DNA from: Bifidobacterium asteroides DSM 20089
GTDB lineage: Bacteria; Actinomycetota; Actinomycetes; Actinomycetales; Bifidobacteriaceae
Assembly: GCF_002715865.1 (NCBI RefSeq)
Contig: NZ_CP017696.1
Span: 620,001 to 684,000 of the forward strand
Direction of reading: 5' to 3'
DNA length: 64,000 nucleotides
This document shows positions 1 through 64,000 of the stretch, piece by piece. The stretch's first letter is position 1, and the number at the start of each line of letters is the position of its first letter. Below the pieces are notes generated by a model. That model worked only from the letters and a program-made list of their open reading frames with translations, was not told where the DNA came from and made no database searches. Both the position numbers and the translations under genes were made by a program.

Positions 1-1986
1 GGTGGTGGATTCGCTGCCGAGCTGGCTGCCCTTGTCGGGGTTGATATTCCACTGGTTGTTCTGTTTGTTTGGGGTCCAGTGGGCGGTGAGGGTGAGGCCT
101 TTGGTGACGGGCTTGCTGAAGTCGTAGGCGACTTCGTTGATGAACCATCCGTCGAACTGGTAGCCTTCGCGCGTTGGATCGGTCGTGGGGCGCTGGACTC
201 TGCCGTAGACTGGCTTGATGTTCTGGTCCTGTGGGGTTGGGCCTCCTCCGCCCGTGTTGAAGTGGACCGTGTAGGTGGGTCCTTGTTGGACGTCTCTGGT
301 CAGCGGCTGGTCGACCGTGTAGCCAAGGCTTCTGGTGAAGGGTTGGCCACCCTGGCTGCCGGTGATGAGAATAGTGGTTGGCCCCGGCTGGCGGGCGGGC
401 ATATCCATCTGCCAGGAGTCGTTGTTCTTGCTAAGTGTCAGGGGTTGATCGTCTATGCTGGCTGATTCCAGGGTGGGTGCTTGGATAGTGTCGAGCCTGG
501 TTGGGTTGCCGGGCTGGCCCTGCCCGTCCAAGCTCCACGTGAATATGCTGCCCTGTCTGTCGATGGCGGTGATCCTGCTGTCGGCTGCGGTGGTCTGCAT
601 GTAGGCCTGTCCCTTGTTGTCTGCGCGGATGGGCGTTTTGCCGGGCTTCCAGGCCCATACGTGGCCGTCTTTGTCGATGATCGTGGCCTGATCGCCACTG
701 CTGTTGATCATGCCGATCTGCGTGCCGCCGGGCAGGCTGCCGGCTGTGGGGCTGTTCTCGCCTTCGGTGAGATACCAGTCCTGCCCGTCCGTGTCCAGGA
801 GGAGGAACCCGTGGTCGAGGGCTTGGGCTTGGACTATGCGCATGCCCGGTTCCTGCCTGATGCGTGCGGGTTTGGCGTTTCCGGTATTAATCGTGTCCCA
901 GGTCCAGGCCTGTCCGTCCGAGTCCAAGATGAGGATCCGGCTGCCGGAGGCGACAGCGGTGACTGCCTGCGCCTTTCCGGGGAGGCTGGTTGTTTCCTGT
1001 TCCTCGGACTTCGGGCTCGCGTCCTGACCATCTCTCTGACTGTCTTGGAAGGCGTGGACCTGTCCCTGCCGGTCCACCGCCAGCAGAAGGTCGCCGTTCA
1101 TGCCGATGCTGGTGAACCCCGCATCCTGACCGGTGTCGAGGATGGCGGGCGTCGCTTGCCCGCTGGTCCAGATGTAGATGTGCTGGTCGGATCCGAGTGC
1201 GGCCTGCTCTCGGCTGCCGGCTGCAACCTGCAGGTAGTGGAACCCGTCGGCGGCCTGGGCGGGTGAGGGAACCTGCTTGGGTGTGCCGTCCTGCGTCCAT
1301 GTGTAGATGCGGCCGTCGCCGGTCAGGCCAACAAGCTGATTTCCTGCGGCTTGGATGCTGACGTAGCAGGGTTCCTGCCTGTCGGGCGGGCTGATGGTCA
1401 GCCGCGCCACGGTGGCGGGCCCGTGGTCCGGGCTCAGCGTCCAGTCCGTGGTCTTCGACCATTGGGCTTTCAGGGTCGTGTCCTGGAGGATGGGGGTCTG
1501 GAAGTCATAGGGCTGGCCTTTGTATGTCCATCCGTCGAACCGGAAGCCTTCACGCACAGGGTTCTTTTCCGAGGGAGCGGCGAGAGTGCCAGTTTGCACG
1601 GTTGACTGAGTGGGTGTGCTGCCGTCGGCGGGGTCGAAGCGCACTATGTGCGTGGCTTGATCGTCCGTCTTCTCTGCTGATTTAGCCGGAGCGGAGTGTG
1701 CACTGCCGGGTGTTCCCGTCCCCGATGACGGGATGCCAGGGCTTGGTGTTGCGGAGCTGAATGGTGTGGTGGCTTGTATTGGCGATGGCGAGGAAAGTGG
1801 AGTATCTGGTGCGCTGCTGGGGAGAGTGGCAGAGGTTCCGTCAACTACGCGAGGGGTTTGAAGATCCTTTTCCCCGGAGGGGATGGGAGCGTCCTCTTGG
1901 GCGGATGCGACGCCCAGGCCTGCCAGCAGGCTGATCAGGACGGTCATCATCGCAATGATGCGACGCAGCCGGGTACCTAGATGCAT
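1..1986 (-). CDS. Secreted InlB-repeat surface protein, C-terminus cut by window edge
   Basis: The frame stays open from an ATG at 1986 to base 1, giving at least 662 codons. The product starts MHLGTRLRR, followed by a hydrophobic signal segment ending near ASAQED. Next come a Ser/Thr/Pro-rich linker, an InlB-type B-repeat (about residues 115-180, FDGW core and a closing KAQW) and a middle region with repeated xWTW blades recalling a degenerate beta-propeller. A second B-repeat (about 573-635) ends in TLTAHW. The start is supported by AAGGGG about ten bases upstream, a leader also seen before the downstream paralogue at 2520-6101. The two proteins align over the whole visible length, so this is a tandem duplicate. 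By analogy the missing part should hold RCC1 repeats and a sorting signal, but that lies outside the window. The role is likely adhesion or cell-surface interaction (inference from InlB repeats); no ligand can be named. Confidence 0.85.
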   Translation of the reverse strand, partial: MHLGTRLRRIIAMMTVLISLLAGLGVASAQEDAPIPSGEKDLQTPRVVDGTSATLPSSAPDTPLSSPSPIQATTPFSSATPSPGIPSSGTGTPGSAHSAPAKSAEKTDDQATHIVRFDPADGSTPTQSTVQTGTLAAPSEKNPVREGFRFDGWTYKGQPYDFQTPILQDTTLKAQWSKTTDWTLSPDHGPATVARLTISPPDRQEPCYVSIQAAGNQLVGLTGDGRIYTWTQDGTPKQVPSPAQAADGFHYLQVAAGSREQAALGSDQHIYIWTSGQATPAILDTGQDAGFTSIGMNGDLLLAVDRQGQVHAFQDSQRDGQDASPKSEEQETTSLPGKAQAVTAVASGSRILILDSDGQAWTWDTINTGNAKPARIRQEPGMRIVQAQALDHGFLLLDTDGQDWYLTEGENSPTAGSLPGGTQIGMINSSGDQATIIDKDGHVWAWKPGKTPIRADNKGQAYMQTTAADSRITAIDRQGSIFTWSLDGQGQPGNPTRLDTIQAPTLESASIDDQPLTLSKNNDSWQMDMPARQPGPTTILITGSQGGQPFTRSLGYTVDQPLTRDVQQGPTYTVHFNTGGGGPTPQDQNIKPVYGRVQRPTTDPTREGYQFDGWFINEVAYDFSKPVTKGLTLTAHWTPNKQNNQWNINPDKGSQLGSESTT

Positions 1987-2297
1987 GACTCATAAGCCCC
2001 TTCATCAAACACCAAGCGGAGCAGACGCCGCTTGCAGAATAAGGTTCTCTCTGTCGGAAAGCTGCCAATCGCTCAACGCCAGTCCGCGCAACAGACTGCA
2101 CGAATCATGGCGGAACCCAGTCGTCTTCTCGACTTCCCCTATCTCTCACCCTACCACCCAGCCCACAGACAACACATACAAGCCAAATCAGCTCTTTAAC
2201 GACAATGAATTTTTTGTTGAGGAATAGCGTTTGTTTACAGCGATTATCTGATACTGGGAGCACGGACGAAGACCGAGCGGACTTGGATTCCATTTCA

Positions 2298-2310
2298 CCC
2301 CCCCCCCCCC
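2298..2310. repeat. Homopolymer C13 in intergenic region
   Basis: Thirteen consecutive C on the plus strand. Such tracts are prone to slippage. It lies upstream of the partial surface-protein gene (start 1986), so length change could alter promoter spacing or leader structure. Any effect is inference because no promoter was resolved next to it. Confidence 0.9.
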
Positions 2311-2406
2311 TGGTCGGCGGCCCAAGTTTCCCTTTCGAAGGCGGAAACCTGCCGTGCATGCCTGCTCCTAATGTCTGTCAGCGGCAGTCGACAGTAGTGT
2401 AGTGGT

Positions 2407-2476
2407 GGGGGCGCAAGAGGAGTGTCGGCTCTCTTGGGGATGAGCCTTGTATGTGACATTCCTCCGTGCGCCCCTG
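2407..2476 (-). terminator. Imperfect long hairpin downstream of the RCC1 surface gene
   Basis: GGGGCGCA-AGAGG at about 2408-2421 pairs with TCCTCC-G-TGCGCCCC at about 2459-2474, with an inner GGCTC/GAGCC stem. It sits 40-110 bases past the stop of the gene at 2520-6101. There is no T-run, so it may be a factor-assisted terminator or another structured RNA element. Confidence 0.35.
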
Positions 2477-2519
2477 TTGTAAGCCGGGGGTGGGTGGGTT
2501 GATCCGCCTCCGGCCTGTC

Positions 2520-5500
2520 TTACTCGTGCGAAGTGTGCAGTAGCCTGTGCTGTTCTCTCCTATGGCGGCGTGAGGCCAGCACCCCGCCCATGCTGGTCAT
2601 GCTGGTGGCCAGAGCGAGGATGATGCCCTCACCGCCGGCATGAGGGAGCACGCCTGCAGGCAGGTATGTGTATCTGAGGGAGGTGTCGGTCAGGATGCGT
2701 CCTGCGCCGCCCATTGCATAGTCGACGCTGACTGTGACCGTACCTGGCTGGTGTGCGGGTGTGAGCACGGTGACGCTGTTGCTGTTGCTGACAGAAGCCA
2801 GGTTCGTGCCTGGGCTGGTGTCGAATCTGGCTGCAGTGATCACCGGCTGCAGGTTGAACAACACCGACACAGGAACGTTTGAGTCGTCGGTAGTGCCGTC
2901 GCCGAGCTGGCCATAGCTGTTTTCTCCCCAGGCGTATGCGTATCCGTTGCTGCCCACGGCCAGCGAATGATGGTCTCCGACGCTGAACCGTGTGGCTTGT
3001 AGCCCTTTGCTAGCGTCGGCTGGACTGGTGGGGTCGCGTACTGGCACAGGAACACTTGAGTTGCTGGTAGTGCCGTCGCCGAGCTGGCGATACAGGTTCC
3101 ATCCCCAGGCGTATGCGTATCCGTTGTTGCCCACAGCTAGTGAGTGCTCGCCTCCAGCGTTGATCGCTGTGGCTTTGAGCCCTTTGCTCGCGTCCTTGGG
3201 GCTGGTGGGGTCGCGTACGCGCACAGGAACTGTCGAATCTACTGTGTTGCTGTTGCCGAGTTGGCCATAGTTGTTTAATCCCCAGGCGTAGGTGTATCCG
3301 TCGCTGCCCACAGCCAACGAATGAGAGTATCCGGCGCTGACCTGTACGGCTTTCAGTCCTTTGTTTGCGTCGTTGGGGCTGGCGAAGTCTCGCACGCGCA
3401 CAGGAAAAGACGAAGAGTTTTTGCTGCTGTTGCCGAGTTGGCCATAGTTGTTTAATCCCCAGGCGTAGGTGTATCCGTCGCTGCCTACGGCCAGCGAATG
3501 GTGCCATCCGGCGCTGACCTGTACGGCTTTGAGCCCTTTGCTCGGGTCAGTGGGGCTGGCGGGGTCGCGCACGCGCACAGGAACAGACGAATCCGTGGTG
3601 CTGTTGTTGCCGAGCCGGCCATTGTCGTTCCAACCCCAGGCGTAGACGTATCCGTTGCTGTCCAAGGCCAGTGAATGCTCGTCTCCGGCGCTGACCTGTA
3701 TGGCTTTCAAGCCTTTGTTCGGGTCCGTGGGGTTGGCGGGGTCACGCACGCGCACAGGAACAGAGGAATTCGTTTTGGTGTTGTTGCCGAGCTGACCATG
3801 CTGGTTGCTGCCCCAGGCGTATACGTATCCGTCGCTACCCAAAGCCAGCGAATGCCATTTTCCTGCGCTCACCTGCACATAGGTGAAGTCGGTCGGCACA
3901 CCTGTAGGTTTCCTCACTATGTTCGGCGTACTCCGGCTGTTAGTCGTTGCGTCGCCGAGCTGGCCATAGGTGTTGTCTCCCCATGCGTAGGCTTTCCCGT
4001 CGCTGCCCACGGCCAAGGAAAAAACATAGGTATAGTATTTTGCTCCGCCGACCTGGTTGAATCTGATGCCGCTGGTGCTGTCCGGCGGGGTGATGGTGGT
4101 GGTTTCGTGGCCGAGCTGGCTGCCCTTGTCGGGGTTGATTCTCCAGGAGGTGTTGGGGGTTTTGCTGGTCCATTTGGCGGTAAGGGTGAGATTTTCGGTG
4201 ACGGGCTTGCTGAAGTCGTAGGCGACTTCGTTGATAAACCATCCGTCGAACTGGTAGCCGCTGCGGGTTGGGTCGGGTGAGGGCCGTTGGACTCTCCCGT
4301 AGGGATAGGTAACTTGCTGGTCTCCGGGTTTGGGGCTTCCTCCGTCTGCCTTGAAGGTGACCGTGGATGTGGAACTCTGTCGGATGTCCTTCAGAAGCGT
4401 ATGGTCTACCGTGTAGTTGAAGCTTCGGGTGAAGGGCTGGCCTTCCTGCCTGCCGGTCAGTGTGATGGTGACTGGTCCGGGCTGGCTTGCGGGCATTTCC
4501 GCCTGCCAGGAGCCGTCTGTTTTGTTGAGTGTCAGCGGCTGCCCGTCCAGGCTGGCTGATTCGAGAGTGGCCGCCTGGGTGGTGTTGACTTTTGCTGGCT
4601 TGTCTGGCTGGTTCTGGGTGTTGATGCTCCACTGGTATAGGCTGCCCTGCCTGTCTAGGGCGGTGATCCTGCCGCCGATGCGGACTGCTTGCAGGTAGTG
4701 CTGGTTCCCGTTGTCCGCGCGCGTGGGTGTCTCGCCTGGCTTCCAGGTCCAGATGTGGCCGTCCGTGCCGGTGATGACGGCCTGGTTCTTGTTGGCGGTG
4801 ATCCGGCTGGCTTTCATGTTTTCCGACAGGCCGGTGGTTGCGAGGCTTGTCTTGCCGTCGCCCAGGTAACAGGCCTGCCCATTTGCGCCCAGGAGGAGGA
4901 ACCCCTGGCTGAGGGCTTGGGCTTGGGTGATGCGCATGCCCTGGTCTTGTCTGATGCGTTCGGGCTTGACGTTGGCGGTCCTGCTTGTGTTCCAGGTCCA
5001 GGCTTGCCCGTCCGTGTCCAGGGCGAGGGTCCGGCTGGGGGAGGCGACGGCCAGTGTCGCCTGGGCCTGCTCGGGCAGAACGGTCGTGGCTTGTTCTGTC
5101 AATTTTTCGTTCTGACCGTCGGTTTGGTCGGCTTGGAAGGCGTGGACCTGTCCCTGCCGGTCCACCGCCAGCAGTAGGTCGTCGTTCATGCTGATGCTGG
5201 TGAACCTGGTGTTCTGCTTGGTGTCGAGGATGGTGGGCGTTGTTTGTCCGTTGGTCCAGGTGTAGATGTGCTGGTCGGATCCTATTGCGGCCTGCAATTG
5301 GTTGCCGGTTGCGGTCTGCTGGTAGCGGAACCCGTCGGGGGCCTGGGCGGGGGAGGGAACCTGCTTGGGTGTGCCGTCCTGTGCCCAGGTGTAGATGCGG
5401 CCGTCGCCGGTCAGACCGGTAAACTGGTCCCCTGCGGCTTGGATGCTCATGTAGTAGGGCTCTTGCAGGCTGGGTGGGCTGATGGTCACCCGGGTGCCGG

Positions 5501-6101
5501 AGGCGGGCCCGTGGTCCGGACTCAGCGTCCAGTCCGTGGCTTTGGCCCATTTTGCGGTCAGAGTTGTGTCTTGGAGGATGGGAACCTGGAAGTCATAGGG
5601 CTGGCCGTCACGTGTCCACCCGTCGAACCGGTAGCCTTCGCGCACGGGGTTGTTTTCCGGAGGGAATGCGAGGGTGCCGGCTTTCACGGTCGCCTGGGTA
5701 GGAGTGTTGCCGTCGCCTGGGTCGAAGCGCACCGTGTGCGAAGCTTGACCGTCCGTCTTGCCGGATGACTTGGCTGTAGAAGGACCTGTGCTTTTGGTGG
5801 CGTCCTTCGACGTTGACGGGACTTGGCTTGGTGCCGTGGGGTTCAGGGGTGATGCGGTTTGCAGCGGCGAGGGTGAAGGCAGGGGAGTGCTGGTTGCGCT
5901 GTTGGGGAGTGTGCCGGGGGTTTGCTCAGCTACGCGAGGGGTCTGACGACCCCCCCCCCCCCCGCTAAATACAGGAGTGCCCGCCGGACTGGCGGACACG
6001 ACATCGTCCGCGTTGGCGGACGCGACACCCAGGCCTGCCAGCAGGCCCAGCAGGACGATCGCCGTCGCCGATGCGCGACGCAGGCGGGTATCCAGATGCA
6101 T
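2520..6101 (-). CDS. Cell-wall-anchored InlB-repeat / RCC1-repeat surface protein with phase-variable G14 tract
   Basis: 1193 residues. Domain order: signal peptide (MHLDTRLRR then a hydrophobic run, cleavage near ASANA), Ser/Thr/Pro linker, InlB-type B-repeat (about 121-186), a middle region with xWTW-like blades, a second B-repeat (about 580-643), then seven RCC1-type repeats (about 690-1075, core YAWGxNxxGQLG). A beta-rich segment and the sorting signal follow: LPHAG, a hydrophobic stretch and an Arg/His-rich tail. LPHAG is a variant of the sortase LPxTG motif. The chosen ATG (6101) has AAGGGG at the same position as in the upstream paralogue; an in-frame start nine codons earlier (6128) lacks this. 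Codons 47-51 are a run of glycines written as 14 consecutive G. Losing or gaining one G gives a stop about 6-8 codons later. Function is probably adhesion; RCC1 propellers usually bind proteins. Confidence 0.9.
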   Translation of the reverse strand: MHLDTRLRRASATAIVLLGLLAGLGVASANADDVVSASPAGTPVFSGGGGGRQTPRVAEQTPGTLPNSATSTPLPSPSPLQTASPLNPTAPSQVPSTSKDATKSTGPSTAKSSGKTDGQASHTVRFDPGDGNTPTQATVKAGTLAFPPENNPVREGYRFDGWTRDGQPYDFQVPILQDTTLTAKWAKATDWTLSPDHGPASGTRVTISPPSLQEPYYMSIQAAGDQFTGLTGDGRIYTWAQDGTPKQVPSPAQAPDGFRYQQTATGNQLQAAIGSDQHIYTWTNGQTTPTILDTKQNTRFTSISMNDDLLLAVDRQGQVHAFQADQTDGQNEKLTEQATTVLPEQAQATLAVASPSRTLALDTDGQAWTWNTSRTANVKPERIRQDQGMRITQAQALSQGFLLLGANGQACYLGDGKTSLATTGLSENMKASRITANKNQAVITGTDGHIWTWKPGETPTRADNGNQHYLQAVRIGGRITALDRQGSLYQWSINTQNQPDKPAKVNTTQAATLESASLDGQPLTLNKTDGSWQAEMPASQPGPVTITLTGRQEGQPFTRSFNYTVDHTLLKDIRQSSTSTVTFKADGGSPKPGDQQVTYPYGRVQRPSPDPTRSGYQFDGWFINEVAYDFSKPVTENLTLTAKWTSKTPNTSWRINPDKGSQLGHETTTITPPDSTSGIRFNQVGGAKYYTYVFSLAVGSDGKAYAWGDNTYGQLGDATTNSRSTPNIVRKPTGVPTDFTYVQVSAGKWHSLALGSDGYVYAWGSNQHGQLGNNTKTNSSVPVRVRDPANPTDPNKGLKAIQVSAGDEHSLALDSNGYVYAWGWNDNGRLGNNSTTDSSVPVRVRDPASPTDPSKGLKAVQVSAGWHHSLAVGSDGYTYAWGLNNYGQLGNSSKNSSSFPVRVRDFASPNDANKGLKAVQVSAGYSHSLAVGSDGYTYAWGLNNYGQLGNSNTVDSTVPVRVRDPTSPKDASKGLKATAINAGGEHSLAVGNNGYAYAWGWNLYRQLGDGTTSNSSVPVPVRDPTSPADASKGLQATRFSVGDHHSLAVGSNGYAYAWGENSYGQLGDGTTDDSNVPVSVLFNLQPVITAARFDTSPGTNLASVSNSNSVTVLTPAHQPGTVTVSVDYAMGGAGRILTDTSLRYTYLPAGVLPHAGGEGIILALATSMTSMGGVLASRRHRREQHRLLHTSHE
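5950..5963 (-). repeat. Coding homopolymer G14 (contingency tract)
   Basis: Fourteen C on the plus strand, read as G14 in codons 47-51 of the RCC1 surface protein just after the signal peptide. With 14 G the frame is open to the end. With 15 G it runs into TGA after GGGGG-SSDPSRS; with 13 G into TAG after GGGG-VVRPLA. The paralogue has SGEKD at this position and no tract. Confidence 0.9.
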
Positions 6102-6363
6102 GAAATCAATCCCCTTCACCAATGCCAAGCGGTATCAAGGCCGCCTGCCTATCAGCATTAACGTCTTTCAAAGTTGATGAACCGTCGCTACTGTGGGCGT
6201 TAATGGCCCATAAAGCAGAAGCCAGTTATCTCCCAACATCCCCACTTTTCACTTTACCACCAAGCCAACAGAGAACGCACGAAATGCAGAAGCGCGACGG
6301 TAGGCCTTAAACAACGGCTGATCCCATCTTGCCTGCCGGATAGAATGAACACACAATACGTCA

Positions 6364-6380
6364 CGGCCGCTGATCGGCCG
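6364..6380 (+). promoter_or_regulatory. Small hairpin just before the reductase ribosome binding site
   Basis: CGGCCG-CTGAT-CGGCCG forms a 6-bp stem with a 5-base loop three bases before AAGGAG (6383-6388) of the gene starting at 6398. It could act as an operator dyad or a leader hairpin; no regulator is known for it. Confidence 0.35.
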
Positions 6381-6397
6381 ATAAGGAGCATGACTAT

Positions 6398-7237
6398 ATG
6401 ACCGGAAACGTCACCGATACCGTCATCACCCTCAACAACGGGGTCAGCATTCCCCAGCTGGGGCTCGGGGTCTTCCAAACACCCGACGGCGAGGCCACCA
6501 GCCAGGCCGTCACCTGGGCCCTGCAGGCGGGTTATCGCCACATTGACACCGCCATGATCTACGGCAACGAGCAGTCCGTGGGGGAGGGTCTGCGCCGCTC
6601 CGGGGTTGACCGGCGGGATGTCTTCCTGACCACCAAGCTCTGGAATGACGACATCCGCGCTGGGCGGGCCAAGGAGGCCTTCAAGGAGAGCCTGGACCGG
6701 CTGGGCGTGGACTACCTGGACCTCTACCTGATCCACTGGCCCGCCAAGGGCTGGCGGCAGGCCTGGGAGGACATGGAAGAGCTTTACACCCAGCGGCGGG
6801 TGCGGGCCATCGGGGTCTGCAACTTCCAGAAGCAACACCTTGACGAGCTGCACACCATCAGCGGCACCAAGCCGGCGGTTGACCAGATCGAGTCCTCGCC
6901 CCAGTTCGTCAACGACGACCTGATCGACTACTGCCATGGCACCCTGCGCGTGGATGTGGAGGCCTACAGTCCCCTGGGCGGCACCGGCGGCAGCCTGCTG
7001 GCCGACCCCGGGCTCAAGGCTATGGCCGAGCGCTATGACCGCTCCCCGGCACAGATCGTGCTGCGCTGGCACCTGCAGCGCGGAGTCATCGTCATCCCCA
7101 AGTCCACCCACAAGGAGCGGATCGAGCAGAACGCGCAGGTCTTCGACTTCGAGCTGAGCGACGAGGACATGAAGGCCATCACCGCCATGAACAGGGACGA
7201 GCGCACCGGTGCGGATCCCGACAACTTCGACTTCTGA
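6398..7237 (+). CDS. Aldo/keto reductase (2,5-diketo-D-gluconate reductase-like)
   Basis: 279 residues, the usual length for an AKR5-type (beta/alpha)8 NADPH-dependent carbonyl reductase. The catalytic tetrad is visible: Asp in GYRHIDTA, Tyr in MIYGNE, Lys in LTTKLW and His in LIHWP. The C-terminal cofactor loop (VIPKSTHKERIEQN) and closing DPDNFDF are typical. AAGGAG at 6383-6388 supports the ATG. It is transcribed alone, divergent from the surface-protein gene and convergent with the alarmone synthetase gene. The substrate cannot be deduced; family members reduce diketogluconates, methylglyoxal and other aldehydes in the cytosol. Confidence 0.93.
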   Translation: MTGNVTDTVITLNNGVSIPQLGLGVFQTPDGEATSQAVTWALQAGYRHIDTAMIYGNEQSVGEGLRRSGVDRRDVFLTTKLWNDDIRAGRAKEAFKESLDRLGVDYLDLYLIHWPAKGWRQAWEDMEELYTQRRVRAIGVCNFQKQHLDELHTISGTKPAVDQIESSPQFVNDDLIDYCHGTLRVDVEAYSPLGGTGGSLLADPGLKAMAERYDRSPAQIVLRWHLQRGVIVIPKSTHKERIEQNAQVFDFELSDEDMKAITAMNRDERTGADPDNFDF

Positions 7238-7357
7238 GAGATGGTGGTGCAGGAGGAGACCCGACCTTGCAGGCGGGGCCTCCTCCTGGGACCCGGCGGA
7301 AGCCCCAACCCTTCCACCTGGCCTGGTTTCTATGGTAAAGGATTTGTGAGGATTCAG

Positions 7358-8107
7358 CTAATCGTTATTGCCGCTGATGGCCTCGTCGTCGGAGTCCTGC
7401 TCCTGGGGAGAGCCTGAGATGTCGCGGTGGATGGACTGCATCTGAACCTCGATGTTCTGCAGGGAGCGGGCGCAGTCCAGCAGGGTCTGCGAATGCTCGG
7501 CCAGGCGGGCGTCGGGCAGGTCGGACTTGTAGCGCAGCTGGTGCTCCAGGGAGGCCCAGTAGTCCATGGCGATGGTGCGGAACTGCACCTCGACCGGCGT
7601 GTAGTGGGGGCCCGAGGTCAGGAAGACCGGCACGGCGTAGATGACGTGCAGGCTGCGGTAGCCGTTCATCTTGGGGTTGCGGATGTAGTCCTTGACCCTC
7701 AGCACCTGGATGTCCGACTGGTCGGAGAGGTAGCGGGAGACCGAGTAGACGTCGTCCCGGTAGTCGCAGATGACGCGCACGCCGGCCACGTCGAAGATGT
7801 GATCGCGCACCGAAGAGATGGTGACGGGCAGGTTCTTGCGGTGCAGCTTGCCGATCAGGGAGTCCACGCTCTTGAGCCGGCGCTCCATGTGGTGGATGGG
7901 GTTGTGACTGAACCGGACCTGGAATTCGGTGTCCAGCACGTCCAGCTTGGTCGAAATCTCGTACATGGCCCCCTCGTAGGTCTGCATGAGATTGACGAAC
8001 TCCGTTATCTCGTCGATGTCCAGCTTGGGACGGTCCTTTTCGTCCAGGTCGGACAGTCGCTGCTTCATTTCGGATGCGCTCATGGCACTGTTACGGTCGA
8101 GTATCAC
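7358..8107 (-). CDS. Small alarmone synthetase / GTP pyrophosphokinase (RelQ-like)
   Basis: 249 residues forming a lone RelA/SpoT nucleotidyltransferase domain, without the HD hydrolase, TGS or ACT domains of long Rel proteins. Recognisable blocks are RRLKSVDSL, the VAGVRVICDYRDD strand, the G-loop region NPKMNGYRSLHV and the EVQFRTIAMDYWASLEHQL helix with the catalytic Glu. The family transfers pyrophosphate from ATP to GTP or GDP, making (p)ppGpp without ribosome control. The start is GTG at 8107, with GGGAGG five bases upstream; an internal ATG at codon 9 is the alternative. The full-length rel gene is also in this window (46072-48432), so the cell has at least two synthetases. The acidic Gln/Asp/Ser tail is unremarkable. 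Confidence 0.9.
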   Translation of the reverse strand: MILDRNSAMSASEMKQRLSDLDEKDRPKLDIDEITEFVNLMQTYEGAMYEISTKLDVLDTEFQVRFSHNPIHHMERRLKSVDSLIGKLHRKNLPVTISSVRDHIFDVAGVRVICDYRDDVYSVSRYLSDQSDIQVLRVKDYIRNPKMNGYRSLHVIYAVPVFLTSGPHYTPVEVQFRTIAMDYWASLEHQLRYKSDLPDARLAEHSQTLLDCARSLQNIEVQMQSIHRDISGSPQEQDSDDEAISGNND

Positions 8108-8187
8108 ATGAACCTCCCATGCCGCCGTTCGTAACCATCACTCATGGTACGCACAGGCCCCGATGGCCGCGGGACCCGACCTGCGCA

Positions 8188-8193
8188 TACAAT
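8188..8193 (+). promoter_or_regulatory. Probable -10 element of miaB
   Basis: TACAAT eight bases before the ATG at 8202. It would place the transcript start close to that codon and argues against the longer reading frame starting at 8163. No good -35 is visible. Confidence 0.4.
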
Positions 8194-8201
8194 CATGGCT
8201 T

Positions 8202-9620
8202 ATGGAAGCAGGCGAGGGCATGAGCGCGACCGCTCAGCATAAGGACAGCAGGGGCGTCTACTATGTGCGGACCCTGGGCTGCCAGATGAACGAGCATGAT
8301 TCCGAGCGGATCGCCGGGGTGCTCCGGGCCCAGGGCTACCGGCAGGCCACGCCCGAGCAGGTACGCGCGCGCGAGGTGGACGTGATGGTGCTCAACACCT
8401 GCGCCGTGCGCGACAACGCCACCCAGCGCATGTACGGGACCATCGGGCGCTGGCACAGGTTCAAGCAGCACAAGCCCGACACGCGCATCGCCGTGGGCGG
8501 CTGCATGGCCCAGAAGGACCGGGAGCGGATTGTGAAGGCGGCGCCCTGGGTGGATGCGGTCTTCGGCACCAGGGACATCGGCTCGCTGCCCGGGCTTTTG
8601 GACAAGGCCCGCAAGGACGGGCGGCCCCAGGTGGGGGTTTCGCAGGAGCTGCGGGATCTGCCCGGGCGGTTGCCGGCGGTCAGGGCCTCGCGCTCGCAGG
8701 CCTGGGTATCCATATCGGTCGGCTGCAACAACACCTGCACCTTCTGCATCGTGCCCTCGGTGCGCGGGCGGGAGCGGGACCGTTCCATGGACGACATCCT
8801 GCAGGAGGTTGAGGACTGCGTGCGCTCCGGTGCCCGCCAGGTGACCCTGCTGGGGCAGAACGTCAACTCCTACGGCTGGTCCACGGGGGACCGCTATGCC
8901 TTCGCCCGGCTCCTGCGCGCCTGCGGACGGGTGCCTGGGCTGGAGCGGATTCGCTTCACCTCGCCCCATCCGGCGGCCTTCACCGACGATGTGATCGCCG
9001 CCATGGCCGAGACGCCCACGGTCATGCACCAGCTGCACATGCCCCTGCAGTCGGGCTCCGACCGGATTCTGCGGGCCATGCGGCGCTCCTACCGGTCCCA
9101 GCGCTTTTTGCAGATACTGGACAAGGTTCGGGCCGCCATGCCCGATGCCCTGATCACCACCGACATCATCGTGGGCTTCCCCGGGGAGACCGAGGAGGAC
9201 TTCCAGGCCACCATGGACGTGGTGCGCCGGGCGCGCTTCTCGTCCGCCTTTATCTTCGAGTATTCGCCGCGTCCGGGCACGCCTGCCGCGCGCATGCCGC
9301 AGCTGCCCAAGGCCGTAGTCCAGGACCGGTTCGAGCGGCTGCAGGCCCTGCAGGAGTCCATCACCATGGAGCACATGCAGGCCTTCCTGGGCAAAGAGGT
9401 GGAGGTGCTGATCGGCGACGGGCACGGCCGGCACGACGGCAGCACCCATCGGGTGACCGGGCACGAGCGCACCGGGGTGCTGGTCCACGTCGGCGTGCCC
9501 CAGGGGATGCCTGCGCCGGAGCCCGGGGACCTGGTCACCTGCACCGTCACCCAGGCCGGACCCCACTATCTGATCGCTGACCCGGATCCCCGGGCGGGGC
9601 AGGTCTATGTCATCCGCTGA
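8202..9620 (+). CDS. miaB: tRNA-2-methylthio-N6-dimethylallyladenosine synthase MiaB
   Basis: About 472 residues. A radical-SAM methylthiotransferase that adds a methylthio group to i6A37 in tRNAs reading UNN codons. The N-terminal domain has its three cluster cysteines in [23 protein letters not shown] and VGGCMAQKD. The radical-SAM triad is in [19 protein letters not shown], and the C-terminal TRAM domain contains [10 protein letters not shown]. The downstream miaA supplies the substrate i6A37 and overlaps by 14 bases, so the pair is one operon. The start is uncertain: 8163, 8202 and 8220 are all in frame. A TACAAT at 8188-8193 makes 8202 or 8220 more likely. Confidence 0.95.
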
Positions 9621-10611
9621 ACCCCGCATCGTCTCCATCGTGGGTCCCACAGCCTCGGGCAAGACCGCCCTGGGCGTGGCCCTGGCACAGGCTCTCCAAG
9701 CCCGCGGGCAGACGGCCCATATCGTCAATGCCGACGCCTACCAGATGTACCGGGGGATGGACGTGGGCACGGCCAAGCCTTCGGCAGGGGAGCGGCAGGC
9801 GGTGGTCCACCACCTGATCGACATCATCGAGCCGGAAGAGACCATGAGCGTGGCCCGCTTCCAGGCCATGGCCCGGTCCCTGATAGCCGACCTGCGGGCC
9901 CAGGGAATCAGGCCAATCCTGGTCGGCGGCTCCGGGCTCTATACCCGGGCGGTCATCGACGATCTGTCCTTCCCCGGCACCGACCCGGCGGTCAGGGCCA
10001 GGCTGGAGGAGCGCGCGCAAGAGGAGGGACCCGGGCTGCTCTTCCGCGAGCTGCAGGAGCGGGACCCTGAGGCTGCGGCCCGGATGGACCCTCGGAATGT
10101 GCGGCGGACCGTGCGGGCTCTGGAGGTCATGGAGATCACCGGACGGCCCTATTCGGCCAGCCTGCCCCGGTACCGCTACCTGCTGTCCGCCCTGCAGCTG
10201 GGGCTGGATCTGCCCCGGGAGGAGCTGGATCGCAGGATCGACCAGCGCACCCAGGCCATGCGCGACCAGGGGCTGGTCGACGAGGTGAGCGGGCTGCGGA
10301 ACCGCCTGGGGACCACGGCCTCACGCGCCCTGGGCTATCAGCAGATTCTGGATTATCTGGACGGCCGCACCGACCTGGATGCCGCCTTCGGTCTGATAGC
10401 GCAGAAGACCAAGCGCCTGGCCCGCAAGCAGATGGGCTGGTTCGGCCGGGATCCGCGCATCCACTGGCTCAATGCCCTGGCCCCGGATCTGGCCCGGCAG
10501 GCCCTGGACCTGGTGGACCAGGCCGACCAAGGCTGCTTCGACCAGGCGGACGCCCAGGCCGACCAGTCGGACCAGGGGAGGGTGACCAGACACCATTTGG
10601 GCGCGCTTTGA
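9607..10611 (+). CDS. miaA: tRNA dimethylallyltransferase MiaA
   Basis: 334 residues. Transfers dimethylallyl from DMAPP to N6 of A37 in tRNAs. P-loop GPTASGKT near residue 14, [16 protein letters not shown] (catalytic Asp), HHLIDI and [14 protein letters not shown] are classic blocks. The C-terminus carries an unusual Asp/Gln-rich run ([17 protein letters not shown]) of about 25 residues beyond the normal fold. The start codon lies inside the end of miaB, so translation is probably coupled. The stop codon overlaps the -35 and operator of the next gene. Confidence 0.95.
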
Positions 10612-10637
10612 CTTCAAGTACTTGAAGTTCCTAGGCT
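10608..10637 (+). promoter_or_regulatory. MerR-type promoter with perfect 18-bp operator palindrome
   Basis: ACTTCAAGTACTTGAAGT (10611-10628) is a perfect palindrome lying between TTGACT (-35, 10608-10613) and TAGGCT (-10, 10632-10637), with an 18-bp spacer. Dyads in a long spacer are the hallmark of MerR-family promoters. The regulator begins at 10646, eight bases past the -10, so autoregulation and a (near-)leaderless mRNA are expected. Confidence 0.75.
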
Positions 10638-10645
10638 GAACGGGT

Positions 10646-11167
10646 ATGACCACCATCACGCAGCCCCAGGCTGAACCCCAGACCAACCAAACCCAGACCG
10701 ACCAGGAATCTGGGCCCTGGTACACCATCCGTCAGGCCTCGCTCATGTCGGGGATGCCGGAGACCACCCTGCGCTACTACGAGACCATCGGCATTATTCC
10801 GCCCATTGCCAGGGACCCCTCAAGCGGCCACCGTTGTTACAACCAGGAGGATCTAGACCTGCTGGAGACCATTTCCTGCCTGAGCGCCACGGGCATGTCC
10901 CTGGAGCACATGCGCGAGTATCTGGGCAATCGTGCCGCGGGCGCCGAGGCCGCCGGACGGCAGATCGAGCTTCTGGCCGAGCAGGGGCGACGGCTGGACC
11001 AGCGGATGGCCGATTTGCGGGCAAGGAAGCGGTATGTGCAGCTCAAAATACAATACTGGGGGCACGTGCGCGACCACGACCAGGCCGGGGCGACGGAACT
11101 GATCAATCAGAGCGCCCAGATCATCGAGGCCGCCAAGCGCAGCGGCAATGAGCGGCTGCCAGGCTGA
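10646..11167 (+). CDS. MerR-family transcriptional regulator
   Basis: 173 residues. The N-terminal winged-helix domain (about residues 25-95) reads YTIRQASLMSGMPETTLRYYETIGII, then the wing RDPSSGHRCYNQEDLDLL. It is followed by the long dimerisation helix (about 100-150, coiled-coil pattern). There is no C-terminal metal-binding cysteine cluster, so it is not a classic metal sensor. It resembles the aldehyde- or stress-responsive MerR subgroup that often accompanies reductases; the aldo/keto reductase at 6398 is 4 kb away and lacks this palindrome, so a link is unproven. The palindrome at 10611-10628 is its probable own operator. No Shine-Dalgarno is present. Confidence 0.88.
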   Translation: MTTITQPQAEPQTNQTQTDQESGPWYTIRQASLMSGMPETTLRYYETIGIIPPIARDPSSGHRCYNQEDLDLLETISCLSATGMSLEHMREYLGNRAAGAEAAGRQIELLAEQGRRLDQRMADLRARKRYVQLKIQYWGHVRDHDQAGATELINQSAQIIEAAKRSGNERLPG

Positions 11168-11191
11168 TGCTGTCGGGCTGAGGCTGTCGGC

Positions 11192-11911
11192 TCAGTGGGC
11201 TGGGCCCTGGTCCCATCCCGCGATCAGAAATATTCTGGTTGGGTTGACCGGGCGGACCATGCCTGTAATCAGGGCCTGCAGATCGTCGGTGTTGCCCCGG
11301 AGCGCTCGCTGGATGGCCCGGCGGTGGGCGGTCGGATTAGCTTGACCCCAGTCCAGGTCCCAGCCGGCATCGTGGGACAGGCGCGAGAGGAAGATGCGCA
11401 GGGTCATGCCGTCGCAGTCGGCGAAGGGATGCAGGTAGGAGAGCTCGTCGTAGTAGTGCGCCAGGCGCTCCACGAAGACTGGACGGTCCAGGCTGGCCAG
11501 ATTGCGTTCGGCCGCCAGCTCCTGGCCGATGGCCGCGGCTCCCTGCTCCAGCATGGCCGCTGGATACAGGCTGGCATCGTCGTTTGGTTGAGGCCAGCGC
11601 AGTGCTCGTTCTTCTGGCAGGTTGGGCAGCAGCCTGCGGTGGATGGCTCGCAACTCTGTAAGATCGCCGTCGGTCGCCCAAGGCCACTGACAGACCAGAA
11701 TGGTCCGCAGAAACAGGGCATCCGCATTGGCGTTCGTACCATTGCTCTGGGCTTCCAAGCGTCGGGCCGTGTCGGCCAGCGCTTCGGCCTGTCTTCTGCC
11801 TGCTACAAAGTCGCTGGCTGCTTGAAGAGCCGAAGGACCGGGCTGACGGTCATCCAGAAGTAGGTTGCGCAGAGCGAAGGCCACGGCGCTCTGACGTTCG
11901 GCTGGTGTCAT
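11192..11911 (-). CDS. Fic-domain protein with degenerate catalytic motif
   Basis: 239 residues. The core HPFADCDGMTLRIFLSRL aligns with the Fic signature HPFx[D/E]GNGRxxR. The fold context fits too: FVERLAHYYDELSYLHPF before it and the AGWDLDW helix after it. The His is kept, but the GNGR anion-binding nest reads CDGM, so Gly, Asn and Arg are replaced. Active Fic enzymes transfer AMP or other phosphate-containing groups to target hydroxyls. This copy may be inactive or use another chemistry. No inhibitory [S/T]xxxE[G/N] antitoxin helix was recognised and no small antitoxin gene is adjacent. The start is taken as ATG 11911, because longer frames run into ftsK on the other strand. TAGCAT (11919-11924) sits seven bases upstream, suggesting a leaderless transcript. 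Confidence 0.75.
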   Translation of the reverse strand: MTPAERQSAVAFALRNLLLDDRQPGPSALQAASDFVAGRRQAEALADTARRLEAQSNGTNANADALFLRTILVCQWPWATDGDLTELRAIHRRLLPNLPEERALRWPQPNDDASLYPAAMLEQGAAAIGQELAAERNLASLDRPVFVERLAHYYDELSYLHPFADCDGMTLRIFLSRLSHDAGWDLDWGQANPTAHRRAIQRALRGNTDDLQALITGMVRPVNPTRIFLIAGWDQGPAH

Positions 11912-11918
11912 GCCAACG

Positions 11919-11924
11919 ATGCTA
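11919..11924 (-). promoter_or_regulatory. Probable -10 of the Fic gene
   Basis: TAGCAT read on the minus strand, seven bases before the ATG, with TTCAGA (4 of 6 matches to TTGACA) 16 bases further upstream. Spacing implies the RNA begins at or very near the start codon. Confidence 0.5.
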
Positions 11925-12011
11925 GTCCTGGCGGCCCCCGTCTGAAAGAGTTGTGCACACTGACCCGGCGTGCCCGATGCAGACCGGGGTTCTGGGTAGG
12001 CTGAAAGGGTT

Positions 12012-14735
12012 ATGACACGTAAGCAGCAAGCAGACGCACGCGGTCGCGGTCGGACCGCATCCAAGGACAGTCAAGACCCGGAACCCTTCTGGCACAAGGC
12101 CTTGCTGGCCCTGCCCCGGGGCCTGGGATCCCTGGTGCGCGCCGTGGCCGGCAAGAATGGCGACAACTCCGCCTACCGCAAGGATGGACTCTGCTTCGTG
12201 CTGGTCATCCTGGCCGTGCTCTTCTGTGCCAGCGAATGGTTCCGCGTGAATGGCTTCCTGGGACGGGGACTGCATGCCCTGGCTGCGGGCGTTCTGGGAC
12301 TCTGCAGCATCATCCTGCCGGTGGTTCTGCTTTTCGCGGCCTTCCGTTTGGTCTGCTACACCGGGCGCGAGGCGGGCAACCTGCCTGTGGTGGGCGGCCT
12401 CATGGTGGTTCTCTGGTCGGTCTGTTCCATCCTGGACGTGCTTATGGCCTCGGATTATCGCGGCTTCGACATGACGGCCATCAGTGGCTCAGGCGGCCTT
12501 CTGGGGTTCTTCCTGGGTTCGCCCCTGGCCTGGGGGCTGTCCAAGGTTTTCGCCGTCATCATCTTCGTACTCGTGGCCATTTTCGGCCTCTTCATTACCT
12601 TTAGATTCCATATGAGCGACCTCATGGCCTGGCTGCGCGGGAAGGGGACCCGTGCCTCCAGCCCGGCTTCGGCTCAGACCGCTCCCAACGAGGTCAGGCT
12701 GGGGGACGACACCCTGCCACTAGCGCCTGGCGTGCCCACCCACCAGGAGTCGGACCAGGAGGATGACCAGGATTCCCGCAAGGGCGGGGTGGCCGGCTGG
12801 TTCAGCCGCTTGCTGCATGGCCGCATCGGCAAGGACACGGACACCCATCTTGAGCGTTACGAGGCTGACGAGCCCTTCTCCCAGGCGGCCTCACTGGAGG
12901 GGTCTGACCAGGGTGATCAGACGGTGCAGGCAGCTGAATCTGACCAGGTGTCCACGCAGAACATGCCCGCGGTGGAGGCACCGGCCACGGCTGCGCTTTT
13001 GGATGCCAGGGAGCAGGGGCACCCCAAGGTGGATCCGGCTGCCCTGTCCGGCGTGGGGGCCTCGGATCCATGGGCCGCTGCCGCAGCCGCAGCCGACACT
13101 GTGCAGATGGATGTCCAGCCGGCTCCGGGAGCAGGGAATCAGCCGGCCGGAGCCCAGGGTGCGGGGGCCCAGGCTGCCGGCGCGTCAAGCTCCTCCGATG
13201 ACCGCCAGGTGGACGAGAGCCGACCCTACGTGCTGCCCAGCACGGACCTGCTGGTCAAGGGCAAGCCCCACGCGGTCAGGACCCCGGCCAACGACGCGGT
13301 CATCAAGGCCCTGCAATCGACCTTCCAGCAGTTCGACGTGGACGCCAAGGTGGTGGGCTTCCTGCGCGGGCCCTCGGTCACCCAGTACGAGGTGGAGCTG
13401 GGCCCGGGCGTCAAGGTGGAAAAGGTCACCAACCTTCAGCGCAACATCGCCTACGCGGTGGCCAGCTCGGACGTGCGCATCCTCTCTCCCATTCCTGGCA
13501 AGTCGGCCATCGGCATCGAAATTCCCAACGTGGACCGCGAGATCGTCCACCTGGGCGACGTGCTGCGCTCCGACAAGGCCAAGCAGGACGACAACCCCAT
13601 GATGACCGCTGTGGGCAAGGACGTGGAAGGCCACTATGTGACCGCCGACCTGACCAAGATGCCCCACCTGCTGGTGGCCGGCGCTACGGGTTCGGGCAAG
13701 TCCAGCTTCATCAACTCCATGCTGGTTTCGCTGATCATGCGGGCCACGCCGGAGCAGGTCCGCCTGATCATGGTGGATCCCAAGCGCGTGGAGCTGAGCG
13801 CCTACGCTGGCATTCCCCACCTGCTCACGCCCATCATCACCGAGCCCAAGAAGGCCGCCCAGGCCCTGGAGTGGGTGGTCAAGGAGATGGACGCCCGCTA
13901 CGACGATCTGCAGTTCTTCGGATTCCGGCACATCAAGGACTTCAACAAGGCCGTGCTCGAGGGCAAGGTCCACGCCCCGGCCGGCTCCAACCGCAAGGTG
14001 GCCCCATATCCCTACCTGGTCGTGGTGGTCGACGAGATGGCCGATCTGATGATGGTGGCCAAGAACGATGTGGAGAGCTCCATCCAGCGGATCACCCAGC
14101 TGGCGCGTGCCGCAGGCGTCCACCTGGTTCTGGCCACCCAGCGGCCCTCGGTGGACGTGGTCACCGGCCTGATCAAGGCCAACATCCCCTCCAGGCTGGC
14201 CTTCGCCACATCGTCCTCCACGGATTCCCGGGTCATTCTTGATGCCACCGGTGCCGAGACCCTGATCGGCCAGGGCGACGCCCTCTTCCTGCCCATGGGT
14301 CAGGCCAAGCCCACCCGAGTCCAGGGAGCCTGGGTTTCCGAGTCAGAGATCCGCAAGGCGGTGGATTATGTGCGCACCCAGCGCAAGCCCCACTACCGTG
14401 AGGACATCGAGCAGATGGCCGACAAGGCGGATCACAAGAACGAGATCCAGGAGGAGATCGGCGACGATATGGACGAGCTGCTCCAGGCGGCAGAGCTGGT
14501 GGTGACCACCCAGTTCGGATCCACCTCCATGCTTCAGCGCAAGCTGCGCGTGGGCTTCGCCAGGGCAGGAAGACTGATGGACCTGCTGGAATCGAGGGGA
14601 ATCGTAGGGCCATCGGAGGGTTCCAAGGCCCGCGAGGTACTTATTCAGCCGCCGCAGCTACAGCAGGCCCTGGCTTTCATCCGTGGGGATGCCACTTCCA
14701 TGGATCCTGCCCCGGATGAGCAAGCGCAGGGCTGA
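12012..14735 (+). CDS. ftsK: DNA translocase FtsK/SpoIIIE
   Basis: 907 residues. A membrane-anchored ATP-driven DNA pump that clears chromosome termini from the division septum. Four hydrophobic segments lie at about residues 55-195. A variable Asp/Gln/Ala-rich linker (about 205-405) leads to the motor: Walker A GATGSGKS near 557, Walker [12 protein letters not shown] and [23 protein letters not shown]-terminal winged-helix gamma domain ([32 protein letters not shown]) reads KOPS-like DNA sequences. TAGGCT at 11997-12002 and GAAAGGG precede the ATG by only a few bases. It is divergent from the Fic gene and followed by pgsA after about 100 bases. Confidence 0.97.
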
Positions 14736-14841
14736 ACCTCGGTCCAAAAAGCCAGGCCTGGTCTACCGTTATGATGAAACTGCCGCCCGGCATCTATGTT
14801 GGACGGCCCGAGCGCACGAGTATCGCGTATAAGGAGTGGCA

Positions 14842-15447
14842 ATGCAGGAGCATGCCGAGTCAGAGACCGGTCGTGAGAGGCGCAGGCTTCTCGAAGGATG
14901 GAACTCACCCCCAAACCTGGTCACCTACACCCGTATCCTCCTGGTTCTGGTCTTCATCGCCCTGGATCTGATGGCCGGTCCCTGGGGCGAACGCAAGCCT
15001 GGCATGCGGTGGACCGCAGCCGTGCTCTTCATCCTCGCGGCCTCGACCGACAAGCTGGACGGGTGGCTGGCCCGCCGGTACAACCAGGTGACCGAGCTGG
15101 GCAAGCTCATGGATCCCATTGCCGACAAGCTGCTGATCTGCTCGGCGCTGATTGTGGCCTCCGTCTTCGGCGAGCTCTGGTGGTGGGTCACCGTGCTCTT
15201 CCTGGTGCGGGAACTGGGCATCACTCTGCTGCGGGTCCTGGTCATCAACAAGCAGGGTCGGGTCATCGCCGCCTCCCGGGCTGGCAAGTACAAGACCTTG
15301 TTTGAGTGCATCGGCCTGGGCATGCTCATGATGCCCCTGTCAACGGTCTGGCCCTGGTACTTGGTGGCCACCCGCGTGGTCATCCTGGTGGCCCTAGCCC
15401 TCTGCCTTTACTCGGGAGCGGAATACGTGATGGGGATGCGGCGATGA
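14842..15447 (+). CDS. pgsA: CDP-diacylglycerol-glycerol-3-phosphate 3-phosphatidyltransferase
   Basis: 201 residues, integral membrane. Makes phosphatidylglycerophosphate, the first committed step to phosphatidylglycerol and cardiolipin. The CDP-alcohol phosphatidyltransferase motif is complete: DKLDGWLARR then GKLMDPIADK, giving the metal-binding aspartates. About five hydrophobic helices follow the NLVTYTRI entry. AAGGAG (14831-14836) fits the ATG at 14842 best; a GTG two codons earlier overlaps that site. The gene overlaps pncC by the ATGA junction at 15444-15447, indicating one operon, as in many actinobacteria. Confidence 0.93.
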   Translation: MQEHAESETGRERRRLLEGWNSPPNLVTYTRILLVLVFIALDLMAGPWGERKPGMRWTAAVLFILAASTDKLDGWLARRYNQVTELGKLMDPIADKLLICSALIVASVFGELWWWVTVLFLVRELGITLLRVLVINKQGRVIAASRAGKYKTLFECIGLGMLMMPLSTVWPWYLVATRVVILVALALCLYSGAEYVMGMRR

Positions 15448-16013
15448 TCGGCAAGAGCGTGCAGGGACGTTGCGACGACCTGGCTGGACGGATCATCGAC
15501 ACCTGCCGTGATTCGGGCCTGTTCCTGGCCGCCGCCGAATCGCTGACCGGGGGGCTGCTGGCCGATGCCTTCGTCAGGATTCCCGGGGCGTCAGACGTTT
15601 TCCTTGGGTCGGCCGTCACCTACGACATCGCAGCCAAGGCCGCCATCCTCAAGGTGGACCAGGACCTGCTGGCCACCCAGGGCGCGGTTCATCCACGGGT
15701 CGCCCAGGAGATGGCCGAGGGCACGGCCAGGCTCTACACCAGGCCGGGGCACGAGGACACGGTCATCGGCATGGCCACTACAGGTGTCGCCGGGCCAGGC
15801 CCTGACGGGGATGATCCTGCCGGGCTGGTCTACATCGGTCTGGCCCTGCCCGTCCGGGTGATGGGTCGACGCATAGAGACCGGCCTTCAGTCCCATGCCT
15901 ACCGGACCTATGCCTACGAGTTGCATCTGGATGGCGACCGGGAACAGGTGCGCCGGGGCACAGTTATGCGGATTCTGGACCAGCTGGATCGGGCCCTGCA
16001 CTCGCGGGGCTGA
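15444..16013 (+). CDS. pncC: CinA C-terminal-type nicotinamide-nucleotide amidohydrolase (PncC)
   Basis: 189 residues, the single CinA C-terminal domain without the MoCF-like N-terminal half. Family members deamidate nicotinamide mononucleotide to nicotinic acid mononucleotide for NAD recycling. Family blocks: LAAAESLTGGLLAD (with the conserved Ser), FLGSAVTYDIAAKAAIL, VHPRVAQEMAEG and GMATTGVAGPGPDGDDPAGLVYIGLA. The start overlaps the stop of pgsA (ATGA). The pgsA-pncC(cinA)-clgR-recA order is widespread in actinobacteria, which supports the call. Confidence 0.92.
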   Translation: MIGKSVQGRCDDLAGRIIDTCRDSGLFLAAAESLTGGLLADAFVRIPGASDVFLGSAVTYDIAAKAAILKVDQDLLATQGAVHPRVAQEMAEGTARLYTRPGHEDTVIGMATTGVAGPGPDGDDPAGLVYIGLALPVRVMGRRIETGLQSHAYRTYAYELHLDGDREQVRRGTVMRILDQLDRALHSRG

Positions 16014-16155
16014 CGGCCTGATGCGGTGAGTCGCTTCTACAGCTTCTATAAGCGGATGTCGAGCTTTGTGCTTGCGGGATTTGCTGTAGCCAGCAGACCA
16101 AGGCTAGATGGTGGCTGTATTGAGCCATTCCGTCTGCCTTCTGATTCCTTCCTCT

Positions 16156-16186
16156 CATATACGTGCATATACGTGACCTTGGTCAC
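16156..16186 (+). promoter_or_regulatory. Tandem CATATACGTG repeats and GTGACC/GGTCAC dyad upstream of clgR
   Basis: Two adjoining copies of CATATACGTG (16156-16165, 16166-16175) run into GTGACCTTGGTCAC (16173-16186), a perfect 6-bp dyad with a two-base centre. The block is about 100 bases before the clgR start. It looks like one or two overlapping operators; no regulator was assigned. The rest of 16014-16285 shows no gene. Confidence 0.45.
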
Positions 16187-16285
16187 AAAGCAGGCCTTTC
16201 AGGTTCCTCCCCTGGAATAATTTACGGGCTCGTCTGTTGGTCACTGTGTAAGAAGTTGAACACGATAATGGCGAAAGGGGCTGCT

Positions 16286-16804
16286 ATGGCCAGCACCGAG
16301 ACCGTGATGACTCGAACCAACGATACCTATGATGTCAAGCCGGCCGTACCCGGAGTGGAGCGCAACGCGCGGGTTCGTGACCTGACTCCCGCCCAACGTC
16401 GTGCCGTCGTCTTCGCCCAACAGCAGGTGATTCGGGCCAAGGCCGCCAAGAAGGCCAAGGAGGAGCGCCAGGCCAACCTGAACAAGATGTGGATGGAGGA
16501 GGACGGCATGGAAGCCAGCCGTCAGCGGGCAGCCTCCACCAACGACGGCCGGGCCGTCACCCATACCGTCTCCCTGCGCGAGGCCCTGGGCCACGTGCTG
16601 CGTGAGTTGAGGACCAATGATCATAAGACCCTGCGCGAGGTCAGCGAGAAGGCGGGCGTGTCCCTGGGCTACCTGTCCGAGGTGGAACGCGGCCAGAAGG
16701 AGGCCAGCTCCGAACTGCTGAGCTCCATCGCAGACGCGCTGGGCCTTGGTGTGCCGCAGACCCTGCGGATGGTGGCGGATTACCTGGAGTCCACTCAGGA
16801 GTAA
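16286..16804 (+). CDS. clgR: ClgR-like XRE-family regulator of protease genes
   Basis: 172 residues. The C-terminal half is a Cro/CI helix-turn-helix: [57 protein letters not shown]. This closely matches ClgR, the actinobacterial activator of clp protease, clpB and recA-linked genes, which in bifidobacteria governs part of the stress response. The N-terminal ~85 residues are charged and Lys/Ala-rich (helical). ATG at 16286 is preceded by AAAGGGG with seven-base spacing; ATG at 16268, six codons upstream, has no such site. The C-terminal end lacks the di-Ala degradation tag seen in some homologues (it ends STQE). Confidence 0.85.
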
Positions 16805-16844
16805 GCATGTCAGGTCCAGACGATTGATTCGGCGGGCCGTTCTT

Positions 16845-16882
16845 GAGGGCGTCCGGTTCTGAGGAACCAGGCGCCCTCTTCT
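16845..16882 (+). terminator. Rho-independent-like terminator after clgR
   Basis: GAGGGCG (16845-16851) and GGTTC pair with GAACC and CGCCCTC (16872-16878); TTCT follows. It separates clgR from the DUF3046-recA unit. Confidence 0.75.
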
Positions 16883-16949
16883 GCTGACTGTCGGTTGCTA
16901 CCGTAGAAGGGGTGTGACAGGGTGGGTCTTGGACGAAAGGTGATGTCGG

Positions 16950-17183
16950 GTGCGTGAACGGGAATTCTGGCAGCTGCTGGAGGAGGTCTTCGGCCGGGTC
17001 TACGGACGTAGTCTGGCCCGTGACCAAAGGCTGACCGCCCTGGATGCCATGACCGTAATAGAGGCTCTGGATGCGGGCGTGGAGCCGCGCGTGGTCTGGA
17101 ATGTACTCTGCGATCAGATGGAGATTCCCGACTCCCGTCGCTGGGGGAAGGACCACAATGCGCCGCCCATGCCGGCAGCCTGA
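16950..17183 (+). CDS. DUF3046 small protein
   Basis: 77 residues with GTG start. The sequence REREFWQLLEEVFGRVYGRSLARDQRLTALDAMTVIEALDAGVEPRVVWNVLCDQMEIPDSRRWGKD is the typical actinobacterial DUF3046 pattern and, as usual, lies directly upstream of recA. No enzymatic motif is visible and the function is unknown. GAAAGG about a dozen bases before the start is a modest ribosome binding site. Confidence 0.85.
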   Translation: MREREFWQLLEEVFGRVYGRSLARDQRLTALDAMTVIEALDAGVEPRVVWNVLCDQMEIPDSRRWGKDHNAPPMPAA

Positions 17184-17232
17184 TCGGCGGGTTTTATCCT
17201 CCGCGAATTTATTTCCCATTCCAAGCGATTTT

Positions 17233-17262
17233 CGAACATTTGTTCGCATAGGCGGGTATACT
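17233..17262 (+). promoter_or_regulatory. LexA (SOS) box and promoter of recA
   Basis: CGAACATTTGTTCG (17233-17246) matches the Gram-positive SOS box CGAAC-N4-GTTCG exactly. TATACT (17257-17262) is a good -10, so the box covers the -35 zone and LexA would block RNA polymerase. The leader to recA (17412) would be about 140 bases. Confidence 0.85.
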
Positions 17263-17411
17263 GATACCCATGGTCCGGTGACCATCGGCACGTTCGACCA
17301 CATCGGGCGCCGGGACCGCAGACGGGTTCCGACGGCGGATAGGCTGTCAATCGTGAGGTCGTCAATCAGGATGTCGTCATCGTGAGGTCGGTTACTAAGA
17401 AGGAGAGCCAT

Positions 17412-18566
17412 ATGGCACGTCAGAGCAACAGTGGCAAGGCGAAGAAGGAAGAGGAGGGCGGGATCGATCCCCGTCGCCAGGCAGCCTTGAACACGGCCCT
17501 CGCGCAGGTGGAGAAGAGCTTCGGCAAGGGTTCGGCCATGCGCCTGGGCGACAAGCCTGCCCAGGATGTGGAGGTCATTCCCACCGGGTCCCTGGCCTTG
17601 GATATGGCCCTGGGCATCGGTGGACTGCCCCGCGGCCGCATCGTTGAGATCTACGGTCCTGAATCCTCGGGTAAGACCACCCTGGCCCTGCACGCGGTGG
17701 CCAATGCACAGGCCGGCGGTGGAGTGGCTGCCTTCATCGATGCCGAGCATGCTCTGGATCCTGAGTATGCCAAGAAGCTGGGCGTTGACACGGACTCCCT
17801 GATTGTCTCCCAGCCGGACAACGGCGAGCAGGCGCTGGAGATTGCCGACATGCTCATCCGGTCGGGCGCCCTGGATGTCATCGTCATTGACTCGGTGGCC
17901 GCCCTGGTGCCCAAGGCAGAGATCGAGGGCGACATGGGCGACAGCCACGTGGGCCTGCAGGCCCGTCTGATGAGCCAGGCCCTGCGCAAGATGACCGGTG
18001 CCTTGTCCCAGGCCAACACCACGGCCATCTTCATCAACCAGCTCAGGGAGAAGATCGGTGTCTTCTTCGGCAGCCCGGAGACCACCACCGGCGGCAAAGC
18101 CCTGAAGTTCTATGCCTCGGTCCGTTTGGACATCCGCCGCATCCAGACCCTGAAGAACGGCGACGAGGCGGTGGGCAACCGCACCAAGGTCAAGGTGGTC
18201 AAGAACAAGATGGCCCCGCCTTTCAAGGTGGCCGAATTCGACATCCTCTATGGAGAGGGCATCTCCAAGGAGGGTTCGGTTCTGGACATGGCCCTGCAGA
18301 CCAACATCGTCAAGAAGTCGGGCTCCTGGTTCACCTACGAGGGCGATCAACTGGGTCAGGGCAGGGAGAACGTCCGTCAGTTCCTCAAGGACAACCCCGG
18401 CCTGACCAAGGAGATCGAGGATAAGGTCAAGGTTGCCTTCGGCCTTATTCCCGCCCCCTCCGAGGACGACAAGGCCGATCAGACTGATGCTGACCAAGAC
18501 AGCAAGGAAGACGACTCGGCTCCCGTCGACATCAACAGCACTGTGCCCACGGCCCAGGCTGCATGA
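17412..18566 (+). CDS. recA: Recombinase RecA
   Basis: 384 residues. Forms the nucleoprotein filament for homologous recombination and triggers LexA self-cleavage. Key parts: Walker [10 protein letters not shown], Walker [11 protein letters not shown], the L1/L2 DNA-binding loops ([35 protein letters not shown]) and an acidic C-terminal tail. ATG at 17412 follows AAGGAG; a start ten codons upstream is less likely. No intein is present. It is four bases from recX and preceded by a clear LexA box. Confidence 0.98.
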
Positions 18567-18570
18567 CCCG

Positions 18571-19575
18571 ATGATCTCGGCCGAGGACTTCCTCAAGGAA
18601 AATCCTGTCCGACTGGCGCAGACCGAGGATTCTGCCGACTCCAGCATAGAGTCGGGGGATTCTCGGTCGGGTCGGTCACAGGCAGAATCTGCTGGTTCGG
18701 TTGGTCCAGCAGGTTCAGCAGGTATGACAGGTATTGGAACGGTCCTAGATTCCGCTACTGATTCAAGGTCTGCCTCATACTCCCCACACGCATCAAATTC
18801 CTTGCCCATCGCAGGTGCTGGTGATGCTTCTGTGCAGCCGGATGACAGCTACCGGGAAGACAGTCACCCAGTGCAGGTCGCTGCCCTGGGTCTGGGGCAT
18901 GGTGCCCAGTTCGGAGGCAGTCTGGATAATATTGACAGTGCGGCAAATGCTGATAGGGGTGATGAATTCCTGGCTAGCCGCCATTCCCGTGGTCCCCGTT
19001 CCGTCCGAGGTTCTGGTAGAAGGGCCCGCCGTAGTGGCCGTCGCCCCCGTGCTGGCGGCTTTGGTGGCGGTTCCGCGCCTGCAGCTCCGCGAGCGGATGC
19101 CGATGATTCGGATGCTTGCAGAGAGGCTGCCCTGACCCTGCTGGATGCAGCGGCCCGTTCGAGTGGGGCTCTGGCCCATCGCCTGGTCGACAAGGGGTTT
19201 GATGCGAACGTGGTCAATCAGGTGATTGATCGGCTGACCAGGCTGGGCCTGGTGGATGATCAGGCCTACGCACAGGATCTGCTGCGTTCCTGTCTGCATC
19301 GCACCATGGGGGAGCGGGGCGTACTCTCGGAGATGACCCGCAAGGGTCTGGATCCAGGGTTGGCTGCGCAGGTGGTGGCCCAGGCCTCTCGCGATGGGCT
19401 TTTTGTTGACTCCGCCTACGAGCTCGGTCGCAAGGTGGCCCGCAAGACAGCCGGACTTGAGCTTAAGGTGCGCAAACGGCGATTCTGGAGTGCTGGATCC
19501 CGCAAGGGCCATAGTCCCGGCCTCCTCAACCAGGTGGCAGCAGACCTTTTCGTCCCTGATGACCCTCTCGAATGA
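18571..19575 (+). CDS. recX: Regulatory protein RecX with long N-terminal extension
   Basis: 334 residues. RecX caps or inhibits RecA filaments. The RecX fold lies only in the last ~150 residues: REAALTLLDAAARSSGALAHRLVDKGFD, VIDRLTRLGLVDDQAYAQDLLRS, GLDPGLAAQVVAQA and a basic end. The first ~170 residues are low-complexity (Ser/Asp/Gly-rich, then Arg/Gly-rich) and have no counterpart in ordinary RecX (about 150-200 residues). The gene starts four bases after the recA stop, so the two are co-transcribed. Confidence 0.88.
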   Translation: MISAEDFLKENPVRLAQTEDSADSSIESGDSRSGRSQAESAGSVGPAGSAGMTGIGTVLDSATDSRSASYSPHASNSLPIAGAGDASVQPDDSYREDSHPVQVAALGLGHGAQFGGSLDNIDSAANADRGDEFLASRHSRGPRSVRGSGRRARRSGRRPRAGGFGGGSAPAAPRADADDSDACREAALTLLDAAARSSGALAHRLVDKGFDANVVNQVIDRLTRLGLVDDQAYAQDLLRSCLHRTMGERGVLSEMTRKGLDPGLAAQVVAQASRDGLFVDSAYELGRKVARKTAGLELKVRKRRFWSAGSRKGHSPGLLNQVAADLFVPDDPLE

Positions 19576-19612
19576 GCTGATTGCTGACAAGGCATCACAC
19601 AGTAAAAGATAA

Positions 19613-19990
19613 GATGAGACCTCTCATATACCCCGGGTTCTGTCATCGACCGGATAAAATCCGGACGACGGATGGCCATCCATCTCGACCTGACGTTGCC
19701 GCCAGGCTCTAGCGGCCTACCCGAAGGCGGGACGAGCAGCCCCTGAATGCCTTCTGCTTGGCCTTGCTCCCGATGAGGCTTGCCATGCGGTCGGCGTTAC
19801 CGTCGACCCGGTGGTCTCTTACACCGCCGTTTCACCCTTGCCCGCCTTTACCAGGCGAGCGGTCTGTTCTCTGTTGCGCTATCTCTCAGGTCGCCCTGGG
19901 CGGACGTTATCCGCCATCGTGCTCTGTGGAGCCCGGAAGTTCCTCAGCCCTTCCCAGGAGGAGGGGCCGCGGCCATCCGAGAGGTCTCGG
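19613..19990 (-). ncRNA. rnpB: RNase P RNA (class A)
   Basis: On the minus strand the conserved core elements appear in order: GAGGAACTTCCGGGCTCC, GATGGCGGATAACGTCC, GGTGAAACGGCGGTGTAAGA, GGAGCAAGGCCAAGCAGAAGG, GGCTGCTCGTCCC and GACAGAACCCGGGGTATA. These are class-A RNase P RNA signatures (tRNA 5' maturation). GAGACCTCTC at the 5' end (19988-19979) pairs with GAGAGGTCTC at the 3' end (19625-19616), forming helix P1. Downstream CTTATCTTTT provides a T-rich end. The ends are estimated to within a few bases. Confidence 0.95.
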
Positions 19991-19996
19991 GGATAC

Positions 19997-20002
19997 AGCA
20001 TA
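19997..20002 (-). promoter_or_regulatory. Probable -10 of rnpB
   Basis: TATGCT on the minus strand, seven bases before the inferred RNA 5' end. The -35 is weak. Confidence 0.5.
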
Positions 20003-20093
20003 GCGGAACTGAAAGACCGGAACCGCGGTTATGCTCCCGCTCCGGCCTCAAGCTCAATCAGTGAGTCAGCCCTGCTCTTCGGATACAATCGAA

Positions 20094-20099
20094 AGCACA
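20094..20099 (+). promoter_or_regulatory. Probable -10 of hpf
   Basis: TACAAT 67 bases before the hpf ATG, divergent from rnpB. No strong -35. Confidence 0.4.
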
Positions 20100-20165
20100 G
20101 TCGATGGTGACCAAGTCCGCCATCGCACCAGCGGTTTGTCCGCTCACAAGTGCAAGGAGATTCCC

Positions 20166-20840
20166 ATGGAGATCGTCATTACCGGTCGACATACCCAAAT
20201 CAAGCAGCGGTTCCGCGATGTCGTGGACAGCAAGATGAACAGGGTGACGGCCATCGCCCCCGATGCACAGCGCATCCAGGTCGTTCTGACACATGAAGGC
20301 AATCCCCGCCAGGCTGACAGCGCCAAGAGGGTGGAGCTCACTGTCCAGGCCGGCAAGACCGTGATTCGCGCCGAGGCCTCCAGCGCTGACGAGTTCAGCG
20401 CGCTGGACATGGCCTTGGACAAGCTGACCCAGCGTCTGCGCCGGGTCCGCGACCGCCGCAAGGACCATCGCCGCGGACTGGAGCATCCGCCACTGCCCGC
20501 CGATCTGCCCGTGGATGACCAGGCAGGTGATGAGGGCAATCAGGGCCAGGAGTCCAACCCAGACAACAGCGCCCAGAGCGCCGTGGCCTCGGACCTGGCA
20601 CCGGGTCAGTCGGTCGAGGTGCAGGTGGGGGACACTCCCATCGTCATTCGCCGCAAGCTGCACATCGCCGAGCCCATGAGCATCGACGAGGCCCTCTACG
20701 AGATGGAGCTGATCGGCCACGACTTCTTCCTCTTCGTCAACAAGGAGACCCGGCGGCCGTCGGTGGTCTACCGTCGGCACGGTTGGAGCTACGGTGTCTT
20801 CGAAATCGATACGCCTGAGCATGTAGGCCAGAAGAAGTAA
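20166..20840 (+). CDS. hpf: Ribosome hibernation promoting factor, long form
   Basis: 224 residues. The N-terminal S30Ae/YfiA domain (about 1-105: MEIVITGRHTQIKQRFRDVVDSKM, VELTVQAGKTVIRAEA, SALDMALDKLTQRLRRVRDRRKDHR) is joined by an acidic Gln/Asn/Asp linker to the C-terminal dimerisation domain (about 160-224: IVIRRKLHIAEPMSIDEALYEMELIGHDFFLFVN, SVVYRRHGWSYGVFEI). Long HPF dimerises 70S ribosomes to 100S in stationary phase. AAGGAG seven bases before the ATG sets the start. Followed by a terminator at 20866-20916. Confidence 0.95.
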   Translation: MEIVITGRHTQIKQRFRDVVDSKMNRVTAIAPDAQRIQVVLTHEGNPRQADSAKRVELTVQAGKTVIRAEASSADEFSALDMALDKLTQRLRRVRDRRKDHRRGLEHPPLPADLPVDDQAGDEGNQGQESNPDNSAQSAVASDLAPGQSVEVQVGDTPIVIRRKLHIAEPMSIDEALYEMELIGHDFFLFVNKETRRPSVVYRRHGWSYGVFEIDTPEHVGQKK

Positions 20841-20865
20841 GAGCAAAACGGAAATTGAACAGTGG

Positions 20866-20916
20866 GGCGATTCCCCGGCGGCAGGTTGGCTAGACCTCCG
20901 GAGGATCGCCTTTCTT
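20866..20916 (+). terminator. Rho-independent terminator after hpf
   Basis: GGCGATTCCCCGG (20866-20878) pairs with CCGGAGGATCGCC (20898-20910) with one or two imperfect positions; TTTCTT follows. Confidence 0.75.
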
Positions 20917-21066
20917 CAATGCCCGGTCCGGTTGCCAAGGTCGCAGCCGGGTTTGCGTAACCATAGGTTCCGAGAAAATCGGTGCATTCGCGTAAGATAA
21001 TCAGGGTCTGGGCCTACGTCAGCTGAGGGCGTGCGAAGGCCATAAAAGAACGGTAGGGAGCGCAAC

Positions 21067-23994
21067 GTGGTAGCAGTCTTGGACAAGGTCCTCCGTATGG
21101 GCGAGGGTCGTCAGATTCGCAAGCTTCAGGGGGTGGCCAAGGCGACCAACGCCTTCGAGGATCAGATCTCGGCCATGAGTGACGAGGAGCTCAAGGCGCA
21201 GACGCCTAAGTTCAAGCAGCGACTGGAGAACGGCGAATCCCTCGATTCCCTGATGCCCGAAGCCTTCGCCACGGTTCGCGAGGTTTCCAAGCGCACACTG
21301 GGCCAACGGCATTTCGACGTCCAGCTGATGGGCGGAGCGGCCCTGCACTGGGGCAACATCGCAGAGATGAAGACCGGCGAGGGCAAGACCCTGGTGGCCA
21401 CCCTGCCCAGCTATCTGAATGCCCTGGAGGGCAAGGGCGTGCACGTGGTCACGGTCAACGATTACCTGGCCTCCTACCAGAGCGAGCTCATGGGGCGCAT
21501 CTTCCGTTTCCTGGGTATGAGCGTGGGCTGCATCATCACCGACCAGCGTCCCGCCGAGCGCCGGAAGCAGTATCAGGCGGACATCACCTATGGTACCAAC
21601 AATGAATTCGGCTTCGACTACCTGCGCGACAACATGGCCTGGAACAAGGACGAGCTGGTTCAGCGTGGTCACCATTTCGCCATCGTGGACGAGGTGGACT
21701 CCATCCTGATCGACGAGGCGCGAACTCCTCTGATCATCTCGGGACCTGCCGAGGGCGATGTGACCCGATGGTACCGGCAGTTCGCCAAGCTGGTTCCCAA
21801 GCTCACCAGGGATGAGGACTACGAGGTCGACGAGAAGAAGAAGGTCGTCGGCATCCTGGATCCCGGCATCACCAAGGTGGAGGACTACCTGGGCATCGAC
21901 AACCTCTACGAGCCCACCAACACCGCCCTGATCGGGTACCTGAACAATGCCATCAAGGCCAAGGAGCTCTTCCTGCGTGACCGCGACTACGTGGTCCAGA
22001 ACGGCGAGGTCCTGATTGTGGACGAGCACACCGGCCGTCTGCTCAAGGGCCGCCGTTACAACGAGGGCCTCCACCAGGCCATCGAGGCCAAGGAGGGCGT
22101 GGAGGTCAAGGCCGAGAACCAGACCTTCGCCACCATCACCCTGCAGAACTACTTCCGCATGTACGACAAGCTGGCGGGCATGACCGGAACGGCCGAAACC
22201 GAGGCCGCCGAGTTCATGAACACCTACAAGCTGGGCGTGCTGCCCATCCCCACCAACAAGCCCATGATCCGCAAGGACCAGCCGGACCTGATCTACCGCA
22301 CCAAGAAGGAGAAGCTGACCGCCATCGTCCGCGATGTGGCCAAGCGGCATGCCAAGGGCCAGCCCATCCTGCTGGGCACCGCCTCTGTGGAATCCTCCGA
22401 GGTGGTCTCCTCCCTGCTGGACGTGGCCGGCATCGACCACCAGGTCCTCAACGCAAAGCAGCATGCGCGCGAGGCTGCGGTCGTGGCCGTGGCAGGGCGC
22501 AAGGGGGCTGTGACCGTGGCCACCAACATGGCAGGGCGTGGCACCGACATCATGCTGGGCGGAAACGTGGAGTTCCTTGCCGATCAGAAGCTCAAGGAGC
22601 AGGGCTTCTCCTCCGACGACACTCCGGAGGAGTATGAGAGGCGCTGGCCCAAGATGCTGGACTCCGTCAAGGAGCAGGTCAAGGACGAGCATGAGGAGGT
22701 CGTCAAGCTGGGTGGCCTCTATGTGCTGGGAACCGAGCGGCACGAGTCCCGCCGTATCGACAACCAGCTGCGCGGCCGTTCGGGCCGTCAGGGCGATCCC
22801 GGCGAGTCCAGGTTCTACCTGAGCCTGGAAGACGACCTGATGCGCCTGTTCAACTCTCAGTTGGTGGCTCGGATGATGTCCTCCAAGAGCATGCCGGAGG
22901 GGGAGCCCATCGAGTCCAAGACCGTCACCAAGGGCGTGCGCAGCGCACAGAAGTCCGTCGAATCCCGCAACTACGAGATCCGCAAGAACGTGTTGAAGTA
23001 CGACGACGTGATGAACAAGCAGCGTCAGGTCATCTATGGCGAGCGTCAGGCGGTGCTCAAGGGCGAGGATATCCACAAGGACATCCTTCGCTTCATCAGC
23101 GAGACCATCACCTCATACATCCGGGGTGCGCAAAAGGGCTCGGACAAGCCCGAGGACTGGGATGCCGACGAACTCTGGAAGGCGCTGGCCTCCGTCTACC
23201 CGGTCAGCCTTGACCAGGATGAGACCATGGACTCCCTGGAGGGCCTGAAAGGCGACAAGGCCGTCAAGGCCCTGGCGGACAAGCTGGTGGAGGATGCCGA
23301 TTCCATCTACCAGGAGCGTGAGGATGAGCTGGGCGAGAAGGGCTCCAGGCAGCTGGAGCGCCAGGTGGTCCTCTCCGTCCTGGATAGCAAGTGGCGTGAG
23401 CACCTCTACGAGATGGACTACCTGAAGGACGGCATCGGGCTGCGCGGCATGGGCCAGCGTGACCCCCTGGTCGAGTACCAGCGCGAGGGCTACCAGATGT
23501 ACAACTCCATGATCGACGCCATCAAGGAGCAGACCGTGCAGCTTCTCTTCAACGTGGACCTCAAGCAGATCGCGGCCAGCCAGGAGAACGAGCGGCGGGC
23601 CCGCGAGGAGCGCAAGGAGAACGAGGAGGGCCAGTCCGAGCCGGTCAGCTACCAGGCGCCTGAAGAGCCTGATGCAGAGGACGAGACCACCGACATCGAT
23701 GAGACGGCCGAGGAGCATGATGAGGGTGCCCCGGCTGGCAGCATACAGGAGGATTCTGAGGAGGAGGATGCCTCTGAGGATGCCGCTGACGATAGCGCTC
23801 CGGCTCCGGTCGGACCCGCGCCTATCAGCCATGCCGAGGGCAAGGTTCCTGCCAGCAAGAGGCCCAAGGCCGTAGAGGATCACTCGCCCTGGGCCGATGG
23901 TCGTACCTTCCCGGGTACGCCCCGCAACGCCCCCTGCCCCTGCGGTTCCGGACGCAAGTACAAGATGTGCCACGGCCAGAACGAGAAAAAATGA
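21067..23994 (+). CDS. secA: Preprotein translocase ATPase SecA
   Basis: 975 residues. Motor of the Sec export pathway. NBD1 has Walker A MKTGEGKT near residue 101 and Walker [20 protein letters not shown]. The preprotein cross-linking domain, NBD2 ([42 protein letters not shown]) and the helical scaffold follow. A ~90-residue acidic linker (about 850-945) leads to the SEC-C zinc motif [14 protein letters not shown] at the very end, which binds SecB or ribosomes. The start is GTG 21067 with AGGGAG eight bases before. This is the housekeeping SecA1 type; no second SecA is seen. Confidence 0.98.
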
Positions 23995-24047
23995 CAGGTA
24001 TTCGTAATCTCCGGCGGTCTGCCTAGGCAAGGTTGCTGATTTGATTG

Positions 24048-24079
24048 ACGGTCATCGCTCACAAGGGCGGTGGCCGTTT
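24048..24079 (+). terminator. Terminator after secA
   Basis: ACGGTCATCGC (24048-24058) pairs with GCGGTGGCCGT (24067-24077) over 11 bp allowing two G-U pairs, followed by TT and an AT-rich stretch. Confidence 0.65.
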
Positions 24080-24080
24080 C

Positions 24081-24133
24081 CATATATTGGATCCCCATCT
24101 TTCATATATTGGTAGCAAAGTGACCAAAATATG
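24081..24133 (+). promoter_or_regulatory. Repeated CATATATTGG sites upstream of trpD
   Basis: CATATATTGG occurs at 24081-24090 and 24103-24112 (22-base period, two helical turns). A near-inverse CCAAAATATG lies at 24124-24133. The phasing suggests an operator array for an unknown regulator controlling trpD. Confidence 0.45.
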
Positions 24134-24181
24134 GGATTGCCTTGTGTGGGGAGGGGCGGGGCAGTAAACCTAGAGCAAACA

Positions 24182-24208
24182 GCGGGGCATCCGGCCCCGC
24201 TTCTTCAA
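24182..24208 (+). terminator. Leader hairpin just upstream of the trpD ribosome binding site
   Basis: GCGGGGC-ATCCG-GCCCCGC followed by TTCTTC, ending about 15 bases before the trpD ATG. It has the shape of a leader terminator or attenuator. No leader peptide with repeated Trp codons was found. Confidence 0.5.
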
Positions 24209-24223
24209 AGGAAAAGAGTCATC

Positions 24224-25324
24224 ATGCGGCCACTTAGCTGGAAATCCGTCCTGAACTCCTTGGTGTCCGGTCGACACCTGAGCGCGGATGAGGCCGAGTG
24301 GTGCATGAACGATCTGATGGACGGAAATGCCGACCCGGTGCAGGTGGGCGCCGCCCTGTCCATGCAGTCCACTCTGGGACTGACCAGCCCGGAGGTCGAA
24401 GGGGCTGCCAAGGCCATGGTGGGCCATGCGGTGCCCCTCAAGGTCAGGGGTGACGTGACCGACATCGTCGGCACCGGTGGTGACGGAGCAGCGACAGTCA
24501 ACCTGTCGACCATGGGCGCCATCGTGGCTGCCGCAGCAGGGGTCAGAATCGTCAAGCACGGCAACAGGGCCGCATCCAGCAAGAGCGGCACCGCCGACTG
24601 TCTGGAACAGCTGGGTCTGCCCCTGGATCTGCCGCCCAAGGAGGTGGCTGCCATGGCTGACCGTTACGGCATCACCTTCGTCTTTGCCAAGACCTTCCAC
24701 CCTGCCATGCGTTTTGCAGGTCCTGTCCGCTCGTCGTTGGGAATCCCCACCGTCTTCAACCTTCTTGGGCCGCTGACCAACCCGGTTAAACCGCACAATG
24801 TGGCCATCGGATGCGCCCAGCGCCAACTGAGCCCCATGATGGCCAAGGTCTATGCCTCACGCGGCCAGGAGGGCATGGTCTACACCTCGGTTGAAGGTCT
24901 TGACGAGATGGCTCCGACCGGCCCTGTCTCCATCTGGGAGATTCACCAGGGCCAAGTGGAGGAACGGTCCTTCGATCCGACTCGCGAGTTGGGCATCGAT
25001 CCGGTGGATTTGAATGACCTGCGTGGCGGCGATCCTGCCTTCAACGCCAGCGTTGTCAGGGACTTCCTGGCTGGAAAGTCGGTTCCTTCGCGTTCCACGG
25101 CCCTGCTCAACGCAGCGTCGGCCATTGTGGCTGACGGCACGCAGATTGATGCCGGCCCCGAGGACGATCTGAGCGTCCGGTTTGCACAGGCCTACCAACT
25201 GGCTACCCAGGTTGTGGACCAGGGCAGGGCCGCCGACCTGCTGGCGGCATGGATTCACGGAGCCCAGCAAGCACAGATCCGCTGCCGGCAAGAGGAACAG
25301 ACACGCCATCCGGTCTTGGTCTAG
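24224..25324 (+). CDS. trpD: Anthranilate phosphoribosyltransferase
   Basis: 366 residues. Second step of tryptophan synthesis: anthranilate + PRPP to N-(5-phosphoribosyl)anthranilate. Visible blocks: VGTGGDGAATVNLST (PRPP loop), VKHGNRAASSKSGTADCLEQLG, FVFAKTFHPAMRFAGPVRSSLGIPTVFNLLGPLTNP (anthranilate site) and GLDEMAPTGP. ATG at 24224 follows AAAGGA; longer frames start inside the leader hairpin. The gene stands alone between secA and a convergent membrane-protein gene; no other trp gene is in the window. It ends at a strong terminator. Confidence 0.95.
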   Translation: MRPLSWKSVLNSLVSGRHLSADEAEWCMNDLMDGNADPVQVGAALSMQSTLGLTSPEVEGAAKAMVGHAVPLKVRGDVTDIVGTGGDGAATVNLSTMGAIVAAAAGVRIVKHGNRAASSKSGTADCLEQLGLPLDLPPKEVAAMADRYGITFVFAKTFHPAMRFAGPVRSSLGIPTVFNLLGPLTNPVKPHNVAIGCAQRQLSPMMAKVYASRGQEGMVYTSVEGLDEMAPTGPVSIWEIHQGQVEERSFDPTRELGIDPVDLNDLRGGDPAFNASVVRDFLAGKSVPSRSTALLNAASAIVADGTQIDAGPEDDLSVRFAQAYQLATQVVDQGRAADLLAAWIHGAQQAQIRCRQEEQTRHPVLV

Positions 25325-25345
25325 GTTCGCGGCTGTCAAGCCTGT

Positions 25346-25392
25346 TCAGGCCCCGCTGGCTGATATTCCTGCCAACGGGGCCTGACTATTTT
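25346..25392 (+). terminator. Strong terminator after trpD
   Basis: Perfect 10-bp stem TCAGGCCCCG (25346-25355) / CGGGGCCTGA (25376-25385) with tail CTATTTT. Confidence 0.85.
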
Positions 25393-25420
25393 GACGGTTC
25401 ACTTCTTGCGGCTCTCGACA

Positions 25421-25966
25421 TTATCGCCGGTAGTGCCGTTCGTCGTCATCGAAGAGCCCGCTTGAATCATCGCGGAAGTTCTTCCTGTCGATGATCAGTC
25501 CCGCAATGCCTATCAGCAGGAGCAGACCCGCCAGCAGGCCGGTCAGGCCGGACCAGCGGGGGATGAACATGGTCAGGAAGAAGCAGACCAGGCCCAGCAC
25601 CGTCATGATCATGAAGGCCATCCGCCTTCTGCCCAGGTCGCTCAGGTCGGGGTTGGGCGGCACAAAATTCGACGACTGGTCCATGACCTCGTCAGTGTCC
25701 AGCCAGCTTCTGCCCTGGAAATCTCGCGGTCCGGAACCGCCGACGAAGGCATCTCGCTTCAAGTCCTCGGCCTTCAGCGCCGCCTTCTTCTCGGACTTTC
25801 GAGCCTTCTTTTCGAATTCCCTGGCCGTCCTGGACGATTCCAGGGAATCCAGCTCGTCAGCGTGCGAATTCAGGAAGTCCGCCCACTGCTCGTCCCCCTG
25901 TGAGGACCCGGTTCCCGCCTCGCTGTTATACTGATTCCCGGCGTCGTTATCCTTGTGCTCGGTCAT
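25421..25966 (-). CDS. Small two-helix membrane protein, function unknown
   Basis: 181 residues. The N-terminal ~110 residues are hydrophilic, including a Lys/Glu-rich helix (FEKKARKSEKKAALKAEDLKR) with coiled-coil character. Two adjacent transmembrane helices follow (about 120-140, MAFMIMTVLGLVCFFLTMFI, and 145-165, LTGLLAGLLLLIGIAGLII). The tail is short, acidic then basic. The arrangement is common in uncharacterised actinobacterial envelope proteins; I do not recognise a named family with certainty. The start is ATG 25966 with TACGAT six bases before (25973-25978), suggesting a leaderless mRNA. Divergent from plsC. Confidence 0.75.
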   Translation of the reverse strand: MTEHKDNDAGNQYNSEAGTGSSQGDEQWADFLNSHADELDSLESSRTAREFEKKARKSEKKAALKAEDLKRDAFVGGSGPRDFQGRSWLDTDEVMDQSSNFVPPNPDLSDLGRRRMAFMIMTVLGLVCFFLTMFIPRWSGLTGLLAGLLLLIGIAGLIIDRKNFRDDSSGLFDDDERHYRR

Positions 25967-26014
25967 AGAACCATCGTAACCTCGGCCGAACGCATTCGCT
26001 ACCAAGGAGTCTCT

Positions 26015-26704
26015 GTGCTGTACTGGTTCTTCGTCAAACTGCTCGGTCCGTTGGCGCGTACCTGGTTCAAACCGACCGTAGAAGGTACGGGGAACATTCC
26101 CAAGCAAGGGGCTGCCATCATCGCCTCCAACCATTTGGCCGTCATCGACGATGCCCTCCTGCCCATCACCTGCCCCAGGATGATTCACTTCATGGGCAAG
26201 GCCGAGTACTTCAACGGCAAGGGAATAAAGGGCAAGTTCAAGAAATGGTGGTTCAGCTCAGTCGGAGTCTTCCCCGTCGACAGGTCGGGCGGTTCCAAGT
26301 CGTTGGGAGCCATGGAAACCGCGCGTTCCATCCTTGAGCACGGGCACATCTTCGGCATCCATCCGGAGGGCACGCGCAGTCCTGACGGCAGGCTCTACCG
26401 GGGACACACCGGGGCGGCGCGGCTGGCCTTCGAGACCGGAACGACAGTGGTGCCCACCGCCATCATCGGCACTCGGCAGCTTCAGGAGCCCGGCCATGTG
26501 CTTCCGCATAAGGGCAGGACCAAGGTCATCTTCGGCAAGCCCATCACCGTGCCCTACGTGCCGGTCAACAGCCTCACTCACGAAGAGATTCGCAACCTGA
26601 CCGACAGGATCATGCAGGAGATCCAGGAGATGAGCGGGCAGCGCTACGTGGACGTGTATGCCCAAGTCGTCAAAGCGCATGAGAGCAGGGAAGAACTGGA
26701 CTGA
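26015..26704 (+). CDS. plsC: 1-acyl-sn-glycerol-3-phosphate acyltransferase (PlsC-like)
   Basis: 229 residues, GTG start with AAGGAG five bases before it. Acylates lysophosphatidic acid to phosphatidic acid at the membrane face. The acyltransferase motifs are all present: NHLAVIDD (HX4D), FPVDRSGGSKS, HPEGTRSPDG and the VVPTAIIGT block. There is an N-terminal hydrophobic segment (VLYWFFVKLLGPL). Longer upstream frames overlap the divergent promoter. Convergent with pknB, only 24 bases apart. Confidence 0.92.
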   Translation: MLYWFFVKLLGPLARTWFKPTVEGTGNIPKQGAAIIASNHLAVIDDALLPITCPRMIHFMGKAEYFNGKGIKGKFKKWWFSSVGVFPVDRSGGSKSLGAMETARSILEHGHIFGIHPEGTRSPDGRLYRGHTGAARLAFETGTTVVPTAIIGTRQLQEPGHVLPHKGRTKVIFGKPITVPYVPVNSLTHEEIRNLTDRIMQEIQEMSGQRYVDVYAQVVKAHESREELD

Positions 26705-26728
26705 CGACTGGCTGCAGAGATAGGACAG

Positions 26729-28972
26729 TCAGACCACAGTCAGGGTCACGACTGCCGGTGAGCCGTCATCATTGACCACCTTGACCTGGGTGCCGGGGCC
26801 GGGGTCCTGGATTCGCACGGTGTGGGTCAGGTTGCCCAGCGGGGCGGAGATGTTGACCTTGAGCCCGTATCCCTGCAGGATCTGGGTGGCCTCGTCCTGG
26901 CTCTTGCCTTTCACGTCGGGCATACTGATGAATTGTGGTCCCTTGGAGATCACCAGGTTGACCGCATCGCCCCAGTGCAGCTGTTCCTGGGCCTGGTGGG
27001 AGGCGGAGATCACCCGGTTGCGGGGCACTGTGTCTGACCAGTCCTCGCTGTAGTTGACCTTGAGCCGGAGGGCTTCCAGAGCCGCCTTGGCATCGTTCCT
27101 TGCCTTGCCGATGATGTCCGGCATGGCCACCGGCATCCGGCCCTTGGACAGGACCAGGCTGACCTTGGTATCGTGTCGGGTCTTGGTCCCCGGGGCCGGA
27201 TCCACTGAAATCGCCGCCCCCTCGGGTATGTCCATGGAGTACTGGTCCTTGGAGGTGTCATGGTCGATCTTGTCGAACCCAGCCGCCTTCAAGGCTTGCA
27301 GGGGGTTCTTGCCGTTGGAGGTGTCCGGCAGGAGGATGTCCTTGGGCACTGTTGCCTGGCGAATCCCCTTGGAGACGGTCAGTTTGAGGTTGCCGCCCCG
27401 CTTGCTGATATGGGCTCCGACGGTATCGGGATCCGCGGCCATGATGGCCCCTTTAGGCACTTGGTCGCTGAAGTCGTATTCGGTGTAGACACCGATGCCT
27501 GCGACCTTGAGCGTGCGGGCGTACTTGGCGTAGTCGGCTCCGATGACCCTGCACCCCTGATTCTCGGAGCAGGAGATGTCATCCGGCTTGGGCAGGGCTA
27601 CATAGCTGCCCGGACCCAGGTAGTACCACCAGGCGCCACCGCCGCCTCCGGCCAGGGCCAGCACCAGCAGAACCACCAGCACAATGATCAGGCCCCGATG
27701 CCGGTGCTTGGGTTTGGCTGTCTCGGCACCTTGCTGCAAGGTCTGGAAGGAAGCCGGGACGGCCGTCGCATCGGCGGGGGAGGCTGCCAGGTCCTGAGGC
27801 TGCAGGACGGTCGTGGTTTCGGCCTGGGAGGGGGTGTCCACGTCATTGAGTTGATAGCGTCTGGTCGCTGCCTCTGTATCGTTCTGGGGCGGGGCCGGCA
27901 CAGCCGGGACGGTGTCCGAAATCTCTTGGTCGGTTGCAGCAGCAATGGTCTCCGTGGCTGCATCCTCGGTATCGTCGCTGGGTGGCGTAGCTCCCTGGGT
28001 TGGCGATTCCGGAATCTCAGGGTCGTGCCCAGGGGTTCCGGCAATGGCAGACTCGGGCTGACCGCTGGCTGCGGCTGCTGCTGCGGTCCCTGCAGGCAGC
28101 ACGTAGTCCATGGCCTGCCGATCCAGCCCCCTGACCACCTTCCTCAGGCTCTCCAGGGCCTTGCCCGCGTCGTCCGGGCGATTTTCGGGGGAGCGGTCGG
28201 TCAGCCCGGAGACCAGTGCGGCCACAGATGGGTCGATACCCGGGCAGACCCTGGCCAGGGAGGGAACGTCCTCGTGGACGTGCTTGAAGACGATGGTCAC
28301 CGGATTATCGCTGGCGAAGGGGACCGTGCCGGCCAGCATCTCGTAGGCGATGATGCCCACGGCGTATAGGTCGCTCTGGGGGGATGCCTCATTGTTCTCG
28401 ATGGTCTCGGGGGCCAGGTAGGCGGCTGTGCCCATGAGCATGCCCGTCGAGGACAGGGTGGACTGGGCGGCGGCGCGGGCCAGGCCGAAGTCGGTGATTT
28501 CCACGTGGCCGCGGTCGTTGATGAGGATGTTTTCCGGCTTGATGTCGCGGTGGATGACGCCGGCTCGGTGGGCGGAGGCCAGACCGTCGAGGATTTCGCC
28601 CACGATGCGCAGGGTCTCCTTCAGGGGATAGACACCCTGCCGAGCCATGTCCGTCCGCAGGCTTATTCCGTGGACATACTCCATGACCAGGTAGTCCAGC
28701 CCCTGGTCGACACCGGTGTCGTAGACCTGGACGATGTGGGGGTTGGCGATGGCAGCCGCAGACCTGGCCTCCCGGCGGAAGCGCTCCTCGAACTGGGCCC
28801 TGTGAGGTCCCTGGGCCAGCATGGTGTGCATGATCTTGACTGCCACATGTCTGGACAGTCGCAGGTCCAGAGCCTCATAGACCGTGGCCATGCCACCTTG
28901 CGCGATCTCGCGCAGAATGCGGTAGCGCCCGTCTATGATCCGGTCGCTGGTCCTCTCGTCCGCTTCACTCAT
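26729..28972 (-). CDS. pknB: Serine/threonine protein kinase with PASTA domains (PknB/Stk)
   Basis: 747 residues. Cytoplasmic Hanks-type kinase (about 15-275): IAQGGMATVYEA, VAVKIMH (catalytic Lys), HRDIKPENILI (catalytic loop) and DFGLARA. A Pro/Thr/Ala-rich juxtamembrane region leads to one transmembrane helix (about 427-450, IIVLVVLLVLALAGGGGGAW) and four extracellular PASTA repeats that typically sense muropeptides or lipid II. The start ATG 28972 lies inside the 3' end of the upstream polyprenyl synthase gene (8-base overlap), so the two are co-translated. A cognate PP2C phosphatase is not in the window. Confidence 0.95.
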   Translation of the reverse strand: MSEADERTSDRIIDGRYRILREIAQGGMATVYEALDLRLSRHVAVKIMHTMLAQGPHRAQFEERFRREARSAAAIANPHIVQVYDTGVDQGLDYLVMEYVHGISLRTDMARQGVYPLKETLRIVGEILDGLASAHRAGVIHRDIKPENILINDRGHVEITDFGLARAAAQSTLSSTGMLMGTAAYLAPETIENNEASPQSDLYAVGIIAYEMLAGTVPFASDNPVTIVFKHVHEDVPSLARVCPGIDPSVAALVSGLTDRSPENRPDDAGKALESLRKVVRGLDRQAMDYVLPAGTAAAAAASGQPESAIAGTPGHDPEIPESPTQGATPPSDDTEDAATETIAAATDQEISDTVPAVPAPPQNDTEAATRRYQLNDVDTPSQAETTTVLQPQDLAASPADATAVPASFQTLQQGAETAKPKHRHRGLIIVLVVLLVLALAGGGGGAWWYYLGPGSYVALPKPDDISCSENQGCRVIGADYAKYARTLKVAGIGVYTEYDFSDQVPKGAIMAADPDTVGAHISKRGGNLKLTVSKGIRQATVPKDILLPDTSNGKNPLQALKAAGFDKIDHDTSKDQYSMDIPEGAAISVDPAPGTKTRHDTKVSLVLSKGRMPVAMPDIIGKARNDAKAALEALRLKVNYSEDWSDTVPRNRVISASHQAQEQLHWGDAVNLVISKGPQFISMPDVKGKSQDEATQILQGYGLKVNISAPLGNLTHTVRIQDPGPGTQVKVVNDDGSPAVVTLTVV

Positions 28973-30200
28973 GCTCGTCTTGTCCGGCCCTCTGCACCTC
29001 GGAGGCCTGACCGGCCTCGGCATCAATGGAAGATACACGTTCATGATACCCGGCGGTGGTGGCAAGCGGCAGGAAGCGTCGGCAGGCCTTCAGGAAGATG
29101 ATTCGACCCTCTGTCGACAGATTCAGATCATCGGCCAGGGCCTGGGCTTGGGTCTGTGCTCGGGTGGAAAGGTCGGCTATACGTCGACGACTGGCATTTA
29201 CGGCGCCACAGGACTGCATCAGGTCACGGACCATATTCACCTGGGCATCCTTGCGGCGTTGGGAGGGGGAATCGTAGAGTCGGCGAACCTCCTTGGCCTG
29301 ATCAGGGTCGGCCATGGCCAGGGTGTCAGCCAGGAGGACGGTCCGCTTGCCCTCGCGAATATCTCCGCCCACGGGCTTGCCGGTGTGGCGGTCGTCGCCT
29401 GTCACATCCAGCAGATCGTCCGCCAGTTGGAAGGCCAGCCCCAGGTCCAGGCCCAGGGCGCGTACCGACCCTTTATGCTCTTCCAGGTCTGCTCCGGACG
29501 CTAGCAGGCCCAGAGCCAGAGGGGCCAGCGTGGTGTATGAGGCGGTCTTCCACGCCATGGTGTGCAGAGCCTGACGGCGCAGTTGTTCCGGATTGTCCAG
29601 GCGGGCCTCCTCCATTCCCATGTCCAGGACCTGGCCGGTGACCACAGCCGTCTGCATGGCTTGAAAAGCCCTGCAGACGGCCGGTCCCTGAGGCAGGTCG
29701 GCAGCCGCTTGGAGGGCTATTTCTGTGCTCAGCGATGCCAGCAGGTCGCCAAGGAGGATGCCCAGGCCGGTGCCGCGGGCATTGGGCCCGGCGGGGTCTT
29801 GGCTGTTCGGATTGTTTTTGACAACTGGCCGGCTCAGGGCCAGATGGGCGGCAGGGCGGCCCCGACGACGAGGAGAGCCGTCGATGATGTCGTCGTGGAC
29901 CAGGGCGCTGGTCTGGTAGACCTCCAAGGCGCAGGCAAGGTCCACTACCGCCTGTTCACGGTTCGGATTCTGCCCGCAATCCAGAGCCCCCCAGACATCG
30001 CAGAGCAGCAGGGCGCGCAGTCGCTTGCCGCCTCGGCCAGCCTCGATTGCCTGGAGGATGACCGCCTGCAAGGCCTCCTGGGAGGGGTCCTGATCCAGGG
30101 GATGGTCCAGTCCAGGCTCTGGAGCAGTCAGGTGGCCGCAATGCTGCTGGAGCAGTTCCTCCATGCGCTGTTCGACCCGTGCTGCTGTCACGCTCTTCAT
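28965..30200 (-). CDS. Polyprenyl (geranylgeranyl-type) diphosphate synthase
   Basis: 411 residues, long for a trans-isoprenyl synthase. First Asp-rich motif LVHDDIIDGSPRRRGRPAAH, GKRLRALLL for the IPP site and second Asp-rich motif FQLADDLLDVTGD are all intact. The enzyme condenses isopentenyl diphosphate with allylic diphosphates; product length cannot be read with confidence. Actinobacterial IdsA-type enzymes feed menaquinone or carrier-lipid synthesis. Its gene overlaps pknB, linking lipid-carrier supply and a lipid II-sensing kinase in one transcript. Confidence 0.9.
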   Translation of the reverse strand: MKSVTAARVEQRMEELLQQHCGHLTAPEPGLDHPLDQDPSQEALQAVILQAIEAGRGGKRLRALLLCDVWGALDCGQNPNREQAVVDLACALEVYQTSALVHDDIIDGSPRRRGRPAAHLALSRPVVKNNPNSQDPAGPNARGTGLGILLGDLLASLSTEIALQAAADLPQGPAVCRAFQAMQTAVVTGQVLDMGMEEARLDNPEQLRRQALHTMAWKTASYTTLAPLALGLLASGADLEEHKGSVRALGLDLGLAFQLADDLLDVTGDDRHTGKPVGGDIREGKRTVLLADTLAMADPDQAKEVRRLYDSPSQRRKDAQVNMVRDLMQSCGAVNASRRRIADLSTRAQTQAQALADDLNLSTEGRIIFLKACRRFLPLATTAGYHERVSSIDAEAGQASEVQRAGQDEHE

Positions 30201-30376
30201 GCCTTAGAGCCTATCCGCATATCTGCCCAGCAGGCAGGTTCCAGGACCTTGGTGGATGGATGACCCCACTTGACCACATGATCGGATATGGCCTTCTTAA
30301 CGGTTCCCACTGGTTCAGGATGATGCCAAGGCTTCCCGGCCAACAGACCGGGGAGCGGATGGGAGGCGATGACGAC

Positions 30377-30982
30377 ATGAACGATTCACATGAACATGGC
30401 ATGACAGAACTGATGGAGAACTACCGGGAGGGCCGACGACGATGGGGTGTGGAAGATGCTGACAGGCGATGGCTCCGGCAGCCCTTGACCGACTGGACTG
30501 CATGTTTGAAGGGACAACAGGCAGAGCCGCATTTGAACCCCGACTCTACGGACCGTCTGGCCGTGGCCATCACGGAGACCCTGGCCATACGCGACGGGCT
30601 TATCCTGTCCATCCTGGCACCTGAGCCAGGTCTGGACGATGACCGGCTGCTGGACCTGTGCGTGCGCCCCAACGATCCGGCCAATGTGACGGCGCTCTGC
30701 AGCATTCTGGATTCAGTATTCAAGGATTCCACGATGCGGCCGGACCATCCCCGTTGCCGGGCTGGGCTTGTCATGCTCGAGGCCATGGCGGGTAAGGCGC
30801 CGCCGGGGTTCCGGTCCCAGCCCCTGGCGGTTGCGTCCTATGTTGACTGGTGGAGTGGGGGATCCCAGGCATCCGGGTTCGCCGAGCAAGCCCTGGCCGA
30901 CGACCGTTCCTGCAGCCTGGCCGCCATCGTCCTGGCCTTGATCGGCCGCAGCATCGACCCGGCTTGGAGGCAATCGAGCTGA
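30377..30982 (+). CDS. DUF4192-like protein
   Basis: About 201 residues from ATG 30377, which has GGGAGG ten bases before; in-frame ATGs at 30359 and 30260 are alternatives. The C-terminal third (PLAVASYVDWWSGGSQASGFAEQALADDRSCSLAAIVLALI) resembles the end of the actinobacterial DUF4192 family, and IRDGLILSIL resembles its central GLRDALL motif. No catalytic motif or membrane segment is visible. It sits just upstream of the main sigma factor gene, a location often occupied by DUF4192 genes. Function unknown. Confidence 0.6.
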   Translation: MNDSHEHGMTELMENYREGRRRWGVEDADRRWLRQPLTDWTACLKGQQAEPHLNPDSTDRLAVAITETLAIRDGLILSILAPEPGLDDDRLLDLCVRPNDPANVTALCSILDSVFKDSTMRPDHPRCRAGLVMLEAMAGKAPPGFRSQPLAVASYVDWWSGGSQASGFAEQALADDRSCSLAAIVLALIGRSIDPAWRQSS

Positions 30983-31095
30983 ATCGGGAATAATCGTCCC
31001 CCTGGGGTGGTTCACTTAGTGAGTCTACGATTTGACCTTGCCATAGCTGTGCCTTAAAAGCAGTGTCGGCGGGTGGGATGATCCAGGAGGAGAAT

Positions 31096-32520
31096 TTGGC
31101 CACGAAGGACACCAAGTCAGCCAAGACAGCCGCAGTGGATACCGGAAAGGGCAGGACCAGTTCAACCGCCGGCAAGACCAAGACCGCCACCAGGTCCAAG
31201 ACCAGCAGCAGCAAGGCGTCCCACAAGACCTCGTCCCGCAAGACCGCCACTGCCAGCACTTCGACGGCCAAGACGAACCGGCGCCCGGCCTCCAAGACCT
31301 CGAAGAAGGTCGAAGAGGAGCCCATTCTGCAGCAGGAGGAGCAGGAGCCCGACGAGGACCTGCTTGAGGACCAGGAGGACGACGACCAGCTGGACAAGAG
31401 CGAGGATCAGCTGGAGGACGAACCCGATGAGGACGATCAGGAGGAGGACGAGGTCTCCCGGGTCGAGGATGAGGCCGAGGAGGATCGCAAGGCCGCCCAT
31501 GCCCTCGCCGCCAAGGTCAAGGGTGCCTTTGTCGTCGACGATTCCGATGATGACGAAAACGTCACCCCCTCGGGCAATCCCAAGCGTCGTGTGGTCACCG
31601 CCGGAGCCACTGCCGATCCCGTCAAGGACTACCTCAAGCAGATCGGCCGCGTCAGCCTGCTGAATGCCGAGCAGGAGGTGGACCTTTCCGAGCGTATCGA
31701 GGCCGGCCTCTATGCCCAGCATCTGCTGGACACCGAGGGTGAAGGCATGGACTTCAAGCGTCGCCGTGAGCTCAAGTGGGCCGCCAACGACGGGAAGAAG
31801 GCCAAGGACCATCTGTTGGAGGCCAACCTGCGACTGGTGGTCTCTCTGGCCAAGCGCTACACCGGCAGGGGCATGCTCTTCCTGGATCTGATCCAGGAAG
31901 GCAATCTGGGTCTGATCCGCGCGGTGGAGAAGTTCGACTACACCAAGGGCTACAAGTTCTCCACCTATGCCACTTGGTGGATTCGTCAGGCCATCACCCG
32001 CGCCATGGCCGACCAGGCCCGCACCATCCGTGTGCCCGTCCACATGGTCGAGGTCATCAACAAGCTCTCCCGCGTCCAGCGGCAGATGTTGCAGGATCTG
32101 GGCCGCGAGCCCACTCCTGACGAGCTGGCCCGGGAGCTGGATATGCCTGTCGAGAAGGTCCAGGAGGTCCAGAAGTACGGACGCGAGCCTATCTCCCTGC
32201 ATACCCCCCTGGGCGAGGACGGCGACTCTGAGTTCGGCGATCTGATTGAGGACACCGATGCCATCGCCCCCTCGGATGCCGTGGCCTTCTCCCTGCTGCA
32301 AGAGCAGTTCCAGCAGGTTCTTGAGACCCTGAGTCCCCGTGAGGCCGGCGTCATCAAGATGCGCTACGGCCTGGAGGATGGGCAGCCCAAGACCCTGGAT
32401 GATATTGGCCGCGTCTACGGGGTCACCCGTGAACGCATCCGCCAGATTGAGTCCAAGACAATGTCCAAGCTGCGCCATCCTTCGCGCTCGCAGACCCTGC
32501 GGGATTCCCTGGATCAGTGA
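31096..32520 (+). CDS. sigA: Primary sigma factor (RpoD/SigA/HrdB)
   Basis: 474 residues from TTG 31096, which is preceded by AGGAGGAG; ATG 31078 is an in-frame alternative. An N-terminal ~190 residues of Lys/Thr/Ala-rich then strongly acidic sequence is typical of actinobacterial HrdB-type sigmas. Region 1.2 ([31 protein letters not shown]), region 2 ([56 protein letters not shown]), region 3 and region 4 ([23 protein letters not shown]) follow. Directs housekeeping transcription. About 130 bases separate it from parE. Confidence 0.95.
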
Positions 32521-32648
32521 CCGCTGCGCCCGGCAAGGGGTACTGATACTGTCGAGGCCTCCTTGCTAGAAATGGTCAACGGTGCGTAAGCGACTGCCCA
32601 TGTGAGGACCTGTGTCCCCTGGGCGCCATGAGGTGAACGGCGAGGTAA

Positions 32649-34997
32649 ATGGTGGCGAAAAAGGCTGATACGGCAAAGTCCTATGGTGCCGGAAGTCTGA
32701 CGGTTCTGGAGGGCCTGGATGCTGTACGCAAGCGTCCAGGCATGTATATCGGGACTACGGACAGCCAGGGGCTCATGCACTGCCTTTGGGAGATCATCGA
32801 CAACGCCGTGGACGAGGCCCTGGCCGGCCAATGCGACCACATCAAGGTCATCCTGCACAAGGACGGCTCCATCGAAGTGGACGACAACGGCCGAGGCATC
32901 CCAGTCGATATTGAGCCTCGGACAGGGCTGACCGGCGTGGAGGTGGTTCTGACCAAGCTCCACGCGGGTGCCAAGTTCGGCAACTCTTCTTATACGGCCG
33001 TGGGCGGCCTGCACGGGGTAGGCTCTTCGGTGGTCAACGCCCTGAGCTCCCGGTTGGATGTCGAGGTGGACAGGGACGGCAAGACACATAGGATGCGGTT
33101 CCATCAAGGCCATCCCGGTACCTACCAGGACCCTGACCCGGAGCATCCCTCGCCTGACTCGCCATTCAAACGCACCAGGAAGAACCGGCCTACGCCCCTG
33201 GAGGTGGTGGGCAGCGTGCCTAAGTCCCGGACCGGTACCAGGGTGCGCTACTGGGCCGACCCAGAAATCTTCAACCCCACGGCCCGGTTCAGCTACGACC
33301 AGCTGATTGACCGAGTGCGCCAGACCAGCTTCCTGGTGCCTGGCCTCAAGATCACCGTGATCGACGAGCGCATCCCCGCCACAGGCAGCGCCGAGCAGGA
33401 CCTGCGCCTGGAGGTTGACGGCGAACCCGCTGGGGAGTCGAACAACCAGGGTGTTCAGGAGAACCCTCTTGAATCGTCTGACAGCGGCGGCCTCACTGAA
33501 GAGGGCGATGAAGACGAAAGTGCCGAGGACGCACAGGCGGATGATACCGATCTTTCGGCCACCGAACAGGCTGACCGGGCCATGTTGAGGCCGGAGGACG
33601 AGTCCGACCATCAGCGCGTGGAGGAGTTCCTGCACACCGGCGGTGTGACGGACTTTGTGGACTTCCTGTCCAAGGGCGAGCCGGTCAGTGACGTCTGGCG
33701 GATCAGCGGCCAGGACACCTACCAGGAGGAGACTCAGCGGGTAGGCACCGACGGCGAGCTGCACGCCGAGCAGGTGGAACGTGTCTGCGGGGTGGATATT
33801 GCCCTGCGCTGGGTCAATGACTATGATTCAGTCGTCCGTAGCTTCGTCAATGTGGTCGAGACGCCCGGCGGAGGCATGCACGTGGACGGGTTCATGAACG
33901 CCATGACCCGCCAGGTGCGTAAGGCCGTGGAGGCCAACGCCCGCCGTCTCAAGGTCAACCTCAAGGACTCCCACACCAAGGTGGAGCGCGACGACGTCCT
34001 GGCCGGGCTGGTGGCCGTGGTCACCGTACGCATCGCCGAGCCGCAGTTCCAGGGCCAGACCAAGGACGTGCTGGGTACGGCCCAGGTCAAGCCCATCGTC
34101 ACCCGGATGACCGACGACCAGTTCGGCCAGATGATCAGCGGCTCCAAGCGCGGCTTCAAGGAGCAGTCCGGCCAGGTGCTGGAGAAGATCGTCGGCGAGA
34201 TGCACGCCCGCGTCCAGGCACGCAAGACCAAGGAGGTCACCAGGCGCAAGAACGCCCTGGAGTCAGCCTCCATGCCCTCCAAGCTCTCGGATTCCATGCC
34301 CGGCAACGACGACATCGCCGAGCTGTTCATCGTCGAGGGCGACTCCGCCCTGGGTACGGCCAAGGCTGCCCGAAACTCCATGTTCCAGGCCCTGCTGCCC
34401 ATCCGTGGCAAGATCCTCAACGTCCAGAAGGCCTCCCTGTCCCAGATGCTGACCAACAAGGAGTGCGCCTCCATAATCCAGGTCGTCGGCGCCGGTTCGG
34501 GAGCCAGCTTCGACATCGACCAGGCCCGCTACAACAAGGTCATCATGATGACCGATGCTGACGTGGACGGTGCCCACATCCGCATCCTGCTGCTGACCCT
34601 CTTCTACCGCTACATGCGTCCACTGATTGAGAACGGGCGAGTCTACGCCGCCGTGCCCCCCCTGCATCGAATCGCGCTTGCAGGCAGGAACAAGGGAAAG
34701 TTCATCTACACCTATTCGGACGATGAGCTGGAGGGCAAGCTGGCCGACCTGCAGGCCAAGCACATCGACTACAATCCCGATGTGCAGCGCTACAAGGGTC
34801 TGGGCGAGATGGACGCCGACCAGCTGGCCGACACCACCATGGATCCCCGGACCCGCATGCTGCGCCGCATCCGCATGGAGGATGCCGCTCAGGCGGCCGG
34901 CATCTTCCCCCTGCTCATGGGCGACGACGTACCGCCCCGCAAGCAGTTCATCGTGGACAATGCCGACGACTTCGACCGGAGCAAGATCGACACCTGA
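32649..34997 (+). CDS. parE: DNA topoisomerase IV subunit B (GyrB-like)
   Basis: 782 residues. Type IIA topoisomerase ATPase subunit. GHKL ATP site: EIIDNAVDEA, DNGRGIPVD, GLHGVGSSVVNALS. The TOPRIM domain has EGDSALGTAK and DADVDGAHIR, with PLRG replaced by ALLPIRGKILN. Its partner gene, parC, lies at 40010-42646, beyond lhr. The position next to a GyrA-like gene away from dnaA/gyrB favours topoisomerase IV. An insertion of ~75 acidic residues (about 255-330, Glu/Asp/Ser/Gln-rich) interrupts the transducer region and is not in E. coli ParE. ATG start. Confidence 0.9.
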   Translation: MVAKKADTAKSYGAGSLTVLEGLDAVRKRPGMYIGTTDSQGLMHCLWEIIDNAVDEALAGQCDHIKVILHKDGSIEVDDNGRGIPVDIEPRTGLTGVEVVLTKLHAGAKFGNSSYTAVGGLHGVGSSVVNALSSRLDVEVDRDGKTHRMRFHQGHPGTYQDPDPEHPSPDSPFKRTRKNRPTPLEVVGSVPKSRTGTRVRYWADPEIFNPTARFSYDQLIDRVRQTSFLVPGLKITVIDERIPATGSAEQDLRLEVDGEPAGESNNQGVQENPLESSDSGGLTEEGDEDESAEDAQADDTDLSATEQADRAMLRPEDESDHQRVEEFLHTGGVTDFVDFLSKGEPVSDVWRISGQDTYQEETQRVGTDGELHAEQVERVCGVDIALRWVNDYDSVVRSFVNVVETPGGGMHVDGFMNAMTRQVRKAVEANARRLKVNLKDSHTKVERDDVLAGLVAVVTVRIAEPQFQGQTKDVLGTAQVKPIVTRMTDDQFGQMISGSKRGFKEQSGQVLEKIVGEMHARVQARKTKEVTRRKNALESASMPSKLSDSMPGNDDIAELFIVEGDSALGTAKAARNSMFQALLPIRGKILNVQKASLSQMLTNKECASIIQVVGAGSGASFDIDQARYNKVIMMTDADVDGAHIRILLLTLFYRYMRPLIENGRVYAAVPPLHRIALAGRNKGKFIYTYSDDELEGKLADLQAKHIDYNPDVQRYKGLGEMDADQLADTTMDPRTRMLRRIRMEDAAQAAGIFPLLMGDDVPPRKQFIVDNADDFDRSKIDT

Positions 34998-35036
34998 CCG
35001 ACCTTCAGCAGGGCGCAGGGAGGCGGGGAGAGGAGT

Positions 35037-38000
35037 GTGACGCATATGGACGGTCCCTTGGATAATTTCTCCCCGCAGACTGCCGACTGGTTCCGCCGGG
35101 CCTTTCCCGAGGGGCCCACGCCGACCCAGGTGCAGGCCTGGCCGGCCATCCGCTCAGGCGGCGATGCGCTGATCATATCGCCCACCGGGTCAGGCAAGAC
35201 CCTGGCCGCCTTTCTTTGGGCCATTGACGAGCTCATGACCAGGCCCCGGCGCTCTCGGAAACCAGGGGTCGCCGTGCTCTATATTTCACCCATGAAGGCC
35301 CTGGGGACGGACGTGGCCCGCAACCTGCAGGGTCCACTGGAGGGCATCGCCGAACGTTTTGCCCGACAGGGACGAAAAGCGCCCAAGGTCCGAACGGGCA
35401 TCCGCACTGGGGACACCGACGCCCGCGGCCGTAGGGCTCTGGCCGCCCATCCTCCGGATATTCTGGTCACCACTCCAGAATCCCTCTATCTGATGCTGAC
35501 CTCAAAGACGGCCAGCACGCTGAGGAACGTCCAGACCGTTATTGTGGACGAAATCCATGTTCTGGCGGGCAACAAGCGCGGGGCTCATCTGGCGCTGAGC
35601 CTGGAGCGGCTGGACGACCTGGTCGGACGGCCCGTGCAGCGGATCGGCCTGTCGGCTACGGTCCGGCCGCCCGAACAGGTGGCACGCTTTCTGGGCGGCA
35701 GCCGTCACGTCAGCCTGATCCAGCCCAAGTCGTCCACTGCCATGGACCTGCGGCTGATCGAGCCCCTGGAGGACATGGGCGATCTGGCTGCACCGCCCGG
35801 GGAATCGGGCCAGGATGGGCAGAATGGCGACCAAAGAAGCGGATCCATCTGGCCTGCCGTCGAGCGGGCCATTCTGGATCAGATCCTGTCCCACCACACC
35901 ACCCTGGTCTTCGTCAACTCCCGCGGCCTTGCCGAGCGCCTGACCGCTCGGCTGAACGACCTGCACCAGTCCGATCTGCAAGAGTCCAAACACCGTAGCC
36001 GAGGCAGCAGTGGGCAGGACCAACCAGATTTATCCCCTGAAACAGAGGAGCCCACGGCCAGGGCTGGGCAGGTCGGGGAGCCAGCCCACTATGATTCGGC
36101 CACCGGGTCCACCTCCGGGAGGACTTCCGGCCAGGTTGTCGACCAACCCATTGCCATGGCCCATCATGGTTCGGTATCCAAGGAACGCCGACGCCAGGTT
36201 GAGGACGACCTCAAGGCCGGCCGACTGCGCTGTGTGGTAGCCACCTCCAGCCTGGAGCTGGGCATCGATATGGACTCGGTCGATCTGGTCATCCAGGTCA
36301 ATGCCCCGCTGTCGACCGCCTCGGGGCTGCAGCGCGTGGGCCGGGCCGACCACCAGGTAGGTCGGGTATCGCAGGCCAGGCTTTTCCCCCTGACCCGTGA
36401 GCAAATCCTGGAGTGCACGGCCAGCATGGAAAGCATGGTCCAGGGCGACATCGAGCCCACCATCATGCCCAATAGCCCCCTGGATGTTCTGGCTCAGCAG
36501 ACGGTGGCCGCAGCTGCCATGGGACCGCTCAAGGAGGAGGACTGGCTGGCCACGGTCAGGCGGGCCGCTCCTTTCGCCCACCTGGACCAGCAGGTCTACC
36601 GGGCGGTGCTGGGTATGCTCAGCGGCGCCTACACCTCCCAGGACTTCACCGCCTTCCGCCCCATCCTGGTCTGGGATCACCAGACCGGCACATTGACAGC
36701 CCGCCCCGGTGCGCAACGCCTGGCGGTCACCTCCGGAGGCACCATTCCCGACCGTGGCTCCTACAGCGTGGTCATGCCTTCAGAGGCCGCCGGCGGCAAG
36801 CCCCGGCGAGTGGGGGAGCTGGACGAGGAGATGGTCTACGAGTCCCGCAAAGGGGACGTGATCACCCTGGGCACCACCTCCTGGAGGATCCAGCAGATCA
36901 CCCGTGACCGTGTGGTGGTGGTACCAGCCCCGGGACGCTCCGCAAGACTGCCCTTCTGGCACGGGGAGGGCACCGGTCGCGACCCCGCCTTCGGCCGTCG
37001 CTTGGGCAGGCTCGCCAGGGAATTGTCCCAGGGCCTGATACCGGCGGTCCAGACTGCCTCCGGTAGGCCTGGCTTCACCCAAGCCGTCTGCTCTCGTCTC
37101 TTGAAGGACGGTCTGGACCGTCCTGCCATCAACAATATGGCCGCCTTTCTGGCTGAGCAGCAGGTCTCCACCGGCCAGGTGCCGGACGACATGCATCTGG
37201 TAGTCGAGCGCTGCCCCAACGAGGAGGGCGACCTGAGGCTGATCCTTCACTCGCCATACGGCCGCAGGGTCAACGAGCCCTGGGCCCTGGCCGTCGCCGC
37301 CCGGCTCTCCCGCGAGCGCGGATACGACGGATCCGTCTGGGCTGGGGAGGACGGCATTGTCGTTCAGATTCCGGGTACTGATGCCTTCCTGGAAGATCAG
37401 CGAATATTCGGATTTACCCCCGATCAGATAGAGCGCGAGGTCCGACGGCATCTGGTGGGCTCAGCGCTCTTCCAGTCCCGTTTCCGCCAGTGCGCAGCCC
37501 GCTCGCTCTACATGCCCAGGATGGAGCCCGGTCGCAGGGTACCGCTCTGGCAGCAGCGTCTGCGGGCCTCTCGGCTGTTGGACGCGGCTTTGAAGGAGGA
37601 TGACTTCCCCCTGGTTCTGGAGACCATGCGCGAGTGCCTGCAGGACGTCTACGACATGCCTGCCCTGCGCGAGCTGATGGCCGACCTGGAGCAGGGGAGC
37701 GTCCGTCTGGTCCCGGCTTCCACACGGACCCCCTCACCCATGGCCTCAGGGCTGCTCTTCGGCTACCTGGGGACCTTCATGTACCAGTACGACATGCCCA
37801 AGGCCGAGCGCGATTCCGCCATGCTGGCCATCGACTCCGACCTGCTGGAGCAGATGGTCGGGCAGGTGGACATGGCTGACCTCCTGGACCAGGGGACCGT
37901 CGACCAGGTGACCGCTGATCTGCAGCGGCTTTCGCCCAGGACCCAGGTCAAGGGGGCCGAAGGACTGGCCGACCTCTTGCGCACCCTGGGCCCCATGGAT

Positions 38001-39992
38001 CTGGCTGAGATTCGTCGGCGTGTGCGCGGCCAGGAGGACGAACCGGTGACGGAGGCACAGGTCCGAGCCATGCTGGAGGAGCTGCAGGCCCAGTCCAGGG
38101 TGGTTCGGGTCAGGCTGGGTACACGCGACTGCTGGGTATGGGCCGGCCAGGCAGGGCGGCTGGCAGCGGTCCTGGGCCCAGGCATCCGGACATCGCCCCA
38201 GTCAATAAAGGAATCGGAATCAGACAGCGATGCCTTCGACCAGCTGGTCAGGCAATACGCTGCGGTCCATGGGCCATTCACCACCCAGGACCTGTCTGGT
38301 CACCTGGGCCTGGGAAGTGCTCCCTTGGAGGACAGATTGCGTTCCCTGACCGCACGCGAGCTGCTTATGACCGGGGTTTTCCCTCGGCCTGACCTGAGCG
38401 CCTATGGCGAGCCTGGATGGGAGGGAGGCGAACCCCGCCGAGGGTGGCTGGATCCCGAGGTCTTCCGTCGGTTGCGCTCGAGGTCCCTGGCCAAGGCCAG
38501 CAAGGCCGCCAGTCCCGTCCCCGGCCATGTCTACAGCGATTTTCTTCTTCATCGGCAGGGTCTGTCACCCCTCGGCCAGGAGCCCCTGATGGGCACCGAG
38601 GGGCTTCTGGAGGTGGTGGGGCAGCTGGAAGGTCTGGACCTGCCGCCTGTGCTCTGGGAGTCGGCCATCTTCCCGGCCAGGGTGCGTGATTACGGTCCCG
38701 CATTGATGGACGATCTGCTGGCCTCGGGCCAGGTGGTCTGGGTGGGGTCCGACCAGGGCGAGGGGCCTCTGGGAGCCATGACCTTTTATCTGGCCGAGGA
38801 CCTGGATGAGGAGTTTCCGGCACAAGCTGCCGGTTCTCAACCAGTAACGGATGAGGCCGGCAAGTCGGGCAACCCAGGCAATCTGGAAGAGACCCTGCTG
38901 GGTGTCTTGGACGACGGGGGAGCCTACCGGTTCGATCGCCTTCTGCGCGCCTGTGCCAGCCGGTGCGGGAATGACATTGAGTCCCCTGATTCTGAATCCT
39001 TTGATTCTGAAGCCTCCGGTCAGGAGGCTTTGGCCCGGTCGCTCTGGGATCTGGTCAGGCGTGGATTGGTCACCAACGCCTCCCTGGCTCCGGTCCGGCG
39101 ACTGGCCCTAGGATCGGGTCCGCTGCCATCGGGGAGGGCCCGCCGTTTGCCTCATGGTCTTCGTGGACTCAGCAGGACCGTAGGTCGCGCGGCTTTAAGA
39201 CGGACGGCTGGCTCATTGGCGCTGTCAGCGGCGGAGGAGGGATTCTGGACCCTGGTTGCGGATGAGCGCGGAGTAGCAGAAAGTGCAGCGGGCACCGGCG
39301 TGGCCAATCCAAGCGACAAATCGAGAGGCAGCCGGGATGGTGACCGGCAGCGTACCGTCCGCCTTGTTCACGAGGGGCAAGCCATCCTGGATCGCTATGG
39401 GCTCCTGGCTCCGGTCCTGCCTGAGGTACGGTCCCACCCTGGTGGATTTTCGGCGCTCTATCAGGTTTGCAGACGCATGGAGGAGGCCGGCCAACTGACA
39501 CGTGGAGTCATCGTGGATGGTTTTGGCGGCGCCCAGTTCGCCCCCCGGGAGGTGATTGACCAGCTCAGAGGCTTCCAAGAGGATGAGCACAATGGTGATG
39601 GCGGATTGGAGCGGCGGCCTCCCGAGCCGGTGGTCATGGATGTGACCGATCCTGCCAACCTCTATGGCACGGCCCTTGCCTGGCCCTCCATATCCGGGGA
39701 TGCCGGTGGTCGGCCCACCCGGCGGGCGGGAAACCTTGTGGTGCAGAATCGAGGCCGTGCCCTGGTCCATGCGGCGCCCAAGGGGCATCATCTGCTGGTT
39801 TTCGGTAAGCCCGAGCGTGGATTGCTGGAGGCCGCCTTCGTCCAGCTGGCCTCATGGCTGAGGCGGGAGGGGCAGGGACGCATCCTCTTCAGCGATGCCA
39901 ATGGCCGCCCCCTGACCATGCGTGAACCGGTGGGCATGGCCATGGCCGCAGCCGGGTTCACGGCCGGGCCAGGCGGCATGGCCCTCTACTGA
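35037..39992 (+). CDS. lhr: Lhr-family ATP-dependent helicase
   Basis: 1651 residues, in the range of bacterial long Lhr (about 1500). SF2 core: Q-motif region PTPTQVQAW, Walker A SPTGSGKT, DEIH (motif II), SATVRP (motif III), motif V ATSSLELGIDMDSVDLV and motif VI LQRVGRADHQVG. After the helicase core come the Lhr winged-helix/beta-barrel domains and the large C-terminal region found only in long Lhr. The family translocates 3'-5' on DNA with preference for RNA:DNA hybrids and acts in repair. Ser/Gln-rich low-complexity inserts lie near residues 310-350 and 1295-1330. GTG 35037 and ATG 35046 are both possible. It sits between parE and convergent parC. Confidence 0.93.
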   Translation: MTHMDGPLDNFSPQTADWFRRAFPEGPTPTQVQAWPAIRSGGDALIISPTGSGKTLAAFLWAIDELMTRPRRSRKPGVAVLYISPMKALGTDVARNLQGPLEGIAERFARQGRKAPKVRTGIRTGDTDARGRRALAAHPPDILVTTPESLYLMLTSKTASTLRNVQTVIVDEIHVLAGNKRGAHLALSLERLDDLVGRPVQRIGLSATVRPPEQVARFLGGSRHVSLIQPKSSTAMDLRLIEPLEDMGDLAAPPGESGQDGQNGDQRSGSIWPAVERAILDQILSHHTTLVFVNSRGLAERLTARLNDLHQSDLQESKHRSRGSSGQDQPDLSPETEEPTARAGQVGEPAHYDSATGSTSGRTSGQVVDQPIAMAHHGSVSKERRRQVEDDLKAGRLRCVVATSSLELGIDMDSVDLVIQVNAPLSTASGLQRVGRADHQVGRVSQARLFPLTREQILECTASMESMVQGDIEPTIMPNSPLDVLAQQTVAAAAMGPLKEEDWLATVRRAAPFAHLDQQVYRAVLGMLSGAYTSQDFTAFRPILVWDHQTGTLTARPGAQRLAVTSGGTIPDRGSYSVVMPSEAAGGKPRRVGELDEEMVYESRKGDVITLGTTSWRIQQITRDRVVVVPAPGRSARLPFWHGEGTGRDPAFGRRLGRLARELSQGLIPAVQTASGRPGFTQAVCSRLLKDGLDRPAINNMAAFLAEQQVSTGQVPDDMHLVVERCPNEEGDLRLILHSPYGRRVNEPWALAVAARLSRERGYDGSVWAGEDGIVVQIPGTDAFLEDQRIFGFTPDQIEREVRRHLVGSALFQSRFRQCAARSLYMPRMEPGRRVPLWQQRLRASRLLDAALKEDDFPLVLETMRECLQDVYDMPALRELMADLEQGSVRLVPASTRTPSPMASGLLFGYLGTFMYQYDMPKAERDSAMLAIDSDLLEQMVGQVDMADLLDQGTVDQVTADLQRLSPRTQVKGAEGLADLLRTLGPMDLAEIRRRVRGQEDEPVTEAQVRAMLEELQAQSRVVRVRLGTRDCWVWAGQAGRLAAVLGPGIRTSPQSIKESESDSDAFDQLVRQYAAVHGPFTTQDLSGHLGLGSAPLEDRLRSLTARELLMTGVFPRPDLSAYGEPGWEGGEPRRGWLDPEVFRRLRSRSLAKASKAASPVPGHVYSDFLLHRQGLSPLGQEPLMGTEGLLEVVGQLEGLDLPPVLWESAIFPARVRDYGPALMDDLLASGQVVWVGSDQGEGPLGAMTFYLAEDLDEEFPAQAAGSQPVTDEAGKSGNPGNLEETLLGVLDDGGAYRFDRLLRACASRCGNDIESPDSESFDSEASGQEALARSLWDLVRRGLVTNASLAPVRRLALGSGPLPSGRARRLPHGLRGLSRTVGRAALRRTAGSLALSAAEEGFWTLVADERGVAESAAGTGVANPSDKSRGSRDGDRQRTVRLVHEGQAILDRYGLLAPVLPEVRSHPGGFSALYQVCRRMEEAGQLTRGVIVDGFGGAQFAPREVIDQLRGFQEDEHNGDGGLERRPPEPVVMDVTDPANLYGTALAWPSISGDAGGRPTRRAGNLVVQNRGRALVHAAPKGHHLLVFGKPERGLLEAAFVQLASWLRREGQGRILFSDANGRPLTMREPVGMAMAAAGFTAGPGGMALY

Positions 39993-40009
39993 GTCTTCAC
40001 TGGGTGCCC

Positions 40010-42646
40010 TCAGGCCACGAAGGCGATGGGAGCTGCCAGCTCCTGGCCGGATGCGTCCCGGCGCATGTCCACGTCGGGCAGCTCGACCGGCGAGCCGGCG
40101 GCGGTGCTGGCGTGCAGTGGCCAGGTGCCAACCCGGGCCAGCAGCAGGGTGTCCTGACCCTTGAGGAAGCGCTGGGAGCGCACGCCGCGAGTCCCGCGGC
40201 CCTTGACCGGATACATCTCCAGCGGAGTCAGCTTGGCCGACCCGTTCTCGGTACCGGGCAGGGCCTCTGAGTCGCCGGCCACGGTCAGGACCACCGCTCC
40301 GGCCTGGGTGCTCATGCCGTTCTCGCCGGTCTCCTGATAGGTCCAGCCGATCTCTCCGGCCGGCACGACTGTAAAGGTGGCGACCTGGCAGCCCTGGGCC
40401 AGACGGATGCCCGCCATGCCGGCTGCATTGCGTCCCTGGGGTCGGACCTTGTCTCCCGTGAAAGTCAGCAGGCTGGCATCAGAGGAGATGATCACCATGC
40501 GGTCCCCGTCCTGGCAGGGGGCTGCGAAGACCACCTGGTCGTCGTCCTTCAGGTCGATGACCGACCAGGAGTCCATGGTGGTCGGCGACTCGCGGTTCCA
40601 GCGCTTGACCGTGCCCAGGCGTGTTCCCAGGGCCAGGGGCCGGGAGTCGGCCATGTCGATGACGGTGATGGCATGCTCGTCGGCCTGGGGTTCGGTGCTG
40701 GCGGTCCCGCCCAGGAGCTCGTCGGCCACGATGCCTCCGCTCAAATTGGGGTTGGCGGTGGCCGGGATCAGCGGCAGGTCGGCCACGGGAGCGGTGATCA
40801 GCCGTCCAGCTGTGGTGACCAGGCCGTAGGTGGCCAGGGTGGTGGTGGCGAATATGGCGATGATCTGGTCGTCATGCCCCCGGTCCTGGTTGCGCGGCCG
40901 AGACCGCCAGGCGTCCAGGGCGCCCGGAGTGCTGCGTGCCAGCAGGCCGGTGGCGCTCATCATGACCGTACAGGGCTTGTCCTCCATGTGCATGTCGCCG
41001 CCATCACTGCCGCGGCTGGTTCCTCCGCTGGCCAGCAGCGTAGCCTGTGAACCAGCACCGGCCTTGCCGGAGGTCTGCTGAGGGGTCTGCTGATCGCCGG
41101 CTGCTGCTGACTGCACGGGGGCCAGGTCTCCGGAGGGCTCCTGGTCCAGGATGACCGTGCGCCTGGGTGTGCCCCACTGGGCCACCGCCTGGTCCATCTC
41201 CTGGATGACCACCCGGTCCAGCTCGGCCGAGGAGCCCAGAATCCGTTCCAGCTCCTCCAGTTGCTTGTTGAGGTCGTCTCGCTCGCCCTCCAGCTCGATT
41301 CTGCTCATCTTGGTCAACCGCCGCAGACGCAGGTCAAGAATGTACTGGGCCTGGGTCTGATCCAGGTCGAAGACCGCCATCAGCCTGGTCTTGGCCGCAT
41401 CAGCATCGTCCGAGCCGCGGATGACCTGGATGACCTCGTCGATGTCGACCAGGGCCAGCAGGAGCCCCTCGACCAGGTGCAAACGCTCCAGGGCCTTCCT
41501 GCGTCGGAACTCGCTGCGCCGATGGATGACCGTGCGCCGGTGCTCCACCCAGACCTCCAGCAGCTCCTTGAGCCCCATGGTTCTGGGCCGTCCGTGGACC
41601 AGGGCCACGTTGTTGATGGTGAAGGAGTCCTCCAGGGGCGTGTACTTGAAAAGCTTGCCCAGAACCTTTGCCGGGTCGAATCCCGTCTTGATCTCGATGA
41701 CCAGGCGGGTCCCGTTGTGCCGGTCGGTCAGGTCGATGGCGCTGGAAATGCCCTCCAGCTTGTGGTTGCGCACACCCTCGGAGATGCGCTCCAGAACCCG
41801 CTCGGGGCCCACCATGAAGGGCAGTTCGGTGACCACGATGGCCTTCTTGCGGGCGGTCACGTTCTCCAGATGGGTGACGGACCTGGTCACGAAGGCTCCC
41901 CTGCCATGCTCGTAGGCCTTGCGGATGCCGTCCCGTCCCACGATGATCCCGCCGCCGGGCAGATCCGGGCCGGGCAGGTAGCGCATGAGTTCGTCCAGCC
42001 CTGCGTCCGGGTGGGCCATCAGATACTTGGCGGCGGCCACCACCTCGCCCAGGTTGTGGGTGATCATGTTGGTGGCCATGCCTACGGCGATGCCCGAGGC
42101 ACCGTTGACCAGCAGGTTGGGGATGGCCGAGGGCAGGACCTGGGGCTCCTTGAGCTTGTTGTCGTAGTTGGGGGAGAAGTCCACCGTGTCCTGGTCGATG
42201 TCGGCGTTCATGCCCAGGGCCGCCGGGGCCAGCCTGGCCTCGGTGTAACGGGAGGCGGCAGGACCGTCGTCCAGGGACCCGAAGTTGCCGTGGCCGTCGA
42301 CCAGAGGCAGACGCATGGCGAAGGGTTGGGCCAGACGGACCATGGCCTCATAGATGGATGAGTCACCATGGGGGTGCAGCTTGCCCATGACCTCGCCCAC
42401 GGCCCTGGCGGACTTCATGTAGGGGCGGTCGGGGTTGAGGTTCATCTGCCCCATCTGGTAGATGATTCGCCGCTGGACCGGCTTGAGTCCGTCACGGGCG
42501 TCGGGCAGGGCCCTGGCGTAGATGACGGAGTAGGCGTATTCCAGGAAGGACTTGCTCATCTCCTCGTTCAGAGGGGTTTCGACGATGTGCTCCTTGACCT
42601 GCCGGGGGTCGTACCCCGCCGCCTTGCTCCTGCGATGAGTTGCCAT
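40010..42646 (-). CDS. parC: DNA topoisomerase IV subunit A (GyrA-like)
   Basis: 878 residues. Breakage-reunion subunit: catalytic Tyr in [12 protein letters not shown], quinolone-resistance region [17 protein letters not shown] with the usual Ser and acidic residue intact, and a six-bladed C-terminal domain. ATG 42646 follows AGGAG; a TTG two codons upstream is less likely. A Gln/Ser/Gly-rich linker (about residues 500-555) precedes the C-terminal domain. It is convergent with lhr (17 bases apart) and pairs with parE at 32649. Confidence 0.92.
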
Positions 42647-42750
42647 GCTCAAGCTCCTGCTCCTTCACGTTCCGCCTTATGATAACCGGACGGTCCGCCA
42701 AAGCGTGCCTGTTCGGCCCCGGTGTCGGCCTGGGGTCTGACCGTGGTTGA

Positions 42751-43983
42751 ATGGAAAGCATGGGTCTGGATACACCTGACATGAAGGAACTGCTGCAGCC
42801 GAGTCCGCCTATCCGATACGGGGACCAGGCGGGGGACAAGCAAGTTGGCGGGGCCAGGCATCTGTCCGCCGTTCTGCCAGCCCTGAGCGCCTGCCTGGGA
42901 GCACCCGTGGCCACCGACGTCCACCCCTCTGCCAAGACCCTCCAGGAGGCACTGGGACTGCCGGATGCTCGATCGGTGGTCGTCGTCCTGGTGGACGGTT
43001 TGGGATTCTGGAACCTGGTCAGCCGCCAGGGCCATGTGCCCTACCTGCGCTCGCTGCTGTCCGAACCCATCAACCAGCGTCCCCTCTGCACCAGCCTGCC
43101 TTCGACGACCGTGGCCGCCATGGGGGTCTTCGGCACCGGAACCTGTCCTGGGCTGACCGGCATGACCGGCTACACCCAGCTGAACCCCGACACCGGCCAG
43201 CTGAGCCAGATGATCCAGTTCAGGGGGGCTCAGGATCCCGAGCGCCTGCAGCGCCGTCCCACGGTCTTCGAGACCCTCCAGGCGCAGGGGGTTCGTGTTA
43301 CATCCTCGGGCCTGCCGCGTTTTCGTGACTCCGCCCTGACACGTGCGGCTCTACGTGGTGGGGAGTACCTGGCTCACAACCACTCCCGTCAGCGTCTCCT
43401 GGCCGCCTGTCAGGCTGCCCGCCAGCCGGGACTGACCTATCTTTACATCCGCGATGTGGACAAGGTGGGCCATCACAGCGGCTGGGAGGGCGAAGAATGG
43501 GTGGCCGCTCTTGAAGCGACCGATGCCCAGCTGGCTGAGCTCCACCGCCGACTGCCCGCCGGGACACTGACGGTGATCGTAGCCGATCACGGCATGGTCG
43601 AAGCCGATCCGGACCAGCGCATCGACATAGCCCAGGACCCGGAGTTGAACCGAGATGTGAGATTGGTGGGCGGCGAACCCAGGGCTGTCATGCTCTATTT
43701 GGATCCGGGGGTGGATCCCCAGGTCGTGGCTGCACGCTGGCAGGAGCATCTGGGGGAGCGGGCCTGGGTGCTGACCCGGGACCAGGCCATTGAACGGGGA
43801 ATCTTCGGTCCTGTCGATGCCCGTATTCGTCCCATGATCGGCGACATTATTGTTCTGGCCGGTGACCGGGTCACCCTGGTGAATTCGGCTGACCAGACTG
43901 ATGCGGCGACCAGGCTGCCTGGCGTCCATGGTTCTTGGACCCGTCTTGAGACACAGATTCCCTGCCTGATCGATCTGGTCTGA
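42751..43983 (+). CDS. Type I phosphodiesterase/nucleotide pyrophosphatase-like alkaline phosphatase-fold protein
   Basis: About 410 residues. Alkaline-phosphatase superfamily: VVVVLVDGLGFWNL (first metal Asp), the nucleophile Thr in CTSLPSTTVAAMGVFGTG, IRDVDKVGHHSG (metal Asp/His) and VIVADHGMVE (metal Asp/His). This composition is the soluble PhoD/NPP-like family common in actinobacteria; the natural substrate is not known. There is no signal peptide, so it is cytosolic. The start is uncertain (ATG 42751 or 42760). Its stop abuts the sepH stop on the other strand. Confidence 0.85.
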   Translation: MESMGLDTPDMKELLQPSPPIRYGDQAGDKQVGGARHLSAVLPALSACLGAPVATDVHPSAKTLQEALGLPDARSVVVVLVDGLGFWNLVSRQGHVPYLRSLLSEPINQRPLCTSLPSTTVAAMGVFGTGTCPGLTGMTGYTQLNPDTGQLSQMIQFRGAQDPERLQRRPTVFETLQAQGVRVTSSGLPRFRDSALTRAALRGGEYLAHNHSRQRLLAACQAARQPGLTYLYIRDVDKVGHHSGWEGEEWVAALEATDAQLAELHRRLPAGTLTVIVADHGMVEADPDQRIDIAQDPELNRDVRLVGGEPRAVMLYLDPGVDPQVVAARWQEHLGERAWVLTRDQAIERGIFGPVDARIRPMIGDIIVLAGDRVTLVNSADQTDAATRLPGVHGSWTRLETQIPCLIDLV

Positions 43984-45063
43984 CTACTTGCCGAAGAGGA
44001 TCTCATCCCAGCTGGGTACGGCCGACCGCCCGGAGTGTTTTTTGGCCCGCCTGCTGCTGCGACCATCCTTGGTCTCGTCCTCCTGCTCATCCTTACTGGC
44101 ATCATCGCCTTGATCCTGCTGCTCGGGCTGCTCATGGCCAGCCTGGCCCTGTCCATGGCTCTGCACCGGCAGGACCATTGTGGATTCATTGTCCCTGATG
44201 GGAGGATGCTCGGCCGTATCGGGGTCCTCGGTCAGCTCGGCATGGGGGTGGTTGGGCTCCCGGTCAACTGTCTGGTCCTGTCCTTCCTTGGGCTTGCCAT
44301 AGAGCCAGGCCGTGAGCGCCGCTTGACGCTCTCCGTTCACCTGGCCCACCGATCCGGTGTCGTCTTCTTCGATTTGAGCAAAGGCGTCCTCCTGGCTTGG
44401 AGGCCGCTTGTCGGTCTGGTCGTCGATCTCTTCGGCAGGGCCCTGATCCAAGGCGGGTCGCTCCTGTCCATGGCCGTCTTCGGAATCATCCAGCAGCATC
44501 CTGGCAGCCCCGTTCAGACAGGTAACGGTGTTGTCATGCATGTTCCAGGCCCAGCGGGCGTTGAAAATCCGTTTGTCCAGCGTGAACACGCCGTTGATGT
44601 TCCAGGGTTCGTACCCTCGTCTGGTGGCCTGCCAGGAAACCTGTGCCAGGCTGACCCCCGCACGGGCCAGCACCTTGCCTATCAGTTCCTGGTAGTTTCG
44701 CCCGCCTGATCCCTTGGGCGCCGGCATGGTCAGGAACTGCTCGATGGCGTACTTCTTCTCGGTCTCCACCGGGGCCGCGAAACGCCGTACCAAGGCTTCG
44801 TTGACAGCGTATTGCTGAGCCACCTGTTCGGGGCGGGCGCCGGCACGCACAGCCGCCTGGATGGCAGAGACAGGCAGGGGTTTGGACTTGCCTGTCTGAG
44901 GATCCACGTCCTCTTCTTCCTTGACCTGCTTGGCCTCAAGAATGGCGCGATCAAGCGCATCGTCGACCCGTACGGCGAAGTGCCGGTGGTCACAGACGAA
45001 GACCAGATCGCCCCTGTCGTCGACATGGTCAAAGCTGGCCATCCTGGTCCCATTCTCAGACAT
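43984..45063 (-). CDS. sepH: Septation protein SepH (DUF3071)
   Basis: 359 residues. The N-terminal ~150 residues match the actinobacterial SepH/DUF3071 domain (SFDHVDDRGDLVFVCDHRHFAVRVDDALDRAIL, then a helix-turn-helix-like segment AIQAAVRAGARPEQVAQQYAVNEALVRRFAAPVETEKKYAIEQF). In Streptomyces and mycobacteria SepH binds FtsZ and stimulates Z-ring assembly. The rest is a long acidic Glu/Asp/Gln-rich tail ending in a basic patch and SWDEILFG, which is typical of the family end. AGGGGC precedes the ATG. Divergent from DUF4193. Confidence 0.88.
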   Translation of the reverse strand: MSENGTRMASFDHVDDRGDLVFVCDHRHFAVRVDDALDRAILEAKQVKEEEDVDPQTGKSKPLPVSAIQAAVRAGARPEQVAQQYAVNEALVRRFAAPVETEKKYAIEQFLTMPAPKGSGGRNYQELIGKVLARAGVSLAQVSWQATRRGYEPWNINGVFTLDKRIFNARWAWNMHDNTVTCLNGAARMLLDDSEDGHGQERPALDQGPAEEIDDQTDKRPPSQEDAFAQIEEDDTGSVGQVNGERQAALTAWLYGKPKEGQDQTVDREPNHPHAELTEDPDTAEHPPIRDNESTMVLPVQSHGQGQAGHEQPEQQDQGDDASKDEQEDETKDGRSSRRAKKHSGRSAVPSWDEILFGK

Positions 45064-45230
45064 GCACGCCCCTATCCTCTTACGGTTCCTTTACACGGCC
45101 TCAGGTATTTCCATTGTGCCCTACGGTTGGTATTTTACGTGCTTTTGAAATCGTGTATCCTATGCGCAGTACATATCGTGTGGAATGACCGGTATACGAG
45201 GTGACTGGCCGAACAAGGAAAGGGTACACG

Positions 45231-45524
45231 ATGGCACAGGATTACGATACCCCGCGAGACAAGGATGACGACGAGGAATCCCTGCAGGAGCTTGGCAAGA
45301 GCGGGCAGGATTCCGGGGCTGACCTGGATGACGACGAGAACGCCATTGCCGAGGACTATGAGCTTCCGGGCGCTGACCTGAGCAATGAAGACTCCTCGGT
45401 GACCGTCATCCCCATGCAGGGCGATGAATTCATCTGCTCCAGCTGCTTCCTGGTCAAGCATCGGAGCCAGCTGGCCTACACCACATCCGACGGCAAGCCA
45501 GTCTGCAAGGAATGCGCCGCCTGA
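45231..45524 (+). CDS. DUF4193 acidic zinc-ribbon protein
   Basis: 97 residues. The N-terminus is very acidic and the C-terminus carries two CxxC pairs, FICSSCFLVKHRSQLA and PVCKECAA, predicting a zinc ribbon. This is the DUF4193 family, found next to dut or sigma factor genes in actinobacteria; function unknown. AAAGGG seven bases before the ATG. Its stop overlaps the start of dut (TGATG), so they are co-translated. Confidence 0.85.
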   Translation: MAQDYDTPRDKDDDEESLQELGKSGQDSGADLDDDENAIAEDYELPGADLSNEDSSVTVIPMQGDEFICSSCFLVKHRSQLAYTTSDGKPVCKECAA

Positions 45525-45988
45525 TGGCCTATGACGAGTCCTACAACGAGCCTGAAACGGTCGAGGTTCTGTTCCAGTCCTTGGACGGGGCCGACATGCC
45601 GAAATACGCCATGCCCGGTGACGCGGGGGCCGATCTTCGAGCCAGGGTGGCCGTGGATCTGGCCCCCTTCCAGCGGGCCTTGGTGCCTACCGGCGTCGCC
45701 CTGGCCCTGCCCAACGGCTACGTCGGCCTGGTCCATCCCCGTTCAGGACTGGCGGTCAAAATGGGTGTGACCGTGCTCAACGCGCCCGGGACCATCGATG
45801 CCGGGTACAGGGGCGAGATCAAGGTGCCGCTGATCAACCTTGATCCGCATGACTCGGTTCACTTCGAGCCTGGGGAGCGCATCGCCCAGCTGGTCATCCA
45901 GCGCTACGTGCAGGCCCGTTTCGTGCCCGCTGAACGCCTGCCCGGCTCGGTGCGTTCGGATGGCGGATTCGGCTCGACCGGCCGCTGA
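45524..45988 (+). CDS. dut: Deoxyuridine 5'-triphosphate nucleotidohydrolase (dUTPase)
   Basis: 154 residues, trimeric dUTPase. Hydrolyses dUTP to dUMP + PPi, keeping uracil out of DNA and feeding dTMP synthesis. All five motifs are present: GDAGADLRA, HPRSGLAVK, GTIDAGYRGEIKV (catalytic Asp), RIAQLVIQ and GSVRSDGGFGSTG. The start overlaps the stop of the DUF4193 gene by one base. rel follows after about 80 bases. Confidence 0.95.
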   Translation: MAYDESYNEPETVEVLFQSLDGADMPKYAMPGDAGADLRARVAVDLAPFQRALVPTGVALALPNGYVGLVHPRSGLAVKMGVTVLNAPGTIDAGYRGEIKVPLINLDPHDSVHFEPGERIAQLVIQRYVQARFVPAERLPGSVRSDGGFGSTGR

Positions 45989-46071
45989 TGCACCCTGCGG
46001 ACACGAGCGACCCGAATGGGCTATGCGGAAGTGTAGGATTGGTGCATTATATCGGGACATTGGAGGCTTGA

Positions 46072-48432
46072 ATGGTCACTCAGGAGGGCAGCGTCTGTAG
46101 CAATGATGTCGGCGATCAGGCCCCTTCTGGCTTGTCCTCCAGAGCCCTGGGCTGTGAGGTCAGCGACGATCCGCTCAACCCCCTGATGCCCATCTGGGAG
46201 ATTTGCTCCGCCCATCATCCCGATGAGGACCTGTCCATGCTTCAGCGTGCCTACGATCGGGCCGTGGTCCAGCATGCCGACCAGAGGCGAAAGTCCGGCG
46301 AACCATACATCATCCATCCACTGGCTGTAGCCCAGATTCTGGCCGACCTGGGTATGGGGCCCACGGTGGTCTCGGCCGGTCTTCTGCATGACACTGTGGA
46401 GGACACCGACTACACCCTGGATCAGTGCCGGGACGAGTTCGGCGACACGGTGGCCGGGCTGGTGGACGGGGTCACCAAAATATCGAAGATGGACTACGGC
46501 GATTCGGCCCAGGCCGAGACCATCCGCAAGATGATCGTGGCCATGAGCCGGGATGTTCGCGTCCTGGTGGTCAAGCTGGCCGACCGGGTCCACAACGCCC
46601 GCACCTGGCGCTACGTCAAGGCTTCATCAGCCCAGCGCAAGGCCCGCGAGACCCTGGACGTCTATGCGCCCCTCGCCAACCGACTGGGCATGAACGCCAT
46701 CAAGACCGAGCTGGAGGAGCTCAGCTTCAAGACCCTCTATCCCAAGATCTACAACGAGATCGTGGTCCTGGTCTCCCGCAGGGCCGGCCAGCGTGAGGTC
46801 TACCTGCAGCAGATCCTGGACGAGATCCATGAAGATTTGGATGCCCAGGGCATCAAGGCCCAGGTGACCGGGCGGCCCAAGGACTATTTCAGCATCTACC
46901 AGAAGATGATCGTGCGTGGGCACGATTTCGCCAACATCTATGACCTGGTCGGGGTGCGCATCATCGTGGACACCATCCGTGACTGCTATGCGGCCCTGGG
47001 CGCCGTCCATGCCCGGTGGAGCCCGGTGCCTGGGCGGTTCAAGGACTATATCGCCATGCCCAAGACCAACCGCTACCAGTCCCTGCACACTACTGTGGTG
47101 GGTCCGGGTGGCAAGCCGGTCGAGATTCAGATCCGTACCTGGCAGATGCACCGACGTGCCGAGTTCGGCATCGCCGCCCACTGGAAGTACAAGGAGAACG
47201 GTTCCGCCGGCCGCGAGCTTTCCCAGCCGGACAAGTCCGATGTCAAGCGTGAGCGCCAGGATAAGGAGCTGAGCCAGGAGGACAACCTGACCTGGATCCA
47301 GCAGCTGGCCGACTGGACCAGCGAGACTCCGGACTCCAACGAGTTCCTGGGCTCCCTCAAGGATGACCTGGGCGCGGCCGAGGTCTATGTGTTCACCCCC
47401 AAGGGCAAGATCATCTCCCTGCCGGCCGACTCCACACCCGTGGACTTCGCTTATGCCGTCCACACCGAGGTGGGCCACAGAACCATGGGCGCGCGTGTCA
47501 ACGGCCGTCTGGTTCCTCTGGACACCAAGCTGCGCAACGGGGACACGGTGGAGATTCTGACCAGCAAGTCGGACACCGATGGGCCTTCGCGCGACTGGCT
47601 CAGTTTCGCCAAGAGCCCCCGTGCCCGCAGCAAGATCCGTCAGTGGTTCAGCAAGGAGCGCCGTTCGGAAACCATCGAGGAGGGCAAGGACGAGCTGATC
47701 CGCGCCATGCGCAAGCGGAACCTTCCCGTGGCCACCCTGCTGACCCCCGAAGCCATGGTGGGAGCTGCTGACGAGCTCAATTATCCCAATGAGAATGCGG
47801 TCTATGCCGCCATTGGCGATGGACAGGTCTCCACCCAGAACGTGATTTCGCGTCTGGTCCATGACGCTGGCCGGTCAGCCCTTGAGGACGAGGTGGAGCA
47901 GGAGGCCATCCCCCTGCAGCGGGTTACCAAGTCCAGTCGGCCGGAGACTTCCCAGGGCATCTCGGTCAAGGGCGTGGACGATGTCTGGGTCAAACTGGCC
48001 CGTTGCTGCACCCCAGTGCCGGGAGACCCTATCACCGGGTTCATCACCCGCAACCAGGGGGTCTCGGTTCACCGGTCCGACTGTCAGAATTTGCTGGAGT
48101 TGCGCAAAAAGCAGCCCGAACGGATCATCGAGGTCGCCTGGACGGGCAAACAGGGCACTTTTATGGTCCAGATCCAGGTGGAGGCCCTGGACAGGCCACA
48201 CCTGCTCTCGGACATCACCCAGGTGCTGTCCGACCATGGGGTCAACATTCTGTCGGGCAGCCAGTCCACAGGCCGTGATCGGGTGGCCGTCAGCCAGTTT
48301 GTCTTCGAGATGGGCGACCCCCAGCATCTGAACACACTCCTGTCGGCCGTCAGGAAGATCGATGGGGTCTTCGATGCCTACCGGCTCACCGGAGCCAAAG
48401 GCTCGACCAGTCCCCATATGCGGGCCATCTGA
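46072..48432 (+). CDS. rel: Bifunctional (p)ppGpp synthetase/hydrolase Rel
   Basis: 786 residues. HD hydrolase domain (HPLAVAQILADLG, LLHDTVEDT), synthetase domain (RGHDFANIYDLVGVRIIVDT, KDYIAMPKTNRYQSLHTTV), TGS domain (VYVFTPKGKIISLPADSTPVDFAYAVHTEVG) and C-terminal ACT domain (DRPHLLSDITQVLSDHGVNIL). Makes and degrades (p)ppGpp on stalled ribosomes. GGAGG six bases before the ATG. The HD core and synthetase catalytic regions are complete, so both activities are expected. A second, small synthetase is at 7358-8107. Confidence 0.97.
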   Translation: MVTQEGSVCSNDVGDQAPSGLSSRALGCEVSDDPLNPLMPIWEICSAHHPDEDLSMLQRAYDRAVVQHADQRRKSGEPYIIHPLAVAQILADLGMGPTVVSAGLLHDTVEDTDYTLDQCRDEFGDTVAGLVDGVTKISKMDYGDSAQAETIRKMIVAMSRDVRVLVVKLADRVHNARTWRYVKASSAQRKARETLDVYAPLANRLGMNAIKTELEELSFKTLYPKIYNEIVVLVSRRAGQREVYLQQILDEIHEDLDAQGIKAQVTGRPKDYFSIYQKMIVRGHDFANIYDLVGVRIIVDTIRDCYAALGAVHARWSPVPGRFKDYIAMPKTNRYQSLHTTVVGPGGKPVEIQIRTWQMHRRAEFGIAAHWKYKENGSAGRELSQPDKSDVKRERQDKELSQEDNLTWIQQLADWTSETPDSNEFLGSLKDDLGAAEVYVFTPKGKIISLPADSTPVDFAYAVHTEVGHRTMGARVNGRLVPLDTKLRNGDTVEILTSKSDTDGPSRDWLSFAKSPRARSKIRQWFSKERRSETIEEGKDELIRAMRKRNLPVATLLTPEAMVGAADELNYPNENAVYAAIGDGQVSTQNVISRLVHDAGRSALEDEVEQEAIPLQRVTKSSRPETSQGISVKGVDDVWVKLARCCTPVPGDPITGFITRNQGVSVHRSDCQNLLELRKKQPERIIEVAWTGKQGTFMVQIQVEALDRPHLLSDITQVLSDHGVNILSGSQSTGRDRVAVSQFVFEMGDPQHLNTLLSAVRKIDGVFDAYRLTGAKGSTSPHMRAI

Positions 48433-48551
48433 CCTTCCTCTGCGCTCTTGTGACGGCGTCCTTCATACCGTTCTTTCGAACCAATCACTTGCTCCCGGCC
48501 TTGAAAATCTGCTGTGCCGGAATCTGATAGACGGTTATTAACGGTGATTAC

Positions 48552-48588
48552 AGAAGAACCCCCGGCGGTCAATGACCAAGCCGGGGGT
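48552..48588 (-). terminator. Terminator after the DUF349 gene
   Basis: ACCCCCGGC (minus strand, 48588-48580) pairs with GCCGGGGGT (48566-48558), with an inner GGTC/GACC stem and tail TTCTTC. It ends transcription from the gene at 48610-50151. Confidence 0.75.
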
Positions 48589-48609
48589 CCTACCAGCGGA
48601 AATGGGTGA

Positions 48610-50151
48610 TTAGCGCACGGCGTTCATCCATTGCTCCTTGGTGGCTTTCTCGGCTTCAAGCTCCTGTCTCTTGGCCGGATCCTGCTCGGCGGCGATCCGC
48701 CGGTCCAAATCCTCAAGTTGAGTGGCCAGCTGCTGCTCGAAGCTGGAGACGCGGGCATCGGCCTCGGGGTCGGACTGATTCCAGGCGGCATCCTCCACGG
48801 CCTTGATCTGCCGGTCTACGGCATCCATCCTGCCCTCGATCCGACGCACGTCGTCACGGGGGACGAAGCCGATGGCGTCCCATTCCTCTTGGATCTTGGC
48901 CAGTTCCTGCCGGGCCTGCTTGGCGGCCTTGGTGTCCTTGACGGGCAGCAGGGCTTCGGCCTTGGCCACCAAGGCCTCTTTCTTGGTCAGGTTCTCCCGC
49001 TCGTTGACCGAAGTCTTGTCACGGTCGGCCTGACGGGCGTTGAAGAAGACATCCGCGGCCTGACGGAACCGAGCCCAGAGGGCGTCATCATCCTGGCGTC
49101 CTGCCCGTCCGGCCTGCTTCCAGCGGTCCATGAGCTCATTGAACTGGTGGGAGGTGGGTCCCCAGTCGGTCGAGTCCTTGATCTGGTCGGCCTCGGCGAT
49201 GATCTCCTCCTTGATCCGCTTGGTCTCGGACCGCTGGGCATCACGCTGCTGCGCCCACTTGCGGCGGGCCTGGTTGAAGGTGGTACGGGCGGATGAGAAG
49301 CGCTTCCAGAGTGCGTCCGCGTCGGCCTTGTCGATACGGATGGTGGTGCGCTGGTGCTGCTGCCACTGCTCGAAGAGGGAACGGAACTTGTCCGCCGTGG
49401 AACGCCAGTTGGTGGAGTCGCCCAGGGATGCGGCCAGCTCTTCGGCCTTCTCTACAATGGCGGTCCGCTCCTTGATGGCCTTGGCCATGGCGTCCTTGCG
49501 GGCCTGCGCCAGCTCATCCTTGCGGGCCTTCCCCTGTTCAGCCAGCTGATCCAGCTGCGTACGCAGGGCGGCGAGGTCACCGACCGCCTCGGGCTTGTCG
49601 GTCTCCTCCTTGAGCGAGGTAATGGACTCGTCGATCTCGTGGGCCTTGATCTTGGGGCTGCGCAGCCTGGAGGCGAAGAGGTTCAGCTTCTCCTTGAGGT
49701 CCAGGTATCGGCGGGCATAGAGGTTCAGGGCCTCCTTGGCATCAGCGTTGGGGAACTGGCCCACCTGGCGTTCCTGGTCGCCCTCGCGAACGAAGACGTT
49801 GCCTTGCTCGTCCACCCTGCCGAAGGCTTCTGCCTTCTCAATCTCTTCCTGGCTGTAGGTGGGAGCGGCCGGGGCGGCCTTGACGTGAGGGGCCTTGTGG
49901 GCCAGAGCTGCTGGCGAGGGGACTGCCTTGGGCTTTGCTGGCTTAGGCGCGGCAGGTGCTGGTGCTGGAGCAGGCGCTTCGGCGGTTGCAGGCTGAGGCT
50001 CAGCCGGTACCTGTGCGGTCTGTCCGGGGGCAGCCTGTTCCTGCCCGGCTTCGGGCGTCGTCGCAGCAGCGACCTGGCCCTCCGCGTCCGCGGTGTGCTC
50101 CTCCTGCGGTGTCGGGGTATTCTCGGGTGTGATGGCGGTGTTGTCGGCCAT
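48610..50151 (-). CDS. DUF349 repeat protein
   Basis: 513 residues. A Pro/Ala/Gln-rich N-terminal ~110 residues is followed by a long, highly charged helical body with several DUF349 repeats; WRSTADKFRSLFEQWQQ, DADALWKRFSSARTTFNQAR and DDALWARFRQAADVFFNARQ are the signature W-x-F/LW-x-RF pattern. Strong coiled-coil character runs throughout. DUF349 proteins are conserved in actinobacteria without a defined role. AAGGAG before ATG 50151 fixes the start; an in-frame start at 50205 lies nearly in the divergent hisS promoter. Confidence 0.88.
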   Translation of the reverse strand: MADNTAITPENTPTPQEEHTADAEGQVAAATTPEAGQEQAAPGQTAQVPAEPQPATAEAPAPAPAPAAPKPAKPKAVPSPAALAHKAPHVKAAPAAPTYSQEEIEKAEAFGRVDEQGNVFVREGDQERQVGQFPNADAKEALNLYARRYLDLKEKLNLFASRLRSPKIKAHEIDESITSLKEETDKPEAVGDLAALRTQLDQLAEQGKARKDELAQARKDAMAKAIKERTAIVEKAEELAASLGDSTNWRSTADKFRSLFEQWQQHQRTTIRIDKADADALWKRFSSARTTFNQARRKWAQQRDAQRSETKRIKEEIIAEADQIKDSTDWGPTSHQFNELMDRWKQAGRAGRQDDDALWARFRQAADVFFNARQADRDKTSVNERENLTKKEALVAKAEALLPVKDTKAAKQARQELAKIQEEWDAIGFVPRDDVRRIEGRMDAVDRQIKAVEDAAWNQSDPEADARVSSFEQQLATQLEDLDRRIAAEQDPAKRQELEAEKATKEQWMNAVR

Positions 50152-50219
50152 GGCCAGCTCCTTAGGCTTGTGTGTTGGAGAGATCGCAAAATATGGCAAT
50201 ACCATTTTCCTTGACCTCC

Positions 50220-50230
50220 TATAGTATAGG
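50220..50230 (+). promoter_or_regulatory. Probable -10 of hisS
   Basis: TATAGT (50220-50225) and overlapping TATAGG (50225-50230) lie 5-10 bases before the hisS ATG (50236). The spacing implies a very short or absent leader, with no ribosome binding site and no T-box. Confidence 0.45.
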
Positions 50231-50235
50231 TTCTT

Positions 50236-51621
50236 ATGGCAAAAGGCACATCTCTATCCGGTTTCCCTGAATGGCTTCCTTCGCAAAGAGTGGTGGAGCA
50301 GCGAATCCTCGACACGCTCCGCAAGGTCTTTGAGTTAAACGGCTACATCGGCATTGAGACCAGGGCCGTGGAAGAGGGATCCAGCCTGCTCAAGAAGGGG
50401 GAGACCAGCAAGGAGATCTACCTGCTCTCCCGCCTTCAGGATCTGGGTCAGGAAAAGGATGTGCCGGTGGAACGCCGGTTGGGCCTGCATTTTGACCTGA
50501 CTGTGCCGCTCAGCCGTTACGTGGTGGAGCACAGCAACGACTTGACCTTCCCCTTCAAGCGCTGGCAGATTCAGAAGGTCTGGCGGGGGGAGCGCCCCCA
50601 GGAGGGACGGTTCAGGGAGTTCGTCCAGGCCGATATTGATGTGATCGGCAATGGGGAGCTGCCCGACCACTATGAGGTCGAGGTGCCCCTGGTCATGCTG
50701 AGCGCCCTGGAGGAGCTGCGGGCCTTTGGACTTCCCAAGCCCACGGTGCATGCCAACAACCGCAAGCTTTCCGAGGGATTCTACCGGGGTCTGGGCTTGG
50801 AGGACGTCGAGGGCGTCCTGCGCGAGATCGACAAGCTGGACAAGATCGGCCCTGACGAGGTGGCCAGCCTGCTGGTCAGTGAATGCGGCGCCGATGAAGA
50901 CCAGGCCAGAGCCTGCCTGGATCTGGCCGAGCTGACCGCCGACGATGGCAAGCAGCTGCGTCAGCGGTTCGATGCCCTTGTCGACAAGGTTGGCATCGAC
51001 AAGCAGTCTCCTTCATACGCTCTGGCCATTGAAGGACTGGGGACGCTGGCCATGATCATCGACGAGGCCGCCCGCATCCGGCCGGGCTCGGTCATCGCCG
51101 ATCTGAAAATTGCCCGTGGTTTGGACTACTACACAGGCTCGGTCTACGAGACCTTCCTGGAGGGGGCGCAGTCCCTGGGATCCATCTGCTCCGGCGGCCG
51201 CTATGACAACCTGGCCAGCCAGGGCAACCGCACCTATCCCGGTGTGGGGTTGTCCATCGGGCTCTCACGTCTGCTCTCCTACCTGCTGGCCCATGGGGTC
51301 CAGGCCTCCCGGGTCTCCCCGGCGGCGGTCATGGTCGCTGTCTGGGACGAGGAGGATCGCACACTCAGCAACCACATCGCCCAGGACCTGCGTGCCCGGG
51401 GGATTGCCGCTGATGTGGCTCCCACCGCGGCCAAGATCGGCAAGCAGATCCGCTATGCCGACCACCTGGGCATCCCCTATGTCTGGTTCCCAGCCAAGGA
51501 GGGCCAGCAGGAGGGCGACCAGGTCAAGAACATCATTACCGGCGAACAGATTCCGGCTGACCTGGTGTCGTGGACGCCGGATAGCCTGTATGCCCGGCAG
51601 AGTGTGGAATACCAGGCCTGA
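50236..51621 (+). CDS. hisS: Histidyl-tRNA synthetase
   Basis: 461 residues. Class II synthetase charging tRNA-His. Motif 1 near FELNGYIGIETRAVEEGSSL, motif 2 KRWQIQKVWRGERPQEGRFREFVQADIDVIG, the His-binding block ARGLDYYTGSVYE and motif 3 GVGLSIGLSRLLSYL are all present. A C-terminal anticodon-binding domain closes it. ATG 50236 is close to the probable -10 element, so the mRNA may be leaderless. Followed by aspS after about 40 bases, a common pairing. Confidence 0.96.
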   Translation: MAKGTSLSGFPEWLPSQRVVEQRILDTLRKVFELNGYIGIETRAVEEGSSLLKKGETSKEIYLLSRLQDLGQEKDVPVERRLGLHFDLTVPLSRYVVEHSNDLTFPFKRWQIQKVWRGERPQEGRFREFVQADIDVIGNGELPDHYEVEVPLVMLSALEELRAFGLPKPTVHANNRKLSEGFYRGLGLEDVEGVLREIDKLDKIGPDEVASLLVSECGADEDQARACLDLAELTADDGKQLRQRFDALVDKVGIDKQSPSYALAIEGLGTLAMIIDEAARIRPGSVIADLKIARGLDYYTGSVYETFLEGAQSLGSICSGGRYDNLASQGNRTYPGVGLSIGLSRLLSYLLAHGVQASRVSPAAVMVAVWDEEDRTLSNHIAQDLRARGIAADVAPTAAKIGKQIRYADHLGIPYVWFPAKEGQQEGDQVKNIITGEQIPADLVSWTPDSLYARQSVEYQA

Positions 51622-51660
51622 CGCAGGGGCAGGCCGAGCATTATGGAGGTACAGGAAAGC

Positions 51661-53463
51661 ATGGGCCAGTCGGCTTACAGAACGAGCTACGCCACGGATG
51701 TCACTGAAGATATGGTCGGTCGCCAGGTGACGGTGGCCGGGTGGGTGGATCGCCGCCGTGATCACGGAGGCGTGGCCTTCATCGACCTGCGTGACCGTTC
51801 CGGTCTGGTGCAGATTGTCATCTATGACGAGGAAGAGGCCCGCCCCCTGCGCAGCGAGTACGTGATCCAGGTCACCGGCAAGGTTCGCGAACGCCCCGAG
51901 GGCAATGACAACGAGCACCTGTCCACCGGGCACATCGAGATCGTGGCCGACAGGATCGAGGTTCTGGCCAAGTCGGCCGCCCTGCCCTTCCAGGTGTCCA
52001 CAGCCCTGGAGAACGAGGCCGAGAACAAGCTGCCCGGCGAGGATGTGAGGCTGCGCTACCGTTATCTGGACCTGCGTCGGCCATCCATGCAGCACAACAT
52101 CCGTCTGAGGGCCGCCATGAACCGTGCCGCCCGTGCCGCCCTGGACAAGATGGACTTCTGTGAGATCGAGACGCCGACCCTGATCAAGTCCACCCCTGAG
52201 GGTGCCCGAGACTTCCTGGTGCCGGCACGTCTGGTGCCCGGGTCCTGGTATGCCCTGCCGCAGTCCCCCCAGCTGCTCAAGCAGCTGCTGATGGTGGGTG
52301 GCTTCGAGCGTTACTACCAGATCGCCCGCTGCTACCGCGACGAGGACTTCCGTGCCGACAGGCAGCCCGAGTTCACGCAGCTGGACATCGAGATGAGCTT
52401 TGCCTCCCAGGAGGACGTCATGGCCATGGCCGAGCAGGTCATCGCCGAGGTCTGGAAGGCTGCGGGATTCGAGGTCAGTCTGCCCATCCCCAGGATCAGC
52501 TGGCAGGAGGCCATGGACAAGTATGGCTCCGACAAGCCTGACCTGCGCTTCGGCAACCCCATCGTCGAGCTGACCGACTATTTCAAGGACACGCCTTTCC
52601 GGGTCTTCCAGGCCCCTTATGTAGGCGCCGTGGTCTACCAGGGTGCGGCCAACCTGCCCCGCAGGCAATTCGATGCCTGGCAGGAGTGGGCCCGCCAGCG
52701 GGGTGCCAAGGGTCTGGCATACGTCCAGTTCACCGGCGACGGCACCCTCAAGGGCCCCGTGGCCAAGAACCTGTCCGATGCCGAGCGTCAGGGTCTCAAG
52801 GATGCTGTGGGAGCCTCGGATGGAGATGCCGTCTTCTTCGCCGCCGGTCCCCGTGAGGCCTCGCAGACCCTGCTGGGTGCGGCCCGTGTGGAGATCGCCC
52901 GTCGCCAGGGGCTGCTCAAGCCCGACGAATTCGCCCTGACCTGGGTGGTGGACTTCCCGCTCTTCAAGCCCACTGACGACCCGGACGACGACGATGTGGC
53001 CGTGGGCCATTCCAAGTGGACCTCCATGCACCACCCCTTCACCATGCCCTCGGCCGATTGGATCGACCGCTTCGACAAGGATCCCGAGCACGCCATGAGC
53101 GACTCCTACGACATCGTCTGCAACGGCGAGGAGATGGGCGGCGGCTCGGTGCGTATCCACCGCGACGACATTCAGGACCGGATCTTCAAGGTGCTGGGCA
53201 TCGGTCCCGAGGAGGCCCAGGAGAAGTTCGGCTTCCTGCTGGATGCATTCAAGTACGGCGCTCCGCCCCATGCGGGCATCGCCTTCGGCTGGGACAGGAC
53301 CGCACAGATCCTGACGGGAGCCGACTCCATCCGTGATGTCATCGCCTTCCCCAAGTCCGGCGGCGGCCAGGATCCCATGACAGGGGCTCCTGCGCCCATC
53401 TCCGACCAGCAACGCGCCGAGACCGGTGTGGACTGGGAGCCGGATCAGGAGGATGCTGACTGA
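51661..53463 (+). CDS. aspS: Aspartyl-tRNA synthetase
   Basis: 600 residues, bacterial-type. N-terminal OB anticodon-binding fold ([26 protein letters not shown]), motif 2 [33 protein letters not shown], the bacterial GAD insertion domain (about 290-420) and motif 3 GIAFGWDRT. Start 51661 has AGGA close before it; ATG 51643 is the alternative. Actinobacterial enzymes lacking AsnRS often charge tRNA-Asn too, but that cannot be read from this sequence alone. Confidence 0.95.
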
Positions 53464-53607
53464 GCGCATTCCGTCACTGATCGACGAGAGTCCAAGAGGG
53501 CTGGAATCCTGCGGGGTCCTGGCCCTTATCGTTTACGCCTGTCTATGCGTTGCCAGGTCAATCAGTTGCGCTCGGCCAAGGTCTCTGTTTTCAGGAGGAC
53601 CGTTTCT

Positions 53608-54462
53608 ATGGCCGTTACGCAACAAAGGATGAGTAAACTGCCCAATATGAGCGAAACAACCAAACATCCGTCGGAGCGGATTCTGCCGGAGAGACCGGTC
53701 TCGGATCTCCCCGCCAAGGACAAGTCCGGGCCGCTGGTCGAGCTGGCCCACGTCGAGAAGCATTTTGGCAGCCTGCATGTCCTCAAGGACATCAACCTGC
53801 AGGTCGAAACCGGCGAAGTGCTGGTGGTGGTCGGACCCTCAGGCTCCGGCAAGTCAACCATGTGCCGGACCATCAATCGCCTGGAGTCCATCGACTCCGG
53901 TGTCATCAGGATCGAGGGGGAGCCCCTGCCGCAGGAGGGACGCGACCTGGCTCGGCTCAGGGCCGAGGTGGGCATGGTCTTCCAGTCATTCAACCTGTTC
54001 GCCAACAAGACCATCCTGGAGAACATGACCCTGGCACCCATCAAGGTGCGCCATATGCCAAAGAAGGACGCCGAGGACCTGGCCATGGACCTGTTGGCCC
54101 GTGTGGGTGTGGAATCACAGGCCTCCAAGATGCCCTCCCAGCTCTCAGGCGGTCAGCAGCAGCGTGTGGCCATAGCCCGTGCCCTGGCCATGCAGCCCAA
54201 AATCATGCTCTTCGACGAGCCCACATCTGCGCTGGACCCGGAGATGGTCAACGAGGTGCTGGACGTCATGATCCAGCTGGCCCAGGAGGGCATGACCATG
54301 ATCTGCGTGACCCATGAGATGGGCTTTGCCCGTCAGGCAGCCGACCATATCGTCTTCATGGCCGATGGGCGGATTCTGGAGAAGGACGACCCCGACGACT
54401 TCTTCGACCACCCCAAGACCCAGCGGGCCGCCGACTTCCTGTCCAAGATTCTGACCCACTGA
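53608..54462 (+). CDS. gluA: Glutamate/polar amino-acid ABC transporter ATPase
   Basis: About 284 residues from ATG 53608 (AGGAGG nine bases before); ATG 53647 is a shorter alternative. Walker [11 protein letters not shown]-loop VFQSFNLF, signature [15 protein letters not shown], Walker [15 protein letters not shown] and switch His in VCVTHEMGF place it in the polar amino-acid uptake family (GlnQ/GluA). It is the first gene of a complete operon with binding protein and two permeases, the actinobacterial gluABCD order. The region 53464-53607 holds its leader; no clear promoter was resolved. Confidence 0.9.
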
Positions 54463-54484
54463 AGCAGGAGGGAAGCGTATCCGC

Positions 54485-55336
54485 ATGAATGCAAGCATGC
54501 ATGGCATGGGCCAGCCGTTGAAACGGCTGGTCAGGAATCTGACCGCGATCCTGTGTGCTCTGGGTTGCCTGGTCTCCCTGGCGGCCTGCGGCTCCGACAA
54601 GGAGGCAGGCAAGATCCGCGTGGGCATCAAGTTCGACCAGCCTGGTCTGGGCTTTAAGAAGGCCGGGACCTATGTGGGCTTCGACGTGGACGTGGCCACC
54701 TACATCGCCGACAAGCTGGGTTACAGCCCCGACGACATCGTCTGGAAGGAGGCCCCCTCCAAGCAGCGTGAGGCCATGCTCCAGAACGGTGACGTGGACA
54801 TGATTCTGGCCTCTTATTCCATAACGGACGAGCGCAAGCGGGCCGTTTCCTTCGCTGGTCCTTACATCGTGGCTGGGCAGGACCTGCTGGTCCGCAAGGA
54901 GGATCATCAGATCCGCGGCCCCGAGGACCTCAACGGCAAGCGACTGTGTTCGGTGACCGGATCCACCTCGGCTGTCACCGTCAAGAAGCGGTTCGCCAAG
55001 GAGGTCCAGCTGATGGAACAGCCGGGCTATGCCGAATGCGCCACGGCCCTATTCTCCGGCATTGTCGATGCGGTCACCACCGACGACATCATCCTGGCCG
55101 GTCTGGCCTCCGCCTCCCGTGGAAGGCTGCGGCTGGTCGGCAAGCCCTTCACCCAGGAGTATTACGGGGTGGGTATTAAGAAGGGCGATACCAAGCTGGC
55201 CCACAAGATCAACGCGGCCCTGGCCGACATGGAGGCCAACGGCTCCTGGCAGCGGGCGCTGGAGAACAACACCCGGGGCACCCATTACAAACCCGACCCG
55301 CGATACAACCCGCCCAAGCCCAAGGAAGGAGAGTGA
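54485..55336 (+). CDS. gluB: Glutamate-binding lipoprotein of the ABC transporter
   Basis: 283 residues. Signal peptide with a lipobox LAAC, so Cys near residue 35 is lipidated and the protein stays on the outer face of the membrane. The SBP_bac_3 fold follows (VGIKFDQPGLGFKKAGTYVGFDVDVATYIADKLGY, MILASYSITDERKRAVSFAGPY). The Pro-rich tail is surface exposed. It delivers substrate to GluC/GluD. Glutamate is inferred from the GluABCD family match; glutamine or aspartate are possible. Confidence 0.92.
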   Translation: MNASMHGMGQPLKRLVRNLTAILCALGCLVSLAACGSDKEAGKIRVGIKFDQPGLGFKKAGTYVGFDVDVATYIADKLGYSPDDIVWKEAPSKQREAMLQNGDVDMILASYSITDERKRAVSFAGPYIVAGQDLLVRKEDHQIRGPEDLNGKRLCSVTGSTSAVTVKKRFAKEVQLMEQPGYAECATALFSGIVDAVTTDDIILAGLASASRGRLRLVGKPFTQEYYGVGIKKGDTKLAHKINAALADMEANGSWQRALENNTRGTHYKPDPRYNPPKPKEGE

Positions 55337-55337
55337 G

Positions 55338-56015
55338 ATGTCAACCATCATCGAGCTGTTTTCCGACTACGACATTCCAGCTGCCTTTTGGGTCAACATC
55401 CAGCTGACCCTTTGGTCGGCCCTCTTCTCACTGGTCCTGGGCATCATACTGGTGATCATGCGCATCTCGCCCATCTCCTCCCTGCGGGCCGTCGGACGAG
55501 GGTATGTGGAGTTCTTCCAGAACATGCCACTGACCATCATCATGGTCTTCATGGTCCTGGGGGCCTTCGCCCAGCTCAAGATCAGCTTCTCGCCGGAATT
55601 CTCCGTCAACTTCTTCTGGCTGGCGGTCACGGGCCTGTCCCTGTATACGGCGGCCTTCGTCTGCGAGTCCCTGCGCTCAGGCATCAACACAGTGCCTCTG
55701 GGCCAGGCCGAGGCGGCACGTGCCCTGGGGTTGAGCTTCTTCCAGTCGGCCTCACAGATCATTCTGCCCCAGGCCTTCCGCGGGTCGGTGGCGCCCCTGG
55801 GCAACACCTTCATCGCCCTGCTGAAGAACTCCACCGTGGCCGCGGCCGCTTCCGTGGCCTCCGAGAGTTCCTCCCTGATGAGCGAGATGATCGAGTTCCA
55901 TGCCAACGCCATCGTGGCCATCTTCCTGATCTTCGCCTTGGGCTACGTGATTCTGGTGCTGCCCATCGGGGCTTTGACCACGTATCTGTCCAACAAGCTG
56001 GCAGTGAGGAGGTGA
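55338..56015 (+). CDS. gluC: Glutamate ABC transporter permease GluC
   Basis: 225 residues with about five hydrophobic helices and the EAA loop AEAARALGLSFFQSASQIILPQAFRG, which docks the ATPase. GGAG precedes the ATG; it starts one base after the gluB stop. Inner-membrane channel subunit working with GluD. Confidence 0.92.
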   Translation: MSTIIELFSDYDIPAAFWVNIQLTLWSALFSLVLGIILVIMRISPISSLRAVGRGYVEFFQNMPLTIIMVFMVLGAFAQLKISFSPEFSVNFFWLAVTGLSLYTAAFVCESLRSGINTVPLGQAEAARALGLSFFQSASQIILPQAFRGSVAPLGNTFIALLKNSTVAAAASVASESSSLMSEMIEFHANAIVAIFLIFALGYVILVLPIGALTTYLSNKLAVRR

Positions 56016-56021
56016 GCGGCC

Positions 56022-57218
56022 ATGGCACAGGACAATGAGAGCTCGCTGCTCTTCGACCAGCCCGGCCCCAAGGGCCGGCGCACCATACGAATCGTCAACT
56101 GGATAGCTGCCGTCATCTTCGCCATCGTGGTCATTCTGGTGCTGATGAGGCTGCATAATCCTCCGGACGGGGAGAACCAACTGAGCTGGGAGCTATGGCG
56201 CCCGGCCCTGGACTACGAAGCCTGGTCGGACTTCTACCTGCCTGGGCTCTGGCTGACCATAAAGGCCTCTGTAGTTGCAGTGATCGGTTCTGTCATCTTT
56301 GGGTTCATCTTCGGCATCGGCCGTCTGTTGCCAAACGGGCTGGTAAGAGCTGTCTCAGGCATCATCGTGGAGTTCTGCCGGGCCGTTCCGGTGCTGATGA
56401 TGATGATCTTCTTCTGGCGCTGGTTCGCCTTTGCCGGAGTCAGCCAGGCCTCCTACTGGGCCGTCGTGCTTGGGCTGATCCTTTACAACGGCTCGGTGGT
56501 GGCCGAGCTGATCCGTTCGGGCGTGGGCAACCTGCCCAGCGGCCAGCGCGAGGCCTCCCTGGCCCTGGGGCTGACCAGGACCCAGTCGCTGATGCAGATC
56601 GAGGTTCCGCAGGCCGTCTACGCCATGCTGCCGGCGGCCGTGACCCAGCTCGTTGTGGTCCTCAAGGATACGGCTCTTGGCTCCATCATCATGTACACGG
56701 ATCTGCTCCAGGAGTCCCGTAGATTGGGCTCCATGTACTTCAACATCCTGCAGACCCTGGTGGTGGCCTCGGTGGTCTACTTCTTCGTCTGCTTCCTGCT
56801 GTCCCACTTCGCCCGCTGGCTGCCCAAGAAGATGCAGGAGCGCACCGCCGCCCCCGCCGACTTCGTGGAGCCGGCTGCGCCCGTGGCCATCATGGACCCT
56901 TCCAATGTCAATCAGATAGCTGTGGCCAAGGAGGTGGACGAGGATCGGTACGGCGGTGCGCCGTTGCAGTACCATGCACATCACCGTGGATCCAATGCCT
57001 CCATCCAGCACTGGAGGAAGACCCGCTACATCCAGGGCTATGACAGGACCCAGCCCGACACGCTGGTCGATCCGCACAAGGCGAGCCTGGAGATTCCGGA
57101 ATTCCTCAAGCCCGGGCGTGGCGGCCGCTCCGGCGGTGGCCAAAAAGTCGAGGGCGAAACCAAGAAAGGCGAGGAAAAGGAAGGCAGGGGTAATAGGGAA
57201 CGCAGGAAAAAGGACTGA
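56022..57218 (+). CDS. gluD: Glutamate ABC transporter permease GluD with extended C-terminal tail
   Basis: 398 residues. Membrane part about 25-275 with several helices and EAA loop REASLALGLTRTQSLMQIEVPQAVYAML. The last ~120 residues form a hydrophilic cytosolic tail (QYHAHHRGSNASIQHWRKTRYIQGYDRTQPDTLVDP, then a Lys/Glu/Arg/Gly-rich end) not found in short permeases. The distal part of this tail and its downstream bases are duplicated at 59379-59792, where the copy is fused to nothing upstream. The duplicated tail is well conserved in its first ~45 residues and freely diverged in the charged end. Confidence 0.92.
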   Translation: MAQDNESSLLFDQPGPKGRRTIRIVNWIAAVIFAIVVILVLMRLHNPPDGENQLSWELWRPALDYEAWSDFYLPGLWLTIKASVVAVIGSVIFGFIFGIGRLLPNGLVRAVSGIIVEFCRAVPVLMMMIFFWRWFAFAGVSQASYWAVVLGLILYNGSVVAELIRSGVGNLPSGQREASLALGLTRTQSLMQIEVPQAVYAMLPAAVTQLVVVLKDTALGSIIMYTDLLQESRRLGSMYFNILQTLVVASVVYFFVCFLLSHFARWLPKKMQERTAAPADFVEPAAPVAIMDPSNVNQIAVAKEVDEDRYGGAPLQYHAHHRGSNASIQHWRKTRYIQGYDRTQPDTLVDPHKASLEIPEFLKPGRGGRSGGGQKVEGETKKGEEKEGRGNRERRKKD

Positions 57219-57359
57219 ACCAGTCCCAGCGCCTGTAGTTTGCTCGGATTGGCCCTTTGACCGCAGCCAGCCTCCGGCCGGGCTTGTGTGCCTGGCCGGA
57301 TAGACTGGTGGCATGGTCCTAGAACATGCCGATTCCCCAACCGCCTCAACCGACCAGCC
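56963..57359 (+). repeat. Flanking direct repeat, left copy (gluD tail to helicase head)
   Basis: About 397 bases matching 59379-59792. It covers the end of gluD, the intergenic bases, TAGACT and the first codons of the helicase gene. Nearly identical at both ends, diverged in the middle (about 57135-57265). Together with the right copy it brackets the ABC cassette. Confidence 0.9.
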
Positions 57360-57414
57360 CACCTCATCTAAGCCATGGTATGGCAATATACTCAACAGCC
57401 ATACTACTGACTAA
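57313..57414 (+). pseudogene. Truncated copy of the helicase start (33 codons), abutting the ABC ATPase
   Basis: MVLEHADSPTASTDQP... repeats the N-terminus of the helicase at 59746, then runs into unrelated codons and ends at TAA 57412-57414. TAGACT (57301-57306) sits six bases before its ATG exactly as at the real gene. The stop is three bases before the ATG of the next gene, so it may work as a captured promoter and leader peptide. Confidence 0.7.
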
Positions 57415-57417
57415 TAT

Positions 57418-58134
57418 ATGGAGATACTTTATATGCTCCTGAAACATATTATAGATACTGAAAATGTAAGATTCGCTGATTTCTCTGTGCACTATGGCAG
57501 GAGGAAAGTGCTTGATCTTCAAACTGGCGGATTCGCACTCAACGGACAGATCATTGGCCTGTTCGGACCAAACGGAGCCGGGAAAACCACCCTACTCAGA
57601 TCATTGACAGGCCTTATCAATAGGTTCTCGGGCACCCTCACATCACCTTCTCCTGATGATATATCGTATGTCCCGGATACCTCCTACCTTTACCCGTTCC
57701 TGAACATCAACAAGTGCGTCGATCTTTTCTCCAATAGGTATGCGGATTTCAACCGGGAAAAGTCACTTGATCTCTTTCACCAGTTGGGACTGCCATTAGA
57801 CCGCCAACTGGGAACTTTCTCAAAGGGGCAGAATGAGCAGGTTCAACTTATTCTCAGCTTCTCACGAGACTGTTCTCTATATGCGCTTGACGAGCCGTTG
57901 ACATCGGTTGATCCATTCACCAGAGACAAGCTGCTCGCGCTTATGCAGCAATCACTGAACAAGACCTCCACCGTGCTCATGAGCACTCATATTATTGCAG
58001 AAATAGAGGATATATTCTCACAAGTCATCATGATCAACGACGGCCATATCATCGCGAATGATTCCGTGGAGAGCTTCAAAAAGAAATCGGGAACATTAGA
58101 GCAGGCCTTCAAAAATAGGATGTCGGAACAGTGA
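57418..58134 (+). CDS. ABC transporter ATPase of the inserted cassette
   Basis: 238 residues (233 from the alternative ATG 57433, which has GGAG nine bases before). Walker A GPNGAGKTT, a degenerate signature FSKGQNEQV instead of LSGGQ, Walker B LYALDEPLTSVD and switch His in MSTH. The SKGQ signature is typical of exporters of the YtrB/PmtA/bacteriocin-immunity type. Strikingly lower GC than its neighbours, which points to transfer. Overlaps the permease by GTGA. No GntR regulator or peptide gene is in the cassette. Function in export or self-protection is inference. Confidence 0.85.
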   Translation: MEILYMLLKHIIDTENVRFADFSVHYGRRKVLDLQTGGFALNGQIIGLFGPNGAGKTTLLRSLTGLINRFSGTLTSPSPDDISYVPDTSYLYPFLNINKCVDLFSNRYADFNREKSLDLFHQLGLPLDRQLGTFSKGQNEQVQLILSFSRDCSLYALDEPLTSVDPFTRDKLLALMQQSLNKTSTVLMSTHIIAEIEDIFSQVIMINDGHIIANDSVESFKKKSGTLEQAFKNRMSEQ

Positions 58135-58937
58135 GCAAACAACCTCGTCTTACGATGCTTTTCAATGAGATTCGGATACAATTCCGTAAATACCTGTATC
58201 CCGCAATTGCAGGGATACTTGCCCTAGCCGTCTGTGACGGCATCGCTCTCATATGCGAAACCGACTCTGCGGCCTCCAGCATAGCATTGTCAATACGTAT
58301 GCTGGTCTGGTGCTTCATCGTCTGTTATTTTGCTTTTGAACTGTTTCGATATGGAAATGGCGCAAACGATTATCTTCTGCTCACGTTGCTTGGAAACAAA
58401 ACAACAGGATTGCGGATAAAGGCGTGGACATTCTTCTGCATATTGTCCGTGCTCACCATCTTGGAAAGTCCGATACTGGCACGCTCGTTGCCCACCTCAC
58501 TGAAAGGCGGCGACCTGCTCAAGGTTCTTGTTTATGATAGGTTCTCACGTCTTCTGGGAATAGCAGCCTTCATTCTCATCATTCTCGTTGGAGCCTATCT
58601 ATCCTTCGTCTTCCGTAACATTGTCGTATCCGCCATCACCACAGTCGGAACATATGTAGCTGTGACGATTGCCGAAATTTGTGTAGTGCTAGTGCCGCGT
58701 CTACATCACCAAAATACACTGGCATGGGCTGTTGGATATAACACAGCTTTCAAAGGGGCCAGCCAGCACATCAACATTCTGCCTATCATGGTCTGGAACA
58801 GTACAACAAGTATAAACACATCGGCTTTAGGAACTATGACATTCACCGTCATCGTGGCAAACCTCCTGTTGATCATAGTCTTTTACCTCCTCTGGAAATG
58901 GATCATCGGACGAGTCCCAGTGAACTACATCAAATAG
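58131..58937 (+). CDS. ABC-2-like membrane permease of the inserted cassette
   Basis: 268 residues with about six hydrophobic helices (for example YPAIAGILALAVCDGIALI, AFILIILVGAYLSFVF, MTFTVIVANLLLIIVFYLLW). GTG start overlaps the ATPase stop (GTGA), so the two are coupled and form one transporter. No named family can be assigned from sequence. AT-rich like the ATPase gene. Ends at a perfect 15-bp inverted repeat. Confidence 0.8.
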   Translation: MSKQPRLTMLFNEIRIQFRKYLYPAIAGILALAVCDGIALICETDSAASSIALSIRMLVWCFIVCYFAFELFRYGNGANDYLLLTLLGNKTTGLRIKAWTFFCILSVLTILESPILARSLPTSLKGGDLLKVLVYDRFSRLLGIAAFILIILVGAYLSFVFRNIVVSAITTVGTYVAVTIAEICVVLVPRLHHQNTLAWAVGYNTAFKGASQHINILPIMVWNSTTSINTSALGTMTFTVIVANLLLIIVFYLLWKWIIGRVPVNYIK

Positions 58938-58980
58938 CTGTTGTGTATTGGTCCCTGCAGAGAGGCCAATACACAACAGC
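58937..58980 (+). terminator. Perfect 15-bp inverted repeat at the end of the cassette permease gene
   Basis: GCTGTTGTGTATTGG (58937-58951) pairs exactly with CCAATACACAACAGC (58966-58980) around a 14-base loop; the repeat starts on the last base of the stop codon. No T-run follows, so termination efficiency is unclear. Confidence 0.6.
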
Positions 58981-59049
58981 ACATAGTTCCGAAAATCAAC
59001 AAGGACTGGGAAAAGATATGCCTTTCCGGTGCGCAATTTGGGAGATGGG

Positions 59050-59310
59050 TTCCGGAGGCCAATGAAACACGGCGAGCCGCAGCCCAGCCAGCAATTCATG
59101 GCCGGACTAGCATCCCTCACAGGCCGAGCACTCCCAAAATCGGGCGCGCAAACCACGGAAAGGAAGTGCGGCCAGTCGTACGCAAGCACCACTGCAATGC
59201 AGCCCGCAGCGGCGACAGTCAGGCATCCGGCCATGACCGGACCATGCTCCGACCTGAGCATCCTCCACTCCGTACGGAGCACCCGGAACGCAATGTGTGT
59301 ATCAGAAGAG
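59050..59310 (-). pseudogene. Fragment of an ABC-2-type permease N-terminus (remnant)
   Basis: On the minus strand, FRVLRTEWRMLRSEHGPVMAG then a hydrophobic helix (about TVAAAGCIAVVLAYDW) and the start of a second one (MNCWLGCGSPCFIGL) look like the first part of an ABC-2 permease. No full gene continues. The remaining bases of 58981-59378 show nothing else. The fragment suggests the insertion once carried more genes. Confidence 0.35.
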
Positions 59311-59378
59311 CGGACGCAAGGCCTGCCAAATCAAGGGCTCACTGGCGCTCTGTCGGCCCAATCGAGCCACACAGCATG

Positions 59379-59628
59379 GTTGCAGTACCATGCACATCAC
59401 CGTGGATCTAACGCCTCCATCCAGCACTGGAGGAAGACCCCCTACATCCAGGGCTATGACAGGACCCAGCCCGACACGCTGGTCGATCCGCACAAGGCGA
59501 GTCTGGAGATTCCGGACTTCCTCAAGCCTGGACGTGGCGGCCGCTCCGCCGGCGATCAGAAGGCCGAGGGAAAGACCAGGAAGGATAAGAAAGACGGCAG
59601 CGACAAAGACGGCAAGAACAGGAGCTGA
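59379..59628 (+). pseudogene. Duplicated gluD C-terminal fragment (right copy)
   Basis: Reads QYHAHHRGSNASIQHWRKTPYIQGYDRTQ... in the frame matching the end of gluD and stops at TGA 59626-59628, but has no permease body or matching start upstream. It shares most residues with the functional tail but a different Lys/Asp-rich end (RKDKKDGSDKDGKNRS). Confidence 0.85.
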
Positions 59629-59733
59629 CAAAGATCACCCGGTTGCTTTGTTGCCTGGTCGCTTGCCCGTTTTATGGACTTAGGCGTCAGGTGACGCAGC
59701 CAGTCTCCGGCCGGGCTTGTGTGCCTGGCCGGA

Positions 59734-59739
59734 TAGACT
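59734..59739 (+). promoter_or_regulatory. Probable -10 of the DUF3516 helicase, leaderless
   Basis: TAGACT six bases before the ATG at 59746; no ribosome binding site between. The same element occurs in the left repeat at 57301-57306. Confidence 0.5.
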
Positions 59740-59745
59740 GGTGGC

Positions 59746-62349
59746 ATGGTCCTAGAACATGCTGATTCCCCAACCGCCTCAACCGACCAGCCTCCCTCCT
59801 TGGGCGACTTGGTCCCCGAGGCGGGAGGCCCCCGCAATCTGACCGAGGATCAGATCTACGACCGCTTTTTCTCCTGGGTGTCTTCCCGGGGCATTACCCC
59901 ATGGCCGCATCAGGAGGAGGCTGTCCTCTCCCTGGTTTCAGGAGACCATGTGATCCTGTCGACCCCGACCGGCTCGGGCAAGTCCATGGTGGCCCTGGCC
60001 ATGCATTTCATCGCCCTATGCACCGGGCGGCGCTCCTACTACACGGCCCCAATCAAGGCCCTGGTCTCTGAGAAGTTCTTCGACCTGGTTTCGATCCTGG
60101 GTCGCGACCGTGTTGGCATGATCACCGGCGACACCCACATCAACACGGATGCCCCGGTCATCTGCTGCACTGCCGAGATCCTGGCCAACCAGGCGCTCAG
60201 GGAGGGTCGCCATGCCGATATCGGCTGTGTGGCCATGGATGAGTTCCACTATTACGGGGATCCTGACCGTGGCTGGGCCTGGCAGGTGCCTCTGCTGACC
60301 CTGCCCGATGTGCAGTTCCTGCTCATGTCGGCCACCCTGGGTGACGTGGATCAGATCGCCGTGGACCTGGAGCGCAAAACCGGGGTGGGTGTGGACATCG
60401 TCGCCGATGCCCCACGACCGGTGCCTCTGGACTACCGTTATGTGGACACCCCATTGCCCAACACTGTGGAGTCCTTGCTGGCCGATGGGGATTCGCCGGT
60501 CTACATTGTTCACTTCTCCCAGGATGCCGCCCTGGAGACGGCCCAGGCCCTGTCCAGCACGGGGGTCTCCGACCGGGGCCAGCGGGACCGGATCAAGGAG
60601 GCCATGGCCGGCACCCGCTTCACCACGGCCTTCGGCAGGATTCTGCAGCGGCTGTTGCGCACCGGGGTCGGGGTCCACCATGCGGGCATGCTGCCCCGGT
60701 ATCGGCGTCTGGTGGAGCAGCTGGCCCAGGATGGCCTTCTGCCGGTCATCTGTGGCACGGACACCCTGGGGGTCGGCATCAATGTGCCCATCCACACGGT
60801 CCTGCTGACCGGGCTGACCAAGTTCGACGGCTACAGGATGCGTCGCCTGAGGGCTCGGGAATTCCACCAGATTGCTGGCAGGGCCGGGCGCATGGGCTTC
60901 GATACCAGCGGGCTGGTCGTGGCCGAGGCGCCTGAATACGAGATTGAGAACGCCAGGGCCGTGGCCAAGGCTGGCAACGACCCCAAGAAGCTCAAGCGGA
61001 TCAAACGCAAGAAGCCACAGGAGGGGTTCGTAACCTGGGGCAAGGGAACCTTCGACAAGCTGATCGAGGCCCGTCCCGAGACCCTGACGCCGCACCTGAA
61101 GATCTCCCATGCCATGGTGCTCAACGAGGTCGACCAGGGCGGGGATGCCAGGAGACGGGTCGAGGACCTGATCGAGGACTCCCGTCAGACACCGCAGCAG
61201 AAGGAGCATCTGCAGGACCGGGCCGACGAGATCTTCCAGACCCTGACCGACACCGGGGTCATCGAGACCGAACGGAACCCCGACGGCGGCCTGGACTACT
61301 TCACGACCGTGGACCTGCCCGAGGATTTCGCCCTGGACCAGCCCCTCTCGCCCTTCCTGCTGGCCGCCCTGGAGCTGCTGGATCCCGAGGACCCTGACTA
61401 CGACATGAATCTGCTCTCCATGGTCGAGGCCACCCTGGAGGATCCCCGGCAGATTCTCAAGGCCCAGCAGCGGCAGGCCCGTGACGCGGCCATCCAGCAG
61501 ATGAAGGAGGATGGCCTGGAGTACGAGGAACGGATGGAGCGTCTGCAGGAGGTGACCTGGCCCAAGCCCCTGGAGGAGCTGCTGGGGGAGGCCTTCGACC
61601 GCTACCGTCGGGATGTTCCCTGGGCCAACGACTATGAGATCCACCCCAAGTCCGTTCTGCGGGACATGATCGAGACGGCCTCGGACTTCAACGGCTACAT
61701 CGCCCGCTACGGAATATCCCGGTCTGAGGGGACCCTGCTGCGATACCTGTCCGATGCCTATCGGGCGCTCAGCAGGACGGTCCCCGAAGAGTTCATGGAT
61801 GAGCGACTGGAGGACATCCTGGCCTGGCTGGGACTTATTGTGCGCTCGGTGGACTCCAGCCTGGTGGATGAGTGGGAGGCCGCGGGCAGGGCTGAAAATG
61901 GCGAAGTCGCAAGCGGCCTGGATGCTGCCCCACCCAAGGTGGAGAACCAGGTGGTGACGGACCGGCGGGGACTGACCCTGCTGGTGCGCAACGCCATGTT
62001 CCAGCGGGTGGAGTTGGTGGCCGCCGACCGGCCGGAGGCCCTGGCCGACCTGGATGCGGACTGGGGCTATGGCCTGCGGGCCTGGAGCGACGCACTGGAC
62101 GACCTTTACGAGGACCATGAGCAGATTCTGACCGATGCCCAGGCCAGGTCCTCGGACTTCTTCAGCCTGGATGACCGTGACGAGCGCCAGGGGCACACCT
62201 GGCGGGTCCGGCAGATCTTCGACGACGTCGAGGGTGAACGCGACTGGGGCATCGCCGGCATCGTGGACCTGGATGCCACCCAGGAGAGCGGCCAGGTGGT
62301 CTTCAAGGAATACCGGGCGGTACCTATCGAGGAACTGATGGACCTCTAG
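59746..62349 (+). CDS. Ski2-like DEAD/DEAH-box helicase with DUF3516
   Basis: 867 residues. SF2 core: Walker A STPTGSGKS near residue 75, motif II DEFHYYGD, SATLGD, GVHHAGMLPRYRR, motif V GTDTLGVGINVP and motif VI QIAGRAGRMGFD. The C-terminal half (about 420-867) is the DUF3516 region specific to actinobacteria. Related Ski2 helicases unwind RNA, so a role in RNA processing or decay is likely. Translation may be leaderless (TAGACT six bases before ATG). Convergent with the ABC ATPase gene at 62360, ten bases away. Confidence 0.92.
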   Translation: MVLEHADSPTASTDQPPSLGDLVPEAGGPRNLTEDQIYDRFFSWVSSRGITPWPHQEEAVLSLVSGDHVILSTPTGSGKSMVALAMHFIALCTGRRSYYTAPIKALVSEKFFDLVSILGRDRVGMITGDTHINTDAPVICCTAEILANQALREGRHADIGCVAMDEFHYYGDPDRGWAWQVPLLTLPDVQFLLMSATLGDVDQIAVDLERKTGVGVDIVADAPRPVPLDYRYVDTPLPNTVESLLADGDSPVYIVHFSQDAALETAQALSSTGVSDRGQRDRIKEAMAGTRFTTAFGRILQRLLRTGVGVHHAGMLPRYRRLVEQLAQDGLLPVICGTDTLGVGINVPIHTVLLTGLTKFDGYRMRRLRAREFHQIAGRAGRMGFDTSGLVVAEAPEYEIENARAVAKAGNDPKKLKRIKRKKPQEGFVTWGKGTFDKLIEARPETLTPHLKISHAMVLNEVDQGGDARRRVEDLIEDSRQTPQQKEHLQDRADEIFQTLTDTGVIETERNPDGGLDYFTTVDLPEDFALDQPLSPFLLAALELLDPEDPDYDMNLLSMVEATLEDPRQILKAQQRQARDAAIQQMKEDGLEYEERMERLQEVTWPKPLEELLGEAFDRYRRDVPWANDYEIHPKSVLRDMIETASDFNGYIARYGISRSEGTLLRYLSDAYRALSRTVPEEFMDERLEDILAWLGLIVRSVDSSLVDEWEAAGRAENGEVASGLDAAPPKVENQVVTDRRGLTLLVRNAMFQRVELVAADRPEALADLDADWGYGLRAWSDALDDLYEDHEQILTDAQARSSDFFSLDDRDERQGHTWRVRQIFDDVEGERDWGIAGIVDLDATQESGQVVFKEYRAVPIEELMDL

Positions 62350-62359
62350 CCCCGGGGCA

Positions 62360-63175
62360 TTACAGGACCTTGGAGAGGAAGGACTGCAGACGAGGGCTCT
62401 GCGGATGGCCGAAGATCTGCTCGGGCGTGCCCTCCTCCTCGATGATCCCGGCATCGGTGAAGATCACCCTGGAGGAGACCTCCCGGGCGAAGGCCATCTC
62501 GTGGGTGACCAGAATCATGGTCATGCCGCCCTCTGCCAGGGAGCGGATGACTTCAAGCACGTCGCCCACCATCTCCGGATCCAGGGCCGAGGTGGCCTCG
62601 TCGAAGAGCATGATGTCCGGGTGCATGGCCAGTGCGCGGGCGATGGCCACACGCTGCTGCTGCCCGCCTGACAGGTCCGTGGGCCGTGCGTCAGCCTTCT
62701 CCTGAAGCCCTACGGTCTCCAGCAGGTCCAGGGCCTGTTGCCGTGCATCCTCCTTGGGTGTCTTGTGCAACATGTGGGGGGCCAGCATGATGTTTTCGGC
62801 CACGCTCATGTTGGGGAAGAGGTTGAAGTGCTGGAAGACCATGCCCACGTGTTCGCGCAGCTTGTCGATGTCGGTCTTTGGATCGGAAATGTCGATTCCA
62901 TAGACGCTGATGGTGCCCGAGGTCGGCATCTCCAGGGCGTTGATGCAGCGCAGCAGGGTGGACTTGCCCGCGCCCGAGGGGCCGATGATGGAGATGACCT
63001 CTCCAGGCTTGACCTCCATGTCGATCCCCTTGAGGACCTCGGTGTCGCCGTAGCGCTTGTGCAGGTCGCGGATGGATACGGCCGCCTGGGACTCTCCCTG
63101 GTTGCGGTGACTTTGGTTCTGACGGATGCGACGGGTCAGTCGTCCGGTGTCCATGTCCGGGTCCTCGAAGTTCAT
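62360..63175 (-). CDS. Polar amino-acid ABC transporter ATPase
   Basis: 271 residues. Walker [11 protein letters not shown]-loop VFQHFNLF, signature [15 protein letters not shown], Walker [15 protein letters not shown] (Ala replaces the usual Pro) and switch His in VTHEMAF, giving a GlnQ/HisP-type ATPase. An N-terminal ~30-residue polar extension ([26 protein letters not shown]) is unusual. The start overlaps the stop of the fused permease gene (ATGA), so the two are one unit. Paralogous to GluA at 53608 but with a different partner architecture. Confidence 0.93.
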
Positions 63176-64000
63176 CGATGCAGCCTCCTATCGAGCATAT
63201 TGGCCATCCAGGTCAGGGCGCTGATGGCGACGAAGTAGATGACGCCCACCATGAACAGGGTTTCGGTCACGCGGAAGTTGGCCGCGTAGATCTGCTGGGC
63301 CTGGTAGAGCAGTTCGCCGAAGCCGATGGCCAGCAACAGGGAGGAATCCTTGAGCATGATGACCAGCTGGTTGATGATGGAGGGCGAGGCGATTCTGACG
63401 GCCTGGGGCAGGATGACCCGGCGCAGGGCCATGCGACGGGTCAGGCCCAGGCTGCGGGCCCCCTCCATCTGCCCGACGTCCACCGAGTCGATGGCTCCGC
63501 GCACGATCTCGACAAGGTAGGCTCCGGAGTTCAGGGACAGGGTCAGTGCGCCGGCCAGCCAGATGCTGATGCGGTGGCCGATCAGCTGGGGGACGCCCAG
63601 GTAGAAGAAGAAAGCCCAGACCAGGACGGGTGTGCCTCTGAAGACCGCGACGTAGATGCGGGCAATCCAGGACAGAATCCGGTTGGGGCTGATCCGCCAC
63701 AGTCCTAGGATGATACCGATGGCCAGGGCGATGACGAATGATATGGCCGTGATGGCCAGGGTGTTGCGCAGGCCCAGCATCAGGGAGGGGAATGCCTGAC
63801 GGACCAGCTCGAAGAATCCTGGCCGGGATGCGGAGGCACTCTTGCTGGAATGGCTGCCGCCCACATAGGAATCGACCAGTTTTTTATAGCTGCCGTCGGC
63901 TTTCATCTTGGCCAGACCCTCGTTGAAGGCGGCCACAAACTCCTTGTTCTCGCCCTTGCGGACGGCTGCTCCATAGGAGGCGCCAGGTTCCTTCTTGGTA
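63172..64000 (-). CDS. Fused substrate-binding protein and permease for polar amino acids, start outside window
   Basis: The open frame runs to the window edge and ends at 63172. The first visible residues ([39 protein letters not shown]) are the closing part of an SBP_bac_3 binding domain. The permease follows directly: hydrophobic helices, [18 protein letters not shown] and EAA loop [25 protein letters not shown]. Binding protein and permease in one chain is the GlnP-like architecture, in which the receptor is tethered outside the membrane. At least 276 residues are visible. The substrate (Gln, Glu, His or Arg) cannot be told. Confidence 0.9.

Follow-up and report, generated by a model that had tools for sequence, protein, structure and literature searches.

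Does the run of 14 consecutive G residues near the start of a predicted surface-protein gene of Bifidobacterium asteroides DSM 20089 function as an on/off switch? The window, the stretch of 64,000 nucleotides of contig NZ_CP017696.1 analysed here, has this gene on its minus strand (genome coordinates 622,520-626,101), where its neighbours are a further RCC1 gene and, in divergent orientation, a gene for an aldo/keto reductase. The gene and its recognizable parts are as follows, in positions of the window.

2520..6101, minus strand: CDS of a predicted secreted RCC1/Listeria-Bacteroides-repeat surface protein of 1,193 amino acids, from the open reading frame and Pfam matches; ON here
6111..6116, minus strand: putative Shine-Dalgarno sequence AAGGGG, 9 nt 5′ of the ATG at 6101, as read from the sequence
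6009..6101, minus strand: putative signal peptide MHLDTRLRRASATAIVLLGLLAGLGVASANA, recognized by eye from its charged start, hydrophobic core and ANA
4173..4364, minus strand: best stretch of Listeria-Bacteroides repeat (Flg_new, PF09479), Pfam query residues 579-642
3009..4118, minus strand: best stretch of RCC1-like domain (PF25390), Pfam query residues 661-1030
2523..2648, minus strand: putative cell-wall sorting signal, with LPHAG, a hydrophobic stretch and an RRHRR tail, recognized by eye
1..1986, minus strand: 5′-part of the next RCC1 paralogue, which runs on outside the window; its tract is interrupted (GGGGAAAAGG) and in frame

The listed open reading frame begins at a TTG (2520..6128, minus strand, 1202 amino acids), but the ATG at 6101 is the likelier start because of the nine-base spacing of the AAGGGG. 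With a query that starts at residue 2 of the protein, Pfam returned matches to PF00415 and PF25390 (RCC1) and to PF09479 (Listeria-Bacteroides, Flg_new, InlB-type), confirming the RCC1/InlB assignment made in the first-pass annotation; an anchor-domain match was not found in this search. Two sortase matches are present in the genome, at 272,765 and 2,046,659, far from the gene. A search of positions 6050-6450 found no consensus promoter or terminator. A G13 run (2298-2310, minus strand) is located between the RCC1 gene and its paralogue.

The tract and the stop codons that follow it in the two alternative frames are:

5950..5963, minus strand: G14 tract (14 C on the plus strand), codons 47-51; ON when the number of G residues, n, is 2 mod 3 with the present upstream sequence
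5930..5932, minus strand: off-frame stop TAG, read when n is 1 mod 3 (for example G13)
5926..5928, minus strand: off-frame stop TGA, read when n is 0 mod 3 (for example G12 or G15)

Counted from the ATG, 46 codons precede the tract, which then provides codons 47-50 and two bases of codon 51. This places it just past the signal-peptide region, as the first-pass annotation had stated, and re-translation also agrees with the off-frame readings given there, peptides of 56-58 residues ending at TGA with 15 G and at TAG with 13 G. With n = 15, the 46 codons are followed by five glycines and SSDPSRS before the TGA (58 amino acids), and with n = 13 by four glycines and VVRPLA before the TAG (56 amino acids). 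Both off-frame forms exist naturally, in the orthologues L094 (G15) and L150 (G13, with VVRSLA instead). A one-base change in the tract results in an early stop after 6 or 7 codons, and natural orthologues with G12, G13 and G15 are OFF.

Dinucleotide shuffling of the window gives an expectation of 0.01 G14 runs, with one found in 1 of 100 shuffles. The window G14 is not, however, unique, as the genome (one contig, 2,190,368 bases) is rich in long G-runs, with 36 of at least G9 and 15 of at least G14. Nine of the 36 are near the starts of RCC1 genes and one is within an ABC-type permease ORF. Many of the remainder, in the subset of runs that was classified, are outside any clear gene and therefore long runs also arise without a coding function. 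Such runs would be expected everywhere if small indels were not repaired, with the tract then having no role and the OFF copies being dead genes. Consistent with this neutral explanation, long runs are common and often outside clear genes, a run between RCC1 genes varies in length from species to species (G18 here, G10 in L021 and G14 in L024), and a search for MutS_V (PF00488) gave 0 matches, the control search being positive in 11 of 14 genomes. The evidence that opposes it comes from the genes themselves, as described below.

Several of the other long runs have features of their own. The G18 run, at 618233-618250, is downstream of RCC1 genes, has conserved flanks and is in no clear gene; the same intergenic run is present in three species, as G10 at L021:8738 and G14 at L024:3580. 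A G17 tract at 34200-34216 is located in frame, ~35 codons into the ABC-type permease ORF (PF00528), and this ORF is a possible second kind of phase-variable gene, with a function in transport. An ORF fragment that, by eye, resembles an integrase ends in a G15 run at 1426342-1426356.

RCC1 genes, counted as distinct open frames, number at least 20 in the genome, a lower bound as 150 of 218 candidates were scored. In nine of these the signal-peptide region is followed by a tract of 12-17 G. Of the nine, four are ON, at genome positions 288094 (G15), 375159 (G17), 625950 (G14, the window gene) and 1076517 (G14), and five are OFF, at 371087 (G12), 403754 (G12), 406502 (G13), 1068265 (G13) and 1072371 (G15). 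The signal-peptide region of the copy at 406502 is damaged and this gene looks degenerate.

A protein-based scan of named genomes identified 19 loci, all in Bifidobacterium, which we take to be the B. asteroides group of the bee gut. Four of these loci are syntenic with the window, with 94-98% identity in the 299 bp upstream and in the two genes that come next, which encode the aldo/keto reductase and a RelA/SpoT-domain protein. From the window onwards, tract lengths at the five syntenic loci are 14, 13, 12, 13 and 15. L021 (B. mellis, G12), L022 (B. choladohabitans, G13) and L023 (B. asteroides VRA_9sq_n, G15) are OFF, and L020, with G13, is kept in frame by an additional G ahead of the tract. 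The flanks are therefore conserved, in contrast to the tract. The first-pass annotation had named an unvarying length across strains as evidence against a switch, and these loci do not show one; the lengths differ between species.

Across the genus, 27 genomes were scanned with the exact pattern GGGGGGTCGTCAGACCCC, the tract plus its flank. There are 74 sites in 11 of the genomes, with 0 in the reversed-pattern control, and 72 were analysed, L079 and L083 being cut by contig ends. Tract lengths range from G11 to G17 (G11, 13 genes; G12, 45; G13, 6; G14, 4; G15, 3; G17, 1), with 18 genes ON and 54 OFF, and one genome (G020) has 16 exact-pattern genes, the maximum. A relaxed scan, allowing up to 3 mismatches and with one reversed-control match (G015), added 22 sites, namely 14 with a variant flank and a tract, 7 with a broken tract and one chance match (L155, outside the RCC1 family and so dropped). 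Together with 288094, the 72 and the 14 make 87 tract-bearing RCC1 genes, 20 ON and 67 OFF. The ON share is not different from one third in the smaller set (18/72, p 0.17) and slightly low in the larger set (20/87, p 0.04). Such counts are not independent, as the paralogues share ancestry and gene conversion may have made them more alike. One gene counted as OFF (L113) is without a recognizable signal-peptide ATG. RCC1 genes with an MRIS/MRIG-type signal peptide have G14 and are ON in three species (1076517, L081:395 and L109:410); L113 and L116, which share this context, are OFF. Elsewhere in the genus, genome G026 has 42 runs of at least G13 (14 forward, 28 reverse), the most among the 27 genomes, and no RCC1 tract in the exact-pattern scan.

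Could these counts simply be wrong? If G numbers in databases were unreliable, the pattern of ON and OFF would be noise from sequencing and assembly, an error of which PMC9187656 warns. The nine multi-contig genomes have 54 tracts, of which 40 are exactly G12 and 8 are ON, an excess of G12 that could come from assembly or could mean that most of these genes truly are OFF. The other exact-pattern genes, in the genome of DSM 20089 (3/6 ON) and in G018 (7/12 ON; contig C1, at 2.08 Mb, is about whole size), give 10 ON of 18. The lengths vary, however, inside both of these genomes (12-17 in the one-contig genome of DSM 20089, 11-14 in G018), L070 has its frame restored by an additional base ahead of the tract, and the conservation of off-frame stops and the in-frame state of broken-tract copies, both documented below, are independent of exact counts. 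That the pattern is an artefact is scarcely credible.

Nor do the OFF genes have the appearance of dead genes. An ORF of at least 900 amino acids follows the tract in 50 of 54 OFF genes and in 16 of 18 ON genes, and two of the four OFF genes that have no such body are cut by the end of the analysed stretch. Values of dN/dS, calculated with our own Nei-Gojobori script over stretches of at least 60% identity for 18 pairs that we picked from 30 close pairs, range from 0.14 to 0.53, and from 0.14 to 0.49 in the ten pairs in which both genes are OFF. By the test of sequence, then, the OFF genes are not dead, their bodies being intact and constrained, contrary to the neutral explanation. Tract lengths are unequal in 19 of the 30 pairs, all of which are at least 88% identical over 2.5 kb, and in 15 pairs one gene is ON and the other OFF. 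The two most similar genes, at 99.3% identity and from two species, are G11 and ON in one species and G12 and OFF in the other.

The sequence that follows the tract provides a second line of evidence:

5926..5949, minus strand: 24-nt element 3′ of the tract, TCGTCAGACCCCTCGCGTAGCTGA; the second 12 nt are nearly invariant and are outside the search pattern

As the invariance of the first 12 nt is forced by the search pattern, only bases beyond it count, these being the third bases of the codons CCT, CGC, GTA and GCT. Over the 72 genes the mean entropy is 0.12 bit in the second 12-nt bin downstream, at least 0.55 beyond and 0.96 before the tract. The element is common to three signal-peptide types, with variation rising to both sides. 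In 71 of the 72 genes it introduces stops into both alternative frames, at 5 and 7 codons after the tract, compared with a background of 1.88% for two stops within 7 codons at 72,734 arbitrary codon positions in the same genes. The codon analysis covered 71 of the 72 genes, those with a body of at least 600 amino acids. The stop-forming GTA is present in 70/71 and represents 10.9% of Val codons in these genes, and the stop-forming GCT is present in 70/70 and represents 11.5% of Ala codons; neither is forced by the pattern, being outside it. In two diverged flank types (TCGACCGACCGC... and TCGTTATACCGC...) the amino acids differ but TAG and TAA are at the same places, and of the 14 variant copies 13, all but the degenerate 406502, reach a stop in each alternative frame no more than 11 codons from where the tract starts. 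Some of the uniformity of the element may be due to gene conversion, which may also be reflected in the CCT and CGC codons, as the stops do not explain these. A potential hairpin at the tract end, GGGGTC-GTCA-GACCCC, was considered as a driver of slippage or the main cause of flank conservation, and was rejected; it is ordinary relative to shuffles (z -1.26; 25 of 200 give an equally good fold), and variant flanks have a weak or altered form of it.

In ten relatives the tract is either broken up by other bases or reduced to no more than 6 G. Seven were found by the relaxed scan and three are in the genome of DSM 20089, including the neighbour that starts at window position 1986, so that these are a sample and not a full census. 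All ten are in frame, compared with 20 of 87 tract-bearing genes (Fisher p 2e-6), and 4 of the 10 retain both nearby off-frame stops, compared with 71 of 72 tract genes (Fisher p 4e-6), both p values overstating the evidence as the copies form, by eye, about two lineages. This is the direction predicted for a real switch, in which the loss of a slippable tract would fix the frame as ON and the stops might then decay. A roleless tract with dead OFF copies would not readily account for ten in-frame copies in ten or for stops that are almost always present with a tract and often lost without one, and with the intact OFF bodies this makes the neutral explanation very unlikely.

The same copies bear on recoding. 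Slippage of RNA polymerase or of ribosomes on the G-run could, in principle, generate some full-length protein at every tract length, so that the tract would set a level of expression rather than an on/off state. Long G-runs could well be slippery in transcription or translation, intact OFF genes are equally allowed by such a mechanism, and the potential hairpin is at the tract end. The hairpin is, however, unremarkable, as documented above, all ten broken-tract copies are in frame, and nearly invariant off-frame stops would be needless if recoding were efficient. In B. breve, moreover, pilus-like structures are described in strains with the tract in frame but not in their parent (PMC9187656, in the sections used here). 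We consider recoding very unlikely indeed.

The reading that we favour, with considerable confidence, is slipped-strand phase variation of a multigene family of RCC1 surface proteins, with the window G14 as one simple-sequence contingency switch. Replication slippage would add or remove G residues in the tract. With n at 2 mod 3, here 14, the signal peptide would be in frame with the RCC1 body and result in a wall-anchored surface protein; at other lengths a built-in TAG or TGA within seven codons would limit translation to a peptide of ~56-58 residues and there would be no surface protein. Slippage would presumably be frequent and reversible within a population, expression and surface display would follow the frame, and the benefit would be surface variation in the bee gut. 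NucS is present, and NucS-based repair has been reviewed as unable to correct indels, although polymerase proofreading may suppress most short indels (both PMC8228993, from the parts of that review drawn on here). If NucS indeed cannot correct indels, slipped G-runs would escape mismatch repair. The on/off switch first proposed for the window gene alone is thus supported by the differing tract lengths of syntenic orthologues and paralogues, the intact and constrained OFF bodies, the conserved stops and the in-frame broken copies. What the first-pass annotation missed is the multigene scale, with a shared flanking element, and a mechanism already published for sortase pili of the genus (PMC9187656).

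With nine RCC1 genes each having its own tract, cells could display different combinations of these proteins. An extension of this, to which we would give even chances, is a combinatorial switchboard of up to ~16 RCC1 proteins per bee-gut Bifidobacterium genome, each gated by poly-G and all with a shared element, with some paralogues permanently ON. The shared element would be at the DNA level, the tract with its overlapping TAG/TRA off-frame stops, kept or copied across signal-peptide types. As most switches are OFF in the assembled genomes, a clonal population would, on the switchboard reading, present many surface types.

RCC1 surface proteins are described as particularly diverse among bee-gut bifidobacteria (PMC4449606) and have been assigned no distinct function (PMC3447821), in the portions of those papers considered here. 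If many copies are gated by poly-G, the displayed proteins cannot be deduced from gene content alone, cultured isolates may show few RCC1 proteins, and how strains differ in the bee gut could depend on switch settings that are poorly captured by assemblies. The combination of conserved off-frame stops and in-frame broken copies also provides a test for selected switches that needs sequence alone and is applicable to other genomes.

As documented for these proteins in the sections of PMC3447821 and PMC4449606 used here, the window protein has RCC1 repeats and a Listeria-Bacteroides domain, and belongs to a family of tandem copies that diversify; the C-terminal wall anchor documented for them has a putative counterpart, recognized by eye, in the window protein. 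There are 19 copies in PRL2011 (PMC3447821) and 7-24 per genome, with LPxTG anchors (PMC4449606). The terms 'frameshift', 'homopolymer' and 'phase varia' have 0 occurrences in the main texts of both papers, as does 'slippage' in that of PMC4449606, and a search of titles and the starts of abstracts, with most subscription journals outside its coverage, found no report of RCC1-family phase variation.

The closest known system is in the same genus. The ON or OFF state of two pilus genes of B. breve UCC2003 is set by tract length, which shifts after mouse passage (PMC9187656, Penno 2022), and other relevant G-tracts are mentioned for this strain, in the sections at hand without details. The sortase-pilus switch (bbr_0113, bbr_1889 and relatives) has, like the RCC1 genes, an intragenic G-tract between a secretion signal and an anchored body, both of which were read by eye in the window gene. 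In both systems the OFF form is a short ORF and the frame is restored by a changed number of G residues (PMC9187656). As described in the same sections, however, the pilus gene is the first of a pilus operon with its own sortase, whereas the RCC1 genes have no sortase gene beside them; there are at most two pilus tract clusters per genome, compared with up to 16 RCC1 genes by the exact pattern; and pilus tracts have 8-13 G (PMC9187656, Table 1), compared with 11-17. The RCC1 family is further set apart from that system, as there described, by a shared flank with two off-frame stops and by broken-tract copies.

The Opa genes of Neisseria gonorrhoeae differ from the RCC1 poly-G genes in having a pentanucleotide repeat and encoding an outer-membrane protein. 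They are similar in being a dispersed multigene surface family, with ~11 genes scattered over the chromosome and subject to stochastic phase variation (PMC3745409, in the portion consulted). DsA1 and DsA2, adhesins of Cutibacterium (Propionibacterium) acnes, are likewise surface proteins of an actinobacterium and have hypermutable homopolymeric tracts close to the signal peptide, but two genes are named, in the part of PMC3772855 cited here, and the protein family is different. This kind of poly-G switch has, therefore, already been published for sortase pili in the genus, and its RCC1 member appears to be new; the unusual parts of the RCC1 case are the size of the family and the conserved stop element.
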